Below are positions 1 through 61,244 of a DNA stretch of 61,244 nt, piece by piece (the stretch's first letter is position 1; every line of letters starts with the position of its first letter). The position numbers and the translations under genes were made by a program. The notes beneath the pieces were generated by a model, which searched no databases, was not told where the DNA came from, and saw only the letters and a program-made list of their open reading frames with translations. The stretch is from Gemmatimonadota bacterium (GTDB taxonomy: Bacteria > Gemmatimonadota > Gemmatimonadetes > Longimicrobiales > Gaopeijiaceae): assembly GCA_022560615.1 (NCBI GenBank), contig JADFSR010000023.1:1-61244 (forward strand). Direction: 5' to 3'.

Positions 1-222
1 GCCTTCAAGCTGCGTTCCGGCCTGTCGCGCCTTTTCGAGCAGCGCGAATTCAGCGTGCGCTCCGAGAATCTCACCACGATGCGCTCGATGCAGCTCCTGA
101 CCCGTCGATGAGCAGAGGATAGCACCCACAAACGGATGGATGCGGTTGTCTTCACTTTGTGAGAGCTTCGCTTCCTCGATGGTCTGTGTCATCAGGGAAT
201 ACTTCAGGTCATCTGGAATCAC
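1..222 (-). CDS. Deaminase-fold protein, N-terminal part (runs off left edge)
   Basis: The first 74 residues of a gene that continues beyond the left edge. It reads from a GTG at 222, with an AGGGAG ribosome-site-like stretch about ten bases upstream and an in-frame stop just before it. The protein carries the segment IHPFVGAIL, then AHRGE, then HAEFALLEK. A VG-containing strand followed by a His-Ala-Glu zinc/catalytic motif and a helix is the pattern of cytidine/deoxycytidylate deaminase-fold enzymes. The second half of the zinc site (PCxxC) would lie outside the window, so activity cannot be judged. A later ATG at 192 is possible. Substrate unknown: nucleotide, tRNA/DNA editing or another base are all open. 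It lies in a gene-poor strip next to a tRNA integration scar, so it may belong to acquired DNA. Confidence 0.6.
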   Translation of the reverse strand, partial: MIPDDLKYSLMTQTIEEAKLSQSEDNRIHPFVGAILCSSTGQELHRAHRGEILGAHAEFALLEKARQAGTQLEG

Positions 223-302
223 TCTGATTCAACTCCCTATTCTCACCCGGCAGCTTGGCGCTTAACGTCTGTATCTCCGCACTACCCCTAACCCCCCAAA
301 AC

Positions 303-355
303 CCGGGGATCTCCGAAGTACGCAAGACCTGATCTAGGCCGGGGATCTGCGAAGT
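303..355. repeat. Pair of 17-bp direct repeats, 36 bp apart
   Basis: CCGGGGATCTNCGAAGT occurs at 303-319 and 339-355 with a single varying base. It lies in the non-coding strip between the deaminase-like gene and the tRNA-Pro remnant. Role unknown; direct repeats like this are common near recombination sites and regulatory regions. Confidence 0.5.
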
Positions 356-608
356 GGTGCGGATAATGCCTTATAGTGGGCTGTTGATCTTTTGTTCACG
401 CCGGGGTGTGCCGGGTGAGCGGCCGGACCTCACCACGCGTGGGCGGTTCCCGGCATCCCCTCCCAGACAGCCGCTACCGCCAAATCGCCCGCCATTGGGA
501 CGAGCCCAAATGGGCGCGTGGTGGGCACAGACCGGCCGAAACAGGACGAAAAGACCCGAAACGAGACGAAGCGCCCGAACGCAGAAAGTCCCGTCTCCGT
601 GGAGGAAA

Positions 609-640
609 CGGGGCCTTCCGAGTGATTCAGAAAGGCCCCG
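609..640. terminator. Strong hairpin, possible terminator
   Basis: CGGGGCCTT at 609-617 pairs perfectly with AAGGCCCCG at 632-640 around a 14-nt loop. No clear T-run follows on either strand, so intrinsic termination is only a guess. The rest of 223-799 shows no convincing gene on either strand. Confidence 0.3.
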
Positions 641-709
641 CTCTAAGCCAAAGACCGGTGTTCCTTGCCGGGTCGAGGACGCGGAAAGAGCGGCCGAAAT
701 CGAGACTCT

Positions 710-731
710 GTGGTGACTATGTGGTGACTCC
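710..731. repeat. Two 11-bp-phased GTGGTGACT repeats, possible recombinase arm sites
   Basis: GTGGTGACT is present at 710-718 and again at 721-729, exactly 11 bp (about one helical turn) apart and about 75-95 bp from the tRNA-Pro remnant. Short helically phased direct repeats at this distance from a tRNA core are typical of arm-type binding sites of tyrosine recombinases. This is an inference: no integrase gene lies in the window. Confidence 0.35.
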
Positions 732-799
732 TCTCCATTGAGGATCCCCAAATGACAGACGTCGCAGCGACGTAAACCACTGCGAGGCTTCTCTTTACT

Positions 800-1072
800 T
801 CAATCGGGGCGCCCGGATTTGAACCGGGGACCCCCTGCTCCCAAAGCAGAGATGCTCGCGATCACGAAGCCGGTCTCCGGCATCCACGCCCCCGCTGCAG
901 TGATATCGTCCAGAGCCAGAAGATCAAACAGTGTGATCGTCACGAGTGCGATCGCGGAGCCCAAGCGACGGACGGAGCCGGTCGAAGGCGCTCCTGTGAG
1001 TGGCTTATCGTAGTCCACATCGCCATTCTGGTCCGGAAGGAGCCCAACCACGGAGGCACCCCATGTCAGCAC
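800..1072 (-). CDS. Possible small membrane protein whose 3' end is the tRNA remnant
   Basis: An open frame of about 90 codons. Its middle reads like a short membrane protein: a basic RR followed by a hydrophobic helix (about residues 37-52), then LALDDITAAG and another hydrophobic stretch (about 66-78). The last 15 or so codons are the tRNA-Pro fragment read as protein (PRFKSGRPD), so the natural C-terminus has been replaced or lost. No convincing ribosome site was found, and the annotated start overlaps the start of the divergent gene at 1063. It may be a truncated relic or chance; function unknown. Confidence 0.25.
   Translation of the reverse strand: MLTWGASVVGLLPDQNGDVDYDKPLTGAPSTGSVRRLGSAIALVTITLFDLLALDDITAAGAWMPETGFVIASISALGAGGPRFKSGRPD
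804..850 (-). other. 3' half of a tRNA-Pro(UGG) gene, probable integration scar
   Basis: Reading on the minus strand, bases 850 to 804 give an anticodon stem-loop with loop TTTGGGA (anticodon TGG, proline), a variable loop, a 5-bp T stem (CCCGG/CCGGG) around TTCAAAT, the acceptor strand CGCCCCG and discriminator A. No matching D arm or 5' acceptor strand (CGGGGCG) lies at the right distance, and no CCA is encoded. Integrases that use tRNA genes leave exactly this kind of 3' fragment at one end of the inserted element. The sequence therefore looks like an attachment-site remnant rather than a working tRNA. A palindrome (ACGTCGC/GCGACGT near 761-775) lies just 3' of it. Confidence 0.65.
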
Positions 1073-1536
1073 CGACTTCCCGCACTCCTGCCGCCCTCGG
1101 CCTCGCCACCGTCCTCGTCCTGTCCCTCACGGCGTTCGTCACCCGTCACGACGCCGCGCCGACGAGTCTCCAGGTCGAGCCGTTCCCCGTCGAGTACTAC
1201 TACAAGGTCCGTTGGGGCCATTTCGAGGAGTGGCTCGAGCTGTACAAGAAGAACCACTATCCGGTCCTCGAGAGGCTCCAAGAGCTGGGCGACATCGTCG
1301 AGATGTCGGCCTCGTCCCCGTTCTACCACGCCGGGGAGGGCACCCGCTGGGACTTCCGCTTTACGATCGTTTGGCGGAACGCCGAGGTCGCGCACGCGGA
1401 GCGCGACACCGAGCCGATCCTCCGCGAGCTGTACCCCGACAGGGAGACGTTCACGGCGGAGGAGCAGCGGCGGTTTCAGCTCCTCGAAGAGCACCTCGAC
1501 GTTCCAGTGGTTCCCTACGACCTCACCCAATGGTGA
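1063..1536 (+). CDS. Exported or membrane-anchored protein of unknown function
   Basis: 157 residues. The ATG at 1063 has GGAGG six bases upstream, which fixes the start inside a longer open frame. Residues 1-30 form a signal peptide or single membrane anchor. The rest is soluble, acidic and rich in Trp, Tyr, Glu and Arg, with KVRWGHFEEWLELYKKNHYP near residue 50. The composition suggests a small alpha/beta domain of the dimeric ferredoxin-like type, but no motif identifies a function. A short gap (72 bp) separates it from the DUF2784-type membrane gene downstream, so the two may share a transcript. Confidence 0.75.
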   Translation: MSAPTSRTPAALGLATVLVLSLTAFVTRHDAAPTSLQVEPFPVEYYYKVRWGHFEEWLELYKKNHYPVLERLQELGDIVEMSASSPFYHAGEGTRWDFRFTIVWRNAEVAHAERDTEPILRELYPDRETFTAEEQRRFQLLEEHLDVPVVPYDLTQW

Positions 1537-1608
1537 TCGGACACCGCCCGACGCGCCGTCCGGAGATTCCCCGACGACGAGGGTCAGCCCGACCCGATTT
1601 GCCCCGGC

Positions 1609-1989
1609 ATGATCTACGGACTGCTCGCTGACCTCGTACTCGCGCTGCACGCGCTCTTCGTTGTGTTCGTCGTCCTCGGAGGGTTGCTGGCACTGCGCTG
1701 GCGTCGCGCGGCGTTCGTCCACGTACCGTGCGCCCTGTGGGGGGCATGGGTCGAGCTGGTGGGCTGGATCTGCCCGCTGACCCCTCTCGAGGTCTCCTTG
1801 CGACAGCAGGCCGGTGAGGGCGGCTACGCCGGCGGCTTCCTCGAGCAGTACCTCGTTCCGATCCTGTATCCCGGCGATCTGACGCGCGGCATCCAGATCG
1901 GGCTCGGCGTCTTCGTGCTGGTCCTGAACGTCGCCATCTATGCGGCCGTGATGCGGCAGTGGAGGCGCTCGCGGACGGACGGCGTTTGA
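1609..1989 (+). CDS. DUF2784-type membrane protein
   Basis: 126 residues with three likely membrane helices (about 5-30, 36-57 and 98-120). The central signature ALWGAWVELVGWICPLTPLE, followed by an RQQAGEGGYAGGFLEQYL segment and YPGDLTRG, is characteristic of the DUF2784 family of small inner-membrane proteins. Its length matches the family. Biochemical role is unknown for the family. The C-terminus is basic (RQWRRSRTDG) and faces convergently the PQQ dehydrogenase gene, whose stop lies 35 bp away. Confidence 0.85.
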   Translation: MIYGLLADLVLALHALFVVFVVLGGLLALRWRRAAFVHVPCALWGAWVELVGWICPLTPLEVSLRQQAGEGGYAGGFLEQYLVPILYPGDLTRGIQIGLGVFVLVLNVAIYAAVMRQWRRSRTDGV

Positions 1990-2024
1990 GCGCGACGCAG
2001 GCCCGGCCGACCTCCCCCCTGCAA

Positions 2025-3746
2025 CTACCCTCCCAGCGCGAACACCCAGATCACCCCACCCTGGGGCACGAACGTCTCTGTTCCGCGGTCGGCGTCGACC
2101 CGTCGCTGCATCGATGCCGCGTCCACGCCAAAGCCCGACTGGACGGCGATGTACTGCACGCCATCGACCATGTAGGACGACGGCACCCCGATGACACCGG
2201 AGTTGGTTCGCTGCTGCCAGAGCTGGTCACCTGTGCGCGCATCGAACGCGCGGAAGTAGCGATCGCTGGTGCCGCCCATGAAGACGAGATTTCCGGCGGT
2301 CGTCATCACGGGGCCCCAGTTCGGGGAGTCGAATTCGCGTGTCCACACTTCCTCGCCGGTGTCTATGTTCCAGGCTTGCAGCTCGCCGATGTGCTCCGCT
2401 CCCGGCCACACGGTCAGATCCGTGTCGGCCCCGATGAACGCCCGGCCTGGGCGGTACGTGACCTCCCGACCCTCGATCGACCCGCACAGATTCTCGTTGG
2501 CGGGGATGTATAGCAGACCGGTACCCGGATTGTAGGCCGCGGGCGGCCAGTCCTTGCCACCCCAGAGTGAAGGGCAGAAGTCGGCCTGGAAGCCGGTGCT
2601 GGGCTTCCTGAGTTGGTCGTACGTCGGCCGACCCGTCTCTGGGTCTATGTTGATGAAGACGTTCTGGCGCACATACGGCCAGGCGTCAACGAACGAGATC
2701 GCATCCGCGCTGCGCTCGAGCAGCCACAGGTACCCGTTGCGGCCCGGGTGCACGAGAGCCGGAAACGTCCGCCCGTCGCGCTCGACATCGATCAGAAGAG
2801 GCGTCGAGACCTCGTCCCAATCCCACGACCCGTTCCAATGGTACTGGTGATGGCCGACGAGCTCGCCGGTATCGACGTTGAGCGCGACGACAGAATTGGA
2901 ATAGAGGTTGTCCCCGGGTCGGACGTCCCCCATCCACGGACCGGGATTGCCGGTGCCCCAGTACGTCAGGCCCAACTCGGGATCGTAGTGCCCTGTGAGC
3001 CACACGGCGGCGCCTCCGGTCTGCCACGCGTCGCCCCACCAACTCTCGTTCCCCGGCTCGTCCGGGGCCGGCACGGTGTGGGTCCTCCACACCTCCTCGC
3101 CGGTCTCGGTATCGAGCGCTACTACGAAGCCGCGGATGCCGAGCTCACCGCCCGAGACGCCGACCATGACTTTCCCACGCGCGGTGAGCGGCGCGAGCGT
3201 CATGTAGTACCCTCTGGCATTGTCCGCGACGGACTCGTCCCAGACTACTTCCCCCGTCGCTGCGTCGAGCGCGACGATCCGGGCGTCGAGCGTTGCCATG
3301 TAAACTTTGTCGCCGAACAACGCCACTCCGCGATTCGTGTAGTGAAAGCCGATCACGTCCTCCGGCATCTCGTGCTCGTACAACCAGAGCAGATCGCCCG
3401 TCCGCGCGTCGATCGCGATCACCTGATTGCCCGGCGTGGTGACGAACATCACGCCGTCGTTGACGATCGCCGGCGCCTCGTGGCCGCTGTTCACGCCGGT
3501 GGAGAACGACCAGACGGGGACCAGGTCGGCAACGTTGTCCGCGTCGATTTGATCGAGCGGGCTGTAGCCCCAGCCGTCGTAGGTGCCTCGGTAAAAGAGC
3601 CAGTTCTCGGGCTCGGGGTTTTCCAGACGCTCGTCGGTGACCGGTCGATACGGTTCCGCGGTCTGCTGAGCTGTCGCTTCACGAGGCACGAGCAGGCCGG
3701 CCGCGATCATTACCATGGTCGTGCAACAGCATCGGTCGAGCTTCAT
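2025..3746 (-). CDS. Exported PQQ-dependent dehydrogenase (quinoprotein)
   Basis: 573 residues. ATG at 3746 (preceded by an in-frame GTG) follows GGGGG about seven bases upstream. A signal peptide ends near residue 27 (ATAQ). The mature protein is an eight-bladed propeller of tryptophan-docking repeats such as DARTGDLLWLY and DAATGEVVWDE, as in methanol/ethanol dehydrogenases and membrane glucose-dehydrogenase-like quinoproteins; WNGSWDWDEVS lies where the catalytic Asp of the family sits. The vicinal Cys-Cys pair of methanol dehydrogenase is not evident, and there is no C-terminal cytochrome c domain. Substrate (alcohol or sugar) cannot be told. It is the last gene of a minus-strand operon behind a Rieske protein, which may carry its electrons. 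Confidence 0.85.
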   Translation of the reverse strand: MKLDRCCCTTMVMIAAGLLVPREATAQQTAEPYRPVTDERLENPEPENWLFYRGTYDGWGYSPLDQIDADNVADLVPVWSFSTGVNSGHEAPAIVNDGVMFVTTPGNQVIAIDARTGDLLWLYEHEMPEDVIGFHYTNRGVALFGDKVYMATLDARIVALDAATGEVVWDESVADNARGYYMTLAPLTARGKVMVGVSGGELGIRGFVVALDTETGEEVWRTHTVPAPDEPGNESWWGDAWQTGGAAVWLTGHYDPELGLTYWGTGNPGPWMGDVRPGDNLYSNSVVALNVDTGELVGHHQYHWNGSWDWDEVSTPLLIDVERDGRTFPALVHPGRNGYLWLLERSADAISFVDAWPYVRQNVFINIDPETGRPTYDQLRKPSTGFQADFCPSLWGGKDWPPAAYNPGTGLLYIPANENLCGSIEGREVTYRPGRAFIGADTDLTVWPGAEHIGELQAWNIDTGEEVWTREFDSPNWGPVMTTAGNLVFMGGTSDRYFRAFDARTGDQLWQQRTNSGVIGVPSSYMVDGVQYIAVQSGFGVDAASMQRRVDADRGTETFVPQGGVIWVFALGG

Positions 3747-3780
3747 CACGTTCCCCCTCAGGTAGCCTGCTGGTTGTCCC

Positions 3781-4428
3781 TCAGCGCCGCCGGAATCCCA
3801 CCCGCCCGAGGAAGCCGCCCCCCGCCATCAGCGTGCCGTCGACGATCTTGAGCGGGAGCGCCGCGAGACGCCGCCGCGCCGGACCTTCCGTCACTTGCCC
3901 GTTGTCGCTCGGGTCGAACTCGGAATCGTGGCAGGGGCACACGAGCTGCAACCCGTCTTCGTTCCAGTCGCTGACGTCACATCCCTCGTGTGTGCATACC
4001 GCCGAATAGGCGACGATTCCTTCCACGGCGCGAGCCGCAGTCTCCTCGGTGAGACTCGAGGGGTCCATGCGCACGAGCATCACCTGATCCAGTCGCGATT
4101 CCGATGCGACATGCGCGCCGTCAGAGTCGGCGGGATACGCGAAGAGCTGGGGGCCGCCGAGCGGGACGTCGGAGGGCGCGATGACCTGGCCCTCCCTATC
4201 ACCGAACGCGAAGACCAGCACGTCGCCTTCGGCCGGGTGCTCGTGCTCCTCGAGCGGCGTAGCGTCAGCCTCGGGCGGTGAGGGCGTTGCGCCAGGCTCC
4301 GCAGCGGACGTGCAGTCCGTCAGCCCGGACGCCAACCCCAGGCCCACGAACGCCTTGAGCGCGGCTCGCCGGTCCATGCCCTCACTCGCCACTTTGTTCG
4401 CCAGCTCCGTCGTCTCGTCGTGTGTCAC
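3781..4428 (-). CDS. Rieske [2Fe-2S] protein with twin-arginine-like leader
   Basis: 215 residues. The GTG start at 4428 overlaps the TGA of the upstream peptidase (GTGA), implying translational coupling; an internal ATG at 4377 is an alternative. Residues 18-40 (DRRAALKAF plus a hydrophobic stretch) resemble a Tat signal, suitable for a protein exported with its cluster. The cluster ligands are plain: CTHEGC and CPCHDSEF, the two Rieske boxes. A Pro/Glu/His-rich linker follows the leader. The gene sits 34 bp ahead of the PQQ dehydrogenase start, so a role as its electron acceptor is a reasonable inference. It is not next to cytochrome b genes, so a bc1 role is less likely. Confidence 0.88.
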   Translation of the reverse strand: MTHDETTELANKVASEGMDRRAALKAFVGLGLASGLTDCTSAAEPGATPSPPEADATPLEEHEHPAEGDVLVFAFGDREGQVIAPSDVPLGGPQLFAYPADSDGAHVASESRLDQVMLVRMDPSSLTEETAARAVEGIVAYSAVCTHEGCDVSDWNEDGLQLVCPCHDSEFDPSDNGQVTEGPARRRLAALPLKIVDGTLMAGGGFLGRVGFRRR

Positions 4429-6632
4429 CTCGCCCCCCCGTTCCCGGCCGCACGCTCCGGCCGGAGGTACATCTCGAACCAGTCGAGCATCCTCTTGTGC
4501 ACGTCGAGCGCGTCGGCGCGCGAGTGCCGATACAGGCTGTGATCGCCCTCCTCGTAGAGCACGAGCGTGGCGGCTTTCCCCAACCGCCTGAGGGCGTAGA
4601 ACATCAGCTCGCCCTCGCCGACCAGAATCGTGTAGTCCTTCACACCGTGCGTGAGCAGCACCGGCGTCTCGACCTCGTCGAGGTGGAAAAAAGCCGACTG
4701 GGACAGGTAGCGCTCCATGAACTCGAACGGGCTGCCCCCCATGCGCGCCTGCCCGGTCTCGATGTTGTCCGAATCGCGGTCCCGGCCGCTCGCCCAGTTG
4801 CGGATGAGATCGGGAGGCGTGGCGCGCGAGACGGCGCAATCGAAGACCTTCGTCTGCGTGATGACGAACGACGTGCCGTACGCGCCGAAGCTGCCACCCC
4901 AGAGACAGAAGCGGTCGTTGGTGAAGCCCATGTCACGCACCATGTCGACCGCGGGCACGACGCTCTTCACATACGACGTGCCGGTCTCGCCGACCTTCAC
5001 CTTCACGTTGGGCATGAGAACGGCGTAGCCGTGAGTCGCGAAGATCTGGTGACGTGCGCTGAAACGATGGATGCTGGGGGTGAGCTTCTCATAGATGTAC
5101 GTGATCACCGGAACACCGTCGGTCGCTCCGGGAGGTCGATACAGGAGCGCGCCCAACCGCTCGCCGTCCGCGTTGTCGAAGTGCAGGAGCTCCGGCTTGC
5201 TGAACGCAAAATCCGTCAACTGCGGGTTGAGCTCGGTCACGCGTGTGCGACGTCCTGTGGTGCCGTCGATAAACCACAGGTCGGACGGCGCGGTCGCCGA
5301 CTGGATCGTCAGCAGGAGCCCGTCGGGAACGGGCATGAGGTTGCCGTACGCCTCCTCGCCGGAAGCCAGCTGAGAGAGTCGCCCCTGCGCGAGCTCGTAG
5401 CGGTACAGCGTCTCGTCATAGGTGCGGTTGTCGACGGCGCGGAAGAAGAGCGAGGATCCGTCCGCGCTCCACACCGGGCCACTCACGTTGTCGTCGAAGT
5501 CCGCCGTGAGGTTGCGGGCCGTGCCGTCCTCGCTCGACACGAGGTACAGATCCATGAACGGCCGGGCGATCGAATACATGCCCGGCTGCGGGGCCTCGAT
5601 CTCGGGGTCGCTGATCGACGGGTCGGCCACCAGGCTCACGAAGCGCGTCCCGTCAGGAGACCACGCGAGGGGCGTAAAACGGGCGCCGGGGCCGGAATCG
5701 AACGGGATACCGCTCCCGCCCTCCGCCGGGCCGGGATCGTTCACTCCGAGCGTCAGCAAGCGACCACGGCTGCGCCACGCCAACCGCCCGTCCGGAAGCC
5801 AGGAGAGTCGCTCGCCGCCGTCGGTGATCTTGCGCGGAGCCCCGCGAGCGTCGATCCGCCAGAGGAACGTCTCGTTACGCTCGCGGCGGGCGATACCCGC
5901 TGTGGCAGGGCTGGGCAGAGCAGCGATCACGTGTCGCCCGTCTGGGGAGACCGCAAAGCGCCGAAGCGGCTGGTCGTCCTCGAGCAGCGTCCGCTCCGTG
6001 CCGTCTCCGACGTCCACGACGGCCAGGCCGGCGCGGCTCCGGTTCGCGAAGAAGGCGTCACCGGGCAGGACCTCATCCGTGCTCTGAAGCACGCGCACGC
6101 GGGCGGGCTCACGCGCCTCCCCGGATGCATCAACAGGCGCCGCCGGTCGTGCGTAGACGACCTGACCGTCGGACACCCACTGGGGGGCCATCGTCGCCTT
6201 CCCAGGGAACGGAGTCCCGACCGTGCGCGTCTCTCCAGTATCGGCACGCCAGACGGCGAGCTGTCCCCCGCCGGCTCGCTCGAAGAAGAACGCCAGGCGT
6301 GAGCCGTCAGGTGAGAAGACCGGGAAGGAGCTACGCTGACCGTCGGAGCCGAGCGCCACGGGCGGACGCGCGGACGGCCCGTCGAGGCTCTGCACGTAGA
6401 CCGTACCCAGGGGGAAACGCTCCAGGATGTTCCACTCTTCTGTCACGTCCGGTAGCATATACGCGATCCGGCCGCCGCCCGAGGCGACGGAGACACCTCC
6501 GCTGATCTGCGCCAGATCGAGCATGTCCTCGGCGGTGAACGGACGAGTCTGCGCTCCGGCAAGCGCCGGAACCGTCGCGCATACACCGACAAGTAGGAGC
6601 GGTACGCCCCCGCGGCACTTCCTGCTGATCAT
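4425..6632 (-). CDS. Exported S9 family (prolyl oligopeptidase-like) peptidase
   Basis: 735 residues. ATG at 6632, chosen because AGAGG lies five bases upstream; a GTG two codons earlier is in frame. A signal peptide ends at ALAGAQ. Residues 30-470 form a beta-propeller with WD40/PD40-like repeats (SPDGSRLAF, SPDGRHV, SPDGTRFVS, SADGSSLFF). The C-terminal alpha/beta-hydrolase domain shows the catalytic triad: Ser in GGSFG (about 581), Asp in HGVKDY (about 666) and His in EGDHSLY (about 698). It should cut short peptides in the periplasm. First gene of the operon with the Rieske and PQQ dehydrogenase genes, an unusual partnership. Confidence 0.92.
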   Translation of the reverse strand: MISRKCRGGVPLLLVGVCATVPALAGAQTRPFTAEDMLDLAQISGGVSVASGGGRIAYMLPDVTEEWNILERFPLGTVYVQSLDGPSARPPVALGSDGQRSSFPVFSPDGSRLAFFFERAGGGQLAVWRADTGETRTVGTPFPGKATMAPQWVSDGQVVYARPAAPVDASGEAREPARVRVLQSTDEVLPGDAFFANRSRAGLAVVDVGDGTERTLLEDDQPLRRFAVSPDGRHVIAALPSPATAGIARRERNETFLWRIDARGAPRKITDGGERLSWLPDGRLAWRSRGRLLTLGVNDPGPAEGGSGIPFDSGPGARFTPLAWSPDGTRFVSLVADPSISDPEIEAPQPGMYSIARPFMDLYLVSSEDGTARNLTADFDDNVSGPVWSADGSSLFFRAVDNRTYDETLYRYELAQGRLSQLASGEEAYGNLMPVPDGLLLTIQSATAPSDLWFIDGTTGRRTRVTELNPQLTDFAFSKPELLHFDNADGERLGALLYRPPGATDGVPVITYIYEKLTPSIHRFSARHQIFATHGYAVLMPNVKVKVGETGTSYVKSVVPAVDMVRDMGFTNDRFCLWGGSFGAYGTSFVITQTKVFDCAVSRATPPDLIRNWASGRDRDSDNIETGQARMGGSPFEFMERYLSQSAFFHLDEVETPVLLTHGVKDYTILVGEGELMFYALRRLGKAATLVLYEEGDHSLYRHSRADALDVHKRMLDWFEMYLRPERAAGNGGAR

Positions 6633-6729
6633 CTCCACCTCTCATCTCCGGCTGTTGCCCGCATCCTACGACCGGAGTCGATGCGCCGCATGTCGTCGCG
6701 TTGGTCGGCGGTGCCCGAGTTCCGAGGTC

Positions 6730-7125
6730 CTACCGTACCACCCGAACCTTCGCCCGATGACCGGGCGCGTCAGCGCTCCGAGCATCACAGGTGAGTAGCG
6801 GACAGTCGAGGGCCTCCGCGAGCGCAACGTACGCGGCGGCGTAAGCGCTCAGGTTGTCGCGCAGCGTCCACATGCGCGACACGAGAATCCCAGCGGAGTG
6901 TCTTTCGACGGGTAGGGCGTCCAGTAGCTCGACTGCCCCGGTCGCCCTCGCGTCCGAGACCGCGCCCGACCGCGCCAAGCGTCGAAACGCCTGCACGACC
7001 TCGACATCGAGCAGATCCGGCGCGAAGAATGAGCCGTCCGGGTCGTCCAGCATTTGCGCCACTACGGCGTCACCACGCTCGCTTCCCATCAGCCACTCCA
7101 CCACGGCAGAGGCGTCCAGGACCAT
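6730..7125 (-). CDS. PIN-domain toxin (VapC-type)
   Basis: 131 residues. The ATG at 7125 overlaps the antitoxin stop as TGATG; a GTG one codon earlier is possible. The acidic PIN residues are visible: D in VLDASAVVEWL, E in LLDVEVVQAF, and D residues in LTCDARSADAPG near the C-terminus. PIN toxins of this group are Mg-dependent RNases that cut tRNA or rRNA. The length is normal and all acidic positions are present, so the protein is probably active. It is paired with the ribbon-helix-helix antitoxin immediately upstream. Confidence 0.88.
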   Translation of the reverse strand: MVLDASAVVEWLMGSERGDAVVAQMLDDPDGSFFAPDLLDVEVVQAFRRLARSGAVSDARATGAVELLDALPVERHSAGILVSRMWTLRDNLSAYAAAYVALAEALDCPLLTCDARSADAPGHRAKVRVVR

Positions 7126-7355
7126 CACCGGGTGTCGCGGTCCTCACGGATGACGTCTGCGGCTGGAGGGGCATCGCACACTGGGCCCAACTCACGAACC
7201 CGCGCCACGATCTCGTCAACGCTCAGCCGCCGTATCTCTTTCTGCAGTGCTCGTAGCGCTAGATCGGAGAGCGTTACCCCCTCGAGGGCCGCCTTGGCCT
7301 TGGCTCGGCGGTGCAGCTCCTCCGGCACATTGCGAATCTGGATCATGACAGACAT
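7125..7355 (-). CDS. Ribbon-helix-helix antitoxin partner of the PIN toxin
   Basis: 76 residues from ATG 7355. An ATG at 7346 (starting MIQIRN) and a far upstream one at 7385 are alternatives. MIQIRNVPEELHRRAKAKAA followed by EGVTLSDLALRAL is the Arc/CopG-like fold of FitA/VapB antitoxins: a DNA-binding beta-strand, then two helices. The acidic C-terminal tail (PPAADVIREDRD) would wrap the toxin. No ribosome site precedes the start, while a near-consensus -35 and a palindrome do, so the mRNA may be leaderless and the operon autorepressed. Confidence 0.85.
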   Translation of the reverse strand: MSVMIQIRNVPEELHRRAKAKAALEGVTLSDLALRALQKEIRRLSVDEIVARVRELGPVCDAPPAADVIREDRDTR

Positions 7356-7390
7356 GTGACTAGCATGTGCACATGCGTTCGGCATGTCAA
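7352..7390 (-). promoter_or_regulatory. Promoter/operator of the vapBC-type operon
   Basis: Minus strand carries a perfect -35 box TTGACA at 7390-7385. A perfect 14-bp palindrome GCATGTGCACATGC at 7363-7376 sits in the spacer, and a second ACATGT palindrome at 7352-7357 overlaps the ATG at 7355. A palindrome between promoter boxes is the usual operator position for toxin-antitoxin autoregulation. The -10 is weak (ATGCTA at 7366-7361). Confidence 0.55.
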
Positions 7391-7429
7391 TCGGGATCGT
7401 GGTCTACGACGATTGCTCCGATGACGCGG

Positions 7430-10400
7430 TCAGTTCGACGTCGTCGTCCGTGCCAGCAGCTGGGCCAGCAGTACCTCGACCGCCCGCTCGAGCTGGCTGT
7501 CGCGGCCGAGATAGCTCTCGCCGGTCGGTCGCTCCACTTCGATGTCGACCGGCCGGGGGTTTCGCTCCATCACCTGGCCACGAGTGTCGCGGATCTTCGT
7601 GCGGGGCATGCGAACCGACGTCCCATCGACGAGGCCGACGCTGCCCGTGTAGATGATCCAACCCGCGGTGGGCTCACCGACGACCTTGCCAAGCTGCAGC
7701 GTGCGGTACCCCTCCGTGAAGTCCTCGCCGTCCGAGAGCGTGTGCTGGTTCGTCACGAGGACCGTCGGCGCGAGCAGGGCACGCTGCCCGAGCTGCACGC
7801 GTGAGGGAGCGATGTTGCCGCCCCGGTTCTCCATCGTGAAGTAGTTCTGACGCGCGAGGATGTCGATCGCGTAGACGTTCACGAAGCCGCCGTTGTTGTT
7901 CCGGACGTCGATGACGACGCCGTCCTTGGCGTGGTTGCCTTGGTCCAGGTCGAAGATCAGCTGGTCGAGCGCACCTTGGGACATCGACGCGATGTGCACG
8001 TACCCGAGGCGGCCGTCGCTCAGCTCATCGACGTACGCCCGCCGACCCTCGACCCACGCCCGGTAGACGAGTTGTCGCTCGGCCCCCGTGCTGATCGCCT
8101 GCAACTCCACGTCACGAGCCCCCGAGCCGTTGGCACTGGCCGAGACGAGGACCGCGGCCTTCTCGCCGGGCGTGCCGGCCAGGACTTCGTTGAGGTTCGT
8201 CGATCCAGTCAGCTCGGTGCCGTTCACCTCCAGAACGTAGTCCCCGAGCTCGATGCTCCCCTCCACGTGTGCGGGCCCGAGCTCGATGATCTCAGTGACC
8301 CGGAAACGACCGTCGTTCTCGAAGACCGTGCGGTCGAAGCGCAGCCCGAGCTTCCCGGTCTGCTCGGCGCCTCCGCCGCCGCCACCACCCCGGTGCCCGA
8401 GGTGGGACGCGTTCAGCTCTCCGAGCATCAGGTTCATGAGACGGCTCAGCTCGGCGCGTGTCTTAGCGCCGGCGACGCGCGGCGCGAAGGTCTCGCGGAC
8501 CGCGTCCCAGTCGGTGCCATGGAATTGGTCGTCGTAAAAGCCGTCACGCATCTCGCCCCACGCCTGCTCGAAGACGGCGAGCTTATCCCGCTCGAAGTCG
8601 ACGTCGACCTCGGCGGAAGTGGAGATCGAGCGCGTGTCACCGGAGGTGACGTTCATGACGCTGATCCGACCACGACGAAGGAGATAGAGCTCTCGCCCAT
8701 CCTTTGAGAACTGCATCGATGCGCCACCGCCGCGGCCACCACCCCCGCCCCGCCCGCCCCCACCCTGCTCACGCTCACCGAGTGGCCGGACGTCGACGCC
8801 GCCGTCGGGCTCGAACGTCACGTAGTACAGGCCTCCCTGCCCCGAGACCGCGGCGTGCTCCCCGTCCGGACTCAAGACGACCGCTCGCACACTGAAGTCC
8901 AGATCGACCAAGTTTCCTCGGCGCCGGATGCCGTCGAAATCGATCTCGACGTCGGCGGGCGCCTCAGGAGCCGCCGACACCTCGGGCTCGTCCGCCCGCA
9001 CACGCTCGGGCCGCGCGGGCCGCTCCTCTGTCTGCTCCTGGTTGAAGAGGTCCCAGAACCGGTCCTCCTGGAACGTCGGCGTGAGTGGGATCAGGTCGAC
9101 GCGCACCAGCTTACCCGGTTCGGTCCGCTGGCCGGTCCGGAAGACCAGGTACTCTCCGGTCGAGCTCCAGTCGAGCGATCCGAAGTTCGTGTTCGCGAGG
9201 AAGCTCACCTGCCTCGCCGTTCCACCGTCGATGGGCACGACCATCGCGTTGTTGAACTCGTCAGTGCGGCCCGCGTACGCGATCCATTTGCTGTCGGGGG
9301 ACCACGTGTACGACCCACTCCCGCTCGTACCCCGTGCGAGAGATCTGTCCTGGCCGGACTCCATGTCGATGACTCGGAGCTCCTGGCCCGCGCGGTTGTA
9401 GGCCAAGTAGCGGCCGTCGGGCGAGAAGCTGGGATTGTCGTCGCGGCTCGCGCTGTTGGTGAGTTGGCGCTCCTGCTCGGTCGTGAAGTCGTACGCGAAG
9501 ATCTGCGGGGTGCCATTCCTCCACGAGACATACACGATCTCGTCGGAGTCGCTCGACCAGGTGACGTCGCTCTCGGCCGCCGGCGTGTCGGTGATCCTCG
9601 CAGCCGGAGCGTCGCCCTCCAGGGGGGCGGCGAAGACCTCCCCGCGCGCGACGAACGCGAACTTCTTCTCGTCCGGAGACACGGCGAGCCCGCTGAAGCC
9701 GTCCGTCATCTTCTCGACCTCGGGCCTCGGACCCTCGACCGAGCCCATGAGGTTGATGTCCAGCTGGACGGTCCGCCCAGACGCGACATCGTACGTCCAG
9801 ATGCCGAAGCTCCGCTCGAAGGCGATCAGCGGTCGGTCGACCGCGATCGTCGGCCAGAGTACCCTGCCTTCGGTAAAGTTCGTGAGCCGCTCCTCGCCCC
9901 CCATGCCGCCAGCGTCAGCGGGGACGGACCACAGGTTTTCGGAGCCACTGCGGTCGGACATGAAGTACACGCGGTCTCCGGCGTCATCCCACATCGCCCA
10001 GGAGTTCTTACCACCCGTCGTGAGCGGTGAGTAGGTCGGGGGCGCACCTTCGCGGACGAGCCAGATCTCGGCCTCGTCGATGTGTGCGTGGCCGTTCCGC
10101 CACCACTGGCTCCGCGCCATGTTGCCGCGCGTGCTGATCGCGACGACGCCCGCCTCTGGTCCCGGAGCGGCGAAGAACTCGGTCTCGTACCGGTCCCCGG
10201 CGACAGTGAACGGCGTCCCGCCCGAGGCTCGGACGCGGTAGACGTCGGTTACGCTCGAGATGTCCTGGTCGGACGACGAAAAATAGACCCACTCCGAGTC
10301 GCGCGACCATCCGTTGAGCTGCTCCGCACCGGAGGCGTAGGTGAGCCTCGAGACGTCTCCGGTCCGCAGGTCCATCACGTAGATGTTGAGGCCACCATCC

Positions 10401-10729
10401 CGGTCGGAGTTGAAGGCGATCCGCGATGCGTCCGGGGAGTACAGCGGCCTCGACTCGTTCCCCGAGTGGGCTATGAGAAGTCGCGCCGCGCCGCCCTGCG
10501 TGGACACCGTCCAGATGTCTCCACCCGAGACGAAGGCGACCTCGGAGCCGTCGGGTGAGATCCCGGGCTCGGCGAAGGAGGGGAGGCCCTCGATGCCGGT
10601 CTGGGCGGCCAATCCTGCCTTTGCCGCCGTCAAAGCGGGACCACCCACCAGGAGTGCCGAACAGAGCGCCATAGACCCGAACGTGAACACGATTCGGACT
10701 GCCGGGGCAACGGGTCGGAGAGCGAACAT
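7430..10729 (-). CDS. Tricorn-like protease, S41 family, exported
   Basis: 1099 residues. ATG at 10729 has GGAGG five bases upstream, well inside a longer open frame. A signal peptide is followed by two beta-propeller regions with repeats such as SPDGSEVAF, SPDASRIAF, SPDEKKFAF and SPDGRYLAY (about 45-650). A Gly/Arg-rich linker (about 690-710) follows, then the tricorn core, a Gly-rich loop, a PDZ domain (LGDYVLEVNG) and the S41 catalytic domain with DVRNNNGG and NQHTLSDGEDF (nucleophile Ser in LSDGE). Members degrade peptides released by larger proteases. Last gene of an operon with a lipase-like lipoprotein and an acyltransferase. Confidence 0.92.
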   Translation of the reverse strand: MFALRPVAPAVRIVFTFGSMALCSALLVGGPALTAAKAGLAAQTGIEGLPSFAEPGISPDGSEVAFVSGGDIWTVSTQGGAARLLIAHSGNESRPLYSPDASRIAFNSDRDGGLNIYVMDLRTGDVSRLTYASGAEQLNGWSRDSEWVYFSSSDQDISSVTDVYRVRASGGTPFTVAGDRYETEFFAAPGPEAGVVAISTRGNMARSQWWRNGHAHIDEAEIWLVREGAPPTYSPLTTGGKNSWAMWDDAGDRVYFMSDRSGSENLWSVPADAGGMGGEERLTNFTEGRVLWPTIAVDRPLIAFERSFGIWTYDVASGRTVQLDINLMGSVEGPRPEVEKMTDGFSGLAVSPDEKKFAFVARGEVFAAPLEGDAPAARITDTPAAESDVTWSSDSDEIVYVSWRNGTPQIFAYDFTTEQERQLTNSASRDDNPSFSPDGRYLAYNRAGQELRVIDMESGQDRSLARGTSGSGSYTWSPDSKWIAYAGRTDEFNNAMVVPIDGGTARQVSFLANTNFGSLDWSSTGEYLVFRTGQRTEPGKLVRVDLIPLTPTFQEDRFWDLFNQEQTEERPARPERVRADEPEVSAAPEAPADVEIDFDGIRRRGNLVDLDFSVRAVVLSPDGEHAAVSGQGGLYYVTFEPDGGVDVRPLGEREQGGGGRGGGGGRGGGASMQFSKDGRELYLLRRGRISVMNVTSGDTRSISTSAEVDVDFERDKLAVFEQAWGEMRDGFYDDQFHGTDWDAVRETFAPRVAGAKTRAELSRLMNLMLGELNASHLGHRGGGGGGGAEQTGKLGLRFDRTVFENDGRFRVTEIIELGPAHVEGSIELGDYVLEVNGTELTGSTNLNEVLAGTPGEKAAVLVSASANGSGARDVELQAISTGAERQLVYRAWVEGRRAYVDELSDGRLGYVHIASMSQGALDQLIFDLDQGNHAKDGVVIDVRNNNGGFVNVYAIDILARQNYFTMENRGGNIAPSRVQLGQRALLAPTVLVTNQHTLSDGEDFTEGYRTLQLGKVVGEPTAGWIIYTGSVGLVDGTSVRMPRTKIRDTRGQVMERNPRPVDIEVERPTGESYLGRDSQLERAVEVLLAQLLARTTTSN

Positions 10730-10769
10730 CGGGTCCTCCACGTTACTGATTCGAGAAGACGATACGGGA

Positions 10770-11513
10770 CTACGGGTTCGTCGGACTGAACCGACCGTTT
10801 CGCAGAAAGTGCACGACCTGCCTGGCCACATCTCTGCGGTTCATGATGAACGTGTGCGTCGCGGAGATGACCAGAAAGTCCGCCGACCCCTCGACGTTGG
10901 CACGGCCCACGGCAACCTTGCCGTCATCAGGCCCTGGAATCACCCACGACCCTACCGGGCTCAGGCTCCGGTCGCCGGCGATGATGCCCAGGTCGAATCG
11001 TGCCGGGCCCAGTTGCTTGGCGATGCCCGCGGAGTCGGTCCCCAGTTGCGAGGCGGCAGGGCCCACGAATAGATCTCGAAGTCGCGGCGAATCCGCGAAG
11101 GCGTCGACGATCTCGCTCCCCTGGCTCGGGGGACTCAGCATCACGACACGCCCCTTGTGCGGCTCGGGCTGCTGGGAGAGATAGCTCCGGACCAACACGC
11201 CTCCCATCGAGTGCGTGACGAAATGCACCTCTTCCGCATGATCCGCACAGCACAGCGCCACCGCGGCCTCGAGCTGATCGATGAGGACTTCCATGGGCTC
11301 CGACGTCGATGCATACCCAAAGCTGGTAACGCCGTAGCCGGCATCCTCGAGGCGCGCCACGAGAATCGCCATCGAGGTAGAGGTACGGCGCAGGCCATGC
11401 AGGACGATGACGGACTCCGCCCCGTCCGGGGGCGGCGATGACGAGCATCCGGAAAGGACCAGAAGTGCACAGGTCAGTGATTTGAAGAGATGTCTGCTCG
11501 TCATCTTGGCCAT
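10770..11513 (-). CDS. Lipoprotein alpha/beta hydrolase (lipase/esterase-like)
   Basis: 247 residues. A lipoprotein signal with lipobox LSGC (Cys about 23) anchors it to a membrane. VIVLHGLRR forms the oxyanion strand, THSMGGVLV carries the nucleophile Ser (GHSMGG type), a PDDGKV segment likely gives the Asp, and ATHTF near the C-terminus the His. The fold resembles lipases and PGAP1/EstA-type esterases acting on lipid or acyl substrates. Start chosen at 11513; ATG 11504 is in frame and neither has a good ribosome site. Only 24 bp separate it from the upstream acyltransferase and 40 bp from the tricorn protease. Confidence 0.82.
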   Translation of the reverse strand: MAKMTSRHLFKSLTCALLVLSGCSSSPPPDGAESVIVLHGLRRTSTSMAILVARLEDAGYGVTSFGYASTSEPMEVLIDQLEAAVALCCADHAEEVHFVTHSMGGVLVRSYLSQQPEPHKGRVVMLSPPSQGSEIVDAFADSPRLRDLFVGPAASQLGTDSAGIAKQLGPARFDLGIIAGDRSLSPVGSWVIPGPDDGKVAVGRANVEGSADFLVISATHTFIMNRRDVARQVVHFLRNGRFSPTNP

Positions 11514-11537
11514 CTAGCGATCTGCGGGGCTCTCTCT

Positions 11538-12260
11538 CTACCCTAGGGCGTGGGTAAGTGCTTCAATGCTCTCGTCGAAGGTGCTCGCCGTCACGGTGAT
11601 CGGAGCTCCGAGGGCCACGTGAATAGTGGAAAAGGGCAGCGGCTGCATCTTTCGATCCCACGAATCGGTTCGAAAGCAGCGGTTCGCTGAAATGCGCATG
11701 GGAAGGATCGGCACGCCACTCTGAACGGCCATGTGAAGCACGCCTTTCTTCAGTGTTCGCGGCGGTCCCTTCGGACCGTCCGGAGTGACGAACGTCGAGT
11801 ACCCTTTCTTGAGGTAACTCACGATCTCCTCCGCGGCTCCGCGACGGCCGTTCCCCGTCGATGAAGGCACGAGTTTCTGTACGCCGACCAAACTCAAGAG
11901 GACCCAAACCGGCTTCGTATACCAATCCGAGTGCACGATCCAGGCGTGCGGGCGCTGCCGTAAATAGGCTGGAAGACGCGGCACCCATGTTTCGACCGAC
12001 AGGGGGCCGGACTCATGCCACTGGCAAAGAATGAAGTTCGAGCCGTTCGGCACGTTGTCGGTGCCCGTAACTCGGATCCTCAGGGTCAATCGGAGCAGCA
12101 GTATGTAGATGAACCAGAGCCCCCCCCCAACGTACCCGTAGACCAAGAACGGAATTCGGAATTTGGGCGGGACGTTGTCTACCCGATATCGTCTGAACAG
12201 TGGTTGATCCTCCGACCGGTGGCTTGGCGCGGGGACTGGTAGCCTGCGTAGGCGTACCAC
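11538..12260 (-). CDS. DUF374/lysophospholipid acyltransferase-like protein
   Basis: 240 residues from a GTG; the true start could be a little downstream. A membrane helix (about 38-58) is followed by QWHESG, the DUF374 version of the acyltransferase HX4D region, and by TPDGPKGPPRTLKKG, the family signature. The product probably transfers an acyl chain onto lipid A precursors or lysophospholipids at the inner membrane. It is the first gene of the three-gene minus-strand operon. No promoter could be picked out in the gene-dead region upstream. Confidence 0.82.
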   Translation of the reverse strand: MVRLRRLPVPAPSHRSEDQPLFRRYRVDNVPPKFRIPFLVYGYVGGGLWFIYILLLRLTLRIRVTGTDNVPNGSNFILCQWHESGPLSVETWVPRLPAYLRQRPHAWIVHSDWYTKPVWVLLSLVGVQKLVPSSTGNGRRGAAEEIVSYLKKGYSTFVTPDGPKGPPRTLKKGVLHMAVQSGVPILPMRISANRCFRTDSWDRKMQPLPFSTIHVALGAPITVTASTFDESIEALTHALG

Positions 12261-12291
12261 CGCAAGGCGTGAGGGGGTTCACGCCCGTGGG

Positions 12292-12868
12292 CTACCTCGT
12301 GCCGTCCACCGCAGCCGTCGGCTCGCGGCCCGGAAAGACCTCCTGGAAGACGGTGCCGAAACGGGGGTCACCGTACAGGGCACGGAATCGGGGAACGCCC
12401 CGGATCCCCGGCAGCATAGTGTCGCGATCAGCCAGCGCTTGTTCGAGATAGTCGAGGGCGCGCTCCACGTCACCGGTCAGCGACAGGGCCGCCGCACGCA
12501 ACTTGAGATATGCTCGTCCCCAGAGCGGGCCACCAGATCGGCCGCCACCCGGGCCACCTCGTCCTCGCGTCCGGCGGCATGAAGGACGTTGCAGGCCGTG
12601 AGCTCTGCGATAGGCTTATCGCTGCCTTGTATCGCCTGACCGACGTGTGCGAGACGACGTCGAGGGCCCCGATGTGCACGATCTGCGCAAGTTAATGTCC
12701 TCAGTCATCCCGTCGCTGAAGTACTCGTTCTCCGACGAGTCGCTCATGTTCGCGAAGGGGAGTACGGCGATGGAGGTGAGCGGCGCGGACACGGCCTGGG
12801 ACGTCTCCGCGGAGACGTTTGGGACACCCGGCGCGGTGGCCGTCCTGTTCCAATATTCGATCGACCCA
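12292..12868 (-). pseudogene. Decayed TolB/TPR-type gene (kinase or cyclase C-terminal region)
   Basis: Three out-of-frame pieces line up as one broken protein. Near 12800-12700 the frame reads SIAVLPFANMSDSSENEYFS, the hallmark of the region after the kinase or cyclase domain in TolB/TPR proteins. Near 12680-12640 another frame reads ALDVVSHTSVRRYK. Near 12600-12292 it reads ACNVLHAAGREDEV, then LRAAALSLTGDVERALDYLE and GVPRFRALYGDPRFG, the closing TPR repeats. Internal sequence is missing between the second and third pieces. The 5' part is lost at the junction with the transposase, so the gene was probably hit by the insertion. A GGCGTGA/TCACGCC hairpin (12266-12285) lies just 3'. Confidence 0.7.
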
Positions 12869-12869
12869 T

Positions 12870-14238
12870 TCAAGCGGCTTTTCGATAGTAATGGCTGAGG
12901 ATTCCTCCCAGCCGTTCCTGTCGAACGACAGGCCCTAGGGCGGGTTCTGGAACCCCCTCGATCGGCCGGTTGCCGAGGCCTTGGTGGCACCGCTCCAACT
13001 GATAATGCTCCAGGTAGTTCGCAATCGCTCGCCGTAGGTGCTGCTCACCGAGCATGACCATCCGGTCGAGGCACTCCGACTTGATCGAGAGGACGAAGCG
13101 CTCCGCGTAGGCATTCAGATTCGGACTCTTCGCAGGCAATCGCACATGCGCCACGCCCGCGTAGCGGAGGATTTCGTGGAAGCCTCGTGTGTAAAGCGGG
13201 TCCCGGTCATGGATGAGAAACCGCTTTCCTCTCAAGAAGCCGCTTAGCAGGTCGCTGAAAAAGTACAGTGGGCCGCGCACATGGTGCTTGCGCGCGTTCA
13301 GGCAAGGAACGACGAGGAGTCGTAGCAGGGCTACGGCGACGAGGAGAGACGATGGATCAACCGCGCAACCGCCATGTGCCCAACACCAAACGTGACAATA
13401 TCTTACGTGTTTGTGGGTTGCGGTGGCACGGCCCCATCTCCGTCGTTGGAGCTCCTATCCGTAGCGACGGCTATGGCGTCGTCGCTCCGCCTAGGATATG
13501 AGGCCGTGGCACCGCAACGCGGCCCGCTGTACTTCTTCAGCGACCTGCTAGGTCGTCGATCAGGTTCCGGGCCACCTGTCGCATCCACAGCCCGTTGGGA
13601 GCCGGCGCGATTCCGGCGATCTCCACGCGCCTGCTCGACAGATCGATGACGAAGAACACCAGGTACCGCACCAGCCCCACCCTGGTCCAGACCTCGACCG
13701 TGAAGAAGTCGGCCGCAGCGATCGCTTCCCAATGCGCCTTCAGGAACTTCGACCATGGCATGTGCGGCAGCCGCTCCGGTGCGGGCCCGATCCCACACTC
13801 CTTCAGAATCCGCCGTACTGTTGATCGCGAGACCCGATGTCCCAGCTTCGACAGCTCCCCGACGATTCGCGTACAACCCCAGCTCTCGTTCTCACTCGCC
13901 ATGCGCACCGTGAGTGTGCGGATCTCGGTCGCTATGTGAGGTCGGCCCGGGCCTCGCACTGCGCTTCCGTCGTACTTCCTCGCGATCAGCTCCCGATGCC
14001 AACGCAGAATCGTGTCCGGTGTCACGATCGGTTCGAATTCTCTCAGCACGCGGCGTCCGAGCGCATGGCCCTTCGCGGCCAGTCTCCTCCGCTGGTCATC
14101 GTTGAAGCGCAGGCGCTTGTTGCCGTGCAGCTCGCGAAGCACTCGGTTCTCTTCCTTCAGGTATGCATTGACGGCTCGGTGCTGCTCGTTCACCCAGCCC
14201 GCGAGCATCATCACGAACATCTGCAAAGGCGTGTTCAA
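12870..14238 (-). pseudogene. DDE (rve integrase-core) transposase split by a MITE
   Basis: The 5' part runs from a TTG at 14238 (GAGGG five bases upstream) to about 13551 and the 3' part from 13244 to 12870. Removing the 302-bp element at 13247-13548 plus one TA restores an uninterrupted 354-residue frame through RNLIDDL-SGFLRGKRF. The protein has an N-terminal helix-turn-helix region ([19 protein letters not shown]) and an integrase core with the three acidic residues in AADFFTV, IHDRDPLY and NAYAERFV, ending LSHYYRKAA. It resembles IS3/IS481-type transposases. Its own terminal repeats were not resolved. Confidence 0.85.
13247..13548. mobile_element. 302-bp MITE with 31-bp terminal inverted repeats and TA duplication
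   Basis: The left end (GCAGGTCGCTGAAAAAGTAC at 13247, continuing to 13277) and the right end (13518-13548) are inverted repeats with 29 of 31 matches. The element is flanked by TA at 13245-13246 and 13549-13550, the target duplication of Tc1/mariner/IS630-type transposition. Excising it repairs the host transposase frame exactly. Inside are a perfect CGTAGC-AGG-GCTACG hairpin (13321-13335) and a 17-bp inverted repeat with one mismatch (13417-13433 with 13502-13518). There is no transposase inside, so it must move in trans. Confidence 0.88.
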
Positions 14239-14332
14239 TATCCCTCAACTCGTCGGTTCCAAAATGCGCCATGTCGACCGAGAATGGCGTGGAGGGGGCA
14301 ACCTAATCCCCTGCAAGCTCACGGATTAACGA

Positions 14333-15421
14333 TCAGCCTGGGTTTTGGAACAGGACGCCATCGGGCTGGAAGTGTCGCCATGCGAACCAGAAGAGCACGT
14401 AGGCGTCCTCGCGCGTGCTCAGACGCTCACCGTCCATGGGTCCAGCGATCGCCGAACCGTCGATCGTCCATGTCGAACCAGTCCCCGCGTCGACCCAGGT
14501 CCCGTTCTCGGCGGCGCTGAAGGTCAGCGTCTGACCCCCGACCCGTGCGTCGAAGGCGAGCGCGGTCTCTCCATCACGCGCTTCGTAGAAGACCACCGTG
14601 GGTATGCCCCCGACCAACTCGTTTACGACGGAGGTCTCGCCCATCTCTGCGAGCTCGCCGAACGGATATCCGCGCCCGCCCTCGCCGATCCGGATCGCGA
14701 GCACACGCTCCTTCATGGGACGCGAACGGTCCACGCCCATCGGGAAGAGTAGTTGGGAGTTCGTGATCTCGTCGTAGGAGCCGTACGGGTACACACGATA
14801 GTTTCGCCCGAAGTCCGTATTCTCGCTGACGACTTTCGTGTCCCGGTGTAGCTGCTTCCAGCGGCCCCAGCTCATCTCCTGAACGGATCGCAGGCTGACC
14901 GACTCATCGAGGAACACGCCACACTTCCCTTCCACCGAGAGCTGGGGGCCGTACACGCCGCCAGTGATGCGGTCGAAGAGCACGAGGTTGTTCGCGAACA
15001 ACAGCCCGGACACGCCGAGCTCGAGCCGCTCGCCATTGGCGAAGGGATCGAAGACGAGCCCCGAGCCCGTGAGTGGGCAGAAGGTCGCGGAGATCCACGT
15101 GTCCCCAATGCGATCGTTCACGATCTCGTGATGCCAGAGGATGTTGTGCGGATAAGCACGAGCCTCACCGTTGACCACGACCCCGAGCACGCGGTCGAAG
15201 TCGAAGAGGTACTGCGCCTCCGGCGCGTCAGGGGAGACCATCTCAGGTAGCGTCAGCGCCGGGATGGCATCTGGAGGAAGGCTGGCGACCAGAAGGTCAG
15301 GATCAAGGGAACAGAGAGGAAGCTCGTCCGGATCGGCCAGCAGCGGCAGGTCGTTTCCACAACCGCCGACCGCAGCTGCCGCGAAGAGCACGGCCATGAG
15401 TCCGAGGACGCGTGTCTTCAT
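14333..15421 (-). CDS. DUF3179 lipoprotein
   Basis: 362 residues. ATG 15421 preferred over an in-frame GTG six bases upstream. A lipoprotein signal ends in VGGC (Cys about 21). The rest matches DUF3179: GVVVNGEARAYPHNILWHHE, then TFCPLTGSGLVFD and LFANNLVLFDRITGG, with the conserved Cys in TFCPLTG. The family is exported and of unknown function. It is the only apparently intact gene among the mobile-element relics around it. 15422-15545 shows nothing recognisable. Confidence 0.85.
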   Translation of the reverse strand: MKTRVLGLMAVLFAAAAVGGCGNDLPLLADPDELPLCSLDPDLLVASLPPDAIPALTLPEMVSPDAPEAQYLFDFDRVLGVVVNGEARAYPHNILWHHEIVNDRIGDTWISATFCPLTGSGLVFDPFANGERLELGVSGLLFANNLVLFDRITGGVYGPQLSVEGKCGVFLDESVSLRSVQEMSWGRWKQLHRDTKVVSENTDFGRNYRVYPYGSYDEITNSQLLFPMGVDRSRPMKERVLAIRIGEGGRGYPFGELAEMGETSVVNELVGGIPTVVFYEARDGETALAFDARVGGQTLTFSAAENGTWVDAGTGSTWTIDGSAIAGPMDGERLSTREDAYVLFWFAWRHFQPDGVLFQNPG

Positions 15422-15545
15422 TATCACCCCACTTTGGCGTCATGTCTGCACTTCTGGCCTAACCCGGTTGGTGCCCCGTGGGTTCCCGTTGGCTAACGGT
15501 CCTTCTCGGGCCGGCGCGGTTCATCAGGCCCCGAGATCGACCGCG

Positions 15546-16023
15546 ATGTATGTGCGGGCTGGCATCGAGATCCGAATGGGTATCGAGATGGACGCGAACG
15601 GTCGCCGGCTCGCGTACCATGTCTTCACGCGCCATCCGTCCGAGGGCTTGGGCCGCGAGCGCACGCATGTGCCGGCCGCCGAGATCATCCACTTCTTCGT
15701 CCGGTACCGGCCCGGCCAGACGCGCGGCTATAGCCTGTTCGCTCCGGTCCTCACGACGCTGAAGATGGTCGACGGCCTGACGGACGCTGAGCTCGTCGCG
15801 AGCCGGCTCGCGGCGGCGAAGATGGGCTTCATCAAGAACATCAGCCCTGAGGCGGTCGCTGTCGTACCTAACGCGGACCGGTGATGTCGGCGAAGCGAAC
15901 TACAGCTCGATGCGCGCCGGACAGCTGCCTGAGCGCGACCACTGGCGCTGCATCCAGGTCGGACTGGCGAGCAAGGTCCACCGTCGGGTCTATCTCAGCT
16001 GGATAGCCGGGCCGCGCCAGTGA
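15546..16023 (+). pseudogene. Lambda-type phage portal protein, decayed fragment
   Basis: The first frame (15546-15884) reads GIEMDANGRRLAYHVFTRHP, then VPAAEIIHFFVRYRPGQTRG and LVASRLAAAKMGF, strongly like the middle of lambda gpB-family portal proteins. The frame then breaks; from about 15880 a second frame continues with NYSSMRAGQLPERDHWR and a VYLSW segment, the next conserved part of the same family, and stops at 16021-16023. The N-terminus, the loop between the pieces and the C-terminus are gone. No other phage structural gene is near, so this is a prophage relic. Confidence 0.75.
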
Positions 16024-16352
16024 CCGATGAGTCATCTATGAGTGATGCTTACTGATGCCAGCAGTAAGGGCCTGCAGGTGATCCTGGACGACGCTGCATA
16101 TCGCGAGGTGAGCCGGGCTGTTGGCGGAAGGGAACTGAGCGCGTGCACACGGACATGGAGCGGCGCGTATCGGACGTGCGGTCGCCCGCTCGACCATGGC
16201 AGCGCCCGGGTCTCAGGGCACGCTCCACCATGGCGACCCCGGCTCAGCGCCTTCCCCGATACCGACACACCCCGGCGCGTACGCCTGACTGGGCCGGCTC
16301 CCAGTACGTCTACCGACCGCGCCGGCCTACCACCACCCCCGCGGCGGCGACG

Positions 16353-16493
16353 ATGATTCTCGGTGCGCTCCAGTTTAGAGCCTTTATGGCACACATCACG
16401 GGGCATGCCCCCTCCGGGTCCTCAGATGATGGCTATGTCGAGGCTCTCGCGGACCTGCTGACCCACGGGCTCGCGCCGGAGGAAGGCCAGTGA
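16353..16493 (+). pseudogene. C-terminal tail of a TetR-type regulator
   Basis: The frame from ATG 16353 reads MILGALQFRAFMAHITG, then SSDDGYVEALADLLTHGLAP and stops at 16493. This is the usual end of TetR-family regulators that control efflux operons; the DNA-binding half is missing. Its stop overlaps the GTG of the TolC gene (GTGA), which supports an original regulator-outer-membrane-factor operon. 16024-16352 shows no convincing gene. Confidence 0.5.
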
Positions 16494-17375
16494 GATTCCT
16501 AGCGCCTCGCGCCATCCTCCTCCTGTCCCTCGCCGCTCCAGCCGGGACCGTTGCACAGGATCGACCGTGGTGGGAGGCTTTGGGCGACGACACGCTGGGA
16601 GCGTTGATCGAAGAGGCGCTTTTGATGAGCCCTGACCTCGCCGCCGCTGTCCAGCGCATCGCTCAGGCTGAGGCTTCTTCCATCCGTTTCCGAGCCCCGC
16701 TCTTGCCCACGCTGAGCATCGACGCCCTGGGATCGGTGGCTCCCCTGAGTGGGCTGGGGTTTCAGTTTGGCGGATTGCCGATCGGTGGTGACCCCACCGG
16801 TGCCCGGCCGTCCCTCTTCTACACGGGGTCCGGCAGGTTCACGGCGCGATACAACCTCACGTCCTTGGGCGCGGATTATCGCCTCTTGGAGTCGAGTCGT
16901 TTCCGGGCCCTTGTGAGCCGCGGAGACGGCGACGCCGTCGCGGTGGCCCTGGCCACTCAGGTGGCCGAGGCATACTTGGACGCGGTGTCCGCCCGAGAGC
17001 AGCGGGCGATCATCGAGCAGCAGGTTACGGCTAGCCAACAGCTCGCCGATGTCACGCTCCTCCGCTATCAAAGCGGCCAGGCGACCGCACTCGACGTGCT
17101 CCAGCAGCGGCAGCAACTTGCCACCGCGAAGGCCAATCTTCCGCTGACGCAGGCGTCCCTGCGGGTTGCGCTCGAGCGACTCCACGCCCTTCTCGCTCGG
17201 GATGCAGAAGCGTCCCTGCCAGAGGTCCCAGAGCGGCTGCCCACCGTGCCCGTCGCCGACCCAACCATCCGGTCCGGTGCGCCAGTGGCCACGTCTTCGA
17301 TTTTCGATCGTCCCGATGTCCGGGGAGCCGATGCCAGGCTCCAGGCATCGCTTCGCGATGCCTCGGGCGCACGAT
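16490..17375 (+). pseudogene. TolC-family outer-membrane efflux protein, 3' end lost
   Basis: The GTG start overlaps the preceding stop. A signal peptide ends at TVAQ and is followed by about 265 residues of TolC/OprM-type sequence: LIEEALLMSPDLAAAVQRIA, the helical LATQVAEAYLDAVSAREQ, TLLRYQSGQATALDVLQQRQ and FDRPDVRGADARLQAS. After about 17345 the homology ends at a perfect hairpin (AGGCATCGC-TTC-GCGATGCCT, 17343-17363), and IS256-type sequence begins. About half of a normal TolC (second helical hairpin and end) is missing and not found downstream, so insertion was followed by deletion. The frame stays open to 18025 only by chance. Confidence 0.8.
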
Positions 17376-17402
17376 GGAGCGGCAATGAGGAGGCCAGGTG
17401 CC

Positions 17403-18311
17403 ATGGCGGACAGGATGCTGGAGATCCTGATGGCAGGCGTGAGCACGCGGAAGTACGGTGCGGTGATCGGCGAAATGGCCGACACGGTGGGCGTGAGCAA
17501 GTCGGCGGTGAGCCGCGAGACGATCGAAGCGTCGGAGCGCGTGCTGAAGGAGTTGATGGAGAGACGCCTCGACGCGTGGGATCTGTTGGTGATCTACCTC
17601 GACGGCATCCAATTCGGTGCGCACCATGTACTTGCGGCCGTGGGCGTGGACACGGACGGCAAGAAGCATGTGCTGGGGATGCGGCAGGGAGCGAGCGAGA
17701 ACACCGAGGTGACCACCACCCTGCTCCAGGACCTGGTCGAGCGTGGCCTGGATCCGGAGCGCCGGCGACTGTTCGTGATCGATGGCTCGAGGGCACTGAG
17801 GAAAGCCATCACTCAGGTGTTTGGCGCGGAGCACTTGGTCCAGAGATGCAGGAATCACAAGCTCAGGAATGTCATCGGGCACCTGCCGAAGGGCGAGCAC
17901 CCACAGGTGAAGGCCGCGATCCGTGCGGCGTGGAAGCTCGACGCGAAGGACGGCACCCAGAAGCTCGAACAGCTGGCGCGGTGGCTCGAACGCGATCAGC
18001 CGTCGGTGGCGGCAAGCCTCCGTGAGGGTCTGCATGAGATGTTCACGATCAACCGGCTTGGATTACCACCTCGGCTGAGGAAGTGCCTCGGCACCACGAA
18101 TGTCATCGACAGCACCCACTCAGGCGTGAGGCAGAAGACCCGCAGGGTCACGAACTGGAAGAATGGCGCGATGGCCTTGAGATGGGCAGCAGCCTCCTTC
18201 GTCGAGACCGAGAAGAGCTACCGACGTATCGTCGGCTTCGATCAACTCCGGATGCTCAAAGCTCATCTCGATGATCGCGAGCCGGTTGCCGAAATGAAGA
18301 TGGCAGGTTAA
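17403..18311 (+). pseudogene. IS256-family transposase, N-terminally truncated
   Basis: About 302 residues can be read from an ATG at 17403 with GAGGAGG upstream. The sequence matches the catalytic half of IS256 (mutator-type) transposases: LVIYLDGIQFG with the first Asp, KHVLGMRQGASEN, LFVIDGSRALRKAI with the second Asp, VQRCRNHKLRNV, NVIDSTHSGVR and a late Glu in FVETEKSYRRI. Full proteins are near 400 residues; the N-terminal third is missing and the remainder is fused into TolC. It could still be translated but is unlikely to be a working transposase. No terminal inverted repeats were identified. Confidence 0.82.
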
Positions 18312-18359
18312 TCACGATAGCCTCGGAGCCACCACCTTCAACTGAGATCGTTGGTCCGG

Positions 18360-18803
18360 CTAGCGGCTTACCGCGAACTGTGCCCTAGCCGTTACCCCCA
18401 GCTCCTGGATCTCGAAGGCCAGGCGGTAGGGCCCTACGCGGTCCGCCATCTCAGGTGTGACCGTGAAACTCCAGCGAATCATCGCCATCTGACCTGGAAT
18501 CACGAAGAGTGTTGGATTGAGGAGGATTACTTCGCTCACGAGCAAATCCGCCCCCTCTCGAGTATAGCTGAGCGGAGTGGCAAGCGTCACTCTGTAACTC
18601 GTGACCCGAACTCTTGAGTCTGCGACACTCGCGAGGTCGAACTCACCAGTGATTCGTTCACCGACGCGCACCGAGGACCGCTGAACGCCAGCAGGTTCGG
18701 CTCCAGCGCCGAGTAGCCGGATCTGGGGGCCGCGGGCTGAAGCGCAGGAGCAGGCTACCAACGCAAAGAAGAAGAGCCATGCCCGGTTTTTCAGCGATGC
18801 CAT
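18360..18803 (-). CDS. Lipoprotein of unknown function
   Basis: 147 residues. A hydrophobic leader ends in LVACSC, a lipobox. The mature part looks like one beta-sandwich domain: alternating strands such as SSVRVGERITGEFDL, RVTSYRVTLATPL, and MIRWSFTVTPEMADRVGPYR near the end, resembling immunoglobulin-like or intracellular proteinase inhibitor-like domains. No catalytic motif. It stands alone between the IS256 relic and a decayed propeller gene. The frame is intact over its whole length and codon use looks normal, so it is probably a real gene. Confidence 0.65.
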   Translation of the reverse strand: MASLKNRAWLFFFALVACSCASARGPQIRLLGAGAEPAGVQRSSVRVGERITGEFDLASVADSRVRVTSYRVTLATPLSYTREGADLLVSEVILLNPTLFVIPGQMAMIRWSFTVTPEMADRVGPYRLAFEIQELGVTARAQFAVSR

Positions 18804-18805
18804 AC

Positions 18806-19270
18806 GCAGTCCGAGGATGAAGTCTCACCATTCTGTATTCGGAGCGGTCTGCGGCGCATGACAACGGGAGGTCCAGGGTGGGTCCGATCTCCGTAACCAA
18901 AGCGTCGGCGGTCCCCGAGTACGCCGGGATTACCGAACGGAGCAAGCGCGATGGTGCGGATCAGATCGCCTCCCCCAAGGATCGACACGCGGAGCAAGCG
19001 GGAGTCGTCGACCAGAAGCATATCGTTGTCCGCAACTGTCACCGAATGAAGATTGCGGAACTCCCCAGGCCGTCTCCAACACCGGCACGGACCCACTCGA
19101 CGGTCCCATCCGCGGCGGCGCAACCAGTTCTTGTGTCCTTCCGCCGTCGGCCACTGCGGCTCTTCCGTCCGGGAAGAGTGCCCCTGCCACGATCGTCTCG
19201 AACGACCGCTCGGTCGCGGCCCACCAGGCGCTCCCGACGTGGGCGCCTCCACTTACTAGACGCTCGACCC
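18806..19270 (-). pseudogene. Decayed six-bladed beta-propeller gene
   Basis: Propeller-like pieces appear in successive frames on the minus strand: VAGALFPDGRAAVADGG near 19190, then AADGTVEWVRAGVGDGLG, then FRNLHSVTVADNDMLLVDD and a LIRTIALAPFGNPG segment, then a further shift. The motif order (F.DG..VAD, then GTVEW, VRAG.GDG) matches NHL/6-bladed propeller proteins such as the gene at 23730. At least three frameshifts and no start make it non-functional. 19271-19346 holds nothing recognisable. Confidence 0.5.
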
Positions 19271-19346
19271 TCGCGGATCGTGCAGCGCGTAGTGCCCGGG
19301 CTACGGACGCTTGCTGGTCTGGGCGCTGTGGCCGAATTGCCGGAGG

Positions 19347-20162
19347 TCATCGCTTCGTCCAGAAGAGGAGCACACCGCACTGGTCTCCACTCCTCGTGAT
19401 GTTGTACTCGACCGGAACCTCTGCGGGACTCCGGTAGGCCTCGACTGCTTCCACAGTCTCGAGCGGCACGACGCCCGACAGTGAGATGCCGTCCAAATGA
19501 TCATACCTGACCCGTACGCCGTCGACGAAGACCACGGGGGAGCACAAGTAGCCGCCGCCAGTCCCTGCATTACGCATCACAACCATGTCGCCGAGATAGG
19601 ACAGGGGTCCGTCGGCCAGTCGCACGACCATGCCCGGGACGCTGTGAAAGAGCTGTTCGGTGTTCCGCGCCACGGACTTCTCAATCTCGTACGGCGTGAT
19701 GAAGTGGCCGAGGCCACGCTGGTAGCGACGCACGAAGCCGTTTCGAATGAGCCTGTGTTGCTGAACCGGCCGGTCGAGCATCACCAGGATCTCGTCGAGG
19801 GGCAGTGGCTCGGGTGGCAGGCGGAACTCAACGGTAAGCTCTCCGCCCATGCCGACGTCGAAGATGCCGTCCACGGTCTCGCGATACCCCAGCGCCGAGC
19901 CCAGAAGTAGGAAACTTCCCGGTTCCGGGGAGGTGACCGAGAAGTACCCCCGCTCGTCCGTGACCGTGTAGGTGACTGAGTCGCCCGCTTCGGCGAACAT
20001 GATGACGAGCCCGATGTTGATGGGCTGGCCGTTCTCGACGTCGAGGAGGCGGCCCCTGATCGTCTGCGCGGAAGCGGGCGAGACCAGCACGGCGGTAGCT
20101 GGGGTCAAGACCATCGCCAGAGCGAGGAGGCCGCGAGCTCGTCGGCGTGTGAAAACCTTCAC
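19347..20162 (-). CDS. Carboxypeptidase-regulatory-like plus TonB-plug-like exported protein
   Basis: 271 residues from a GTG that overlaps the upstream stop (GTGA). The signal peptide ends at PASAQ. Residues 33-120 are a carboxypeptidase-regulatory-like (CarboxypepD_reg) domain: IRGRLLDVENGQPI, TDERGYFSV. Residues 150-265 resemble the plug domain of TonB-dependent receptors: LFHSVPGMVVR, VFVDGVRV, VEAVEAYRSPAEVPVEY. No beta-barrel follows, so it cannot be a receptor itself. Role unknown: perhaps a surface adaptor. Its 3' end is duplicated in a collapsed copy near 22.4 kb. Confidence 0.8.
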   Translation of the reverse strand: MKVFTRRRARGLLALAMVLTPATAVLVSPASAQTIRGRLLDVENGQPINIGLVIMFAEAGDSVTYTVTDERGYFSVTSPEPGSFLLLGSALGYRETVDGIFDVGMGGELTVEFRLPPEPLPLDEILVMLDRPVQQHRLIRNGFVRRYQRGLGHFITPYEIEKSVARNTEQLFHSVPGMVVRLADGPLSYLGDMVVMRNAGTGGGYLCSPVVFVDGVRVRYDHLDGISLSGVVPLETVEAVEAYRSPAEVPVEYNITRSGDQCGVLLFWTKR

Positions 20163-21934
20163 CGCTCTGGTCGATCCCGGATGACTCTGACCGTGTGTTC
20201 CCGGGCCCCACCGATTTCCATGATCTTCAAAGTGTCACCCTCGGTCTCTACTCCTTCGTAGACGACCACCACTGTGAGGAGCTCTCTTTCTGGAAGCCGG
20301 CACACGCGGTAGACCCCTTCTTCGTCGGTCGTCGTCTGCACTCCGAACATCCCCCGGTCGATGACGGAGGCCCCACCCGGTCGGAACTCGTATCGATACG
20401 AGAGGACGCGCACGACCGCCCCGGGGAGCGGCTCGTCCGTCACGGCATCGCGCACCCAGCCCACCAGGATCCCCGTCCCTTTCGCCTGCGGGGGCAAGTT
20501 CTCCCACTCCGGACCGACCATGCGCACCTCGCTGCACACATCGGTCAGAACGCTCGCCGCCGAGGGCATATCGAACTCGACGTGGGTCATCTCGCCGTTG
20601 AACACCGCAGGCGTGAGCGGCTCCGGCGAGTAGCCGTAGGCCTCGAGCCGGGGATCGACGAATCGTACTCGATAGATCCCTTCGACGAGGCCGGAGATTT
20701 CGAACCACCCAGCGGAGTCGGTGACGACCTCCTGAGCCGCTCCCACGATGTCGACGCGAACGCCCTCGAGGGCGCTTCCGAGACTATCCCGCACTACGCC
20801 CTCGATGCCTCCCGTTCCCCGATGCCTCAGCGCGCGTCCAGCGCCCTGCACGTCGAGCACCATCCCACCGGCTTCGCGGAAGCCCACCACGTACCGCCGC
20901 CGTCCGCCCCTGAAGCCGTCCGTCTGCAGTGCGACCCGCGGCATCCTGATCCACCACTCGGGCACGATCCAGCCGCCCTCGGGCATGCGTTGGAATTCGA
21001 CGCGTCCTCCGATCTCGTCCGAGCGGATGTCGGGGTCCAGGTTCGCGTAGCGATACTCGAGCCACCGAAGCTCGGAGCTCGCGGGGTCGAGCCAGAGCGT
21101 CCCGGCGACGTCGATGATACGACGTCTTTCGCTCGTCGGCTCGAACGCCAGACCGATCAGTCCGGCTGTTTCACCTCTCTCGCCGCGTCTCAATCGAAAG
21201 CAGTGCGAGTCGAGAAAGACATCGGACAGTAGGACATTCGCGTCCGGCGCGAAGTACAGGTCCACGCCACCCGAGGGTTCCACGAAGCCCCTGTCGATGA
21301 GCTCCTCGGCCGGCCTGCTCCTGAAGGGCGAACGCATGTTGGCCTCACGCCGGGACTGATTCTCCCTCCGGATCACCCGCGTATTCCGATCCAGGTCACG
21401 CTCGTAGAGCATGGTCTGATAGCGATACAGTCTTTGCTCGTCGGTGAACACCGCGGTAGCGAGCGCCTTTCGGGCCTCATCCCAGACCTGGGCCGTGAGC
21501 AGTCCTTCCGCGGGACGCACCCGGCACCGCTCGTCCACTGCTACGGCGATGCCCTCGAGTCGGATAGGCCGCGCGTCTAAGCGGATCTCCTCATGGAGTG
21601 TCGCGCCGACCCGAGCCTCGAGCAGATTGCTCTCTCCCGTAGCCATCCCGATCATCTCCGCTCGCACGCGGTAGCTTCCGGCGGGGAAGCGGAGGAACAG
21701 CACGCGCCCCCGCTCGTCGGTGAGTGCTGTCCGTACGACGGCTCCGCTGTCGTCGAGCAGGTAGACGAGAGCGCCAACGACCGGCTGGGAGGTCTCGCGA
21801 CTCAAGACTTGTGTCGAGACCGTTTGGGCTCCGACGGGCGATCCGGCCAGGAGGAGCCACGCCAGGGCGCCGGTTACTTCCGGCCCGCTGGCCCGACGTC
21901 TGCAGCCTGGTCTGATCGATCTAAATAGTCGCAC
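20159..21934 (-). CDS. Large exported protein with carboxypeptidase-regulatory-like repeats
   Basis: 591 residues. GTG start with GGGAGG six bases upstream; signal peptide ends at PVGAQ. Three regulatory-like beta-sandwich domains can be seen: residues 38-115 (SQPVVGALVYLLDD, TDERGRVLF), about 375-455 (GIEGVVRDSLGSALEGVRV) and about 485-580 (GWVRDAVTDEPLPGAVVRVL). Between them is a domain of about 200 residues with no known motif (DLYFAPDANVLLSDVFLD), which resembles the core of similar Gemmatimonadota surface proteins. The gene overlaps the plug-domain gene downstream, so the two products are likely made together and may form a complex. Confidence 0.8.
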   Translation of the reverse strand: MRLFRSIRPGCRRRASGPEVTGALAWLLLAGSPVGAQTVSTQVLSRETSQPVVGALVYLLDDSGAVVRTALTDERGRVLFLRFPAGSYRVRAEMIGMATGESNLLEARVGATLHEEIRLDARPIRLEGIAVAVDERCRVRPAEGLLTAQVWDEARKALATAVFTDEQRLYRYQTMLYERDLDRNTRVIRRENQSRREANMRSPFRSRPAEELIDRGFVEPSGGVDLYFAPDANVLLSDVFLDSHCFRLRRGERGETAGLIGLAFEPTSERRRIIDVAGTLWLDPASSELRWLEYRYANLDPDIRSDEIGGRVEFQRMPEGGWIVPEWWIRMPRVALQTDGFRGGRRRYVVGFREAGGMVLDVQGAGRALRHRGTGGIEGVVRDSLGSALEGVRVDIVGAAQEVVTDSAGWFEISGLVEGIYRVRFVDPRLEAYGYSPEPLTPAVFNGEMTHVEFDMPSAASVLTDVCSEVRMVGPEWENLPPQAKGTGILVGWVRDAVTDEPLPGAVVRVLSYRYEFRPGGASVIDRGMFGVQTTTDEEGVYRVCRLPERELLTVVVVYEGVETEGDTLKIMEIGGAREHTVRVIRDRPER

Positions 21935-22329
21935 AGGGAGCCTCCCACTGAGAGAGATACGGTGCGCCGTCGCGTTCCTTACCTGCTCAGTACCTGCTCA
22001 GTCGTCAACTGTTGGGGGCAAAAGACCCGTCCCGATTGGCACGAGGGACGGTATTGCTGTCGCACCTCCCTGAGCATATCGGACTTCGGAAGCCGATTCG
22101 CGTGCGCCTGAGCCTGCCTTCGCCCCAGGCCGGAAAACTTCTTCCATTCGAAGACGCCTCCCGCCCGCGAACCGTGCAATGAAGTTCGACCCCGAGGGTG
22201 GCCGCCACGCCCGACGCGAGACTGACAGCGATCTCCGTTTAGGTGGATACACGCATAGTCCTGGAGGGCCGCGACGAGTGACCCGCGACTGCTTGCTAGT
22301 CTGGCGCCTTGGCCGGAGTTGCCGGAGGT

Positions 22330-22500
22330 CAGTGCTTCGTCCAGAACAGGAGCACGCCACACTGGTCTCCGCTCCTCGTGATGTTGTACTCGACGGGAAC
22401 CTCCGCAGGACTCCAGTAAGCCTCGACTGCTTCCGTCGGTTGTGGTCTGCACTCCGCACGGTCTGCCTCCCACTGCAGAGAGGTACGGGCCCCCGTCACG
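22330..22500 (-). pseudogene. Collapsed duplicate of the 19.3-21.9 kb gene pair
   Basis: Three patches in the same order as the intact pair. 22457-22500 resembles the leader just upstream of 21934 (CCTCCCACTG...TACGG...CCGTC.CGTTC). 22440-22457 resembles the GVQTTT segment of the first gene. 22330-22435 encodes the last 34 residues of the second gene (VEAYWSPAEVPVEYNITRSG, then DQCGVLLFWTKH) with only two changes. Similarity continues faintly to about 22250. A tandem copy of the pair appears to have lost nearly everything by internal deletions. The rest of 21935-22740 has no gene. Confidence 0.7.
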
Positions 22501-22744
22501 TTCTTCCTGCTTGTGGACGACCAACCCCATGTGAGTGGCGCGAGGGACGATATCGTCGCCCTCCTCTCACTATCCGTTTACGAGCTACGGCTCTGCCCGC
22601 TTATATCTTCCAGTATAGTCAAGAAGAGCACTGACGGTTCCGACCGGCCACCGCAGGCCCCATGGACGCTGATCGGGGCGGTTTTTGGCTGCTCCGACCC
22701 GAGCCGGAAACTTTCTCTCAATCTTGCACCAAGCCCTCCCCCGA

Positions 22745-22785
22745 GGGGCCTGTAGTTTCTGGTCGAAGGGCAAAGTACAGGCCCC
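22745..22785. repeat. 10-bp perfect hairpin beside the IS91 relic
   Basis: GGGGCCTGTA (22745-22754) pairs with TACAGGCCCC (22776-22785) around a 21-nt loop. It lies 270 bp beyond the stop of the IS91-like relic. It could be a terminus hairpin of that element or a terminator; no T-run follows. 22786-23052 shows no gene. Confidence 0.4.
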
Positions 22786-23052
22786 CGGGGTGTGATCGCT
22801 TATTGCGGCAGCAGGTCTGCCAGCAATGGAATGGATAGCCGATTCAACCGCCCTATCGACGCGGGAGGCGTGGTAGGTCGGGGAATGGGATGGGACGCGG
22901 AGCGAGGGTCGGGCGAGTCGGGTTGATAGCCGTCGCCGCGCGAGACGTGCGCGGGGCTCGGATGATGGAGTGGGACGGGGGGATGCTCAGACGGGCGGAT
23001 GGAGGTGGCCGAATGGCTCAGCTTGTCCGGGCAGACAGCGGGAGGCGGACCC

Positions 23053-23400
23053 TCAGGGGTCGAACTCGTCCGGCGGCGACTGGTCGAAGACGAAGTCTGG
23101 GATGGGCTCGGCCTCAGTGGGATCGAAGGCCGGGGTCTGGTCGAGGAGGAGATCTCCGACCACGCTTCGCGCGGTGCCCCGGGCCGCGCGCGGGCGAGAT
23201 GGGCGGAGGTGCGTGTGGGAGCTCCAGGTGTAGAAGAATCGCCGTGACGACGGGCGGGTCGGTGAGGAAGGAGAGGATCCTCATGGGGCCACCACAAGCG
23301 GGACAGAGCAGCGGCAACACCTCGTAGATGCGAGCGAGCAGCACGGCCCAAGACCCACCTTCGGTGGGTGCCCGCGAGCGGGGTTGGTGGGGCGAGCCGG
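23053..23400 (-). pseudogene. IS91-family transposase, C-terminal relic
   Basis: On the minus strand the frame reads APTEGGSWAVLLARIYEVLP, then LLCPACGGPMRILSFLTDPP and AILLHLELPHAPPP, the conserved C-terminal zinc-binding end of IS91-type (Y2) transposases. A frameshift near 23160 moves the tail to another frame: DQTPAFDPTEAEPIPDFVFD, then QSPPDEFDP and a stop at 23055-23053, again typical. The catalytic tyrosine region is absent and an in-frame stop cuts the 5' side near 23.4 kb. 23401-23729 contains only small inverted repeats (GGTTGG/CCAACC) and no gene. Confidence 0.75.
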
Positions 23401-23729
23401 CTCAGCATCGAGGGAGGGCTGCGGCCTTGGGCTCGTGCCTGTTGGGCTCGGGAGCTGAGCGCCGAGTGTCTCGGCGTCGGGTCTGCCGATGTAGGTGACG
23501 GCGGTACGGAGTTTGGCATTCGGCGCGAGAACGCCGTGATACCGGTGGCGGTGGACGCGTGGGGGTGTGACGAAACGAGCTAGCCGCTCGAGAAGCTGGC
23601 TACGTCAAGCGACCATGTCGCCGGGCAACCCCTTTTTGCACGTGATCTTGATATCGGGGACCCGCTGAGCAATTACGGTTGGTCGAGCTTCTTCGCGCCA
23701 ACCGAAGGGCCATCCTACGAGCGCGGATA

Positions 23730-24890
23730 TTATCTCGACCGATTGAGTTGGTACACAACGACTGACGGGACGTCGAAGTCGTCGCGGCTCAGTCCTGCGA
23801 CATAGTTGTCACCGGCAGCCATCAGCCTGAATCCGGAAGGGAGCACGATATCTGAGAGCAATGCGCCATCCCGGTTGTACACCGACCACACCGTCTCGCC
23901 ACGCGGCGTCGCATGCCGGACGAGACCACCAAGGGACCATTCCAAGGGACCAACCCAAAGCTCGGATGCTGCACCCGCAACGAACCGACCAAAAGAGGCG
24001 AACTCGTCAGCGAACTCAATCTCCCTTCTACGGCGCCTCTTGGCCTCCGCGCTCATACGCGTATTTCGAGCGTCGATGCGTGCGAAATGGGCTTCACGGT
24101 CGTCCTGCATAACCCCAGAAGACTCCCAGACTTCCCGAACGATCTGGTGGAGTGGCTCACCGGCTTGTGTAAAGCACTCGATCAGATACTTGTCCGGGAA
24201 GCCGACGCAGAACTGGTCACCCTGCGGGCCGAGGGCGGCCACCGGCCCGAAGACCAGGCCGCGGGGGCGTTCACTGCCTCGCCGCGTGGCGAGGCCGTAT
24301 CTGTACCTCATGATCTGTCGAGGCTCCCCTCCGGTCACTGCAACTACTCTCATCCACACCGTAGTCCGTCCGGGGGGAACATCCGAGACGGATTCAACCA
24401 CATACGTCAACTCGGTTCCGTCATCGAAAGACCCCGTTCTATTCAAACGACGACCCATCGCCGAGATCACTGGTGGGGTCCTGCCGAGAAAAGTCCCATC
24501 GAGGCCGAACCGTGAAGCCCAGCCCCTCGCGTCCACCGCGATTAGCTCGGCGCCACTCCCGAACAGATCCCATATCCGGTTGATTTCGCCCGGGCCCTGG
24601 CCGCTTCCACCCACCGTCTTGAGGTGTCGCCCGGTCGTCGCGTCAAAGAAGCGGATCTCGTCCGATCCCAGATCGCCGATGACCAACGACCCATCGGGTG
24701 TCAGGACGACACCCGCAACGTCTTCGAACCACTCCTGGGGATCGTCTCCGTCCCCAATCCGGACAAGCTCGGGCCCGACGCTCCACCGTAAGGAAGGCGC
24801 GCCGTCCGGCAACTGCCCGGAAAGGTCGATTGGTGAACCCGCCGCAAGGAGTGTGAACGCGAACAAGATGGCGGGTGGACTGAACTTCAT
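23730..24890 (-). CDS. Exported six-bladed beta-propeller protein
   Basis: 386 residues. ATG 24890 has AGGAGAA six bases upstream; the open frame extends further but without a ribosome site. Signal peptide of about 28 residues. Propeller repeats include VVLTPDGSLVIGDLGSDEIR, FFDATTGRHLKTVGGSGQGP and WSVYNRDGALLSDIVLPSGF, as in NHL/6-bladed propellers. The central part is less regular and has a long charged helix (AEAKRRRRREIEFADEF). These proteins are common in Gemmatimonadota and Bacteroidetes; the ligand is unknown. It is monocistronic in appearance. Confidence 0.8.
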   Translation of the reverse strand: MKFSPPAILFAFTLLAAGSPIDLSGQLPDGAPSLRWSVGPELVRIGDGDDPQEWFEDVAGVVLTPDGSLVIGDLGSDEIRFFDATTGRHLKTVGGSGQGPGEINRIWDLFGSGAELIAVDARGWASRFGLDGTFLGRTPPVISAMGRRLNRTGSFDDGTELTYVVESVSDVPPGRTTVWMRVVAVTGGEPRQIMRYRYGLATRRGSERPRGLVFGPVAALGPQGDQFCVGFPDKYLIECFTQAGEPLHQIVREVWESSGVMQDDREAHFARIDARNTRMSAEAKRRRRREIEFADEFASFGRFVAGAASELWVGPLEWSLGGLVRHATPRGETVWSVYNRDGALLSDIVLPSGFRLMAAGDNYVAGLSRDDFDVPSVVVYQLNRSR

Positions 24891-25443
24891 TGGGTTCTCC
24901 TGACAGGGATTAGCCATACAGCGGATCTTGGTCGTCTGCAAGCGGGCCCTCCTCCGGCTTACCTGGCGGCTCGAATGAGCGCAGCTAAGAAACCCTTCGG
25001 AGGGAAGCCTTCGAAGTACTGATCGTTGACCAGGACGGCCGGAGCAATCCAACCGATTTCGCGTCCGCTTCACCCCGGCCCCGGCCAGGAACGCGCACGG
25101 TCCGCTCTCTCCTTCTATCGGCTACCCAAGCCGGCGCCGGACCAGCCGGGCGACCCCCGCCCGCATGCAGCCGATGTACGGCCCGAATCATCGGCGTGCT
25201 CGAGGCCTCGGTGGCGGCACAGTCCGCTGAGGCGGGCCTTGATGGTGGGCGCGTTGTCCTCGGCGGTGGTCGGGGCTGGGCAGGGTGTGGCAGAGGTTGC
25301 GGCCTACTCAACACCCGGAACGGAACGCTGGCCCCGCCCTCGAGCTCGCCGCCACCGACACGGTCGTCGCTTTCCTGCTCCGGCAAAGGCGCTGAAGTTG
25401 GTTCAGTCGTGGCGAAGCCCTGAGCCATGCACCAACACCGGAC
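24891..25443. other. Gene-free interval of about 550 bp
   Basis: Open frames here are low-complexity, Arg/Pro-rich shadows without ribosome sites or recognisable motifs. The only useful signal is the ribosome site of the propeller gene at 24896-24902. The serpin gene upstream runs in the same direction, so its terminator and the propeller promoter should lie here, but neither was recognised. Confidence 0.4.
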
Positions 25444-26715
25444 CTACCGGCACTTGCTCACGAGCGGCTCCGGCCCTGGATCCTCCGCCTGCGGATCGCC
25501 CACGAGCCCGACGAACAGAAGGGTCCCGGTCAGTCGCTCGCGAATCGCGAATACGAACGGTCGGTCGGCGATCAGTCCGTTGAACGAAAACGTACGGGCG
25601 CCCACCGCGGTGACGGCGGCGGCACGGGTCCCCCGCTCGTCGACCTCGATGAAGGTCTTCTGACGGACGAAGTCGATGCAGATCTGGTCGCCGATGGGGG
25701 ACATGCGCGTGAAGTCCGCACCTGGCCTGAACGCGGAGCCCATCCCCATCGCATCGAGGGCGTCGTTCAGGAAGGCGTCGTAGGTCAGCTTGAACTTGGG
25801 GATCCTTACGAGATCCACGGTCGTGGGAGTGAGCCCGCCGATCACGCGATCCCACGTGTCGGCGTCCAGCCCGGCCAGGAAGTCCCGAGCGTCCTCGCGC
25901 GGAACGATCACGACCATGGCGAACGCCGCGCCGCCGTATGGCAGCTCCACCGCCGTGTAGTCGGAGCCGAATCCCAGCGGGAACTCCACGTCGCTGATCG
26001 ACATCATGTCCACCTGGACCGTCGAGCCGTCTGCGCGCGTGAACCCCTGCCGACTCGTCTCGCCGGGATCGAACCGTGTGGTCCATGCGCCATCGAAGGA
26101 GATGGCGTTGATGAGCAGCAGCGCGAGCTCGGGATCCAGCTCGTCGAGGATCCTATCGATGAGACCGTTCGTGCTTTGCTCGACCCAGGCGTTGATCTCG
26201 GTGAGTGTGGCGGGGTCCCGGAAGTCTCTCGACTCGGATCGTGCCTCGAACGCCTGCTTCACCGCCTCGAGGAAGGCGGCATGGAACGGCACGTCCTCAT
26301 TGGCCCAGAGCGAGTTGGCGATGTCGAAGCGGACCTCCGGGTCCAGCTCGGTCAGCAGCTCGATGAGCCCGTGGTAGGAGTCATTGATCTCCTCCTGCGA
26401 GAGGTCCGCAAATCCCAGCGTCGCGCGCATTCTGTCGAACGTCTCCCCGTCCGCACCGTTCAGCGTCATGCCCAGCGCCATCGAGGCGCTGAGCGGAGAG
26501 AGCACGATGTTTGCGCGCCCGTCCCGTGCGACGACCTCCCGAATGAGGTCCAGCCCGAAGCTGTTCACGCCGCCGATGACTCGCTGCTCGGCTACCGTGA
26601 GGGCCCGGGGAAGCTCGGTGATTAACTCCGACCCGGGGCCGAACGAGTCAGTGCACGCGGCCAGGACCAGTGCGACGGAAAGAACGGATCGAAAGTGGAT
26701 GACGGCTCGTGACAT
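25444..26715 (-). CDS. Serpin (serine protease inhibitor) lipoprotein
   Basis: 423 residues from ATG 26715, the first one giving a clean lipoprotein signal (LVLAACT). The serpin fold is clear: NIVLSPLSASMALGMTLNGA, FDIANSLWANEDV, LINAISFDGAWTTRFDPGET, VELPYGGAAFAMVVIVP, and the hinge of the reactive loop VDERGTRAAAVTAVGA, then FNGLIADRPFVFAIRERLTG. The hinge has small residues, so it should be inhibitory. The likely target is a serine or cysteine protease at the cell surface; with so many exported peptidases here, self-protection is a plausible role. No linked partner gene. Confidence 0.92.
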   Translation of the reverse strand: MSRAVIHFRSVLSVALVLAACTDSFGPGSELITELPRALTVAEQRVIGGVNSFGLDLIREVVARDGRANIVLSPLSASMALGMTLNGADGETFDRMRATLGFADLSQEEINDSYHGLIELLTELDPEVRFDIANSLWANEDVPFHAAFLEAVKQAFEARSESRDFRDPATLTEINAWVEQSTNGLIDRILDELDPELALLLINAISFDGAWTTRFDPGETSRQGFTRADGSTVQVDMMSISDVEFPLGFGSDYTAVELPYGGAAFAMVVIVPREDARDFLAGLDADTWDRVIGGLTPTTVDLVRIPKFKLTYDAFLNDALDAMGMGSAFRPGADFTRMSPIGDQICIDFVRQKTFIEVDERGTRAAAVTAVGARTFSFNGLIADRPFVFAIRERLTGTLLFVGLVGDPQAEDPGPEPLVSKCR

Positions 26716-26875
26716 GGGTCGTGGCGCGGGCAAGATTAGGATCGACAACTCTGGCGGCTCATGGTACAAACGAGCGAAGAGCGGAGGTCGTGACGGGAAC
26801 CGACGCCCTCGGCCCTCCGGAAGTTGGGATCCTTTTCCTAGCCGGTACGTCGGCTGGACTGCCTATCCGCCTGCG

Positions 26876-27475
26876 CTAGCCGCTGGAATCAAGCCCGAGA
26901 AGCTCTCTCACCCGACCTTCGAGTCGAGTCATGCCGGCCTGTTGTCCCAGTTCGAACGCAGCCTCTGGATCGGCCCCGTCCACCCAGTACGCCTTGAGGG
27001 CGAGCATGGCTCCGACGCGGTTGCTACTCCCGCAGTAGAGGACCGTCGGCTCTTCTCCCACCGACTCCAGCAGAGCCGCGAGCGCCTCCACGTTCTCGCG
27101 CGTGAGCGCGTCTCCACCGGAAATCGGGAGGCGCTCGAAGTCGAACGACTGGTCGGCGGCACGAGCCTCTTCCCATCCGGCTCCCCGCTCGTCCGCTACC
27201 CTCAGTGAGATGAAGTGAGCGAAGCCAGCCTCCACGAGGCCGACGATTTGCTCTTCGGTCGGCTGGCCGGCCGTCACCAGATGGGGCAACGGCATACGCG
27301 CGTTCGACACGCCGAGCGCTGTCGCAGCGTCGAGGGTCGCTCCCTCAACAGACGCGCCACTCGTGACAGTCGCGGCACCCTCCGCCCCGTCGCCGGCCGG
27401 CTCCGATGTGCACGCTGTACCGACGAATAGGACTGCCATCGTCAGGGCAAGATTCCGAAGTGAGCGTCTGGTCAC
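26876..27475 (-). CDS. DUF442/dual-specificity phosphatase-like lipoprotein
   Basis: 199 residues. Lipobox GTAC (Cys about 22). Then LVTAGQPTEEQIVGLVEAGF, HFISLRVADE and VLYCGSSNRVGAMLAL, the pattern of the beta-lactamase hydrolase-like phosphatases (DUF442, TIGR01244), which share the fold of dual-specificity protein phosphatases. The C-x4-R loop is CGSSNR, so the nucleophilic Cys and the Arg are present. Being a lipoprotein it would act in the periplasm, on unknown phosphorylated or thiol substrates. The upstream and downstream neighbours run the same way but more than 150 bp apart. Confidence 0.78.
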   Translation of the reverse strand: MTRRSLRNLALTMAVLFVGTACTSEPAGDGAEGAATVTSGASVEGATLDAATALGVSNARMPLPHLVTAGQPTEEQIVGLVEAGFAHFISLRVADERGAGWEEARAADQSFDFERLPISGGDALTRENVEALAALLESVGEEPTVLYCGSSNRVGAMLALKAYWVDGADPEAAFELGQQAGMTRLEGRVRELLGLDSSG

Positions 27476-27700
27476 GAGGGGCCTCTGTCGGCTGAAGGGT
27501 CATGTCGACGCGTGCGATGGCACGCATCGCTCACAAGATAGACCCGATCGCATCCAGCGTCTCCCAGCTCCGCGCTAGACCTACTACGAAACGTTGGAGG
27601 TGAGCTGTCGAGGATGGCACGACGTGATGCCATGGATGGGCTACTCCTGAGGTGTCTTGCTGGCGGCCTACCGGATCTTGCTTCGCCGGATGCGGGACGT

Positions 27701-28777
27701 CTACCGTGGCATCTCCTTTATGTACACGTCCTGCTTCAGGTAGGGAATCTCGATTTTCTCCTCGTTGAATCGGCGATACACCTCGGTGTTGAGCGCGTCG
27801 GTGATGCGGCCGCGGAGGACGGGCTCCTCGATCCAACCCAGGAGCTCCAACTCGAGTCCAGAGGGGCCGAACGCGCGAAAACGGACGCGTGGTTCCGGCT
27901 CGGCGCACACGCCGTCGAGATGAACGGCGGTTTCGACAAGCACCTTCTTCACGTGATCGATGTCGGATCCATAGGCGCATGTGATTTTGATGCGTATGCG
28001 CTCCTTCTTGTGAGGTCCCCCCGTCTCGTTGATGATCTTGGTGTTGCCCATGACCGCGTTGGGTACGGTCACCTCGATGTCGTCACGGGTCAGGAGGCGA
28101 GTGCTGCGAAGCCCGATGTGGGTGACCCGTCCCCGTTCTCCAGTATCGAGAATGATGAAGTCCCCAATCCTGTACGGTGCGTCGGCGAGGATGAATACAC
28201 CCGCGAAGAAGTTGGCGACCGTGTCTTTGGCGCCGAAGCCGACTGCGATCCCGATGATTCCGGCCGAGGCTAACCACCCAGTAACGTCCAGGTCCCAAAC
28301 CAGGAACAGAAAGTAGGCGCCCGCCCCCAACAGCAGCACGTTGGACAGGTTGCGAAACAGGGGCAGTGTCTGTTCATCGATGAACCGGAAGCGGTCAGCC
28401 TGCTGACTCAGGGCCTCTAGGGCCAGTCCACTCACGCGTATCGCGAGACCGAAGCCGATGAAAACGGCCATTGTGCCGAGGGCACCGAACGTGACCCTTC
28501 GCATGACACCTTGCAGTGAGAGCAGATCTACGGCCACCGACAGGCCCCCGATGAGTACGAACAGAAACAGCGGCCGATGCAGCATCTCGACGATGCGATC
28601 GTCGAGGTCGGTCGTGGTTTTTTGTGCCCAGCGGGTGATCAGCCTGGAGATGACCCAGTCGGCGATCTTGGCGACCACGAAGCTTAGAACGACGACGATA
28701 AGGGCTTGAAAGCGCGGGTCGGCGGCCAAGTTGTTGAACGCACCGAACTGACTCAGGAAATTCTCCAGGGCCTGCAT
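27701..28777 (-). CDS. MscS-type mechanosensitive channel
   Basis: 358 residues. ATG 28777 (after an in-frame GTG) with GGGAGG six bases upstream. Four predicted membrane helices (about 20-40, 65-85, 92-112 and the pore helix near 150-175) precede the MscS beta domain: GIIGIAVGFGAKDTVANFFA, with YRIGDFIILDTGERGRVTHI next, then VTVPNAVMGNTKIINETGG. The C-terminal alpha/beta domain ends in EIPYLKQDVYIKEMPR. It should open under hypo-osmotic tension to release solutes. Confidence 0.93.
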   Translation of the reverse strand: MQALENFLSQFGAFNNLAADPRFQALIVVVLSFVVAKIADWVISRLITRWAQKTTTDLDDRIVEMLHRPLFLFVLIGGLSVAVDLLSLQGVMRRVTFGALGTMAVFIGFGLAIRVSGLALEALSQQADRFRFIDEQTLPLFRNLSNVLLLGAGAYFLFLVWDLDVTGWLASAGIIGIAVGFGAKDTVANFFAGVFILADAPYRIGDFIILDTGERGRVTHIGLRSTRLLTRDDIEVTVPNAVMGNTKIINETGGPHKKERIRIKITCAYGSDIDHVKKVLVETAVHLDGVCAEPEPRVRFRAFGPSGLELELLGWIEEPVLRGRITDALNTEVYRRFNEEKIEIPYLKQDVYIKEMPR

Positions 28778-29137
28778 CACTCACCTCCCGAACGTGCGGA
28801 CGGTACGTGTGGGTCTCTCGGGCGAGAGCCCACGCCACGTGATCGCGCTGATTCGCGACACGGGCGGACCAATCTTGCCTACAATCTCAGCTAGCGGAAT
28901 GGAGTAGGCATCATGGGGACATGGCGTCCGCTACCGGTTTGGATCAGCAGCTAAGCAGCCCAAAGAGGCGTTCCGAGCGCCTCGTCGCCTCGGTACGCTT
29001 CGCTGATTCAGCGCGTAGGGCGTACAATGACCAACGGGCCCGGCCGCTGCGCGGACACTCCGGTGAGCACTAGCATGCTCACCTCCGCGTCGGGAGCGCC
29101 TTGACCGTTCTACGTAATACCTATACGGAGGGAGATC
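28778..29137. other. Divergent intergenic region with an inverted repeat at 29063-29082
   Basis: 360 bp between the outward-facing MscS and D-aminoacylase genes, so it must hold both promoters. The only clear structure is GTGAGCA-CTAGCA-TGCTCAC (29063-29082), a 7-bp perfect inverted repeat that could be an operator. A TTGACC (29101) / TATACG (29122) pair is too close to the start codon to be convincing. Confidence 0.35.
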
Positions 29138-30739
29138 ATGCGTCAGACTGCGCTCCTCGCCATCGCGGCCGCGCTCGCGGCAGCCCCCGCCGCAGCCCCT
29201 GTCCACGCCCAGAGGTACGACGTCCTGATCCGCGGAGGCACCGTCATCGACGGCACCGGCGCGCCCGGTTTTGCTGCCGATGTCGCGGTCTCGGACGGCA
29301 GGATCGTTGCGGTCTCCCGCGACGGGATCGACCCCGCCGAGGCGACGACCGTCATCGACGCCAGCGGCCAGGTGGTCACACCGGGCTTCATCGACAACCA
29401 CGCGCACATCCAGCAGACGATCGCGGAATATCCGCTGGCCGAGAACTTCCTGCGGCAGGGGATAACCACCATCATCGCTTCGCTGCACTCCGGCAGACAG
29501 CCTTGGCCGCTCGATGACTTCGCCTCGAGCCTGGTGATGGCGCCCAACGTAGGGTTCTTCGCGGGTCACTCCTGGACTCGCCAGCGAGTCATGGGCATGG
29601 ACAACCGCGCCCCCACGCCCCAGGAGCTCGAGGAGATGAAGGCACTCGTCGATCAGTCGATGCGCGATGGGGCGCTGGGTCTTTCGACCGGCCTTCTTTA
29701 CGTGCCCGCGAACTTCGCCGAAACGGAGGAGATCATAGAGCTGGCCAAGGTCGCGGCGGCCCACGGAGGAATCTACGTGAGCCACATGCGAAACGAGGCG
29801 AGCGGGCTCATCGAGTCGGTGGCCGAAGTGATCCGAATCGCGGACGAAGCCGGCATCCCGGCGCAGATCAACCACCACAAGGCGGCTGGAGCCGCACAGT
29901 GGGGCTGGAGCGAGAAGACGCTGGCGATGATCGACTCCGCCAACGCGGCCGGGCTGACGGTCACGCACGACCTCTACCCGTACACGGCCTCGAGCACCGG
30001 ATCTTCGATCCTCTTTCCGCAGTGGGCGCTCGCGGGTGGCTCGGACGCGTTCGCCGAGCGCGTCGCAGACCCCGAGACGAGGGCGCGCCTGGAAGAGGAC
30101 ATGCGCTTCATCTTCACCACGGACCGGACCGGGAGTGACATCTCTCGCATCCAGTTCCGCGTCTTGCGCTCGGACGAGAGCTACAACGGAAAGACGCTGG
30201 CGGACTACGCCGCCGACCGCGGTCTCCCCAACGACCTGGAGACGGGGATCGACCTGGCGATCGAGCTCCAGCTACAGGGCGGGTTCAGCGCGATCTACCA
30301 CGCGATGGACGAGGCCGACGTCATCCGCATCCTGCAGCACCCGCTGGCCATGATCGAGACCGACGGGGACGCGGTGGGCTACGGCATCGGCTACCCCCAC
30401 CCGCGCAGCTATGGAGCTTTCGCGCGCGTGCTCGCTCGCTACGTCCGCGAGCTCGGCGTCATCACGCTCGAGGAAGCCGTGAAGAAGATGACGTCGATGC
30501 CGGCCCAGTGGCTCGGACGCGCGGACATGGGCTTCATCGCAGAGGGGATGCGGGCCGACGTGGCGGTTTTCGACCCGGACGTGATCGCGGACCGGGCGAC
30601 GTACGCCGATCCCCACCAGTTCTCGGTGGGAATCACCGATCTGCTGATCAACGGCGTGCCGGTGATCCTCAATGGCGGCCTCACCGGCGAAAAGCCGGGA
30701 AGATGGATTCGCGGACCGGTGCGAAGGCCGATCAGCTGA
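29138..30739 (+). CDS. Exported N-acyl-D-amino-acid deacylase (amidohydrolase)
   Basis: 533 residues; ATG 29138 with GGAGGGAG upstream; signal peptide ends at PVHAQ. Features of D-aminoacylases: DNHAHIQQT (metal HxH), GALGLSTGLLYVPANFAETE, YVSHMRNEASG, QINHHKAAGA, and a C-terminal ETDGDAVGYG with HPRSYGAFARVL. The Cys metal ligand of classic D-aminoacylases (in NCG) is not seen; the strand there reads ASLHSG. It should release D-amino acids from N-acyl forms in the periplasm. It is convergent with the ABC-F gene, 16 bp apart. Confidence 0.88.
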   Translation: MRQTALLAIAAALAAAPAAAPVHAQRYDVLIRGGTVIDGTGAPGFAADVAVSDGRIVAVSRDGIDPAEATTVIDASGQVVTPGFIDNHAHIQQTIAEYPLAENFLRQGITTIIASLHSGRQPWPLDDFASSLVMAPNVGFFAGHSWTRQRVMGMDNRAPTPQELEEMKALVDQSMRDGALGLSTGLLYVPANFAETEEIIELAKVAAAHGGIYVSHMRNEASGLIESVAEVIRIADEAGIPAQINHHKAAGAAQWGWSEKTLAMIDSANAAGLTVTHDLYPYTASSTGSSILFPQWALAGGSDAFAERVADPETRARLEEDMRFIFTTDRTGSDISRIQFRVLRSDESYNGKTLADYAADRGLPNDLETGIDLAIELQLQGGFSAIYHAMDEADVIRILQHPLAMIETDGDAVGYGIGYPHPRSYGAFARVLARYVRELGVITLEEAVKKMTSMPAQWLGRADMGFIAEGMRADVAVFDPDVIADRATYADPHQFSVGITDLLINGVPVILNGGLTGEKPGRWIRGPVRRPIS

Positions 30740-30755
30740 GGGTCAGAGCCTTCGG

Positions 30756-32717
30756 CTACTTGGCCTTGAGCGCGCTCAACTCCTCTTCGGTCCGTTCCCA
30801 CTCGCTCGTCAGCTCGGCCACCTCACTCTTCAGGCGCGAACGCTCATCCTCCAGCGCCCTGACGTCGTCGGGCGGAGTTTGCTCGTAGTAGCCGGGTTGG
30901 CAGAATAGCTCATCGATTTCCAGGACACGCGCTTCGGCCGTGTCGACGCGAGCCATCAGCGTGTCGAGGCTCTCGCGCATGCGACTCCTGTGCGCCTTCG
31001 AAACACCTCGCCGGCCCCCTGCCGGCGCAGGCCCGCTCCCGTTGACCGACACGCCGGACCGGTCCTTGGCCTTCTTCTTCTTCTCCCGCTTGGCCTTGAG
31101 GATCACCCGGTCGGTGTCCAGATGGTCGTCGCCGCAGAAGTGCACGTACTCCTCGTATGTGCCCAGGTAGTCGACGATGTCGTCGCTCTTGATCTCCACG
31201 ACGCGGGTGGCCAGCTGGCTCACGAACCAGCGATCGTGCGAGACCAACAGGAGCGTGCCTTCGAAGGCTCTCAGTCCCTCGACCAGCGCCTCGATCGACT
31301 CGAGATCCAGGTGATTGGTCGGCTCGTCCAGCACCAGGACGTTCGGGCGCTCGATCGCCAACCGGGTGAAGACCAGGCGCGTAGCCTCTCCACCCGAGAG
31401 CGCACTCAGCCGCTTCTTGCCGTCGTCGCCTGAGAACAGCATCAGCCCCATCCGGCCGCGCACATAGCCGATGTCCTTGTCCGGGCAAAAATCCCAGACC
31501 CAGTCCTCGGCCGTGCGCTTCGGCGTCTCGAACTGCTCGTGGTGGTCCTGGGCGAAATAGCCCAGGTGGGTCTCGTACCCCCACTGGACCTCTCCGCCGT
31601 CGGGCTCCAACTCGCCCATGATGATCTTGAGAAGCGTGGATTTGCCGATGCCGTTGGGCCCCATGATGGCCAGCCGGTCGCCCCGGTTCACGGTGAGGTC
31701 CACGCCGTGCAGCACCTCGTTGTCGCCGAAGGCCTTCTTGATGCCCTTGATGCTGAGCACTTCCTTCCCGCTGTTGCGCTTCTGCTCGAATCGGAAGGTG
31801 GGGTAGCGCCGCGAGCTCATGGGCAGCCCCGTGAGCGCAGCCGCCTTCTTCTCGATCATGCGCACCTTGCTCTGTGCCTGCCGAGCCTTGCTCGCCTTCG
31901 CCCGGAACCGGTCCACGAACTTCTGGTGATGCGCGATGTCCCGCTCGCGGGCCGCGATGTCCTTCTCCCTGCGCTCGCGCTCCAGCTGCTTCGCCTTCAG
32001 AGAGTCGGTGTAGTTCCCGTGATAGAGCAGCACCGTCTCGTAGTCCACATCCAGGACGTGCGTCATCACGTTGTCCAGGAATCGGTGGTCGTGGGAGATG
32101 ACCACCGCCGGCCCCTTGAAGTCGCGCAGGAAGATCTCGAGCCAGCGAATGGAGATGATGTCGAGGTGGTTGGTCGGCTCGTCGAGAAGAAGGATGTCTG
32201 GGGCGCTCGCCAGTACCTGAGCGAGCAAGACCCGAAGCTTGAATCCGCCCGACAGCGTGGACACGCGAGAGCGATGCACCTCCGTCGGGAGACCCAGACC
32301 CTCCAGAATCGTGGCGGCTCGGGCTTCGGCCGTGTATCCGTCGTGCCGCTGAAAAGTCTCCTCCAATTCGGAAAACCGGTCCGCGTCGAAGTGCTGCTCG
32401 GCGCGTGCCAACAGCGCCTCCCTCTCCACCATCGCGTGCCACAGCTCCGGGTTGCCCATGAGGGTGACCTTGAGAATCTCCTCGTTCTCGTACACGAACT
32501 GGTCCTGGCGCAGGACTCCCATCCGGAGATGCTTCGCCACGGAGACCGTACCGTCACTGGACTCCAGGTCACCGCACAGGATGTTGAGGAGCGTGGTCTT
32601 GCCCGACCCGTTGGCGCCCACCAGCCCGTAGCGCTCCCCCGGGTTGAGCTGGAAGGAGGCGCCGGTGAACAGCGTGCGGTCGCCGAACGACTTTTCGAGG
32701 TTTGAAACGGAGATCAT
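30756..32717 (-). CDS. ABC-F family ATPase (ribosome-associated type)
   Basis: 653 residues. Two ABC cassettes: Walker A GANGSGKTT and GPNGIGKST; signature LSGGFKLRV and LSGGEATRL; Walker B with DEPTNHLD in both. They are joined by a basic linker (RERREKDIAARERDIAHHQ). The C-terminus has a Lys-rich stretch (KAKREKKKKAKDRSG) and a coiled coil. No membrane segments, so this is a cytoplasmic ABC-F protein of the Uup/EttA/YdiF group that acts on the ribosome. The exact subfamily cannot be set by eye. It starts with ATG at 32717. Confidence 0.93.
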   Translation of the reverse strand: MISVSNLEKSFGDRTLFTGASFQLNPGERYGLVGANGSGKTTLLNILCGDLESSDGTVSVAKHLRMGVLRQDQFVYENEEILKVTLMGNPELWHAMVEREALLARAEQHFDADRFSELEETFQRHDGYTAEARAATILEGLGLPTEVHRSRVSTLSGGFKLRVLLAQVLASAPDILLLDEPTNHLDIISIRWLEIFLRDFKGPAVVISHDHRFLDNVMTHVLDVDYETVLLYHGNYTDSLKAKQLERERREKDIAARERDIAHHQKFVDRFRAKASKARQAQSKVRMIEKKAAALTGLPMSSRRYPTFRFEQKRNSGKEVLSIKGIKKAFGDNEVLHGVDLTVNRGDRLAIMGPNGIGKSTLLKIIMGELEPDGGEVQWGYETHLGYFAQDHHEQFETPKRTAEDWVWDFCPDKDIGYVRGRMGLMLFSGDDGKKRLSALSGGEATRLVFTRLAIERPNVLVLDEPTNHLDLESIEALVEGLRAFEGTLLLVSHDRWFVSQLATRVVEIKSDDIVDYLGTYEEYVHFCGDDHLDTDRVILKAKREKKKKAKDRSGVSVNGSGPAPAGGRRGVSKAHRSRMRESLDTLMARVDTAEARVLEIDELFCQPGYYEQTPPDDVRALEDERSRLKSEVAELTSEWERTEEELSALKAK

Positions 32718-32793
32718 GGGGGAAGAAGCTAAAACGAACGGACGAACGCGTCCTTCAACCGTGATCCGTGACCAAGGTGAGCACGCCTCCCCG

Positions 32794-34332
32794 CTATTCT
32801 CGATTCGTCACGGGCCGCAACACCGGCCTCCGGAACGGCGCGCCCGGGATAAATTTTCCCGAGCCGGACTCGGCCACGACCGCGCCGTCGTCGTAGACGA
32901 CTTCACCGCGGCGGATGGTGGTGCGCGGGAAGCCAGTCACCTCCAAGCCCGCATAGGTGGAGTACCCTGCCCTCGACAGCTGATCCTCGTCACGGATGAG
33001 CTTCGTGATCGTGGGGTCCCAAATCACGATGTCGGCATCCGAACCGACCTGGATCGTGCCCTTCCGGGGATAGAAACCGAACAGCTTGGCCGCGTTCGTC
33101 GAAGTAACTGCGACGAACTGCTCGAGCGTGATGCGACCCGTCAGCACACCCTCGGAGAACATCATCGGCAGGTACTCCTGGAGATTGGCGAGGCCCAGCC
33201 GCTTGTTCGCGAGCGTCTGGGTGGGGTCGAGCTTGGCCGCTCTCGTATATCCGGTGTGATCGGTTCCGATCGTGTGCACCGTGCCTTTGGCGATCCCTTC
33301 CCACAGCATGTCCTGGTCCCACTTGTCACGCAGCGGTGGCCCGCCCAGGTAGAGGCCGACGTCCGGCCGCTGGTACACCGCCGCCGTGAGGTGCAAATAC
33401 ATCGGCCGTGTTTCCACATAGACTGGAAGCCCTCGCGCCATTGCGTCCTCGGCCACCTTCAGCGCGCGCCCCGACGAGACGTGCAGGATGTACATCGGCG
33501 AGCCGGTCGCTTCCGCGATCGCGACGGCCCTCTGCACAGCGACCACCTCTGCGACGGCTGGGGCGCTCTGGGCGAAGTTGTGAATCGAGCCCCGGCCCTC
33601 GGCCATGAGACGGTCCCTGGCCTCCTGGAGAATCGCATAGTCCTCGGCGTGGATCATGCTGAGCACCCCTGCCCCGCCCGACGCTCGGAACGTCCGGTAC
33701 CATTCGAGCACATGCTGGTCGTAGGCCGGCCGGGCCATGAAATCCTCGCCCGTGCTCACGAAGCCTCTCGACACCAGCTCGTCCAGACGGCTGCGCACGA
33801 ACGGCGTGGGGTCGTTGCCCACGGCGACGTGCACGAAGACGTCGGCCATCCCGTTCCGCTCGATCGCGCCGATGACCCGAGCGGCGTACGCGTCCACGTC
33901 CTCGCCCGACCGCATCGAAATGAAGTTCGATACCGTGGTCACGCCGCCCGCGAAGGCAGCCGCGGATCCGCTCGCGTAGTCGTCCTGGTTCCTGTTGGGC
34001 TCGGGCGGGTCCGGCATCACCGGGTTGAGATGCGTGTGCGGGTCGACGGCACCCGGAAGCAGAAGCATTCCGCTCGCGTCGATCTCCCGCGCGCCTGCAC
34101 CGGCTGCGAGGCTCGGTCCGATCTCGACGACCGTTTCGCCACGGATGCGGATGTCCGCCTCCATGCGCCCGTCGGCGGTAACGATCAGGCCGTTTCGGAT
34201 GATGGTCTCGGCGGGCTGTTGCGCAGCAGCGGAGGCCGGCAGCGCCAACATGAGCAGTGCGAGCCACGCGAGCGATCGCGCGAGTGATCGCGCGAGCAAA
34301 CCAGCAGCCGGAAGTGTCTTCAACGTAGTCAT
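32794..34332 (-). CDS. Exported dihydropyrimidinase/hydantoinase-like amidohydrolase
   Basis: 512 residues; ATG 34332 with AAGGAG ten bases upstream; the leader (ALPASAAAQQ) predicts export. VDPHTHLNP gives the metal HxH, SMIHAEDYAI and YILHVSSGRAL the later His ligands, and TIGTDHTGYT the catalytic Asp. At the position of the carboxylated Lys of hydantoinases (SFKxFMAY) this protein reads STGEDFMAR, that is Glu instead of Lys. It is therefore an atypical member, perhaps with a Glu bridge or a single metal. Substrate unknown (cyclic amides or related). It is divergent from the M14 peptidase gene. Confidence 0.85.
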   Translation of the reverse strand: MTTLKTLPAAGLLARSLARSLAWLALLMLALPASAAAQQPAETIIRNGLIVTADGRMEADIRIRGETVVEIGPSLAAGAGAREIDASGMLLLPGAVDPHTHLNPVMPDPPEPNRNQDDYASGSAAAFAGGVTTVSNFISMRSGEDVDAYAARVIGAIERNGMADVFVHVAVGNDPTPFVRSRLDELVSRGFVSTGEDFMARPAYDQHVLEWYRTFRASGGAGVLSMIHAEDYAILQEARDRLMAEGRGSIHNFAQSAPAVAEVVAVQRAVAIAEATGSPMYILHVSSGRALKVAEDAMARGLPVYVETRPMYLHLTAAVYQRPDVGLYLGGPPLRDKWDQDMLWEGIAKGTVHTIGTDHTGYTRAAKLDPTQTLANKRLGLANLQEYLPMMFSEGVLTGRITLEQFVAVTSTNAAKLFGFYPRKGTIQVGSDADIVIWDPTITKLIRDEDQLSRAGYSTYAGLEVTGFPRTTIRRGEVVYDDGAVVAESGSGKFIPGAPFRRPVLRPVTNRE

Positions 34333-34466
34333 GTCAATCCGCTCCTTGCTCGCCCGTAGCGGCGATGGGGTCACGCCGCAAAGTGTGTCGGCCGTGGGGA
34401 GATCGACAGGAGTGGCTATTCTGTTTCCAAACGGGAGCGCTGGCTCCCCATAGCGGCAGGGTCATC

Positions 34467-37271
34467 ATGAAAAAGTCTTCGCAGGCATCCATCCGGACAC
34501 TTCTGTGCGCTGGGCTCCTGGCAGTGACCGGGCCGGCTCTCCAGGCGCAAGAGGTCACGACACCCATGGCCCAGTTCGGCCACGACATCGGTGACGACTA
34601 TTGGCTCGCGACGTATACGCAGCTGACCGAGTACTGGCAGACGCTCGCCACGGAGTCGCCGCGCATGGTGCTGGACACCATCGGCTACACCGCCGAAGGT
34701 CGCCCTCACCTCATGGCGATCATCACTTCTCCGGCGAATCACGCGAACCTCGAGCAGCACAAGAGCAACGCGCGGCGGCTGGCGCTCGCGAACGATCTCA
34801 GCGAGGAAGAGGCACGCGAGCTGTCCCAGACCGCGAAGGCCGTCGTGTGGATCGACGGAGGGCTGCACGCGACCGAGGTGCTGGGCGCGGCCCAGCTCAT
34901 GGAGATGGCATACCAGATGGTGAGCCTCGACGATGCCGAGACTCACCGCTTCCTGGACGACGTGATCACCCTTCTGGTGCACGCGAATCCGGACGGAATG
35001 GAGCTGGTGTCGAGCTGGTACATGCGCGAGCCGGACCCGATGCAGCGAAGCACGCGCGGCATCCCCCGTCTCTATCAGAAGTACATCGGGCACGACAACA
35101 ACCGCGACTCGTACATGGTGACACAGCCCGAGACGGAGAACATCTCGCGCATCATGTTCCGCGAGTGGTATCCCCAGATCATGTACAACCATCACCAGAC
35201 GGGCCCGTCGGGCACCGTCCTGTTCGCGCCACCGTTCCGCGATCCACCCAACCACAACGTGCATCCGCTCGTGACCCTCGGCATTCAGGCGGTAGGCACC
35301 GCGATCCATCAGAGGCTCGTCGCCGAGGGCAAGCCGGGCGCGACGATGCGCCAGGGCGCCAACTATTCCGCGTGGTTCAACGGCAACCTCCGCACGACCA
35401 GCTACTTCCACAACATGATCGGCATCCTGACGGAGACGCAGGGCAATCCAACTCCCATGCGCATCCAGTTCGTGCCCGACCGGCTGCTAGCGGTCAACGA
35501 CCTGCCCGCACCGATCGAGCCTCAGGAGTGGCATTTCCGGCAGTCCGTCGACTACTCCATCACCAACAACCGCGCGATTCTGGACTACGCCTCGCGCTAC
35601 AGGGAGACGCTGCTCCACAACCGCTATCGCATGGGGCAAGACGCCATCCAGCGCGGCAGTGAGGACTCGTGGACCATCAGGCCCAAGCTCGTCGCGAGGG
35701 TGACCGCCGAGCTCGCGGCGGGTAGGCGGGCGGGAGCGGGCGGGGGTCGAGGGGGCTTCGGTCGTGGTGGTCTGGCGCCCGAGGGGTTCCAACTATTTCG
35801 GGATCCTGACCTGAGAGACCCGAGGGGGTACATCATTCCTGCGGACCAGCCCGACTTCCCCACCGCGGTGAAGTTTGTGAACACGCTGGAGAAGAACGGG
35901 GTCACGATCCACCGGGCCACCGCGCGTTTCACGGTCGCCGGCAAGTCCTACCCTGCCAACTCGCTCATCGTGCGCAGCGACCAGGCATACGCTCCGCACG
36001 TATACGACATGTTCGAGCCGCAGGATCATCCCAACGACTTCGAGTACGACGGAGGGCCACCGGTGCCCCCCTATGACAACGCCGGTTACACGCTTGCGCT
36101 ACAGATGGGCGTGGAGTTCGATCGCATTCTGGACGGCTTCGACGGGCCCTTCGAGGTGGTGCAAGGCTTCTCGTCACCGCCTCCGGGTCGCATCACCGAT
36201 GCTGACGGGGCGGCAGGCTTCATGGTGAGCCACGCCGTAATCGACGCAGCCATCGCCACGAACCGGCTGCTAGCGGCGGACCAGAAGGTCTACTGGATAT
36301 CGGAGGCCGTGATGGCCGCCGGTCAGAGCTGGCCCGCTGGAACGCTGTGGGTGCCCGCGACCGCGACGAGCCGTGAGATGATATCCCAGATCGCCCCCGA
36401 GCTCGGCCTGGACTTCGTCGGCGTGGCGTCGACGCCGTCCGTGGACGCGCTGGAGCTCAGCCCGGTCACCCTCGGCCTGTGGGACCGATACGGCGGTTCG
36501 ATGTCGTCGGGCTGGACCCGCTGGATGTTCGAGCAGTACGAGTTCCCGTACGAAGTGGTCTACCCGCAGACACTGAATGATACGGGGCTCGGAGACGACT
36601 TCGACGTCCTGGTATTCGAGGACGGAGGGATTCCGGGAGCCAGCACGGGCTTTGGCGGATTCGGCGGGCGCGGCGGGGGCGGCCGCGGAGGCCAAGGCAG
36701 CATCCCGCAGGAGTATCAGAGGATGCTCGGCAGCATCACCGCCGACGAGACCATCCCGAACCTCATCGATTTCGTTCGGGACGGCGGCACGCTCCTGGCC
36801 ATCGGTTCATCCACGGCGATCGCCACACATGCGGGTCTGCCCATGACGAACCATCTCACGGATGGAGAGAACAATCCCTTGGGGCGCGCGGTGTACTACG
36901 TGCCCAGCTCGGTGCTCGAGATGGCGGTCGACAACACACACCCGCTGGCCTACGGCTTCGGGGACCACACGAACATCATGTTCAACAACAGCCCCGTCTT
37001 CCGCCTCTTGCCGCAAGCGGCCAGCCAGGGCGTCACACCCGTGGCGTGGTTCGATTCCGAGACGCCGCTGCTGAGCGGGTGGGCGTGGGGAGAGCACAGG
37101 CTCTTCGGCGGCACGACGGTTTCGGAGGCGAAGCTCGGTGACGGCCGCATCTTCCTCTTTGGTCCGCTCATCAAGAAGCGGTCACAGCCTCACGCGACCT
37201 TCAAGTTCCTTTTCAACGGCATCCACCTGGGGGGAGCGACGCCGGTACGGTTGGGAGGCGTAGCGGAGTAG
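34467..37271 (+). CDS. Exported M14-family metallocarboxypeptidase, large form
   Basis: 934 residues; ATG 34467 with an AGGG ribosome site; signal peptide ends at ALQAQ. The peptidase domain (about 40-400) shows GGLHATEVLG (HxxE zinc motif) and a later His in MYNHHQTGPSG, with GIQAVGTAIH downstream. Residues 425-445 are a Gly/Arg-rich linker (AGGGRGGFGRGG) and a second one lies near 730. The long C-terminal half has a glutamine amidotransferase-like fold (VLVFEDGGIP, LIDFVRDGGTLLAIGSS), a known companion of this M14 group. Role: trimming peptides in the periplasm. Confidence 0.9.
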   Translation: MKKSSQASIRTLLCAGLLAVTGPALQAQEVTTPMAQFGHDIGDDYWLATYTQLTEYWQTLATESPRMVLDTIGYTAEGRPHLMAIITSPANHANLEQHKSNARRLALANDLSEEEARELSQTAKAVVWIDGGLHATEVLGAAQLMEMAYQMVSLDDAETHRFLDDVITLLVHANPDGMELVSSWYMREPDPMQRSTRGIPRLYQKYIGHDNNRDSYMVTQPETENISRIMFREWYPQIMYNHHQTGPSGTVLFAPPFRDPPNHNVHPLVTLGIQAVGTAIHQRLVAEGKPGATMRQGANYSAWFNGNLRTTSYFHNMIGILTETQGNPTPMRIQFVPDRLLAVNDLPAPIEPQEWHFRQSVDYSITNNRAILDYASRYRETLLHNRYRMGQDAIQRGSEDSWTIRPKLVARVTAELAAGRRAGAGGGRGGFGRGGLAPEGFQLFRDPDLRDPRGYIIPADQPDFPTAVKFVNTLEKNGVTIHRATARFTVAGKSYPANSLIVRSDQAYAPHVYDMFEPQDHPNDFEYDGGPPVPPYDNAGYTLALQMGVEFDRILDGFDGPFEVVQGFSSPPPGRITDADGAAGFMVSHAVIDAAIATNRLLAADQKVYWISEAVMAAGQSWPAGTLWVPATATSREMISQIAPELGLDFVGVASTPSVDALELSPVTLGLWDRYGGSMSSGWTRWMFEQYEFPYEVVYPQTLNDTGLGDDFDVLVFEDGGIPGASTGFGGFGGRGGGGRGGQGSIPQEYQRMLGSITADETIPNLIDFVRDGGTLLAIGSSTAIATHAGLPMTNHLTDGENNPLGRAVYYVPSSVLEMAVDNTHPLAYGFGDHTNIMFNNSPVFRLLPQAASQGVTPVAWFDSETPLLSGWAWGEHRLFGGTTVSEAKLGDGRIFLFGPLIKKRSQPHATFKFLFNGIHLGGATPVRLGGVAE

Positions 37272-37282
37272 CGCCTAGCGAT

Positions 37283-38446
37283 TTATCGAAGCTCGATCGG
37301 CAAGCGCCAGGGTATCCGGAGACTCAGCGCGTCCCCGCACGCGCGGTATCGATCGCCGGTCTTGGCTATGAGGTCCATCTCCTCCAGCACTTCGAGATCG
37401 CGGACGAGCGTGCGCTCAGAGAGCCGAGCGTAGCTCCGAGCCAGGCTGGGCGTGAGGAGAGCGATGTCGTCCAACGTAAGGTCGTGGCCAACTGGGAAGC
37501 TGAGCATCAATTCACGCCGTCGCTTGAACACGTTCTTCTTCGTATATCCCAGTTCGGCGAATCGATCGTAGATGAAGCCACGCCATGCGATCTCGAATTG
37601 ACCCCTCTGGATCCCCTCGAGCGTCTCCATGAGGCCGTCGCGGAAGCCCTGGACCGCGTAGTCGATGAATCCGGTCAAGGTCCGGGTCTTCGCAGCTTGC
37701 TCGAGTTGGCGGTAGTACTCCGGCCGAGTGTCGTTGTAGAGATTCGCCAGGATGTGCGAAGCGATGTCGGGAGTCCCGGCACGGAGGAGGACGTAGAACT
37801 CCAGAAGTCGACCTGTCCTTCCGTTCCCATCACCGAACGGGTGAATCCACTCGATGTAGACGTGCGTGATGATCGCCTGGACCACCGCATCTGCGAACGG
37901 CTGTTCCCCGGTATTGAACAGAAACTCCTCGGCCAGCCAAGCGCAGAGGTGATCAACCAAGCTCGGGACCAACTCTGGAGCGGGACATTTGTATGGTCCC
38001 ACAACCCTGTCGTCGGTCCTGAAGCGGCCCGGCACAGCGTCGAAGTGAGGCCCGAGGTCCTTGCCGATCATTCCGTGTAGACGGAGGATGAATTCCGGCG
38101 ATATCGGCTGACCCTCTCTTTCCGTGGCGACTTCGACCAGGAGCCCGTTCATGGCCTCGAGGACGTTTCGTACCTCGATCTCCTGGTATTCTTTGCTAGG
38201 GGGAAGGGACTCGCCCGCGGCGACGCGCTCGATTTCTCTCGTTGTTAACGTGTTCCCCTCGATGGCAGTGGTCGCCTGAGCACCTCTTACCAGAGAGACG
38301 CCGAGCAAGCGATCGCGGTCCTCGGGTCGGAGCGGCATTTGGCAGACCGCGAGGATGATCGCGTGACACTGGCCGAGCTGGTAGCGAGCTTTAGGCGATA
38401 CATCCCAGTGCCTGCGGAACGCGAGGTGAGGGTAGCCGTCGGTCAT
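37283..38446 (-). CDS. Fic-family AMP-transferase with winged-helix C-terminus (class II-like)
   Basis: 387 residues from ATG 38446; the open frame extends 47 codons further but with no supporting site. The Fic motif HPFGDGNGRTGR is complete, including the catalytic His. The inhibitory motif TTAIEGN (S/T-x3-E-G/N) lies in the N-terminal part, so this is a self-restrained class II Fic protein. The C-terminal region (TKKNVFKRRREL, SERTLVRDLEVLEEMDLIAK) is a winged helix, probably DNA-binding. No ribosome site; a 4-codon ATG leader overlaps the start (AAATGACC). Targets unknown. Confidence 0.87.
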   Translation of the reverse strand: MTDGYPHLAFRRHWDVSPKARYQLGQCHAIILAVCQMPLRPEDRDRLLGVSLVRGAQATTAIEGNTLTTREIERVAAGESLPPSKEYQEIEVRNVLEAMNGLLVEVATEREGQPISPEFILRLHGMIGKDLGPHFDAVPGRFRTDDRVVGPYKCPAPELVPSLVDHLCAWLAEEFLFNTGEQPFADAVVQAIITHVYIEWIHPFGDGNGRTGRLLEFYVLLRAGTPDIASHILANLYNDTRPEYYRQLEQAAKTRTLTGFIDYAVQGFRDGLMETLEGIQRGQFEIAWRGFIYDRFAELGYTKKNVFKRRRELMLSFPVGHDLTLDDIALLTPSLARSYARLSERTLVRDLEVLEEMDLIAKTGDRYRACGDALSLRIPWRLPIELR

Positions 38447-38448
38447 TT

Positions 38449-38471
38449 GACAAACATGCCGGTTATTTGTC
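38449..38471. promoter_or_regulatory. Inverted repeat at the fic start, possible operator
   Basis: GACAAA (38449-38454) and TTTGTC (38466-38471) form an inverted repeat with an 11-bp centre, two bases from the fic start codon. Since the protein carries a winged helix, self-binding is possible but unproven. Confidence 0.4.
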
Positions 38472-38546
38472 TTCGTGAGTGTCGGTATATATGTCACCGC
38501 ACTTGACCATGCAATGTCTGGATGGGCGACGCCGTGAGTCCGCGAC

Positions 38547-39713
38547 TCAATAGGACTTCGGCAGCCCCAGAGCCTTCTCTGCGACATGGCAGAGGATCAA
38601 CTCGGGGCTGACGGGCGCCAGCCTCGCGATTATCACTTCGCGCAGCAAGCGCTCCACATGGAATTCCTTGGCGTAGCCCATGCCGCCGTGGGTCATCACG
38701 GCGCGCGTGCAGGCCTGGAAGCCCGCTTCCGCGGCAAGATACTTGGCGGCGTTGGCCTCGAGCCCGCACGCCTCTCCTGAATCGTAGACGCTGGCAGCAC
38801 GCATCGTCATCAACCAGGCCGCCTCCAGTTCCATCCAGCTCTGTGCCAGGGGATGCTGGATCGCCTGATTCTGACCGATGGCACGATCGAATACGACGCG
38901 CGTCTTCGCGTACTCGGTCGCACGGGCGAGGGCGTTCCGTCCGATCCCGATCGCCTCGGCGGCGATGAGAATTCGTTCCGGATTGAGGCTGTGGAGAAGG
39001 CAAGCGAATCCATGCCCTTCCTCTCCGACCCGGTCGTCCACAGGCACCGGCAAGCCATCGATGAACACTTCGCAGGAATCGACAGCGGCGCGACCCATCT
39101 TGGGAATCGTCTTCACGTCGCAGTAGTCGCGGTCCAGGTCCGTGTAGAAGAGGGTCAGTCCGTCGGTGCTGCGCTCGCGTTCCTCCTTGGGCGTGGTGCG
39201 GGCCAGCAACATGATCTTGTCGGCCTCCTGGGCCGTGGAGGTCCAGACCTTCTTGCCGCTGATCACGTATCCCTCGTCCGTACGCCTGGCCGTGGTCGTG
39301 ATCGAAGTCGTGTCCAGACCCGCATCGGCCTCCGTGACGCCGAAACAGGACTTCGTCTCACCTCGAATGAGTGGCGGCAGCCAGCGTTGTTTCTGCTCGT
39401 CCGTACCGAAGACCACGATCGCGTGGGGTCCGAAGATGTTGATGTGGATCGCCGAGGCGGCGCTCATCGCTCCGGCCGAGTTCGCTACCGTATGCATCAT
39501 CAAGGCGGCCTCGGTGACGCCCAGGCCCGCCCCGCCGTACTGCTCCGGCATCGCGATGCCGAGCCAACCGCCGTCCGCCATCGTGCGATGGAAGTCGAAG
39601 GGGAATTCCTCGGTACGGTCGCGCTCCAGCCAGTAGTCATCGTCGAACGGAGCGCACGCCTTCTGCACGGCGTCGCAGATCGACTGTTGGTCGGGGGTCA
39701 GTGAGAAGTCCAT
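38547..39713 (-). CDS. Acyl-CoA dehydrogenase
   Basis: 388 residues; ATG 39713 gives the usual N-terminus MDFSLTPDQQ. FAD and substrate signatures: CFGVTEADAGLDTTSITTTA, ISGKKVWTS, and the C-terminal MTHGGMGYAKEFHVERLLRE with the family's Arg-rich helix. Catalytic Glu position is not certain by eye. The short form lacks extra domains, so it oxidises acyl-CoA in the cytoplasm, passing electrons to ETF. The adjacent genes are not beta-oxidation genes, so the chain-length preference cannot be guessed. Confidence 0.92.
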   Translation of the reverse strand: MDFSLTPDQQSICDAVQKACAPFDDDYWLERDRTEEFPFDFHRTMADGGWLGIAMPEQYGGAGLGVTEAALMMHTVANSAGAMSAASAIHINIFGPHAIVVFGTDEQKQRWLPPLIRGETKSCFGVTEADAGLDTTSITTTARRTDEGYVISGKKVWTSTAQEADKIMLLARTTPKEERERSTDGLTLFYTDLDRDYCDVKTIPKMGRAAVDSCEVFIDGLPVPVDDRVGEEGHGFACLLHSLNPERILIAAEAIGIGRNALARATEYAKTRVVFDRAIGQNQAIQHPLAQSWMELEAAWLMTMRAASVYDSGEACGLEANAAKYLAAEAGFQACTRAVMTHGGMGYAKEFHVERLLREVIIARLAPVSPELILCHVAEKALGLPKSY

Positions 39714-39751
39714 TGGGGGACTAAGCATCGAACCCGTGGCTGTCTGAGGCC

Positions 39752-41797
39752 CTATCCTTCAGCGTCCGTGACCGCCCGCCGCGACCGGACCCAGCGGTCG
39801 AACCACTTGGCCTGCTCCTGATCGAGGTAGATGCGGTGCCGAGGCTCCCGAATCCCGTGGCCCTCTCGCGGGAAGCGTAGGAATTCGACGTCCGCGCCCA
39901 TCTTTTTCAGCGTCCGGAAGTACTCCTCGCCCTGGGTGATCGGCACGCGTCGATCCTGCTCGCCGTGCGTGATGAGGAGCGGCGTAGTCACGTTCCCCGC
40001 GTACTCGATCGGCGAGAACCGCTCGAAGGTCTCTTTCGTCTCCCAGGGCAGGCCTCCGAAACCGAACTCGAGCAGGAAGGGGATGTCGGTCTGTCCGTAG
40101 AAGGCGTACCAGTCGGAGATCGCGGCGTGGCCGATCGCGGCCTTGAAGCGATCGGTCTGGGTGACGCCCCAGAAGGTCATGAAGCCGCCGTAGCTCCCTC
40201 CCATGATCGCGAGCTGATCGGCATCGGCGACACCCATGTCGACGACGTGGTCGACGCCTGCCATCAGGTCCTCGAAGTCCTTGCCGCCCCAATCCATGAA
40301 GTTGGCGTTGGAGAACTCGTAGGAGCGGCCGGAGCTGCCGCGGGGGTTTCCGCGCAGCACCGCATATCCGCGGGCGGCCCAAATCTGGGAGCCGGCGTTG
40401 AAGCCCTTGGAGAAACGGCCGTGGGGGCCACCGTGAACCTGCAGGATCATCGGGTAGCGCTGACCTTCCACGTAGTCGAGCGGATACGTGAGCACGCCCT
40501 CGATCTGCCAGCCGCCCGCGCCCTCCCACGTCAGCAGCTCGGAACGCGCGAGCTCGAAGTCCTCCATCTCGTTGGTCGGGCTGAGCACGTGCTCGATGTT
40601 CGAGCCATCCGCATCGGCGATGAAGACCTCGCCGGTGGTGTAGAGCGAGCTACCGGTGAAAATCAGCTTGGTGCCGTCGTCTGAAAGCGTCGTGCCGCCG
40701 TAAATGTATTCGTCGTCGGGCAGGATCATCTCCGGCTCGCCGCCTCCGGCGGACACCTTGTACAGGTGCGACGTGAGGCCGTTGGCGACTGTGAACAGGA
40801 TCTCGCTGCCATCCGCGGACCAGCGCACGCCGGATGCCGAGAGGTTGACGTCTTCGGTGAGATTGCGAGACTCACCCCCCGCCACATCGACCACGAAGAC
40901 GTCGCTCTGGGCCGCGCCGCCGTTTTCGACGAGCGAGCCCGTGTAGGCGATCCGGGTCCCGTCCGGGGACCATACCGGCCCGCGGTCCGCGCCCGAGTTG
41001 CTCGCGCTGAGATTTCGGGGCTCGCCACCATCGGCTGCAACCACCAGCACATCTGTGTTGTCGCTACGATCGGGATCGCCCATCTGCGTCTGGGTCCGGT
41101 TCGACGTGAACGCGATCCATTGGCCGTCGGGCGACCACTGCGGTCCCTGGTGGTCGAACTCTCCCTCTGTGATCTGCGTCTTCTCACCCGACTCGGGGTC
41201 GTACACCCAGAGCTGGCGCCACGTGAGCTTCGCCTCCGCGTAGTAGGCGTCGTCTTTATTCTTCTTCCGCTCCTCCCATTCCTCGTGATCGACGCGCTCG
41301 GATTCTTCCGTGTAGGCGATCACAGAGAAGTCTCGGGTAAACGAGCCGCTGGTGGGCGCTTCGTCATCGTCGAAGAAAGGCACCGCTTCGCCGCCGCGCA
41401 GTGAAATCGCCCAAAAACGGTTCCCTGCGTCATCGTCATCGTCATCTCCCTCGCCGCGACGCGAGTTGAAGAGAATGCGGCCGTCGGGCAACCACTGAGG
41501 ATTGCTCTCGCCACGCGCCGAGTTGGTGAGTTGAATCGATTCGTTCGTCTCGAGGTCGTGGACCCAGACGTGGGTGACACTCTCCCACTCCTCGGTGTCC
41601 ATTTCCCGCTTGGTGAAGACCAGCTTGGTGTTGTCCGGGGACAGACGGTATCCGCGCCACGCCGGAAGGAGGAGAGACTCTTCCATCGTCATGTGCTTCT
41701 TACCATCGTCCGCGCCGTCGCTCTGCGCGAAGAGTGGGCTCGTCGCCACGGCGAACGTAGCGAGCGTCATTGCCACGGCCCGTCCGTTGCTTCTCAC
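39752..41797 (-). CDS. Exported S9 family acylaminoacyl-peptidase-like enzyme
   Basis: 681 residues. GTG 41797 is chosen because GGAGGGAG precedes it; the open frame begins earlier at 41842. Signal peptide ends at SPLFAQ. The propeller half carries SPDNTKLVF, SPDGQWIAF, SPDGTRIAY and SADGSEILF repeats and a strongly acidic insert (GEGDDDDDDAGN). The hydrolase half has Ser in GGSYGG (about 535), Asp in HGEQDRRVP (about 615) and His in EGHGI (about 647). It should cut acylated or short peptides outside the cytoplasm. Confidence 0.93.
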   Translation of the reverse strand: MRSNGRAVAMTLATFAVATSPLFAQSDGADDGKKHMTMEESLLLPAWRGYRLSPDNTKLVFTKREMDTEEWESVTHVWVHDLETNESIQLTNSARGESNPQWLPDGRILFNSRRGEGDDDDDDAGNRFWAISLRGGEAVPFFDDDEAPTSGSFTRDFSVIAYTEESERVDHEEWEERKKNKDDAYYAEAKLTWRQLWVYDPESGEKTQITEGEFDHQGPQWSPDGQWIAFTSNRTQTQMGDPDRSDNTDVLVVAADGGEPRNLSASNSGADRGPVWSPDGTRIAYTGSLVENGGAAQSDVFVVDVAGGESRNLTEDVNLSASGVRWSADGSEILFTVANGLTSHLYKVSAGGGEPEMILPDDEYIYGGTTLSDDGTKLIFTGSSLYTTGEVFIADADGSNIEHVLSPTNEMEDFELARSELLTWEGAGGWQIEGVLTYPLDYVEGQRYPMILQVHGGPHGRFSKGFNAGSQIWAARGYAVLRGNPRGSSGRSYEFSNANFMDWGGKDFEDLMAGVDHVVDMGVADADQLAIMGGSYGGFMTFWGVTQTDRFKAAIGHAAISDWYAFYGQTDIPFLLEFGFGGLPWETKETFERFSPIEYAGNVTTPLLITHGEQDRRVPITQGEEYFRTLKKMGADVEFLRFPREGHGIREPRHRIYLDQEQAKWFDRWVRSRRAVTDAEG

Positions 41798-41910
41798 GGG
41801 ATACTCCCTCCGACTCGAGTGCGTCTGCGCCGGAACATTCACGGTGCGAACACACCTGGCAACGCGCGGCTCGGATCTGGAGCCTGTCCTCCGGTAGGCG
41901 GCCGACGCCG

Positions 41911-42672
41911 CTACGGCGCCCCTTCATCATCCGAGTCATCCCCGTCCGGATCGTCGCGGTCCGCATCCCGGAGAAGTGCGACTCCAGAAGCGATCAGCGG
42001 CACCAGCAGCAGCGCGTCCGTGACGAGTATAGTCGACAACTTGAGGGGCCTCGCCACCTGGGGCGGGACGAATATCACGAGAAAGAGCGCGGACACGGCT
42101 AGAAGCGCCGCGCCCGTCCGGCGAGGCCATCGCCCGGCTGTCCACCCGAGCGCGAAGAACGGCGCAACGACAAGGCTGCCCATGAGCACGCCCAGCAGAA
42201 GCTCCAGCGTATTGCCTGACTCGCCGATGATGGATGCGATGACGAAGACGGCCCAGAACGAACCGAATATCATGAGCACTCGGGACGCTGTTTTTCGTGC
42301 TCCCCAATAGGTCAGCAGTGCGCTGAACAGCCATGTCATCCACAGGATGACCAGGATGAGCATGATCCATTCGGATGCGTCTTCGAGGTCCGTCCCGCGC
42401 CACCGAAGCCCAGAGACTACGAGGACTGTGGCGAGGCCTCCGATCAGGTAGGCATGGTATCCAGCCCGGTGCGCTGCCTGCCGTTTGAACTCATCCTGAT
42501 CTTTGAGCCAGCCCAATTCACGAAGGATGCCTGGCCCGAAGGCACCCAGCCCAGACACGAACAGAAGGCCCTCGGCCACGAACATCCAGAGCAGCACTCC
42601 GAGGATCACAAGACCGCCCGCGATCAATCCGGGCATCGAGGGCAGCGACTTTTCCGCAGCCTGCTCAGTCAT
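41911..42672 (-). CDS. Multi-helix membrane protein of unknown function
   Basis: 253 residues; ATG 42672 with GAGGAAGG upstream. Six to seven membrane helices (about 15-38, 80-98, 105-125, 134-153, 160-180, 188-208, 213-235) and an acidic C-terminus (RDADRDDPDGDDSDDEGAP). No motif for transport or enzyme activity. It overlaps the tail of the truncated HTH gene upstream by eight bases, so the pair was probably a regulator-membrane protein operon, as often seen with small HTH regulators and DUF3796/DUF2178-like membrane proteins. Confidence 0.7.
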   Translation of the reverse strand: MTEQAAEKSLPSMPGLIAGGLVILGVLLWMFVAEGLLFVSGLGAFGPGILRELGWLKDQDEFKRQAAHRAGYHAYLIGGLATVLVVSGLRWRGTDLEDASEWIMLILVILWMTWLFSALLTYWGARKTASRVLMIFGSFWAVFVIASIIGESGNTLELLLGVLMGSLVVAPFFALGWTAGRWPRRTGAALLAVSALFLVIFVPPQVARPLKLSTILVTDALLLVPLIASGVALLRDADRDDPDGDDSDDEGAP

Positions 42673-42838
42673 GGCCTTCCTCCTCATCGAGCTCGAACAA
42701 CGCCTCCACGGAGACGTCGAACGCTTCGGCGAGCCGCAACGCTAGGCCAACGGAAGGATTGTACCGACCCCTCTCGATGGAGAGGATCGTCTGTCGCGTG
42801 ACACCGACCCGATCGGCCAACTCCTGCTGAGTGATGTG
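42665..42838 (-). pseudogene. Small HTH (XRE-type) regulator lacking its 5' end
   Basis: On the minus strand the frame reads ITQQELADRVGVTRQTILSI, then ERGRYNPSVGLALRLAEAFD and VSVEALFELDEEEGHD, ending at TGA 42667-42665. This is the complete XRE-type fold of small YozG-like regulators except for the first ten or so residues. Upstream of 42838 the frame has no start codon with a ribosome site and no homologous residues; the sequence instead belongs to the divergent DUF1326 gene. A deletion has removed its start and promoter. Confidence 0.75.
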
Positions 42839-42855
42839 ATCGATCCACCGACTGC

Positions 42856-43350
42856 GTGGCCGTCTTCTCCTGCAACTTTGGGAGGCCTGAGCGGACTTGC
42901 CACGGCACGCGGTTGATCCAGGTCCGAGAGGGTCAGTTCGAGGGCGATGAATTGGCGGGTATCAACTTCGTGGTCACGTTCTACATGGGACGCTGGACGC
43001 GGATCTACGTCGATGACGCACTTGGCGACGAGAAGATCTCGACCCTCGATCGGCTCCTGCCCGTAGCGTTCGGAGGGTTCGCTCGGCTCGCGCAGGTAAT
43101 AGAGCCCGTGCCTTTGACCGTTTCGGAGACGTCAGACACGTTCCGGTTCTCAGTACCCGAGTCGACCGTGGAGATGAAGCTGCTTCCGGGCCTGGATGGC
43201 GGCCCCATCACCATCAACGGCCTCCCGTCCCGTACGTACCACGGCTACGTGCAGTATGAGTCCGTCGTCCACACACATAGAAGTGCGGACGCTGACTGGT
43301 CGTACTCGGGCACGAATGGCTTCAAGTCCGAAATGCGGGTTTCCGGCTGA
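42856..43350 (+). pseudogene. DUF1326-like protein lacking its 5' end
   Basis: The frame opens at a GTG with no ribosome site inside the junction region. It reads VFSCNFGRPERTCHGTRLIQ, then EGQFEGDELAGINFVVTFYM, RIYVDDALGDEKISTLDRLL and MKLLPGLDGGPITINGLPSR, the order seen in DUF1326 proteins. These normally begin with about 15 more residues, including a first CxC pair; only the second Cys element (SCNFG) remains. 43351-43487 holds nothing recognisable. The gene is probably silent. Confidence 0.65.
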
Positions 43351-43487
43351 CTCGACCCCCCCCCACCTAACCTGCTCAGACGCTCCCAGCACGCGCGAGT
43401 CGAGCGGCGCAGGCGGCGTAGCGAAGACGGCCATCGTGAAGGTCGGTGAGGATCCGAGGTGACTCCTCTCGAAGGCTTCGGGATAGG

Positions 43488-43811
43488 TCAGAGGAGATCC
43501 AACGCGGCCCGTAGCGCTCGATTCATCTCCGTAATGGACGGTCTCGACAGCGCACCGACATAGTCCGTGAGTCGCGACTTGGGAAGGCTCACGAGGTTGT
43601 CACACGTGATCCATGACGGGTGCTTGAGTCCCTCATCGGTACCGACGTGCACCTGCGTGGACAGCCCTTCTCCCTTGGTGTACACGGGGGCGCAGACCAC
43701 GGTCGCGAACCGGGAGTCGATGAGCGCTTGGCGACTGACCACCACGAAGACTCGGGACCGCCTGACGTCGCCTCCGGGCCTTCTCACTCGGTAGAGCTCT
43801 CCTCTTCTCAC
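43488..43811 (-). CDS. MazF/PemK-type toxin (mRNA interferase)
   Basis: 107 residues from a GTG 21 bases after the antitoxin stop. [32 protein letters not shown], then [12 protein letters not shown] and [20 protein letters not shown] are the core of the MazF/PemK fold: the first strand RGELY, the catalytic region and LVSLPKSRL. Length and motifs are complete, so it is likely an active endoribonuclease. Cut site unknown. Confidence 0.88.
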
Positions 43812-43832
43812 CGGGTGACCCGGACGTGCGCA

Positions 43833-44075
43833 TCAGTCATCAGGGTCCAGCCAACCCGCCTGGTATGCCAAGACGTCCAGAGCCTCGGCGTTGAACACGT
43901 CCGCATCCCTATCCAGGAGCGCCCGGTCCCTGGCCTGTACCTCATCGAGCTCCCGGCGGAGGAGGAACGCGCGCAAGATTCGCTCGATGAGCGCCGACCG
44001 CGACTCAGAACCGGCCACCCCATCCAGCTGCTCGAGTACGTCTTCAGAAAGTGTGATTGATGTCTTTACTTTCAT
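43833..44075 (-). CDS. Ribbon-helix-helix antitoxin partner of MazF
   Basis: 80 residues. MKVKTSITLSEDVLEQLDGV followed by SESRSALIERILRAFLL is a CopG/MetJ-like DNA-binding fold. The C-terminal half is acidic (DRDADVFNAEALDVLAYQAG) and would neutralise the toxin. The ATG at 44075 sits exactly seven bases after a TATTAT -10 box with no ribosome site between, so the transcript is probably leaderless. The operon order, antitoxin first, is usual. Confidence 0.85.
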   Translation of the reverse strand: MKVKTSITLSEDVLEQLDGVAGSESRSALIERILRAFLLRRELDEVQARDRALLDRDADVFNAEALDVLAYQAGWLDPDD

Positions 44076-44111
44076 ACTACTATAATACTACCTACGCCGA
44101 CCCGTCCGCAA
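44076..44111 (-). promoter_or_regulatory. Leaderless-type promoter and operator of the MazEF-like pair
   Basis: On the minus strand TTGCGG is followed 18 bases later by TATTAT (44087-44082), then six bases, then the A of the ATG. TAGTA occurs twice (TAGTA-TTA-TAGTA) around the -10 box. Such a repeat at the promoter fits an autorepressor site of the ribbon-helix-helix antitoxin. Confidence 0.45.
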
Positions 44112-44213
44112 GGAGCCCCACGCGCCATGAGCGCTTCTTGCCCATTCCATGCCCCACTTCTCATCTTCACCCGATTGTTAGAGCGATGGCCGTACAGCGT
44201 ACGAGGTGACGAC

Positions 44214-45227
44214 ATGAAGATCTCCCGTCAACGGATTCTCACGATCAGCGCCGGGACCGGGGCCGCGTTGTTGCTATTGCTTGCCGGCGCCGTCCCGGCC
44301 GCCAGCGTCCAAGAGGTTCTCCCGCTGATCACAGAGGCCGAGTACGAGCGGTGGCTGGAGGATCTCTCGAACTGGGGTCGGTGGGGGCCGGACGACGAGA
44401 TCGGCGCGCTCAATCTGATCACGCCGGCCAAGCGCCGGGAGGCAGCGGCGCTGGTGCAGGACGGGATCACAGTATCGCTCGCCAGGACCGCGCAGACGGA
44501 AGAAGCCGTGGACAACCCCTGCCCCGTGCAGTGGGAGATGGTGAACGCCAGCCCCAGGGGGGCGAGTGACCGCGTGGCGTATCGATGCATCCACGGTCTC
44601 GGCTCGACGCACATCGACGGCTTCGCCCATCGCTTCTTCGGCGGCAAGATGTGGAACGGCTATCCGATCGAGGATCTCGTCACAATGGAGGGTGGCGCGC
44701 TGAAGAACTCGGTTCTCACCATGAAGAACGGAATCGTGACGCGCGGCGTGCTGTACGACATCGCCAGATTGAAAGGAGTGCCGTATCTGGAGCCGGGAAC
44801 CCGCATCACCGTCGAGGATCTGGAGGCGTGGGAGGCCGAGACCGGCGTGCGCGTGGGTTCGGGTGACGCGATGCTGCTGCGCTGGGGCCGATGGGCGAGG
44901 CGGGAAGCGGTCGGGCCGTTCGACACATGGGCTGAGGCGGCCGGCTTCGACAACTCGGTCATCCCGTGGCTGAAGGCGCGGGACATCGCGGTCCTCGGAT
45001 GGGAGACGCCGGGCTACACGCCGCGTCCTGAAGGCGACCTGCCTACGCTGGCGCTCCACGACTTCGCGTTGACGATGCTGGGCATTCACCTGCTCGACCG
45101 CGCGGATCTCGATGCGTTGGCCGAGATGGCAGCGGCCCAAGGGCGGTGGGAGTTCATGCTGATGATCGCTCCGTTGCCGATTCCCAACGGGACGGGCTCA
45201 CCCGTGAATCCGATCGCGGTGTTCTGA
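44214..45227 (+). CDS. Exported cyclase/kynurenine formamidase-family hydrolase
   Basis: 337 residues; ATG 44214 with GAGGTGA upstream, although the frame opens at 44127. Leader ends near PAASVQ. The family's metal motif HxGTHxDxPxH appears as GLGSTHIDGFAHRFF, and the other conserved part is RGVLYDIARLKGVPYLEP with GDAMLLRWGRW. It probably opens a cyclic amide or lactone, or hydrolyses N-formyl groups; the substrate is unknown. It stands between two toxin-antitoxin loci and is not clearly co-transcribed with either. Confidence 0.82.
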   Translation: MKISRQRILTISAGTGAALLLLLAGAVPAASVQEVLPLITEAEYERWLEDLSNWGRWGPDDEIGALNLITPAKRREAAALVQDGITVSLARTAQTEEAVDNPCPVQWEMVNASPRGASDRVAYRCIHGLGSTHIDGFAHRFFGGKMWNGYPIEDLVTMEGGALKNSVLTMKNGIVTRGVLYDIARLKGVPYLEPGTRITVEDLEAWEAETGVRVGSGDAMLLRWGRWARREAVGPFDTWAEAAGFDNSVIPWLKARDIAVLGWETPGYTPRPEGDLPTLALHDFALTMLGIHLLDRADLDALAEMAAAQGRWEFMLMIAPLPIPNGTGSPVNPIAVF

Positions 45228-45253
45228 AGCCAACCCGTCTTCTCAGCTATAGT

Positions 45254-45333
45254 CGTTCTATTATACTGGTATGGTATATAGTAGAACGATCTATTATAAT
45301 AGCTTGATATTATCGTGATCGTTCTATTATAAT
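45254..45333 (+). promoter_or_regulatory. Promoter/operator cluster of the mobile mystery pair
   Basis: A strongly AT-rich strip in high-GC DNA. CGTTCTATTATA occurs at 45254-45265 and 45320-45331, and ATAGTAGAACGAT at 45278-45290 is an inverted copy. A sigma70-like promoter TTGATA (45304-45309), 18-bp spacer, TATAAT (45328-45333) overlaps the second copy; another TATAAT lies at 45295-45300. It fits repression by the HTH protein encoded just downstream. Confidence 0.65.
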
Positions 45334-45362
45334 GGTACCTTTCTACTGAGACTCTCCGAACC

Positions 45363-45827
45363 ATGGGTAGACTTGAGGATTTACGGATACGGCAGCTGGA
45401 CGAGGCACTGACCCCGTTCCAGGCTCTCCGCGAGCGCCCGCCGCCTGGTCAGGGTTGGGCGAGGACCGTTCGTGAAGCCCTCGGGATGTCCCTGCGGCAG
45501 TTGGCCGAACGAACCGGCCTCTCGAAGACCGCGGTCCACAGCGCCGAGTCCAATGAATCCAAAGGAACGATACGGCTTGATTCGCTCAGAAAACTGGCCG
45601 AGGCAATGGATTGCGACCTGGTATATGCCATGGTGCCGCGGGACTCGCTCAGCAACATCCTCGAGCGGCAAGCTGAACACCTCGCTGCGAGCCTGGTCGC
45701 GCGGGTCTCGGAGTCGATGGAGTTGGAGGCCCAGGGAGTCCCCATGAGCGAAAGGCGACGCCAGACCAGTGAGATCACCGCGGACGTTCTCCGGGACCGG
45801 GGTAGGAACTTCTGGGATGTTCGATAA
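45363..45827 (+). CDS. HTH protein, mobile mystery protein A
   Basis: 154 residues. An XRE-type helix-turn-helix (MSLRQLAERTGLSKTAVHSA, then ESNESKGTIRLDSLRKLAEA) follows a 45-residue N-terminus (IRQLDEALTPFQALRERPPP), and a helical tail ends in DRGRNFWDVR. Size, order and the following Fic gene match the TIGR02612/02613 pair named mobile mystery proteins A and B. It probably represses its own promoter and acts as the antitoxin-like partner. Confidence 0.85.
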   Translation: MGRLEDLRIRQLDEALTPFQALRERPPPGQGWARTVREALGMSLRQLAERTGLSKTAVHSAESNESKGTIRLDSLRKLAEAMDCDLVYAMVPRDSLSNILERQAEHLAASLVARVSESMELEAQGVPMSERRRQTSEITADVLRDRGRNFWDVR

Positions 45828-46410
45828 CGAACCGGAAGGCGCCACCCCGGTTGATGCGGATGAGGCGGCGGACTTACTCCCCTCCCACATCCAAAACCGT
45901 GGTGAGCTCAACCTGTGGGAGCAGGAGAACATCCTCGAGGCAGCCGCCTGGGTCCTTCGCGCCCGGACTCCCGCCCTTGGCGAACCCACGGTCAGAGAAT
46001 TGCATCGGCGGATGTTCGACCAGACCTGGGCATGGGCCGGTCGCTACAGGACGTCAGACAAGAACATCGGAGCATACTGGGCCATCATTCAGGAAGAGGT
46101 CCGGAAGCTGGTTGACTATGGAGTCTTCTGGATGGAGCACGGCACCTTCCCGATCGATGAGGCCGCCCTGCGACTCCACCACCGCCTGGTCAAGATCCAC
46201 CCCTTCCCCAACGGAAACGGTCGGCATGCCCGCCTCTGGTGTGACATGCTTCTCCACCAGAGTGGCCGCGCGCCGTTCGCTTGGAAGAGCCGCGAACTGG
46301 ACGAAGCGGGGGACGCGCGCGGCGCCTACATCCGAGCTCTGCGATCCGCCGATGGCAACGACTACGAACCGTTGTTCACCCTGTTCCTCGAGGATCGCGG
46401 TCCCTGCTAG
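45817..46410 (+). CDS. Fic-family protein, mobile mystery protein B
   Basis: 197 residues; the ATG at 45817 overlaps the partner's stop by 11 bases and yields the family N-terminus MFDNEPEGATPVD. The Fic core is intact: HPFPNGNGRHARLW with catalytic His, preceded by LHRRMFDQTWAWAGRYRTSD and followed by DYEPLFTLFL. No self-inhibitory helix is seen inside, so control probably comes from protein A or its overlapping translation. Such proteins AMPylate or phosphorylate a target; the target here is unknown. Confidence 0.87.
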   Translation: MFDNEPEGATPVDADEAADLLPSHIQNRGELNLWEQENILEAAAWVLRARTPALGEPTVRELHRRMFDQTWAWAGRYRTSDKNIGAYWAIIQEEVRKLVDYGVFWMEHGTFPIDEAALRLHHRLVKIHPFPNGNGRHARLWCDMLLHQSGRAPFAWKSRELDEAGDARGAYIRALRSADGNDYEPLFTLFLEDRGPC

Positions 46411-46422
46411 TCCTGCGCCCCC

Positions 46423-46797
46423 TCACGCCTTGGCCCGGTACTCTACCTGATCCAACCCTTCGAAGTCGGCGTCCTGAGTCCAAAGCGTGGCGTCGTACAC
46501 GAGCGCCGACGCATAGATGATGCTGTCGGCCAGCGGGAGGCCGTGGTTCGCGCCGAGATCGGCCGCTTCGATGGCGAGTCCCTGATCCAGGTCAATCACT
46601 CGCCCCTGTCGCATGGCGGCGGCAACGGTCAATGCGTCCCCCCGCCCACGTTCCCGCAGCACGTAGCGATACACCTCCAGGACCGTGACCGAGGGCACGA
46701 GAAGGCTCTCTATCTCGTGGAGTGGCTGTTCGAAGAAGCCGGCGTTGGGCCCTCCCACGAAGTACTCGATCCATCCCGAGGAGTCGACGACGTTCAC
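46423..46797 (-). CDS. PIN-domain toxin (VapC-type)
   Basis: 124 residues from a GTG overlapping the antitoxin TGA (GTGA). MNVVDSSGWIEYFVGG, SVTVLEVYRYVLRERGRG, LPLADSIIYASALVYDATLW and TQDADFEG contain the four acidic residues of PIN RNases. It ends with a Val-Glu-Tyr strand. Probably an active tRNA or rRNA endonuclease. It is convergent with the Fic gene; stops are 13 bases apart. Confidence 0.88.
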   Translation of the reverse strand: MNVVDSSGWIEYFVGGPNAGFFEQPLHEIESLLVPSVTVLEVYRYVLRERGRGDALTVAAAMRQGRVIDLDQGLAIEAADLGANHGLPLADSIIYASALVYDATLWTQDADFEGLDQVEYRAKA

Positions 46798-47012
46798 AGG
46801 TCGCGGTCCGGCTCACGCTCGAAGTTCGGGTCCATTCCCCGGAGAAAGCCCCGCATCTCCGAAACGGGGCGGATGGGCACGAGCTCGATCCTCCCCGCTA
46901 TGGCGAAGGCTTCGACCTTCTGGCCTGGGCGGATGTTGAGGCGATCTCGCACATCCTTGGGAATGACCACCTGATATTTGCTGGACACTGTGACCGTGGA
47001 CACCAACGACAC
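46794..47012 (-). CDS. AbrB/SpoVT-type antitoxin
   Basis: 72 residues, GTG at 47012 (a GTG at codon 4 is an alternative). TVSSKYQVVIPKDVRDRLNI followed by RPGQKVEAFAIAGRIELVPI is the swapped-hairpin AbrB DNA-binding domain of VapB/MazE antitoxins. The acidic tail GMDPNFEREPDRDL binds the toxin. No clear operator was seen in the 130 bp upstream, which are shared with the divergent zinc-ribbon gene. Confidence 0.85.
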   Translation of the reverse strand: MSLVSTVTVSSKYQVVIPKDVRDRLNIRPGQKVEAFAIAGRIELVPIRPVSEMRGFLRGMDPNFEREPDRDL

Positions 47013-47142
47013 TCCGATCGATAGATATCTGGTAAGACGCTCCGAATACTAACCCTGTCGAGCGCCCTTACAACCGTGTGTGTGGAATGTCAGCCGCTCA
47101 ACCGCTATTCTCGGTCGACAACCGGGTCCGGCTGGTGACGCT

Positions 47143-47403
47143 ATGCCTATCTTCGAATACCGCTGTTCTTCGTGCGGACGTGAGCTCGAACACCTGGTGC
47201 TGGAGTCCTCTCGCGCGCCCACGTGCTCCTCGTGCGGAAGCCACGACCTCGAGAGGATCATGTCGAGGTCCGCGGTGAGCTCGGAGCACACGCAGGCGCG
47301 CGCCACACGTGGCCTTCGGGCCAAGAACCGGGCGCTGCGGCAGGATCATTCCCGCGAGGAAGTGAAGCGGGTCGCGGCGCACGCAGCCGATCACGACGAA
47401 TGA
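47143..47403 (+). CDS. FmdB-type zinc-ribbon protein
   Basis: 86 residues, start ATG 47143. MPIFEYRCSSCG begins the family and CSSCG supplies the second CxxC, so a single zinc ribbon. The C-terminal tail is basic and helical. Usually a putative regulatory or metal-related protein of unknown role. Its stop overlaps the next gene's ATG (ATGA), making it the first gene of the DUF1592-DUF1552-ankyrin operon. Confidence 0.85.
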   Translation: MPIFEYRCSSCGRELEHLVLESSRAPTCSSCGSHDLERIMSRSAVSSEHTQARATRGLRAKNRALRQDHSREEVKRVAAHAADHDE

Positions 47404-49880
47404 AGGACCGACGCTCCACAACTGGGCATGCGTCCATCGTCGCGCTGGTCCTCGGTGTCGGGATCGCGCTGGTGGTGATCGCCGCCACGCCCCACCCAAC
47501 CGCGATCGACCCGGATGACGTGCGAGCGGTCCTCGACGAGTACTGCGTTCGCTGTCACAACGAGAGGCGCCTGCGGGGCGGATTGGCGCTCGACGTGTTG
47601 GACGTGGAAGAGCCGAGCGCGGCGTCTGAGGAGTGGGAGACGGTGATCCGGAAGCTGCGCACGGGCACGATGCCGCCGGGTGACGTGGCACGGCCCAATC
47701 CGGCCGAGTACGACCTGGTGGCGAGCTGGCTGGAGACGGAGCTCGACCGGGCGGCTGCGGAGGCCGAGCCCAACCCGGGCACGACCAATCCGGTGCATCG
47801 TCTCAACCGCCTGGAGTACAACAACGCGATCAACGACCTGTTCGCGCTCGAGGTGGACGTGCAGTCCCTCTTGCCGGGTGACGAGACGGCGGACGGCAGC
47901 TTCGACAATTTCGCGGACGTGCTCTCGATCACGACCACCCACATGGAGCGGTACATGTCGGTGGCGCGGCAGGTGACACGCCTGGCTACCGGCCTACCTC
48001 CCGTGGCTCCCGGGGTGGAGACCTTCGAGATCCCGCTGCACGTCGTGCAGGATCAGCGGCAAAGTGAAGACCTCCCCTTCGCTTCTCGGGGCGGCATCGC
48101 GGTGCGATACGATTTCCCGGTGGATGGGGAGTACCTGCTCAAAATCCGGCTGCGCAGGCAGTACCAGGACTACCTGATGGGCATGGGATGGCCGCAGCAG
48201 CTCGATCTCCGGCTCGATGGAGCGCTCGTCGAGAGGTTCACGGTGGGCGGAGGTGCGCTCGACTCGAGGCCCGCAGCCGCCAGCTACGCGGGCTCGGGCG
48301 AGCCGGGTTCCTTCGGGGCTCCGGCGTGGGAAGTGTACATGCAGACCGGTGGCGACGCGCATCTGGAGGCGCGGGTGACGGTCGAGGCGGGGCCTGCGGT
48401 GGTCGGGGTGTCGTTCATCAGGGAGCAGTGGGAGCCGGAATTGCTACCGCAGCCGCTTCAGAGAGGGCGGGTCCTGACGAACGATCAGATCTACATGGGT
48501 TACGCGAGCGTGCACTCGGTCCAGATCGGGGGGCCGTACGAGACCACCGGAACGGTGGCGGACACTCCGAGCCGTAACGAGATCTTCGTGTGCCGTCCGG
48601 AGACGGGCGCACGAGAAGACGCGTGCGCCGAACAGATCCTGTCGAGGATGGCCCGACGCGCCTATCGCCGGCCCGCCACGCAAGACGACGTCGACGTGCT
48701 GCTCGACTTCTTCCGTCAGGGTCGTGCACAAGGTGGAAGCTTCGACACAGGGATCCAACTCGCGTTGGAGCGACTCGTGGTGGATCCGGAGTTTCTCGTG
48801 CGCGTCAGCCGTGTGCCGGCCGGGGTCGAGGCGGACGAGGTTTACGACCTCAGTGACGTGGAGGTCGCCTCCCGGCTGTCCTTCTTCCTGTGGAGCAGCA
48901 TCCCAGACGAACACTTGCTCGAGTTGGCGGAAGACGGTCGCCTGACGGATCCCGCCGTTTTCGAGGAGCAGGTTCGCAGGATGTTGGCCGATCCGCGTGC
49001 GATCAACGCACTGGTAGAGGGCTTTGCGGCTCAGTGGCTGAACCTGCGCCTCCTCCCCGAGAAGCTCGCCGACCCGCTCAAGTATCCTGATTTCGATGAG
49101 AGTCTCCTGGACGCGTTCCAGCAGGAGACGGAGATGTTCATCGCCAGTACTCTGCGCAACGATCGTCCGATCGTGGAGTTGCTGAGCGCGGACTACACCT
49201 ATGTGAACGAACGCTTGGCGAGGTTCTACGGGATCCCGGGTGTGTACGGAAGCCGCCCGCGGCGGGTCACGCTACCGAACCCCGAGCGACGCGGGGGTCT
49301 GCTCGGGCACGGAGGGCTGATGGCGATCACCTCGTACCCGGACCGCACGTCGCCCGTGTTGCGGGGCAAGTGGCTGCTGGACAATATCTTGGGTGCGAAC
49401 CTACCACCGCCGCCGGCCAACGTCGATACGAGCTTGGACCAGGGTGCGGGAACGGCGGCGCTGGGCATCCGCGAGCGGCTGGAACGGCACCGGAGCGATC
49501 GCCTGTGTGCCAGTTGCCATTCGCTCATGGATCCTCTGGGCTTCGCGCTGGAGAATTTCGATGCCGTGGGTGGATGGCGGGACTTCGATGAATTTGGTGA
49601 TCCGGTGGATAGCCGCGGGACGTGGCCCAGCGGGGTCGAGCTCGGCGGAGTGGCAGCGTTGCGGTCATTCTTGCTCGAGCATGATGAGCAGTTCGTTCGC
49701 ACAGTAACCGAGAAGCTCATGTCGTACGCGTTGGGACGTCCACTGGAGCACTTCGATCAGCCGACGGTGCGCCAGATCGTGCGCGACGCTGAAGCGGGCG
49801 GCTACCGCTGGTCATCGATCGTACTCGGAATCACTAAAAGCCAGGCCTTCCTAATGCGCAGGTCCGTGGAAGCGAGCTGA
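47400..49880 (+). CDS. DUF1592-type protein with cytochrome c-like motif, exported
   Basis: 826 residues from ATG 47400, overlapping the upstream stop. Residues 10-30 form a leader or anchor. CVRCHN near residue 50 is a CxxCH heme site. Then follow the DUF1587/1595/1592/1588/1585 chain typical of planctomycete-type proteins: NRLEYNNAINDLFALEVDVQ, YRRPATQDDVDVLLDFF, LSFFLWSSIPDEHLLELAED, GLLGHGGLMAITSYPDRTSP, VLRGKWLLDNIL, and CASCHSLMDPLGFALENFDA with a second CxxCH. Probably a periplasmic redox enzyme or scaffold; the reaction is unknown. Confidence 0.9.
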   Translation: MKDRRSTTGHASIVALVLGVGIALVVIAATPHPTAIDPDDVRAVLDEYCVRCHNERRLRGGLALDVLDVEEPSAASEEWETVIRKLRTGTMPPGDVARPNPAEYDLVASWLETELDRAAAEAEPNPGTTNPVHRLNRLEYNNAINDLFALEVDVQSLLPGDETADGSFDNFADVLSITTTHMERYMSVARQVTRLATGLPPVAPGVETFEIPLHVVQDQRQSEDLPFASRGGIAVRYDFPVDGEYLLKIRLRRQYQDYLMGMGWPQQLDLRLDGALVERFTVGGGALDSRPAAASYAGSGEPGSFGAPAWEVYMQTGGDAHLEARVTVEAGPAVVGVSFIREQWEPELLPQPLQRGRVLTNDQIYMGYASVHSVQIGGPYETTGTVADTPSRNEIFVCRPETGAREDACAEQILSRMARRAYRRPATQDDVDVLLDFFRQGRAQGGSFDTGIQLALERLVVDPEFLVRVSRVPAGVEADEVYDLSDVEVASRLSFFLWSSIPDEHLLELAEDGRLTDPAVFEEQVRRMLADPRAINALVEGFAAQWLNLRLLPEKLADPLKYPDFDESLLDAFQQETEMFIASTLRNDRPIVELLSADYTYVNERLARFYGIPGVYGSRPRRVTLPNPERRGGLLGHGGLMAITSYPDRTSPVLRGKWLLDNILGANLPPPPANVDTSLDQGAGTAALGIRERLERHRSDRLCASCHSLMDPLGFALENFDAVGGWRDFDEFGDPVDSRGTWPSGVELGGVAALRSFLLEHDEQFVRTVTEKLMSYALGRPLEHFDQPTVRQIVRDAEAGGYRWSSIVLGITKSQAFLMRRSVEAS

Positions 49881-49912
49881 GGCGCGAACAGAACACACAT
49901 GGGAGCTCACAG

Positions 49913-51250
49913 ATGATGACCATCCTGGGGAAATCGCTCCCCCGACGAACCCTCATTAAAGGTTTGGGCGCGAGCCTTGCGCTGCCGCTGCTCGATGCAA
50001 TGGTACCCGTCGGGCTGCGTGGACTGTCTGCGCCTGAGCGCGTGCATCGCTTCCAAACCTTCTACGTGCCGAACGGCATGGCGATGGACTACTGGTCGCC
50101 AGTGGGCATAGGCGCTGATTTCGAGCTCACGCCGATCCTCGAGCCGCTCGCGCCTTTCAAGGATCAGATGCTGGTCCTGTCGGGGATCCGAGCGAATTGG
50201 AACCAGATTCACGCGGGTGCCTCCGGATCGTTCCTGACCGGCATTCCTCAGGGTGGACGTACCGAGACCGAGATTGTCGCGGACGTATCGATGGACCAGG
50301 TCCTGGCGCGAGAGTTCGGCCGGATCACCCAGGTGGCCTCGCTGGAGCTCGCCATGGACGCCCCGGCAAACGCGGGCGCCTGCAGCAGCAACCTGAGCTG
50401 CGTCTATACGCATACGCTCTCATGGCGCGGCCCCACGCAGCCGCTGCCGACGGAGTACAATCCTCGGGCCGTGTTCGAGCGACTGTTCGGCGACGCGGGC
50501 TCCACCGAGCGCGGCGCTCGTGAGAACAGGCTGAGACAGCAGAAGAGCATCCTCGACTCAGTGCTCGACAAGCTCGGTCAGCTAAGCCGGGAGATCGGCG
50601 CGCAGGATCAGATCAAGGTGGAGCAGTACACGGAAGCCATCCGGGATGTCGAGCGGCGCATCGAGAGGGCCGAAGCTCAGATCGATATCGAGCTGCCCAA
50701 CTTCGAGCAGCCAGAAGGTGCACCGGCCGATTTCGAAGACCACCTGGACTTGATGCTCGACCTGCAGCTGCTGGCGCTCCAGACCGACCTGACGCGCGTC
50801 ATCACGTTCATGATCGGCAAAGAGCAGAGCCCGCGGCCGTACCCGCAGATCGGTGTCCCGGACGCGCACCACCCGCTCTCGCATCACAATGACCAGCCGG
50901 AGCTGGTCGAGCGCATGTCGAGGATCAACCGGTATCACGCCGAACTGTTCGCCCGGTATCTGACCAAGCTGCGGGCGACCCCCGACGGCGACGGCAACCT
51001 GCTCGACAACATGACGATCCTGTATGGCTCGGGTATCTCCAACAGCACGCGGCATTCCGGCCGCAACCTGCCGCTGCTCGTGATGGGCGGGGGCGCAGGG
51101 ACCCTGCGAGGCGGCCGACACCTCGAGTATTCCGACGATCCTGGGATGGCGAACCTGCTCGTCACGCTCATGGACAAGTTGGGCGTCCCGGTGGAGTCGC
51201 ACGGGGCGAGCACCGGAGCGCTTCCGCTCGATACGCTGCCCGGGCTCTGA
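49913..51250 (+). CDS. DUF1552 protein with twin-arginine leader
   Basis: 445 residues; GGGAG precedes ATG 49913. SLPRRTLIKGLGASLALPLL is a Tat signal. The body matches DUF1552: FYVPNGMAMDYWSP, ANWNQIHAGASGSFLTGIP, VFERLFGDAGS, HHPLSHHNDQPELVERMSRI, MTILYGSGISNSTRHSGRNL and LPLLVMGGGAG. The alkaline phosphatase-like metal fold (as in DUF1501) is suggested by the motif order. Always found beside DUF1592 genes, so it works with the preceding product. 32 bp after its stop; same operon. Confidence 0.9.
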   Translation: MMTILGKSLPRRTLIKGLGASLALPLLDAMVPVGLRGLSAPERVHRFQTFYVPNGMAMDYWSPVGIGADFELTPILEPLAPFKDQMLVLSGIRANWNQIHAGASGSFLTGIPQGGRTETEIVADVSMDQVLAREFGRITQVASLELAMDAPANAGACSSNLSCVYTHTLSWRGPTQPLPTEYNPRAVFERLFGDAGSTERGARENRLRQQKSILDSVLDKLGQLSREIGAQDQIKVEQYTEAIRDVERRIERAEAQIDIELPNFEQPEGAPADFEDHLDLMLDLQLLALQTDLTRVITFMIGKEQSPRPYPQIGVPDAHHPLSHHNDQPELVERMSRINRYHAELFARYLTKLRATPDGDGNLLDNMTILYGSGISNSTRHSGRNLPLLVMGGGAGTLRGGRHLEYSDDPGMANLLVTLMDKLGVPVESHGASTGALPLDTLPGL

Positions 51251-51298
51251 TCCGGAATGCGATCGCTCGGGAAGGACGCTCACGAGGGTGCGCGGCGC

Positions 51299-52651
51299 AT
51301 GAGCGTGCGCGTCAGGGGCCTGATTCCGCTGGAATTGGCTCTGGTGCTCGTGGGGGCCACAGGGGCTGACCCGGCGCCCCTGATCGAGGCGGCGAAGAGC
51401 GCGGATTGGGAGGCGGTCCGGACCCTGCTCGAGCAAGGAGCGGACGCCACCGCTACGGCGCCCGACGGAGCGACCGCGCTCCATTGGGCGAGCTACTGGG
51501 ACGATGTCGAGGCCGCCGAGCTGCTGACCAGCGCCGGCGCCGACGTGAACGCCGCGAACGATCTCGGCGCGACGCCCCTCTGGAATGCGAGCTTGAACGG
51601 AAGCGTGGAGATGGTGCGCAGCCTGCTCGAGGCTGGAGCGGATGCCGACGCCGCTCTACTCTCCGGAGAGACCCCCGTCATGACCGCGGCTCGCACAGGC
51701 CAAGCCCAGGTGGTCGGGCAGCTACTCGCCGCCGGTGCCGATCCGAACGCCACCGCCTCGCGCGGTCAGACCGCGCTCATGTGGGCGGCTTCCCAGCGGC
51801 ATCCTGACGCGGTTCGCGTGCTGATCGAGTACGGTGCGGACGTGCACGCCCGGTCGGAGACCTGGAGCCAGGTCATGGCCATCCCGCCGCACAGCATTCC
51901 AGCCAACCAGCAGAATGTTCCCCATGGCGGCAACACGCCGCTGCTGTTCGCGGTCCGGGTGGGAGGCCTGGCATCGGCACGGCTACTCGCCGATGCGGGT
52001 GCCGACGTCGACGCCACCGATGCCTGGGGCGTCAGCGCGACGGTTCTCGCCGCTCACTCCGGGTTTTCTGATCTGGTGGAGTTCCTGCTCGACGAGGGCG
52101 CCGACCCCGATGCGGCCGGCGCGGGGTTCTCCGCGCTGCACGTGGCGGTCATGCGTCGGGACGTACGCATCGTCAGCACGCTTCTCGCCCACGGAGCGGA
52201 TGCCAACGCCCAACTCGCGAACTGGACGCCCACGAGGCGCGCTTCTAGGGACTGGTCCATTCACCCTGCCCTGGTCGGAGCCTCGCCGTTCTGGCTCGCG
52301 GCTCGCTTCAGCCAACCCGACGTCATGCGCTTGCTCGCCGAGCACGGCGCCGATCCGCTGTTCGTGCATCACGCCGACTATATGCGCACCATCGGCACGT
52401 ACGGCGCCAACCGCACGACCGAAGCCACCACTGCGCTCATGGCAGCGGTCGGTATGGGTGGCTCGCGCAGAATGAGGGCATTCGTGTCCCCGGATCCCGC
52501 TGACCTGGAAGCTCTGAGCCTGGAAGCGGTCAAGCTCGCGGTGGAGCTCGGTGTGGACGTCGACGCCGTCGACGAGGAAGGTCGGACGGCGGCCGATGCT
52601 GCCATTTACGACTCAGTCGTGGACTTTCTCTCCAGAGTGGGTCGGCGGTAG
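51299..52651 (+). CDS. Exported ankyrin-repeat protein
   Basis: 450 residues; ATG 51299 (GAGGG ten bases before) gives a clean signal peptide, although the frame opens at 51257. At least ten ankyrin repeats are visible, such as DGATALHWASYWDDVEAAEL, LGATPLWNASLNGSVEMVRS, RGQTALMWAASQRHPDAVRV and FSALHVAVMRRDVRIVSTLL. One repeat is interrupted by an insert (QVMAIPPHSIPANQQNVPHG). The usual third partner of the DUF1592-DUF1552 operon, presumably a binding scaffold in the periplasm. Confidence 0.88.
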   Translation: MSVRVRGLIPLELALVLVGATGADPAPLIEAAKSADWEAVRTLLEQGADATATAPDGATALHWASYWDDVEAAELLTSAGADVNAANDLGATPLWNASLNGSVEMVRSLLEAGADADAALLSGETPVMTAARTGQAQVVGQLLAAGADPNATASRGQTALMWAASQRHPDAVRVLIEYGADVHARSETWSQVMAIPPHSIPANQQNVPHGGNTPLLFAVRVGGLASARLLADAGADVDATDAWGVSATVLAAHSGFSDLVEFLLDEGADPDAAGAGFSALHVAVMRRDVRIVSTLLAHGADANAQLANWTPTRRASRDWSIHPALVGASPFWLAARFSQPDVMRLLAEHGADPLFVHHADYMRTIGTYGANRTTEATTALMAAVGMGGSRRMRAFVSPDPADLEALSLEAVKLAVELGVDVDAVDEEGRTAADAAIYDSVVDFLSRVGRR

Positions 52652-52659
52652 GAATCCGA

Positions 52660-52701
52660 GCCAAATCACAGCAGCCAAATCACAGCAGCCAAATCACAGC
52701 A
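52660..52701. repeat. Three perfect tandem copies of a 14-bp unit
   Basis: AGCCAAATCACAGC is repeated three times without a gap (52660-52673, 52674-52687, 52688-52701), ending one base before the 52703 ATG and just before the ribosome site of the peptidase gene. Copy number could vary by slippage and alter the distance between upstream control sites and the gene. Confidence 0.75.
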
Positions 52702-52714
52702 GATGGAGGCGGCC

Positions 52715-54787
52715 ATGCGCCGGATCATCCTTTCTCTCGGTGTAGTACTTCTCGCGTCCGCCCCCGCGTCGGCTCAGGCGGGGCGCCAACTTACCTTGGA
52801 GGACTACTACAGTGTGAAGAGCGTCGGAGCTCCCCGGATCTCCCCTGCGGGGGATTGGATCGCCTACACAGTCTCGCTTCGCATCGAGGAGACGAATGCG
52901 ACCGCGACAGAGTCGTGGATCGTGCAGGCCGACAGAGCGGCCGAGCCGGTACGGGTTCAACACGACGGTCAGGACGTGTCCGACCCTCGCTGGGCCGACG
53001 ATGGACGCCTGCGGTTCCGTTCTGAGGACGCCGACTGGCTGATCGATCCGTCACGTTTGAGCGAACCCGCGGTCCGCGACGACGGCGTGGAGCCGGCCGG
53101 CTCCACGAGCCCCGACGGGCGCTGGCTCGCCCTCACGAAGGACATGCCGGTGCCGGCGCGTCCGCAGCTCGACATGACCGCGTTCGAGAAGCGCCACGAG
53201 GAGCGGTTCAAGGGTGAGGCATTCGACTGGTACCCCTTCCGGCGCGACCGTCAGAGCTTCCCGCTCCCGGATCCCGGAGAGCAGGCGCTGACCGAGATCT
53301 TCCTCGCGCCCGCCGACGGAAGTGGTGACGCCCGCCAGCTGACGCAGCTGGGGCTGCGACCGAGCGGCGTGCGGTGGAGGCCGGATGGGAGCGCGCTCCT
53401 TTTCAGCGCCGACGAATCCGTGCTCGACGAGCTGGCCTACAGCCGGTCGGACCTCTTCCTGGTCACGGTAGAGGGGCAGCTCACCCGCCTCACGGACGAC
53501 GGTTACACATACTCGGGAGCAGGCTTCTCGCCTGACGGTCGGTGGATCTCGTACACGCGCGGCTTCGGCACCAACATGATCATCGACCGGAAGCTGAAGC
53601 ACGGTGGACCGCGAGACCTCTACATTCGGCCGGCCGACGGTGGCGAGCCCGTGAACCTCACCGAGGAGTGGGATCTCGATGCCGGCACGCCGATGTGGTC
53701 GCCGGACAGTCGGTACATCTATTTCGTCACTGGCATCGGCGGAGCGAGGCACCTCTTCCGAGTCGCCCCGAACGGAGGCGGCGTGGAGCAGGTCACCACA
53801 GGCGAGCGCCGAATCCAAGGACTCGACATCGACCGGTCGTTCCGGCGCATGACGTATACCGTGGGTGAGTTCGAGCGACCCCCGGATGTCTATGTGGCCG
53901 ACATCGACGGGCGGAACGAGCGCCGCCTCACGGATGTGAACCGGGACTTCCTCGCCGAAGTCGAGGTGGCGAGCCGCCCGTCGGAGCGGATCCTCTACAC
54001 GAGCTACGACGGCACGCCGGTGGAGGGCTTCCTGCTGTACCCCTACGGCTACGACGCGGAGGCCGGGTCATACCCGTTGATCGTCGTCAACCACGGCGGT
54101 CCCCACAGCGCCTCGGGATACGGCTTCAACTTCAAGAACATGCTGTTCGCCGCCAACGGGTACTTCGTGTTCCTACCCAACTTCCGCAGCTCGACCGGCT
54201 ACGGCGACGACTTCAAGTGGGGCACGTGGGGAGCCTGGGGCACCAACGACGGCGAGGACGTGCTGGCGGGCGTCGACCACCTCATCGAGCGGTACCCGAT
54301 CGACCGAGACCGCGTAGGTTCGACCGGCCACTCGTACGGCGGCATTCTGACCAACTGGCTGATCACTCGTTATCCAGACCGGTTCAGGGCTGCCGTCCCC
54401 GGCGCCGGCGCCTCCAATTGGACCAGCAACTACGCGCTTTCGGACGTTTCACGCACCAAGGAGATGGAGTTCCTCGGACCGCCCTGGGATCCCGAGGCGA
54501 GAGAGGTCATGATCCGGCAGTCCGCGTATCTCAACTCGGGCGGGGTCCAGGCCGCCACGTTGTTCGTCCACGGCGAGGACGACTACCGCGTTCCGTTGGA
54601 GGGCTCGATCCAACTTTACACCTCTCTCAAAAAGCAGCGGGTACCTACGAAGCTCATCATCTACGAAGGCATGGCGCATGGCATCCGAGGTCACTGGAAC
54701 AACGTGCACCGGATGATAAACGAGCTCCGCTGGTGGGAGACGTACCTGAAACCCACCGGCACCGTGCCCGTGAGCGACGCCAACTGA
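52715..54787 (+). CDS. Exported S9 family peptidase
   Basis: 690 residues; GGAGG six bases before ATG 52715 decides over an ATG at 52703. Signal peptide ends at ASAQAG. Propeller repeats: SPAGDWIAY, SPDGRWLAL, SPDGRWISY and SPDSRYIYF. Catalytic Ser in GHSYGG (about 540), Asp in HGEDDYRVP (about 623), His in GMAHGI (about 655). The stop overlaps the start of the aldolase gene (TGATG), so translation is coupled. Confidence 0.93.
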   Translation: MRRIILSLGVVLLASAPASAQAGRQLTLEDYYSVKSVGAPRISPAGDWIAYTVSLRIEETNATATESWIVQADRAAEPVRVQHDGQDVSDPRWADDGRLRFRSEDADWLIDPSRLSEPAVRDDGVEPAGSTSPDGRWLALTKDMPVPARPQLDMTAFEKRHEERFKGEAFDWYPFRRDRQSFPLPDPGEQALTEIFLAPADGSGDARQLTQLGLRPSGVRWRPDGSALLFSADESVLDELAYSRSDLFLVTVEGQLTRLTDDGYTYSGAGFSPDGRWISYTRGFGTNMIIDRKLKHGGPRDLYIRPADGGEPVNLTEEWDLDAGTPMWSPDSRYIYFVTGIGGARHLFRVAPNGGGVEQVTTGERRIQGLDIDRSFRRMTYTVGEFERPPDVYVADIDGRNERRLTDVNRDFLAEVEVASRPSERILYTSYDGTPVEGFLLYPYGYDAEAGSYPLIVVNHGGPHSASGYGFNFKNMLFAANGYFVFLPNFRSSTGYGDDFKWGTWGAWGTNDGEDVLAGVDHLIERYPIDRDRVGSTGHSYGGILTNWLITRYPDRFRAAVPGAGASNWTSNYALSDVSRTKEMEFLGPPWDPEAREVMIRQSAYLNSGGVQAATLFVHGEDDYRVPLEGSIQLYTSLKKQRVPTKLIIYEGMAHGIRGHWNNVHRMINELRWWETYLKPTGTVPVSDAN

Positions 54788-55752
54788 TGCTGCTCATACC
54801 ATCGCGCCGTTCCGCCGCTGCCGTGGCCGTCTGCACCGTCCTTGCCGGTCCGGTCCTTCTCGCTCCGGCCCCGCTCGAGGCACAAGACACACGCCTCAGC
54901 CGCGTGATCGAGCTGCTCGACGGCCAGGACGCGGTGTTCGGCATCATCAGCGGGGACTGGTCCCTCACCAGCGCCCGCGCGCTCTCGAGGTCCGGCCTGG
55001 ACTTCATCATCATCGACATGGAGCACGGCCCGTGGAGTCCCGAGACGCTGCGGATCTTCCTGCTCGGCATGACCGACAAGCAGAGGATGGCGGCCAACGG
55101 GCATCTCCAGATGGCGGTCACCCCCCTCGTTCGAGTTCCACAAAACGGCGCGGAGATGATGAGCTTCATCGTGAAGCAGGCGCTGGATATGGGAGCGTTC
55201 GGCATCATGTTCCCCATGGTGGAAAACCGAGAGCAGGCGCTCAACGCGGTGTCCTCGATGCGCTACCCTCGGCCGCTCGAGTCCGACATCAGGGAGCCCT
55301 TCGGACGTCGGGGCCGCTCACCGGGCATCGCCTCGTGGTACTGGGGAATCGGCGGCGGTGAATACTTCCAGAAGGCTGACGTCTGGCCGCTGAATCCCGT
55401 CGGCAACCTGCTCACGATCATCCAGATCGAGAGTCCGGGAGCCGTCGACAGGGTCGAAGAGATCGTCACCACCCCCGGCGTCGGCGTGATCTTCATCGGC
55501 CCCTCTGATCTCGCGACGCAGATGGGGTACGGGGACAGCCCCGGCGCTCCAGAGGTGGAGACGGCAATCCAGACGGTGCTGGCGGCTTGTCTGCGGCATG
55601 ACGTTCCCTGTGCGATCACGACGGGGGCGGGGTCAGTGGAGCGGCGCCTTCAGCAGGGGTTCCGCATGGTGACGGTGGGGGGGGATGGGGGGATTACCGC
55701 GGGGACAGCCCGGGCGTTGCAGTTGGGGCGGGGGGCGGCTGGGCGGAACTGA
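54787..55752 (+). CDS. Exported HpcH/HpaI-type aldolase
   Basis: 321 residues. ATG shares its A with the TGA of the peptidase. A signal peptide (PSRRSAAAVAVCTVLAGPVL, ending LEAQ) is unusual for this normally cytoplasmic family. The TIM-barrel core is intact: FIIIDMEHGPWSP with the metal Glu/catalytic His, MAVTPLVRVPQNGA, a GAFGIMFPMVEN segment, TIIQIESPGAV and FIGPSDLATQMG. It should split or form 2-keto acids by retro-aldol chemistry; being exported, its substrate may be periplasmic. Alternatively the leader is an uncleaved anchor. Confidence 0.87.
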   Translation: MLLIPSRRSAAAVAVCTVLAGPVLLAPAPLEAQDTRLSRVIELLDGQDAVFGIISGDWSLTSARALSRSGLDFIIIDMEHGPWSPETLRIFLLGMTDKQRMAANGHLQMAVTPLVRVPQNGAEMMSFIVKQALDMGAFGIMFPMVENREQALNAVSSMRYPRPLESDIREPFGRRGRSPGIASWYWGIGGGEYFQKADVWPLNPVGNLLTIIQIESPGAVDRVEEIVTTPGVGVIFIGPSDLATQMGYGDSPGAPEVETAIQTVLAACLRHDVPCAITTGAGSVERRLQQGFRMVTVGGDGGITAGTARALQLGRGAAGRN

Positions 55753-55767
55753 GGGAGAGGGTCGAAC

Positions 55768-57156
55768 CTACCTGACTTTGCGTCCCGGCTGGTTCGCCCC
55801 GCCCTGGTGCAGGATGATCCCGGTCACCGCGCCGGAATCGTCCTTCGTGAACGAGACCTGCGCATCGACCACCCTCAGGAAGAACTCCGTCTCCGACTCC
55901 GCGAACAGGGGGAACTTCGGCTGCCCGGTGGCCTGTGCGAACAGGGCGCCGTCCTCCAGCGTCACGACGATGGAGAACGTAGGCGCGAGCTCGTACTCCC
56001 CGACGTACGTCTCGAGGACGGCCGTGGCGACCTCGACCTCGGTCCGCTCGACCGGCGGCGCGGGCGCGGGCACGAGCGGCACGTCCGGGTTGATGAGGTA
56101 GAAGCCGATGTCGTCGGCGCCGTGTCCCGAATTGGTCAGCACCACTGCCCCGACGCCCTTGTCCGGATCGAAGCCGATGAAGGTACGGAAGCCGGCGGTG
56201 CCTCCGTTGTGCCAGACGATCTTCTCGTCGCCGACGCTCCGCACGTGCCAGTTCAGGCCTATGCCCATCTGCGCGCTGACGCTCTTCCGCACCTCGTGGC
56301 TGGCGCGCATCGAGCGCTCGAGCCGCGAGCCGGGCGCCCCCGTGTTGGCGGCGAGGAAAGTCAGCATGTCCTCGACGTCGGACCGGAGTGCCCCCGCGCC
56401 CGCCAGGGTCGGCAAGTCCCAGAGCGGTACGACATCGCCCTGCTGGTTATGGCCCTCCGCCATCCAGTCACGCATGTCCCCGTCGAGCGCGATGCCGGTC
56501 ATGCTCATCCCGAGTGGCTCAAGGATCCGCTCCCGCACGACGTCCTCGTAGCTCCCTCCTCCGACGCCCGCGAGCACGTGGCCGAGCAGCCCTACCGCGA
56601 GGTTCGAGTATTCGTACTCCGAGCCGATGTCGCGCCGAAGCTCGTGACCGGATAGGAACGCGTACATCTGAGCGACCGTGTAGTCGGCGTAGGGATTCGT
56701 CGCATCCGCGGGCGACATGTTGTCGGGAAGTCTCGGCAGCGCCGAGTGATGCGTGGACAGGTCGAGCAAGGTGATCTCCCGACCCCCGCGAGAGGGCATG
56801 GTGACCCCGTCGGGCAAGTGGTCGGAGACCGGATCGGAGAGCGAGACCTCACCCCGAGCGACCATGTCCGCGAGCAGCGTCGCCGTAAACACCTTCGTGA
56901 TCGAGCCGATCTCGAAGACCGACTTCCGGCCAAGAGGTCGCGCGTTCGGGCCAGCGTCCCCATACCAGACGATGCGCGTCGAGCCATCGGCCTCCATCAC
57001 GCCGAGCACGATGCCGACTGCCCGGTCTTCTTCGATGCGGGACCGGATCAGCGCGGTGAGGTCCTCGTCGGACGGGAAGTGCTGAGCGCCGGCGGCGGCT
57101 GGAATCAGGAGCGCGAGCGCGCAGAAAACGAGGGTGCGGCAGACTCTTATGTTCAC
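55768..57156 (-). CDS. Exported class C beta-lactamase-like serine hydrolase
   Basis: 462 residues; signal peptide ends at AAGAQ. The three motifs of the penicillin-binding/AmpC fold are present: SITK (SxxK, about residue 88), YSN (YxN, about 182) and HNGGT (HxG, about 317). The last 100 residues form a DUF3471-like beta domain (YVGEYELAPTFSIVVTLEDG). Likely an esterase, D-aminopeptidase or beta-lactamase-like enzyme rather than a clinical lactamase. It faces away from the AbrB gene; 57157-57313 is the shared control region, with a GGGCC/GGCCC hairpin near 57252. Confidence 0.9.
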   Translation of the reverse strand: MNIRVCRTLVFCALALLIPAAAGAQHFPSDEDLTALIRSRIEEDRAVGIVLGVMEADGSTRIVWYGDAGPNARPLGRKSVFEIGSITKVFTATLLADMVARGEVSLSDPVSDHLPDGVTMPSRGGREITLLDLSTHHSALPRLPDNMSPADATNPYADYTVAQMYAFLSGHELRRDIGSEYEYSNLAVGLLGHVLAGVGGGSYEDVVRERILEPLGMSMTGIALDGDMRDWMAEGHNQQGDVVPLWDLPTLAGAGALRSDVEDMLTFLAANTGAPGSRLERSMRASHEVRKSVSAQMGIGLNWHVRSVGDEKIVWHNGGTAGFRTFIGFDPDKGVGAVVLTNSGHGADDIGFYLINPDVPLVPAPAPPVERTEVEVATAVLETYVGEYELAPTFSIVVTLEDGALFAQATGQPKFPLFAESETEFFLRVVDAQVSFTKDDSGAVTGIILHQGGANQPGRKVR

Positions 57157-57313
57157 GTAACGACCCCCGGAGGTGAGGTCCGACTCGGCGCTGCGCAGAC
57201 CTTACGGCTAACGCCCCAGCTCCGATCTGGACAGCGTCCATCCCGCCCACCGGGCCATTGGCCCATCGGGGCTCTTGGGCATCACTTCGGATTGAAGCGA
57301 AAGGAAGTCGGTA

Positions 57314-57335
57314 TTACTCTTATCGGTAAGAGTAA
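57314..57335. promoter_or_regulatory. Perfect palindromic operator before the AbrB/VapC pair
   Basis: TTACTCTTA (57314-57322) and TAAGAGTAA (57327-57335) form a perfect 9-bp inverted repeat around TCGG, 18 bases ahead of the antitoxin ATG. This is the likely binding site of the AbrB-type antitoxin. Confidence 0.7.
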
Positions 57336-57353
57336 GAATCACCAGGAGTGCCG

Positions 57354-57575
57354 ATGAAGATCACAAGCAAGGGACAGGTCACGATTCCCCAGGAGATTCG
57401 TGAACGGCTCGGTCTGCTTCCGCATACCGAAGTCGAATTCGAGGTACGCGATAACGTGGTCGTGTTGAAGAAGGCGGAGATCCCACGTCGCGGGCGGAGG
57501 GTCGTCGAGCATCTCCGGGGCCGAGGAGACGTACGGATGAGCACCGATGAGATCCTCGCGCTCACTCGAGGCTAG
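57354..57575 (+). CDS. AbrB/SpoVT-type antitoxin
   Basis: 73 residues; AGGAG five bases before ATG 57354, with an in-frame GTG at 57348. MKITSKGQVTIPQEIRERLG is the canonical AbrB/MazE start, followed by EVEFEVRDNVVVLKKAEIPR. The tail (HLRGRGDVRMSTDEILALTR) is the toxin-binding part of VapB-type partners. Its gene ends five bases before the PIN toxin start. Confidence 0.9.
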   Translation: MKITSKGQVTIPQEIRERLGLLPHTEVEFEVRDNVVVLKKAEIPRRGRRVVEHLRGRGDVRMSTDEILALTRG

Positions 57576-57580
57576 GATTC

Positions 57581-58000
57581 GTGAGCAGCACCCTCGTAGA
57601 CAGCAACGTTCTGCTTGATGTTCTGACGGAAGATCCAGCGTGGGTCGACTGGTCTTCCGCTGCCCTCGAGTCACAAGCGGAGCGCTCGGTACTTGTGATC
57701 GATCCGCTCATCTATGCTGAGGTCTCCATTAGGTTCGAGCGCATCGAGGAACTCGAAGAAGCGTTGCCGCCAGCCATGTTCCGGAGAGATGCGTTGCCCT
57801 GGGAGGCAGCGTTTCTCGCGGGCAAGTGCTTCGTGCAGTACCGTAGGCGCGGCGGGGCGAAGCACTCGCCGTTACCCGACTTCTACATCGGCGCGCACGC
57901 GGCAGTGGCACGGATGACGCTGCTCACGAGAGACGGAGGCCGGTACCGCACGTACTTTCCCTCACTCGACATCCTCGCGCCCCCGCAAAGTGTGCGGTAG
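57581..58000 (+). CDS. PIN-domain toxin (VapC-type)
   Basis: 139 residues from GTG 57581. TLVDSNVLLDVLTEDPAW, IDPLIYAEVSIRFE, PLPDFYIGAHAAVARMTLLT and RDGGRYRTYFPSLDILAP give the PIN acidic residues and end. The length is typical. It probably cleaves tRNA or rRNA when released from the partner antitoxin. Its stop is 15 bases from that of the convergent kinase gene. Confidence 0.9.
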   Translation: MSSTLVDSNVLLDVLTEDPAWVDWSSAALESQAERSVLVIDPLIYAEVSIRFERIEELEEALPPAMFRRDALPWEAAFLAGKCFVQYRRRGGAKHSPLPDFYIGAHAAVARMTLLTRDGGRYRTYFPSLDILAPPQSVR

Positions 58001-58015
58001 CGGCAGGCAGCCGAA

Positions 58016-60982
58016 TCAGCGAGACACGGGCCCCAGCGTTTCGTCGAGCCATTCGCTGATGAGCGGATTCCGGATCTCCACGGGCGGCAGGTGCCCGCTT
58101 TCGATGAGCTCGAGGCGCTTGGGTCCGGGCAGTAGCTCGTAGAGGTCTCTTCCCCAGGGCTCGAACGGGATCTCCTCGTCGAATCTCCCCGTCAGCATCA
58201 GCACCGGCTTGGCGACGCGCGGCGCGAAGTTCCACTCGTCGATCTCTGGTAGGTAGCTGATCCCGTAGTTCCAGATTCCGCCTCCGATGTAGACGACCGA
58301 CCGGATCCGTGGCTCGACGGCGTCGAAGACAATCGCCCGGAGAACCGCGCCCCAACTGAAACCCGCGTGCGCGATACGACTCATGTCGATCTCGGGGCGT
58401 GTCTCCAGATAGTCCAAGCCCATACGAAACTCGGTCACCCAGAGCAGCGACTCGTCGCGCGCCTCGACCGTGCCACGCAAGGGGCCGCGCAGTCCGTTGA
58501 GATGCCCCGGCCACGGCCGTTCGATCGCACCGCGGGGGACGACAGCCATGACGGCTCGCCCAGCTTTGATCTGTGGCGCGAGAATCGCTTCGACCTCTTC
58601 TGGCGTCGTGCGACCGAAGAATGCGGTGCTGCTCACGATCCAGAAGATGCACTGGTACGGCCGGACGCCCTGTCTCGGCAGGTACAGGTACGCGAGCACC
58701 CGGTCTTCCGTGACACCATTGAAGGTGATCTTCTCCCTGGTCCAATCAGGAGTCTCGACGGATTCGACGACCTCCGGTTCGAGGTCGGACTTGTCGTAGC
58801 GGTAGTGGCTGAGGAAGCCCGCGTAGGTCGCGTCGTCCACAGGGGTGACCGGAATCGACATCTCCAGTGGCGCAATCGGAGCCCCGCCCTGATCCGTGGC
58901 ATTCTCGCGATTCGTGCTGACGAGTCGGAAACCGACCGTATTGGACGTTCCGAAGGTGGGCATCGACCCGCCCGAGCCGAACACATAAGGGGCATCGGCC
59001 CACGACGCGCCCCCTGTCGCGTACCCGGCGCCCCGCTCGTTGAGAATCCACTCGGCGACATTCCCCGCCATGTTGTACGCCCCGAAGGGGCTGATGCCGA
59101 AGGCGAAGCTGTCGACCGCTACGGTCCCACTTCCGTAGAAGTTCGCCCGCTCCCCAGCGGCGGCTGTCGTCGACAGGCCCCAGGGCATCGTAAAGTCCTC
59201 GAAGTGTGTGTAGAGGCTATCTCGTGCCGCTTTCTCCCATTGGAAAACGGTCGGCAGCTGCTTACCCATGTACGCCGCGTACGCGGAGGCCTCGTACCAA
59301 GTGACGTCGGTAACCGGGTAGTCGGCCTCTCCCTCGGGATACTCCTGATTCGTCCAGCCCCGGGGGCCCGGCAGGCCGCTCCTGTCCGTCATCTGCCGAA
59401 CGGCCTCGTCGAAGGGAAGCTCGACGCCGTTCCGAACGATCGGGATTCTCCAATAGTCCTGGTCGGAGTAGCCACCGGCCCGGATGAAGTCCTGGTAGGC
59501 GGCATTGGTGACTTCGTATCGATCGATGAAGAAGTCATCGAGCTGCACCGAACCGACCCGGGCCAACCTCCGGCCAATCAATCGGTGCGTCCCTCCGGGC
59601 ACCGCAACCATGCCGTCGGGCATCGAGTCGATCGGGATCAGCCGTGTCTCGATCCGGACGGACGGCGACGCGCCGAGCCGCACCTCGGCCCGGTTGAGCG
59701 AGCTCGAGACCATGCGCTCGAGGGGCGCGAATCCCTCGGCTTCGATCGTTGCCCGGTAGTCGGCACGTGGAAGCTCGAAATCGACGATGGGGGTCGTTCC
59801 GATGAACTGACGAGCCTCTTCATCGCCCGCAGAGAACCGCTGGAGGTACACGTTCGCTCCAGCGGGCTCGGTGGTGATGGTCAGCCGGTCCGTCACGGCC
59901 GGCAGCAGAGTGGTGAGAACCGAGTCCTCCGCGATGAAGCGACCAGCTTCGGTAGCCAGCTCATGGGCCAACGTGTATTGCCCGGCGAGCACGAGGCGTT
60001 CGACCTCGGGAATCAGGGCTTGTGCGCGCGCGACGTTGAGTCGGGACCTGTACGGAAGCAGCACAGCGGTGACGAGCGCGACGACACCTACTGCGACCGC
60101 CCAGCGAACCGTCGTGGGGGCTGGGCGGGCGCCGGACGGTGCTTGCAGCTTCCGCAGCGCGGTACGTACCTCACGCGCCGTCTGGAGTCGGTCATCTGGC
60201 CGGCGAGACAGCATCCGAGCCAGCAAGGCGTCGACCTCGTCGGGTACCGTCTTCATCTCGGAGGTGAGCGGCGGTGCGGCCTCGGTCAGGATCGCGGTGG
60301 TCATCGCGAGCGGCGTCGACCTCTCGAAGGGGTGCGACCCGCTGAGCATCTCGAAGAGGATGACCCCGAAGGCGAAGAGGTCGGACCGCGCATCGATCTC
60401 ACTGCCTTCGATCTGCTCGGGGGACATGTAGGCGAGGGTCCCGGTCGTGGTACCGGTCTCGGTGAGCGGCGCGACTCGACTCGAGTGTCGCTCGTCGCCC
60501 TCTCGCAGGGTCAGCTTGGCGAGACCGAAGTCCATCACTTTGGCGTGCCCGCCCGAGGTCACCATGATGTTCGACGGCTTCAGATCCCGGTGAACGATGC
60601 CGCCTTCGTGCGCCTCCGTGAGCGCCTCCGCGATCTCTTCCGCGAGTCGCAGCGCTTCGGACAGCGGCAGCGGGCCCTCGCGCAGCACGTCACTCAGCGT
60701 GCGTCCATCGACGTACTCCATCGCGATGAACGCCACACCGTCGTCTTCGCCCATTTCGTAAATGTTGCAAAGAAACGGGTGATCGATCGAAGCCGCTGTC
60801 AGCGCCTCCCGACGAAAACGCTCACGGGCGATCTCGTCCTCACTCACCGCGGGCGGCAAGAACTTGAGCGCGACCCGACGGTCCAGTTTGGTGTCGTCCG
60901 CCAGGTAGACGACACCCATCCCACCCTCTCCGAGCATCTCGAGGATGCGGTAGTGCGAGACCGTCGTGCCGATCTTGTTCAT
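58016..60982 (-). CDS. Membrane Ser/Thr protein kinase fused to FGE-sulfatase and alpha/beta-hydrolase domains
   Basis: 988 residues. Kinase domain 11-275 with glycine loop GEGGMG (18-23), Lys 40 in VALKF, HRDLKPSN (131-138) and DFG (151-153). A membrane helix follows at about 293-310, then a PEGA-like domain (365-440, ITTEPAGANVYLQ). Next is a formylglycine-generating-enzyme/PvdO-type domain (about 455-690: VPGGTHRLIG, DRYEVTNAAYQDF, GNVAEWI). The last 250 residues are an alpha/beta hydrolase with Ser in HAGFSWGA and probable His in ESGHLPP. The extracytoplasmic part may sense or process a ligand and signal inward. Confidence 0.9.
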   Translation of the reverse strand: MNKIGTTVSHYRILEMLGEGGMGVVYLADDTKLDRRVALKFLPPAVSEDEIARERFRREALTAASIDHPFLCNIYEMGEDDGVAFIAMEYVDGRTLSDVLREGPLPLSEALRLAEEIAEALTEAHEGGIVHRDLKPSNIMVTSGGHAKVMDFGLAKLTLREGDERHSSRVAPLTETGTTTGTLAYMSPEQIEGSEIDARSDLFAFGVILFEMLSGSHPFERSTPLAMTTAILTEAAPPLTSEMKTVPDEVDALLARMLSRRPDDRLQTAREVRTALRKLQAPSGARPAPTTVRWAVAVGVVALVTAVLLPYRSRLNVARAQALIPEVERLVLAGQYTLAHELATEAGRFIAEDSVLTTLLPAVTDRLTITTEPAGANVYLQRFSAGDEEARQFIGTTPIVDFELPRADYRATIEAEGFAPLERMVSSSLNRAEVRLGASPSVRIETRLIPIDSMPDGMVAVPGGTHRLIGRRLARVGSVQLDDFFIDRYEVTNAAYQDFIRAGGYSDQDYWRIPIVRNGVELPFDEAVRQMTDRSGLPGPRGWTNQEYPEGEADYPVTDVTWYEASAYAAYMGKQLPTVFQWEKAARDSLYTHFEDFTMPWGLSTTAAAGERANFYGSGTVAVDSFAFGISPFGAYNMAGNVAEWILNERGAGYATGGASWADAPYVFGSGGSMPTFGTSNTVGFRLVSTNRENATDQGGAPIAPLEMSIPVTPVDDATYAGFLSHYRYDKSDLEPEVVESVETPDWTREKITFNGVTEDRVLAYLYLPRQGVRPYQCIFWIVSSTAFFGRTTPEEVEAILAPQIKAGRAVMAVVPRGAIERPWPGHLNGLRGPLRGTVEARDESLLWVTEFRMGLDYLETRPEIDMSRIAHAGFSWGAVLRAIVFDAVEPRIRSVVYIGGGIWNYGISYLPEIDEWNFAPRVAKPVLMLTGRFDEEIPFEPWGRDLYELLPGPKRLELIESGHLPPVEIRNPLISEWLDETLGPVSR

Positions 60983-61155
60983 GACCCCGCCTTGGAACCT
61001 TCAGTCTGGATCCAACATGCGACTGAGCTACAGAAGGTGCCAGCCCCGGGTGATCGACCTCCTTGACGAGCGGACGGGCATCAGGCTCGGATAGGTCGTC
61101 GCGACCTCGCTTCCCCAAAAAAAGTGTTGGGAGGCGCCGCGGGTGGCCCGTCTTT

Positions 61156-61244
61156 ATGCAGGCCCTGGAACGGCAGCCTGGCCACACGCTTTCGATCGAC
61201 CTTATATCCGAAGACTTCGACAGCTACCTGCGCGTGGTCGGGCC
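61156..61244 (+). CDS. Possible gene start cut by right edge
   Basis: An ATG at 61156 opens a 29-codon frame to the edge (MQALERQPGHTLSIDLISED, then FDSYLRVVG) with plausible amino-acid composition. There is no good ribosome site (nearest GGAGG 23 bases away). 60983-61155 otherwise shows only a small AGGTCG-TCG-CGACCT hairpin. Identity unknown. Confidence 0.25.
   Translation, partial: MQALERQPGHTLSIDLISEDFDSYLRVVG

Follow-up and report, generated by a model that had tools for sequence, protein, structure and literature searches.

A hairpin-cored MITE within a Gemmatimonadota transposase gene, probably one copy of an old family with exchangeable IS5/IS1182-like ends

The window analysed here, 61,244 nucleotides of contig JADFSR010000023.1 (assembly GCA_022560615.1), contains a 302-bp element at 13247-13548 that splits a transposase gene. 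The gene is read on the minus strand, and its two halves give matches to HTH domains and to an integrase core of IS3/IS481 type. The element ends in inverted repeats of 31 bp with 29 of 31 positions matching, a figure of the initial annotation that was reproduced when the arms were re-measured; with the adjoining TA included, the arms (13245-13277 and 13518-13550) are 33 nt long and 94% complementary. The TA reported on either side was likewise confirmed. The parts of the locus are as follows.

12870-13244, minus strand: 3' part of the split transposase gene (integrase core)
13245-13246, no strand: left TA of the target-site duplication
13247-13263, plus strand: left outer end, type D, GCAGGTCGCTGAAAAAG
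13264-13276, plus strand: inner part of the left inverted repeat, TACAG followed by TGGGCCGC, the same as in A-ended copies
13277-13379, plus strand: core domain 1, a local hairpin domain with covariation
13380-13416, plus strand: variable linker joining domains 1 and 2
13417-13518, plus strand: core domain 2, a hairpin domain that probably arose as an inverted copy of domain 1 and then diverged
13519-13531, minus strand: inner part of the right inverted repeat
13532-13548, minus strand: right outer end, type D, GCAGGTCGCTGAAGAAG on the minus strand
13549-13550, no strand: right TA of the target-site duplication
13551-14238, minus strand: 5' part of the split IS3/IS481-like transposase gene

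Elsewhere in the window, the region 16490-18311 holds the reading frame of an outer-membrane efflux protein (TolC-like) that passes into a transposase of the Mutator type (IS256-like, 17166-18311), and an efflux gene therefore seems to be interrupted by an IS.

When the flanks are joined with one TA removed, they form an open frame of 356 codons (354 from a TTG start), and relatives carry four intact homologues, with 78-88% nucleotide identity, to which this empty-site junction aligns without gaps. Insertion with duplication of the TA is therefore established, and the proposal that excision of the element plus one TA repairs the transposase agrees with the junction in relatives that carry the gene without the element. 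This copy cannot have a 4-bp duplication of the CTAG type: with the empty site CTTAGG, TTAG would have to stand on both sides, but the right flank reads CTAG. It is practically certain that the element is a MITE inserted into another transposase, as the initial annotation had it: the element is short, has terminal inverted repeats, and has a TA duplication proved by the empty site. The description of the insertion as young holds only in part: apart from the insertion, the split gene is still open, but no identical copy turned up, and the closest one has an identity of 93%.

The element appears to be non-coding. A Pfam search of its open reading frames gave no match, a frame open from end to end was seen in at most 5 of 29 copies, and copy lengths differ out of frame; a coding core was rejected on these grounds. 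The folding energy of the window element as RNA lies at z = -12.7 relative to shuffled sequences.

A search with the 302-bp sequence found about 40 core-related places in the window's own genome, the multiple copies expected of a MITE, and matches in 21 of 59 relatives. The best matches in the own genome cover only about position 10 to 293 of the query because the outermost bases differ between copies: complete copies are flanked by TA, yet they begin with different ends. The target of the copies is CTAG in 45 of 72 cases and YTAR in most of the others. A model of domain 1 matched 37 of the 298 Gemmatimonadota genomes searched; the carriers belong mostly to the same family and also to other families of the order and class. 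The named carriers of D-ended loci are Gemmatimonadota, including Longimicrobiales. The element is thus not an isolated insertion but a rare-end copy of a large family that spans the bacterial class.

The 78 complete core-bearing copies fall into five end classes, namely A (GAAGGCTGTTGAAGAAG), B (GAAGGGTGATCGGAAAG), C (GCAGCCCGTGGTAGAAG), D (GCAGGTCGCTGAARAAG) and E (GGGAGCCTCTGCACAAG). Allowing up to two mismatches, the own genome contains 37 A, 63 B and 62 C patterns, some of the last by chance (a reversed control gave 14). The D pattern occurs five times, as the two ends of the window copy and three chance-looking places. D and E ends are also found in other genera and in another family of the order. 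The two ends of a copy are closely alike: the outer 17 bp are identical in 46 of the 78 copies, and the mean mismatch is 0.55 of 17. A scan of end pairs gave 120 pairs of the same type and four mixed matches, three of which are internal look-alikes; the remaining one is a real hybrid (L081) with an E end on the left and a C end on the right, in which domain 2 is mostly absent.

All end types contain an AAG that marks the border between the outer end and the inner sequence. In the window copy, D stands outside this border and TACAG inside it, as in A copies; in L290, A stands outside and is followed inside by GGGG, which is also found in D copies from other genera. Since discrete types recur across genera, they are unlikely to have arisen by gradual drift of one end.

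Several unusual loci were seen in the course of this comparison. At L019 1477-1480, a C-ended and a B-ended copy lie back to back with a single TA common to both. Four loci (L082, L089, L104 and L107) are mini-palindromes of about 30 bp, in which a C-type end is directly followed by the last bases of its partner end and then by TA; they are probably remnants from which the entire core was deleted. In one Acidobacteria gp6 MAG, the QHWF records (L303-L382) contain dozens of elements of 129-132 bp that have one D-type end, one related end, GCAGGCTGCTGAAAAAC, and a different interior.

Comparison of the cores indicates that the end type has changed repeatedly on one core. On a core tree of 71 copies, 15 changes of end type are required, or 19 after removal of the outer 24 bp, compared with a minimum of 4 and with about 40 in shuffles. 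Pairs of near-identical cores have different ends: an A-ended and a B-ended copy in one relative have cores that are 96.5% identical, a C-ended and an E-ended copy in the own genome 94.8%, and the window copy and an A-ended copy of the own genome 92.9%. Apart from its D ends, the window copy has a core of the kind found in A-ended copies. Note that metagenome assemblies can join repeats wrongly, which bears on such differently ended pairs.

These data can also be read as several separate MITE families, each of which captured the same core once, without continuing exchange. The clustering of end types beyond random expectation (15-19 changes against about 40) is in keeping with such captures; however, the changes are well above the minimum of 4, several of them fall on well supported branches, and near-identical cores within one genome bear different ends. 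We regard separate families as improbable, and repeated end-type change on one core as well supported. Recombination or gene conversion near the AAG border would be the simplest explanation of the exchange. Alternatively, each lineage could have undergone a single exchange, after which every combination spread horizontally.

The elements that best match the D, A, B and C ends are full-length, IS5/IS1182-like and flanked by TA on both sides. For D, these are IS5 elements of about 1.36 kb in Alphaproteobacteria (L363, L328, L333, L344 and L377; L328 and L377 have long open transposase frames), which match 16-17 of the 17 end bases and were located by searching with the D end itself. The partners of A (L182, whose frame is apparently broken, and L181) and of B (L189) match only 13-15 of 17, and that of C (L174) lies in the window's own genome. 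The transposases of L377 and L181 score above the IS5_4 cut-off and that of L189 above the IS1182 cut-off; that of L174 is below the cut-offs, with IS1182 as its best match, and has DUF772 and DDE_Tnp_1, the domain pair that characterizes the IS5/IS1182 group. A full transposon sharing the ends, suggested as something to look for, was therefore found for D in other bacteria and not in the own genome, where partners of A and B were not identified either; no partner was found for E. Like the window family, these ISs (L363, L328, L377, L181, L182, L189 and L174) have a TA-flanked, CTAG/YTAR-like target in addition to the common outer 17 bp or so, and unlike it they encode a transposase. No hairpin core was seen beside the ends of the autonomous elements. 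Taken together, the shared ends and the TA duplication at CTAG-like targets make mobilisation by IS5/IS1182 transposases likely.

Duplication of TA is typical of IS630, and the initial annotation had described the element as a recent non-autonomous insertion of the Tc1/mariner/IS630 type. The TA duplication agrees with this assignment, and the own genome contains one IS630 gene with TA-flanked ends, which share 11 of 17 bases with type A on one side. However, this single detectable IS630 copy has different ends from the window element, matching D at 8 of 17 bases on both sides, compared with an agreement of IS5-type elements that reaches an exact match. Nor is the TA exclusive to IS630: elements of the IS427 group of IS5 are listed with 2-bp duplications, so that the TA does not point to IS630, and certain other IS5 and IS1182 members have 4-bp repeats (PMC3281130). 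We consider the IS630 affiliation very improbable.

The core was analysed using an alignment of 29 diverse copies. It consists of two domains of local helices, in which 97.7% of the cells are paired, and 21 of the 41 pairs have changes on both sides; none of the shuffles was equally good. When the pairing partners are slid, pairing falls to 30-49%, although this control favours the core structure because the structure was derived from the same alignment. In several genomes, the domain-1 model also matches the opposite strand of domain 2, a relationship that direct alignment of the two domains supports in some copies only. The element therefore probably goes back to an ancient event in which a unit of end plus hairpin was duplicated in inverted orientation. 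An initial domain-2 model that included the outer stem was dropped because its alignment slipped at the end.

Two further features of the core vary among copies. In the domain-1 stem (alignment columns about 30-76, window about 13306-13350), single Watson-Crick pairs are separated by GA/GA steps, the pattern of tandem sheared G-A pairs; in the lineage of L151 and L302, much of this stretch turns into ordinary pairs. Copies of 340-430 bp (L009, L015, L019, L020, L021, L026, L041, L097, L113 and L123) have additional short hairpins with the pattern RCCCRYGC-loop-GCRYGGGT, which occupy a small number of fixed positions in the core and give the impression of little hairpin modules that were inserted or became larger.

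Such a core might itself be what is selected, that is, an undescribed structured RNA of two hairpin domains and about 240 nt, selfish or used by the host, for which successive borrowed IS5/IS1182 ends would merely be the vehicle of a long-lasting spread through the class. Covariation is strong away from the ends, many positions are invariant, the core is conserved across a bacterial class, the strand that is plus in the window folds better in 25 of 29 copies, and copies lie mostly outside coding-like frames (5 of 30 in the own genome against 38 of 60 control positions, p = 4e-5, using a crude codon model). However, the preference for one strand is modest, template switching that keeps hairpin DNA alike would also produce covariation, and insertions in genes are often removed by selection. 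Rfam 15 covariance models gave no match at E values up to 1 over ten loci, so that no known RNA family is indicated; this counts against an RNA function and agrees with the earlier suggestion that the element may be a new family. We consider a selected RNA function rather unlikely on these sequence comparisons; it is compatible with mobilisation by IS5/IS1182 transposases and does not exclude it.

A search of the available literature did not find a description of the core family or of such end swapping, which does not prove their absence. The closest systems resemble the family in part. RUP of Streptococcus pneumoniae, a MITE of IS630-Spn1, is also short and non-coding, has TA at its ends, is thought to be mobilised in trans, and lies within transposase genes, in its case those of several IS families (PMC2229807); RUP is, however, bound to one IS630 element, whereas the ends of the window family match IS5/IS1182 and come in several types on a common core, and its core is longer than that of RUP and has two domains. 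TIMEs, miniature mosaic-forming derivatives of Tn3, are likewise non-autonomous and exchange modules, but they keep the Tn3 ends and vary the cargo, whereas the window family keeps the core and varies the ends (PMC4133298). CIR of Caulobacter, compared by description rather than by sequence, shares two long stem-loop arms with a linker and the lack of a protein; unlike the element, it has neither long outer inverted repeats nor known partner transposons (PMC2229807).

The reading that we consider probable, judging from sequence relationships, is that of a non-coding MITE moved in trans by IS5/IS1182 transposases and belonging to one old Gemmatimonadota family, which would be defined by its conserved core of two hairpin domains. 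Family members, if mobile, would be recognised by DDE transposases of the IS5/IS1182 superfamily through the outer 17 bp or so of the inverted ends and inserted at YTAR sites, mostly CTAG, with duplication of TA. The ends would act as an exchangeable module, in that related cores bear types A-E, most of which match different transposons, so that any transposase present could move the family. Hairpin-templated correction may keep the two ends of a copy alike, or selection for mobility may do so, and an old family may in this way have been re-mobilised repeatedly.

The usual view of MITEs is that they depend on a single parent transposon and disappear when it does. A MITE family that swaps both of its ends to suit other transposases would explain how such elements can outlive their parent transposons, and its differently ended copies form a natural series of constructs for asking which transposase moves which end. 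In addition, the covarying core raises the question of a function for MITE RNA or hairpin DNA.
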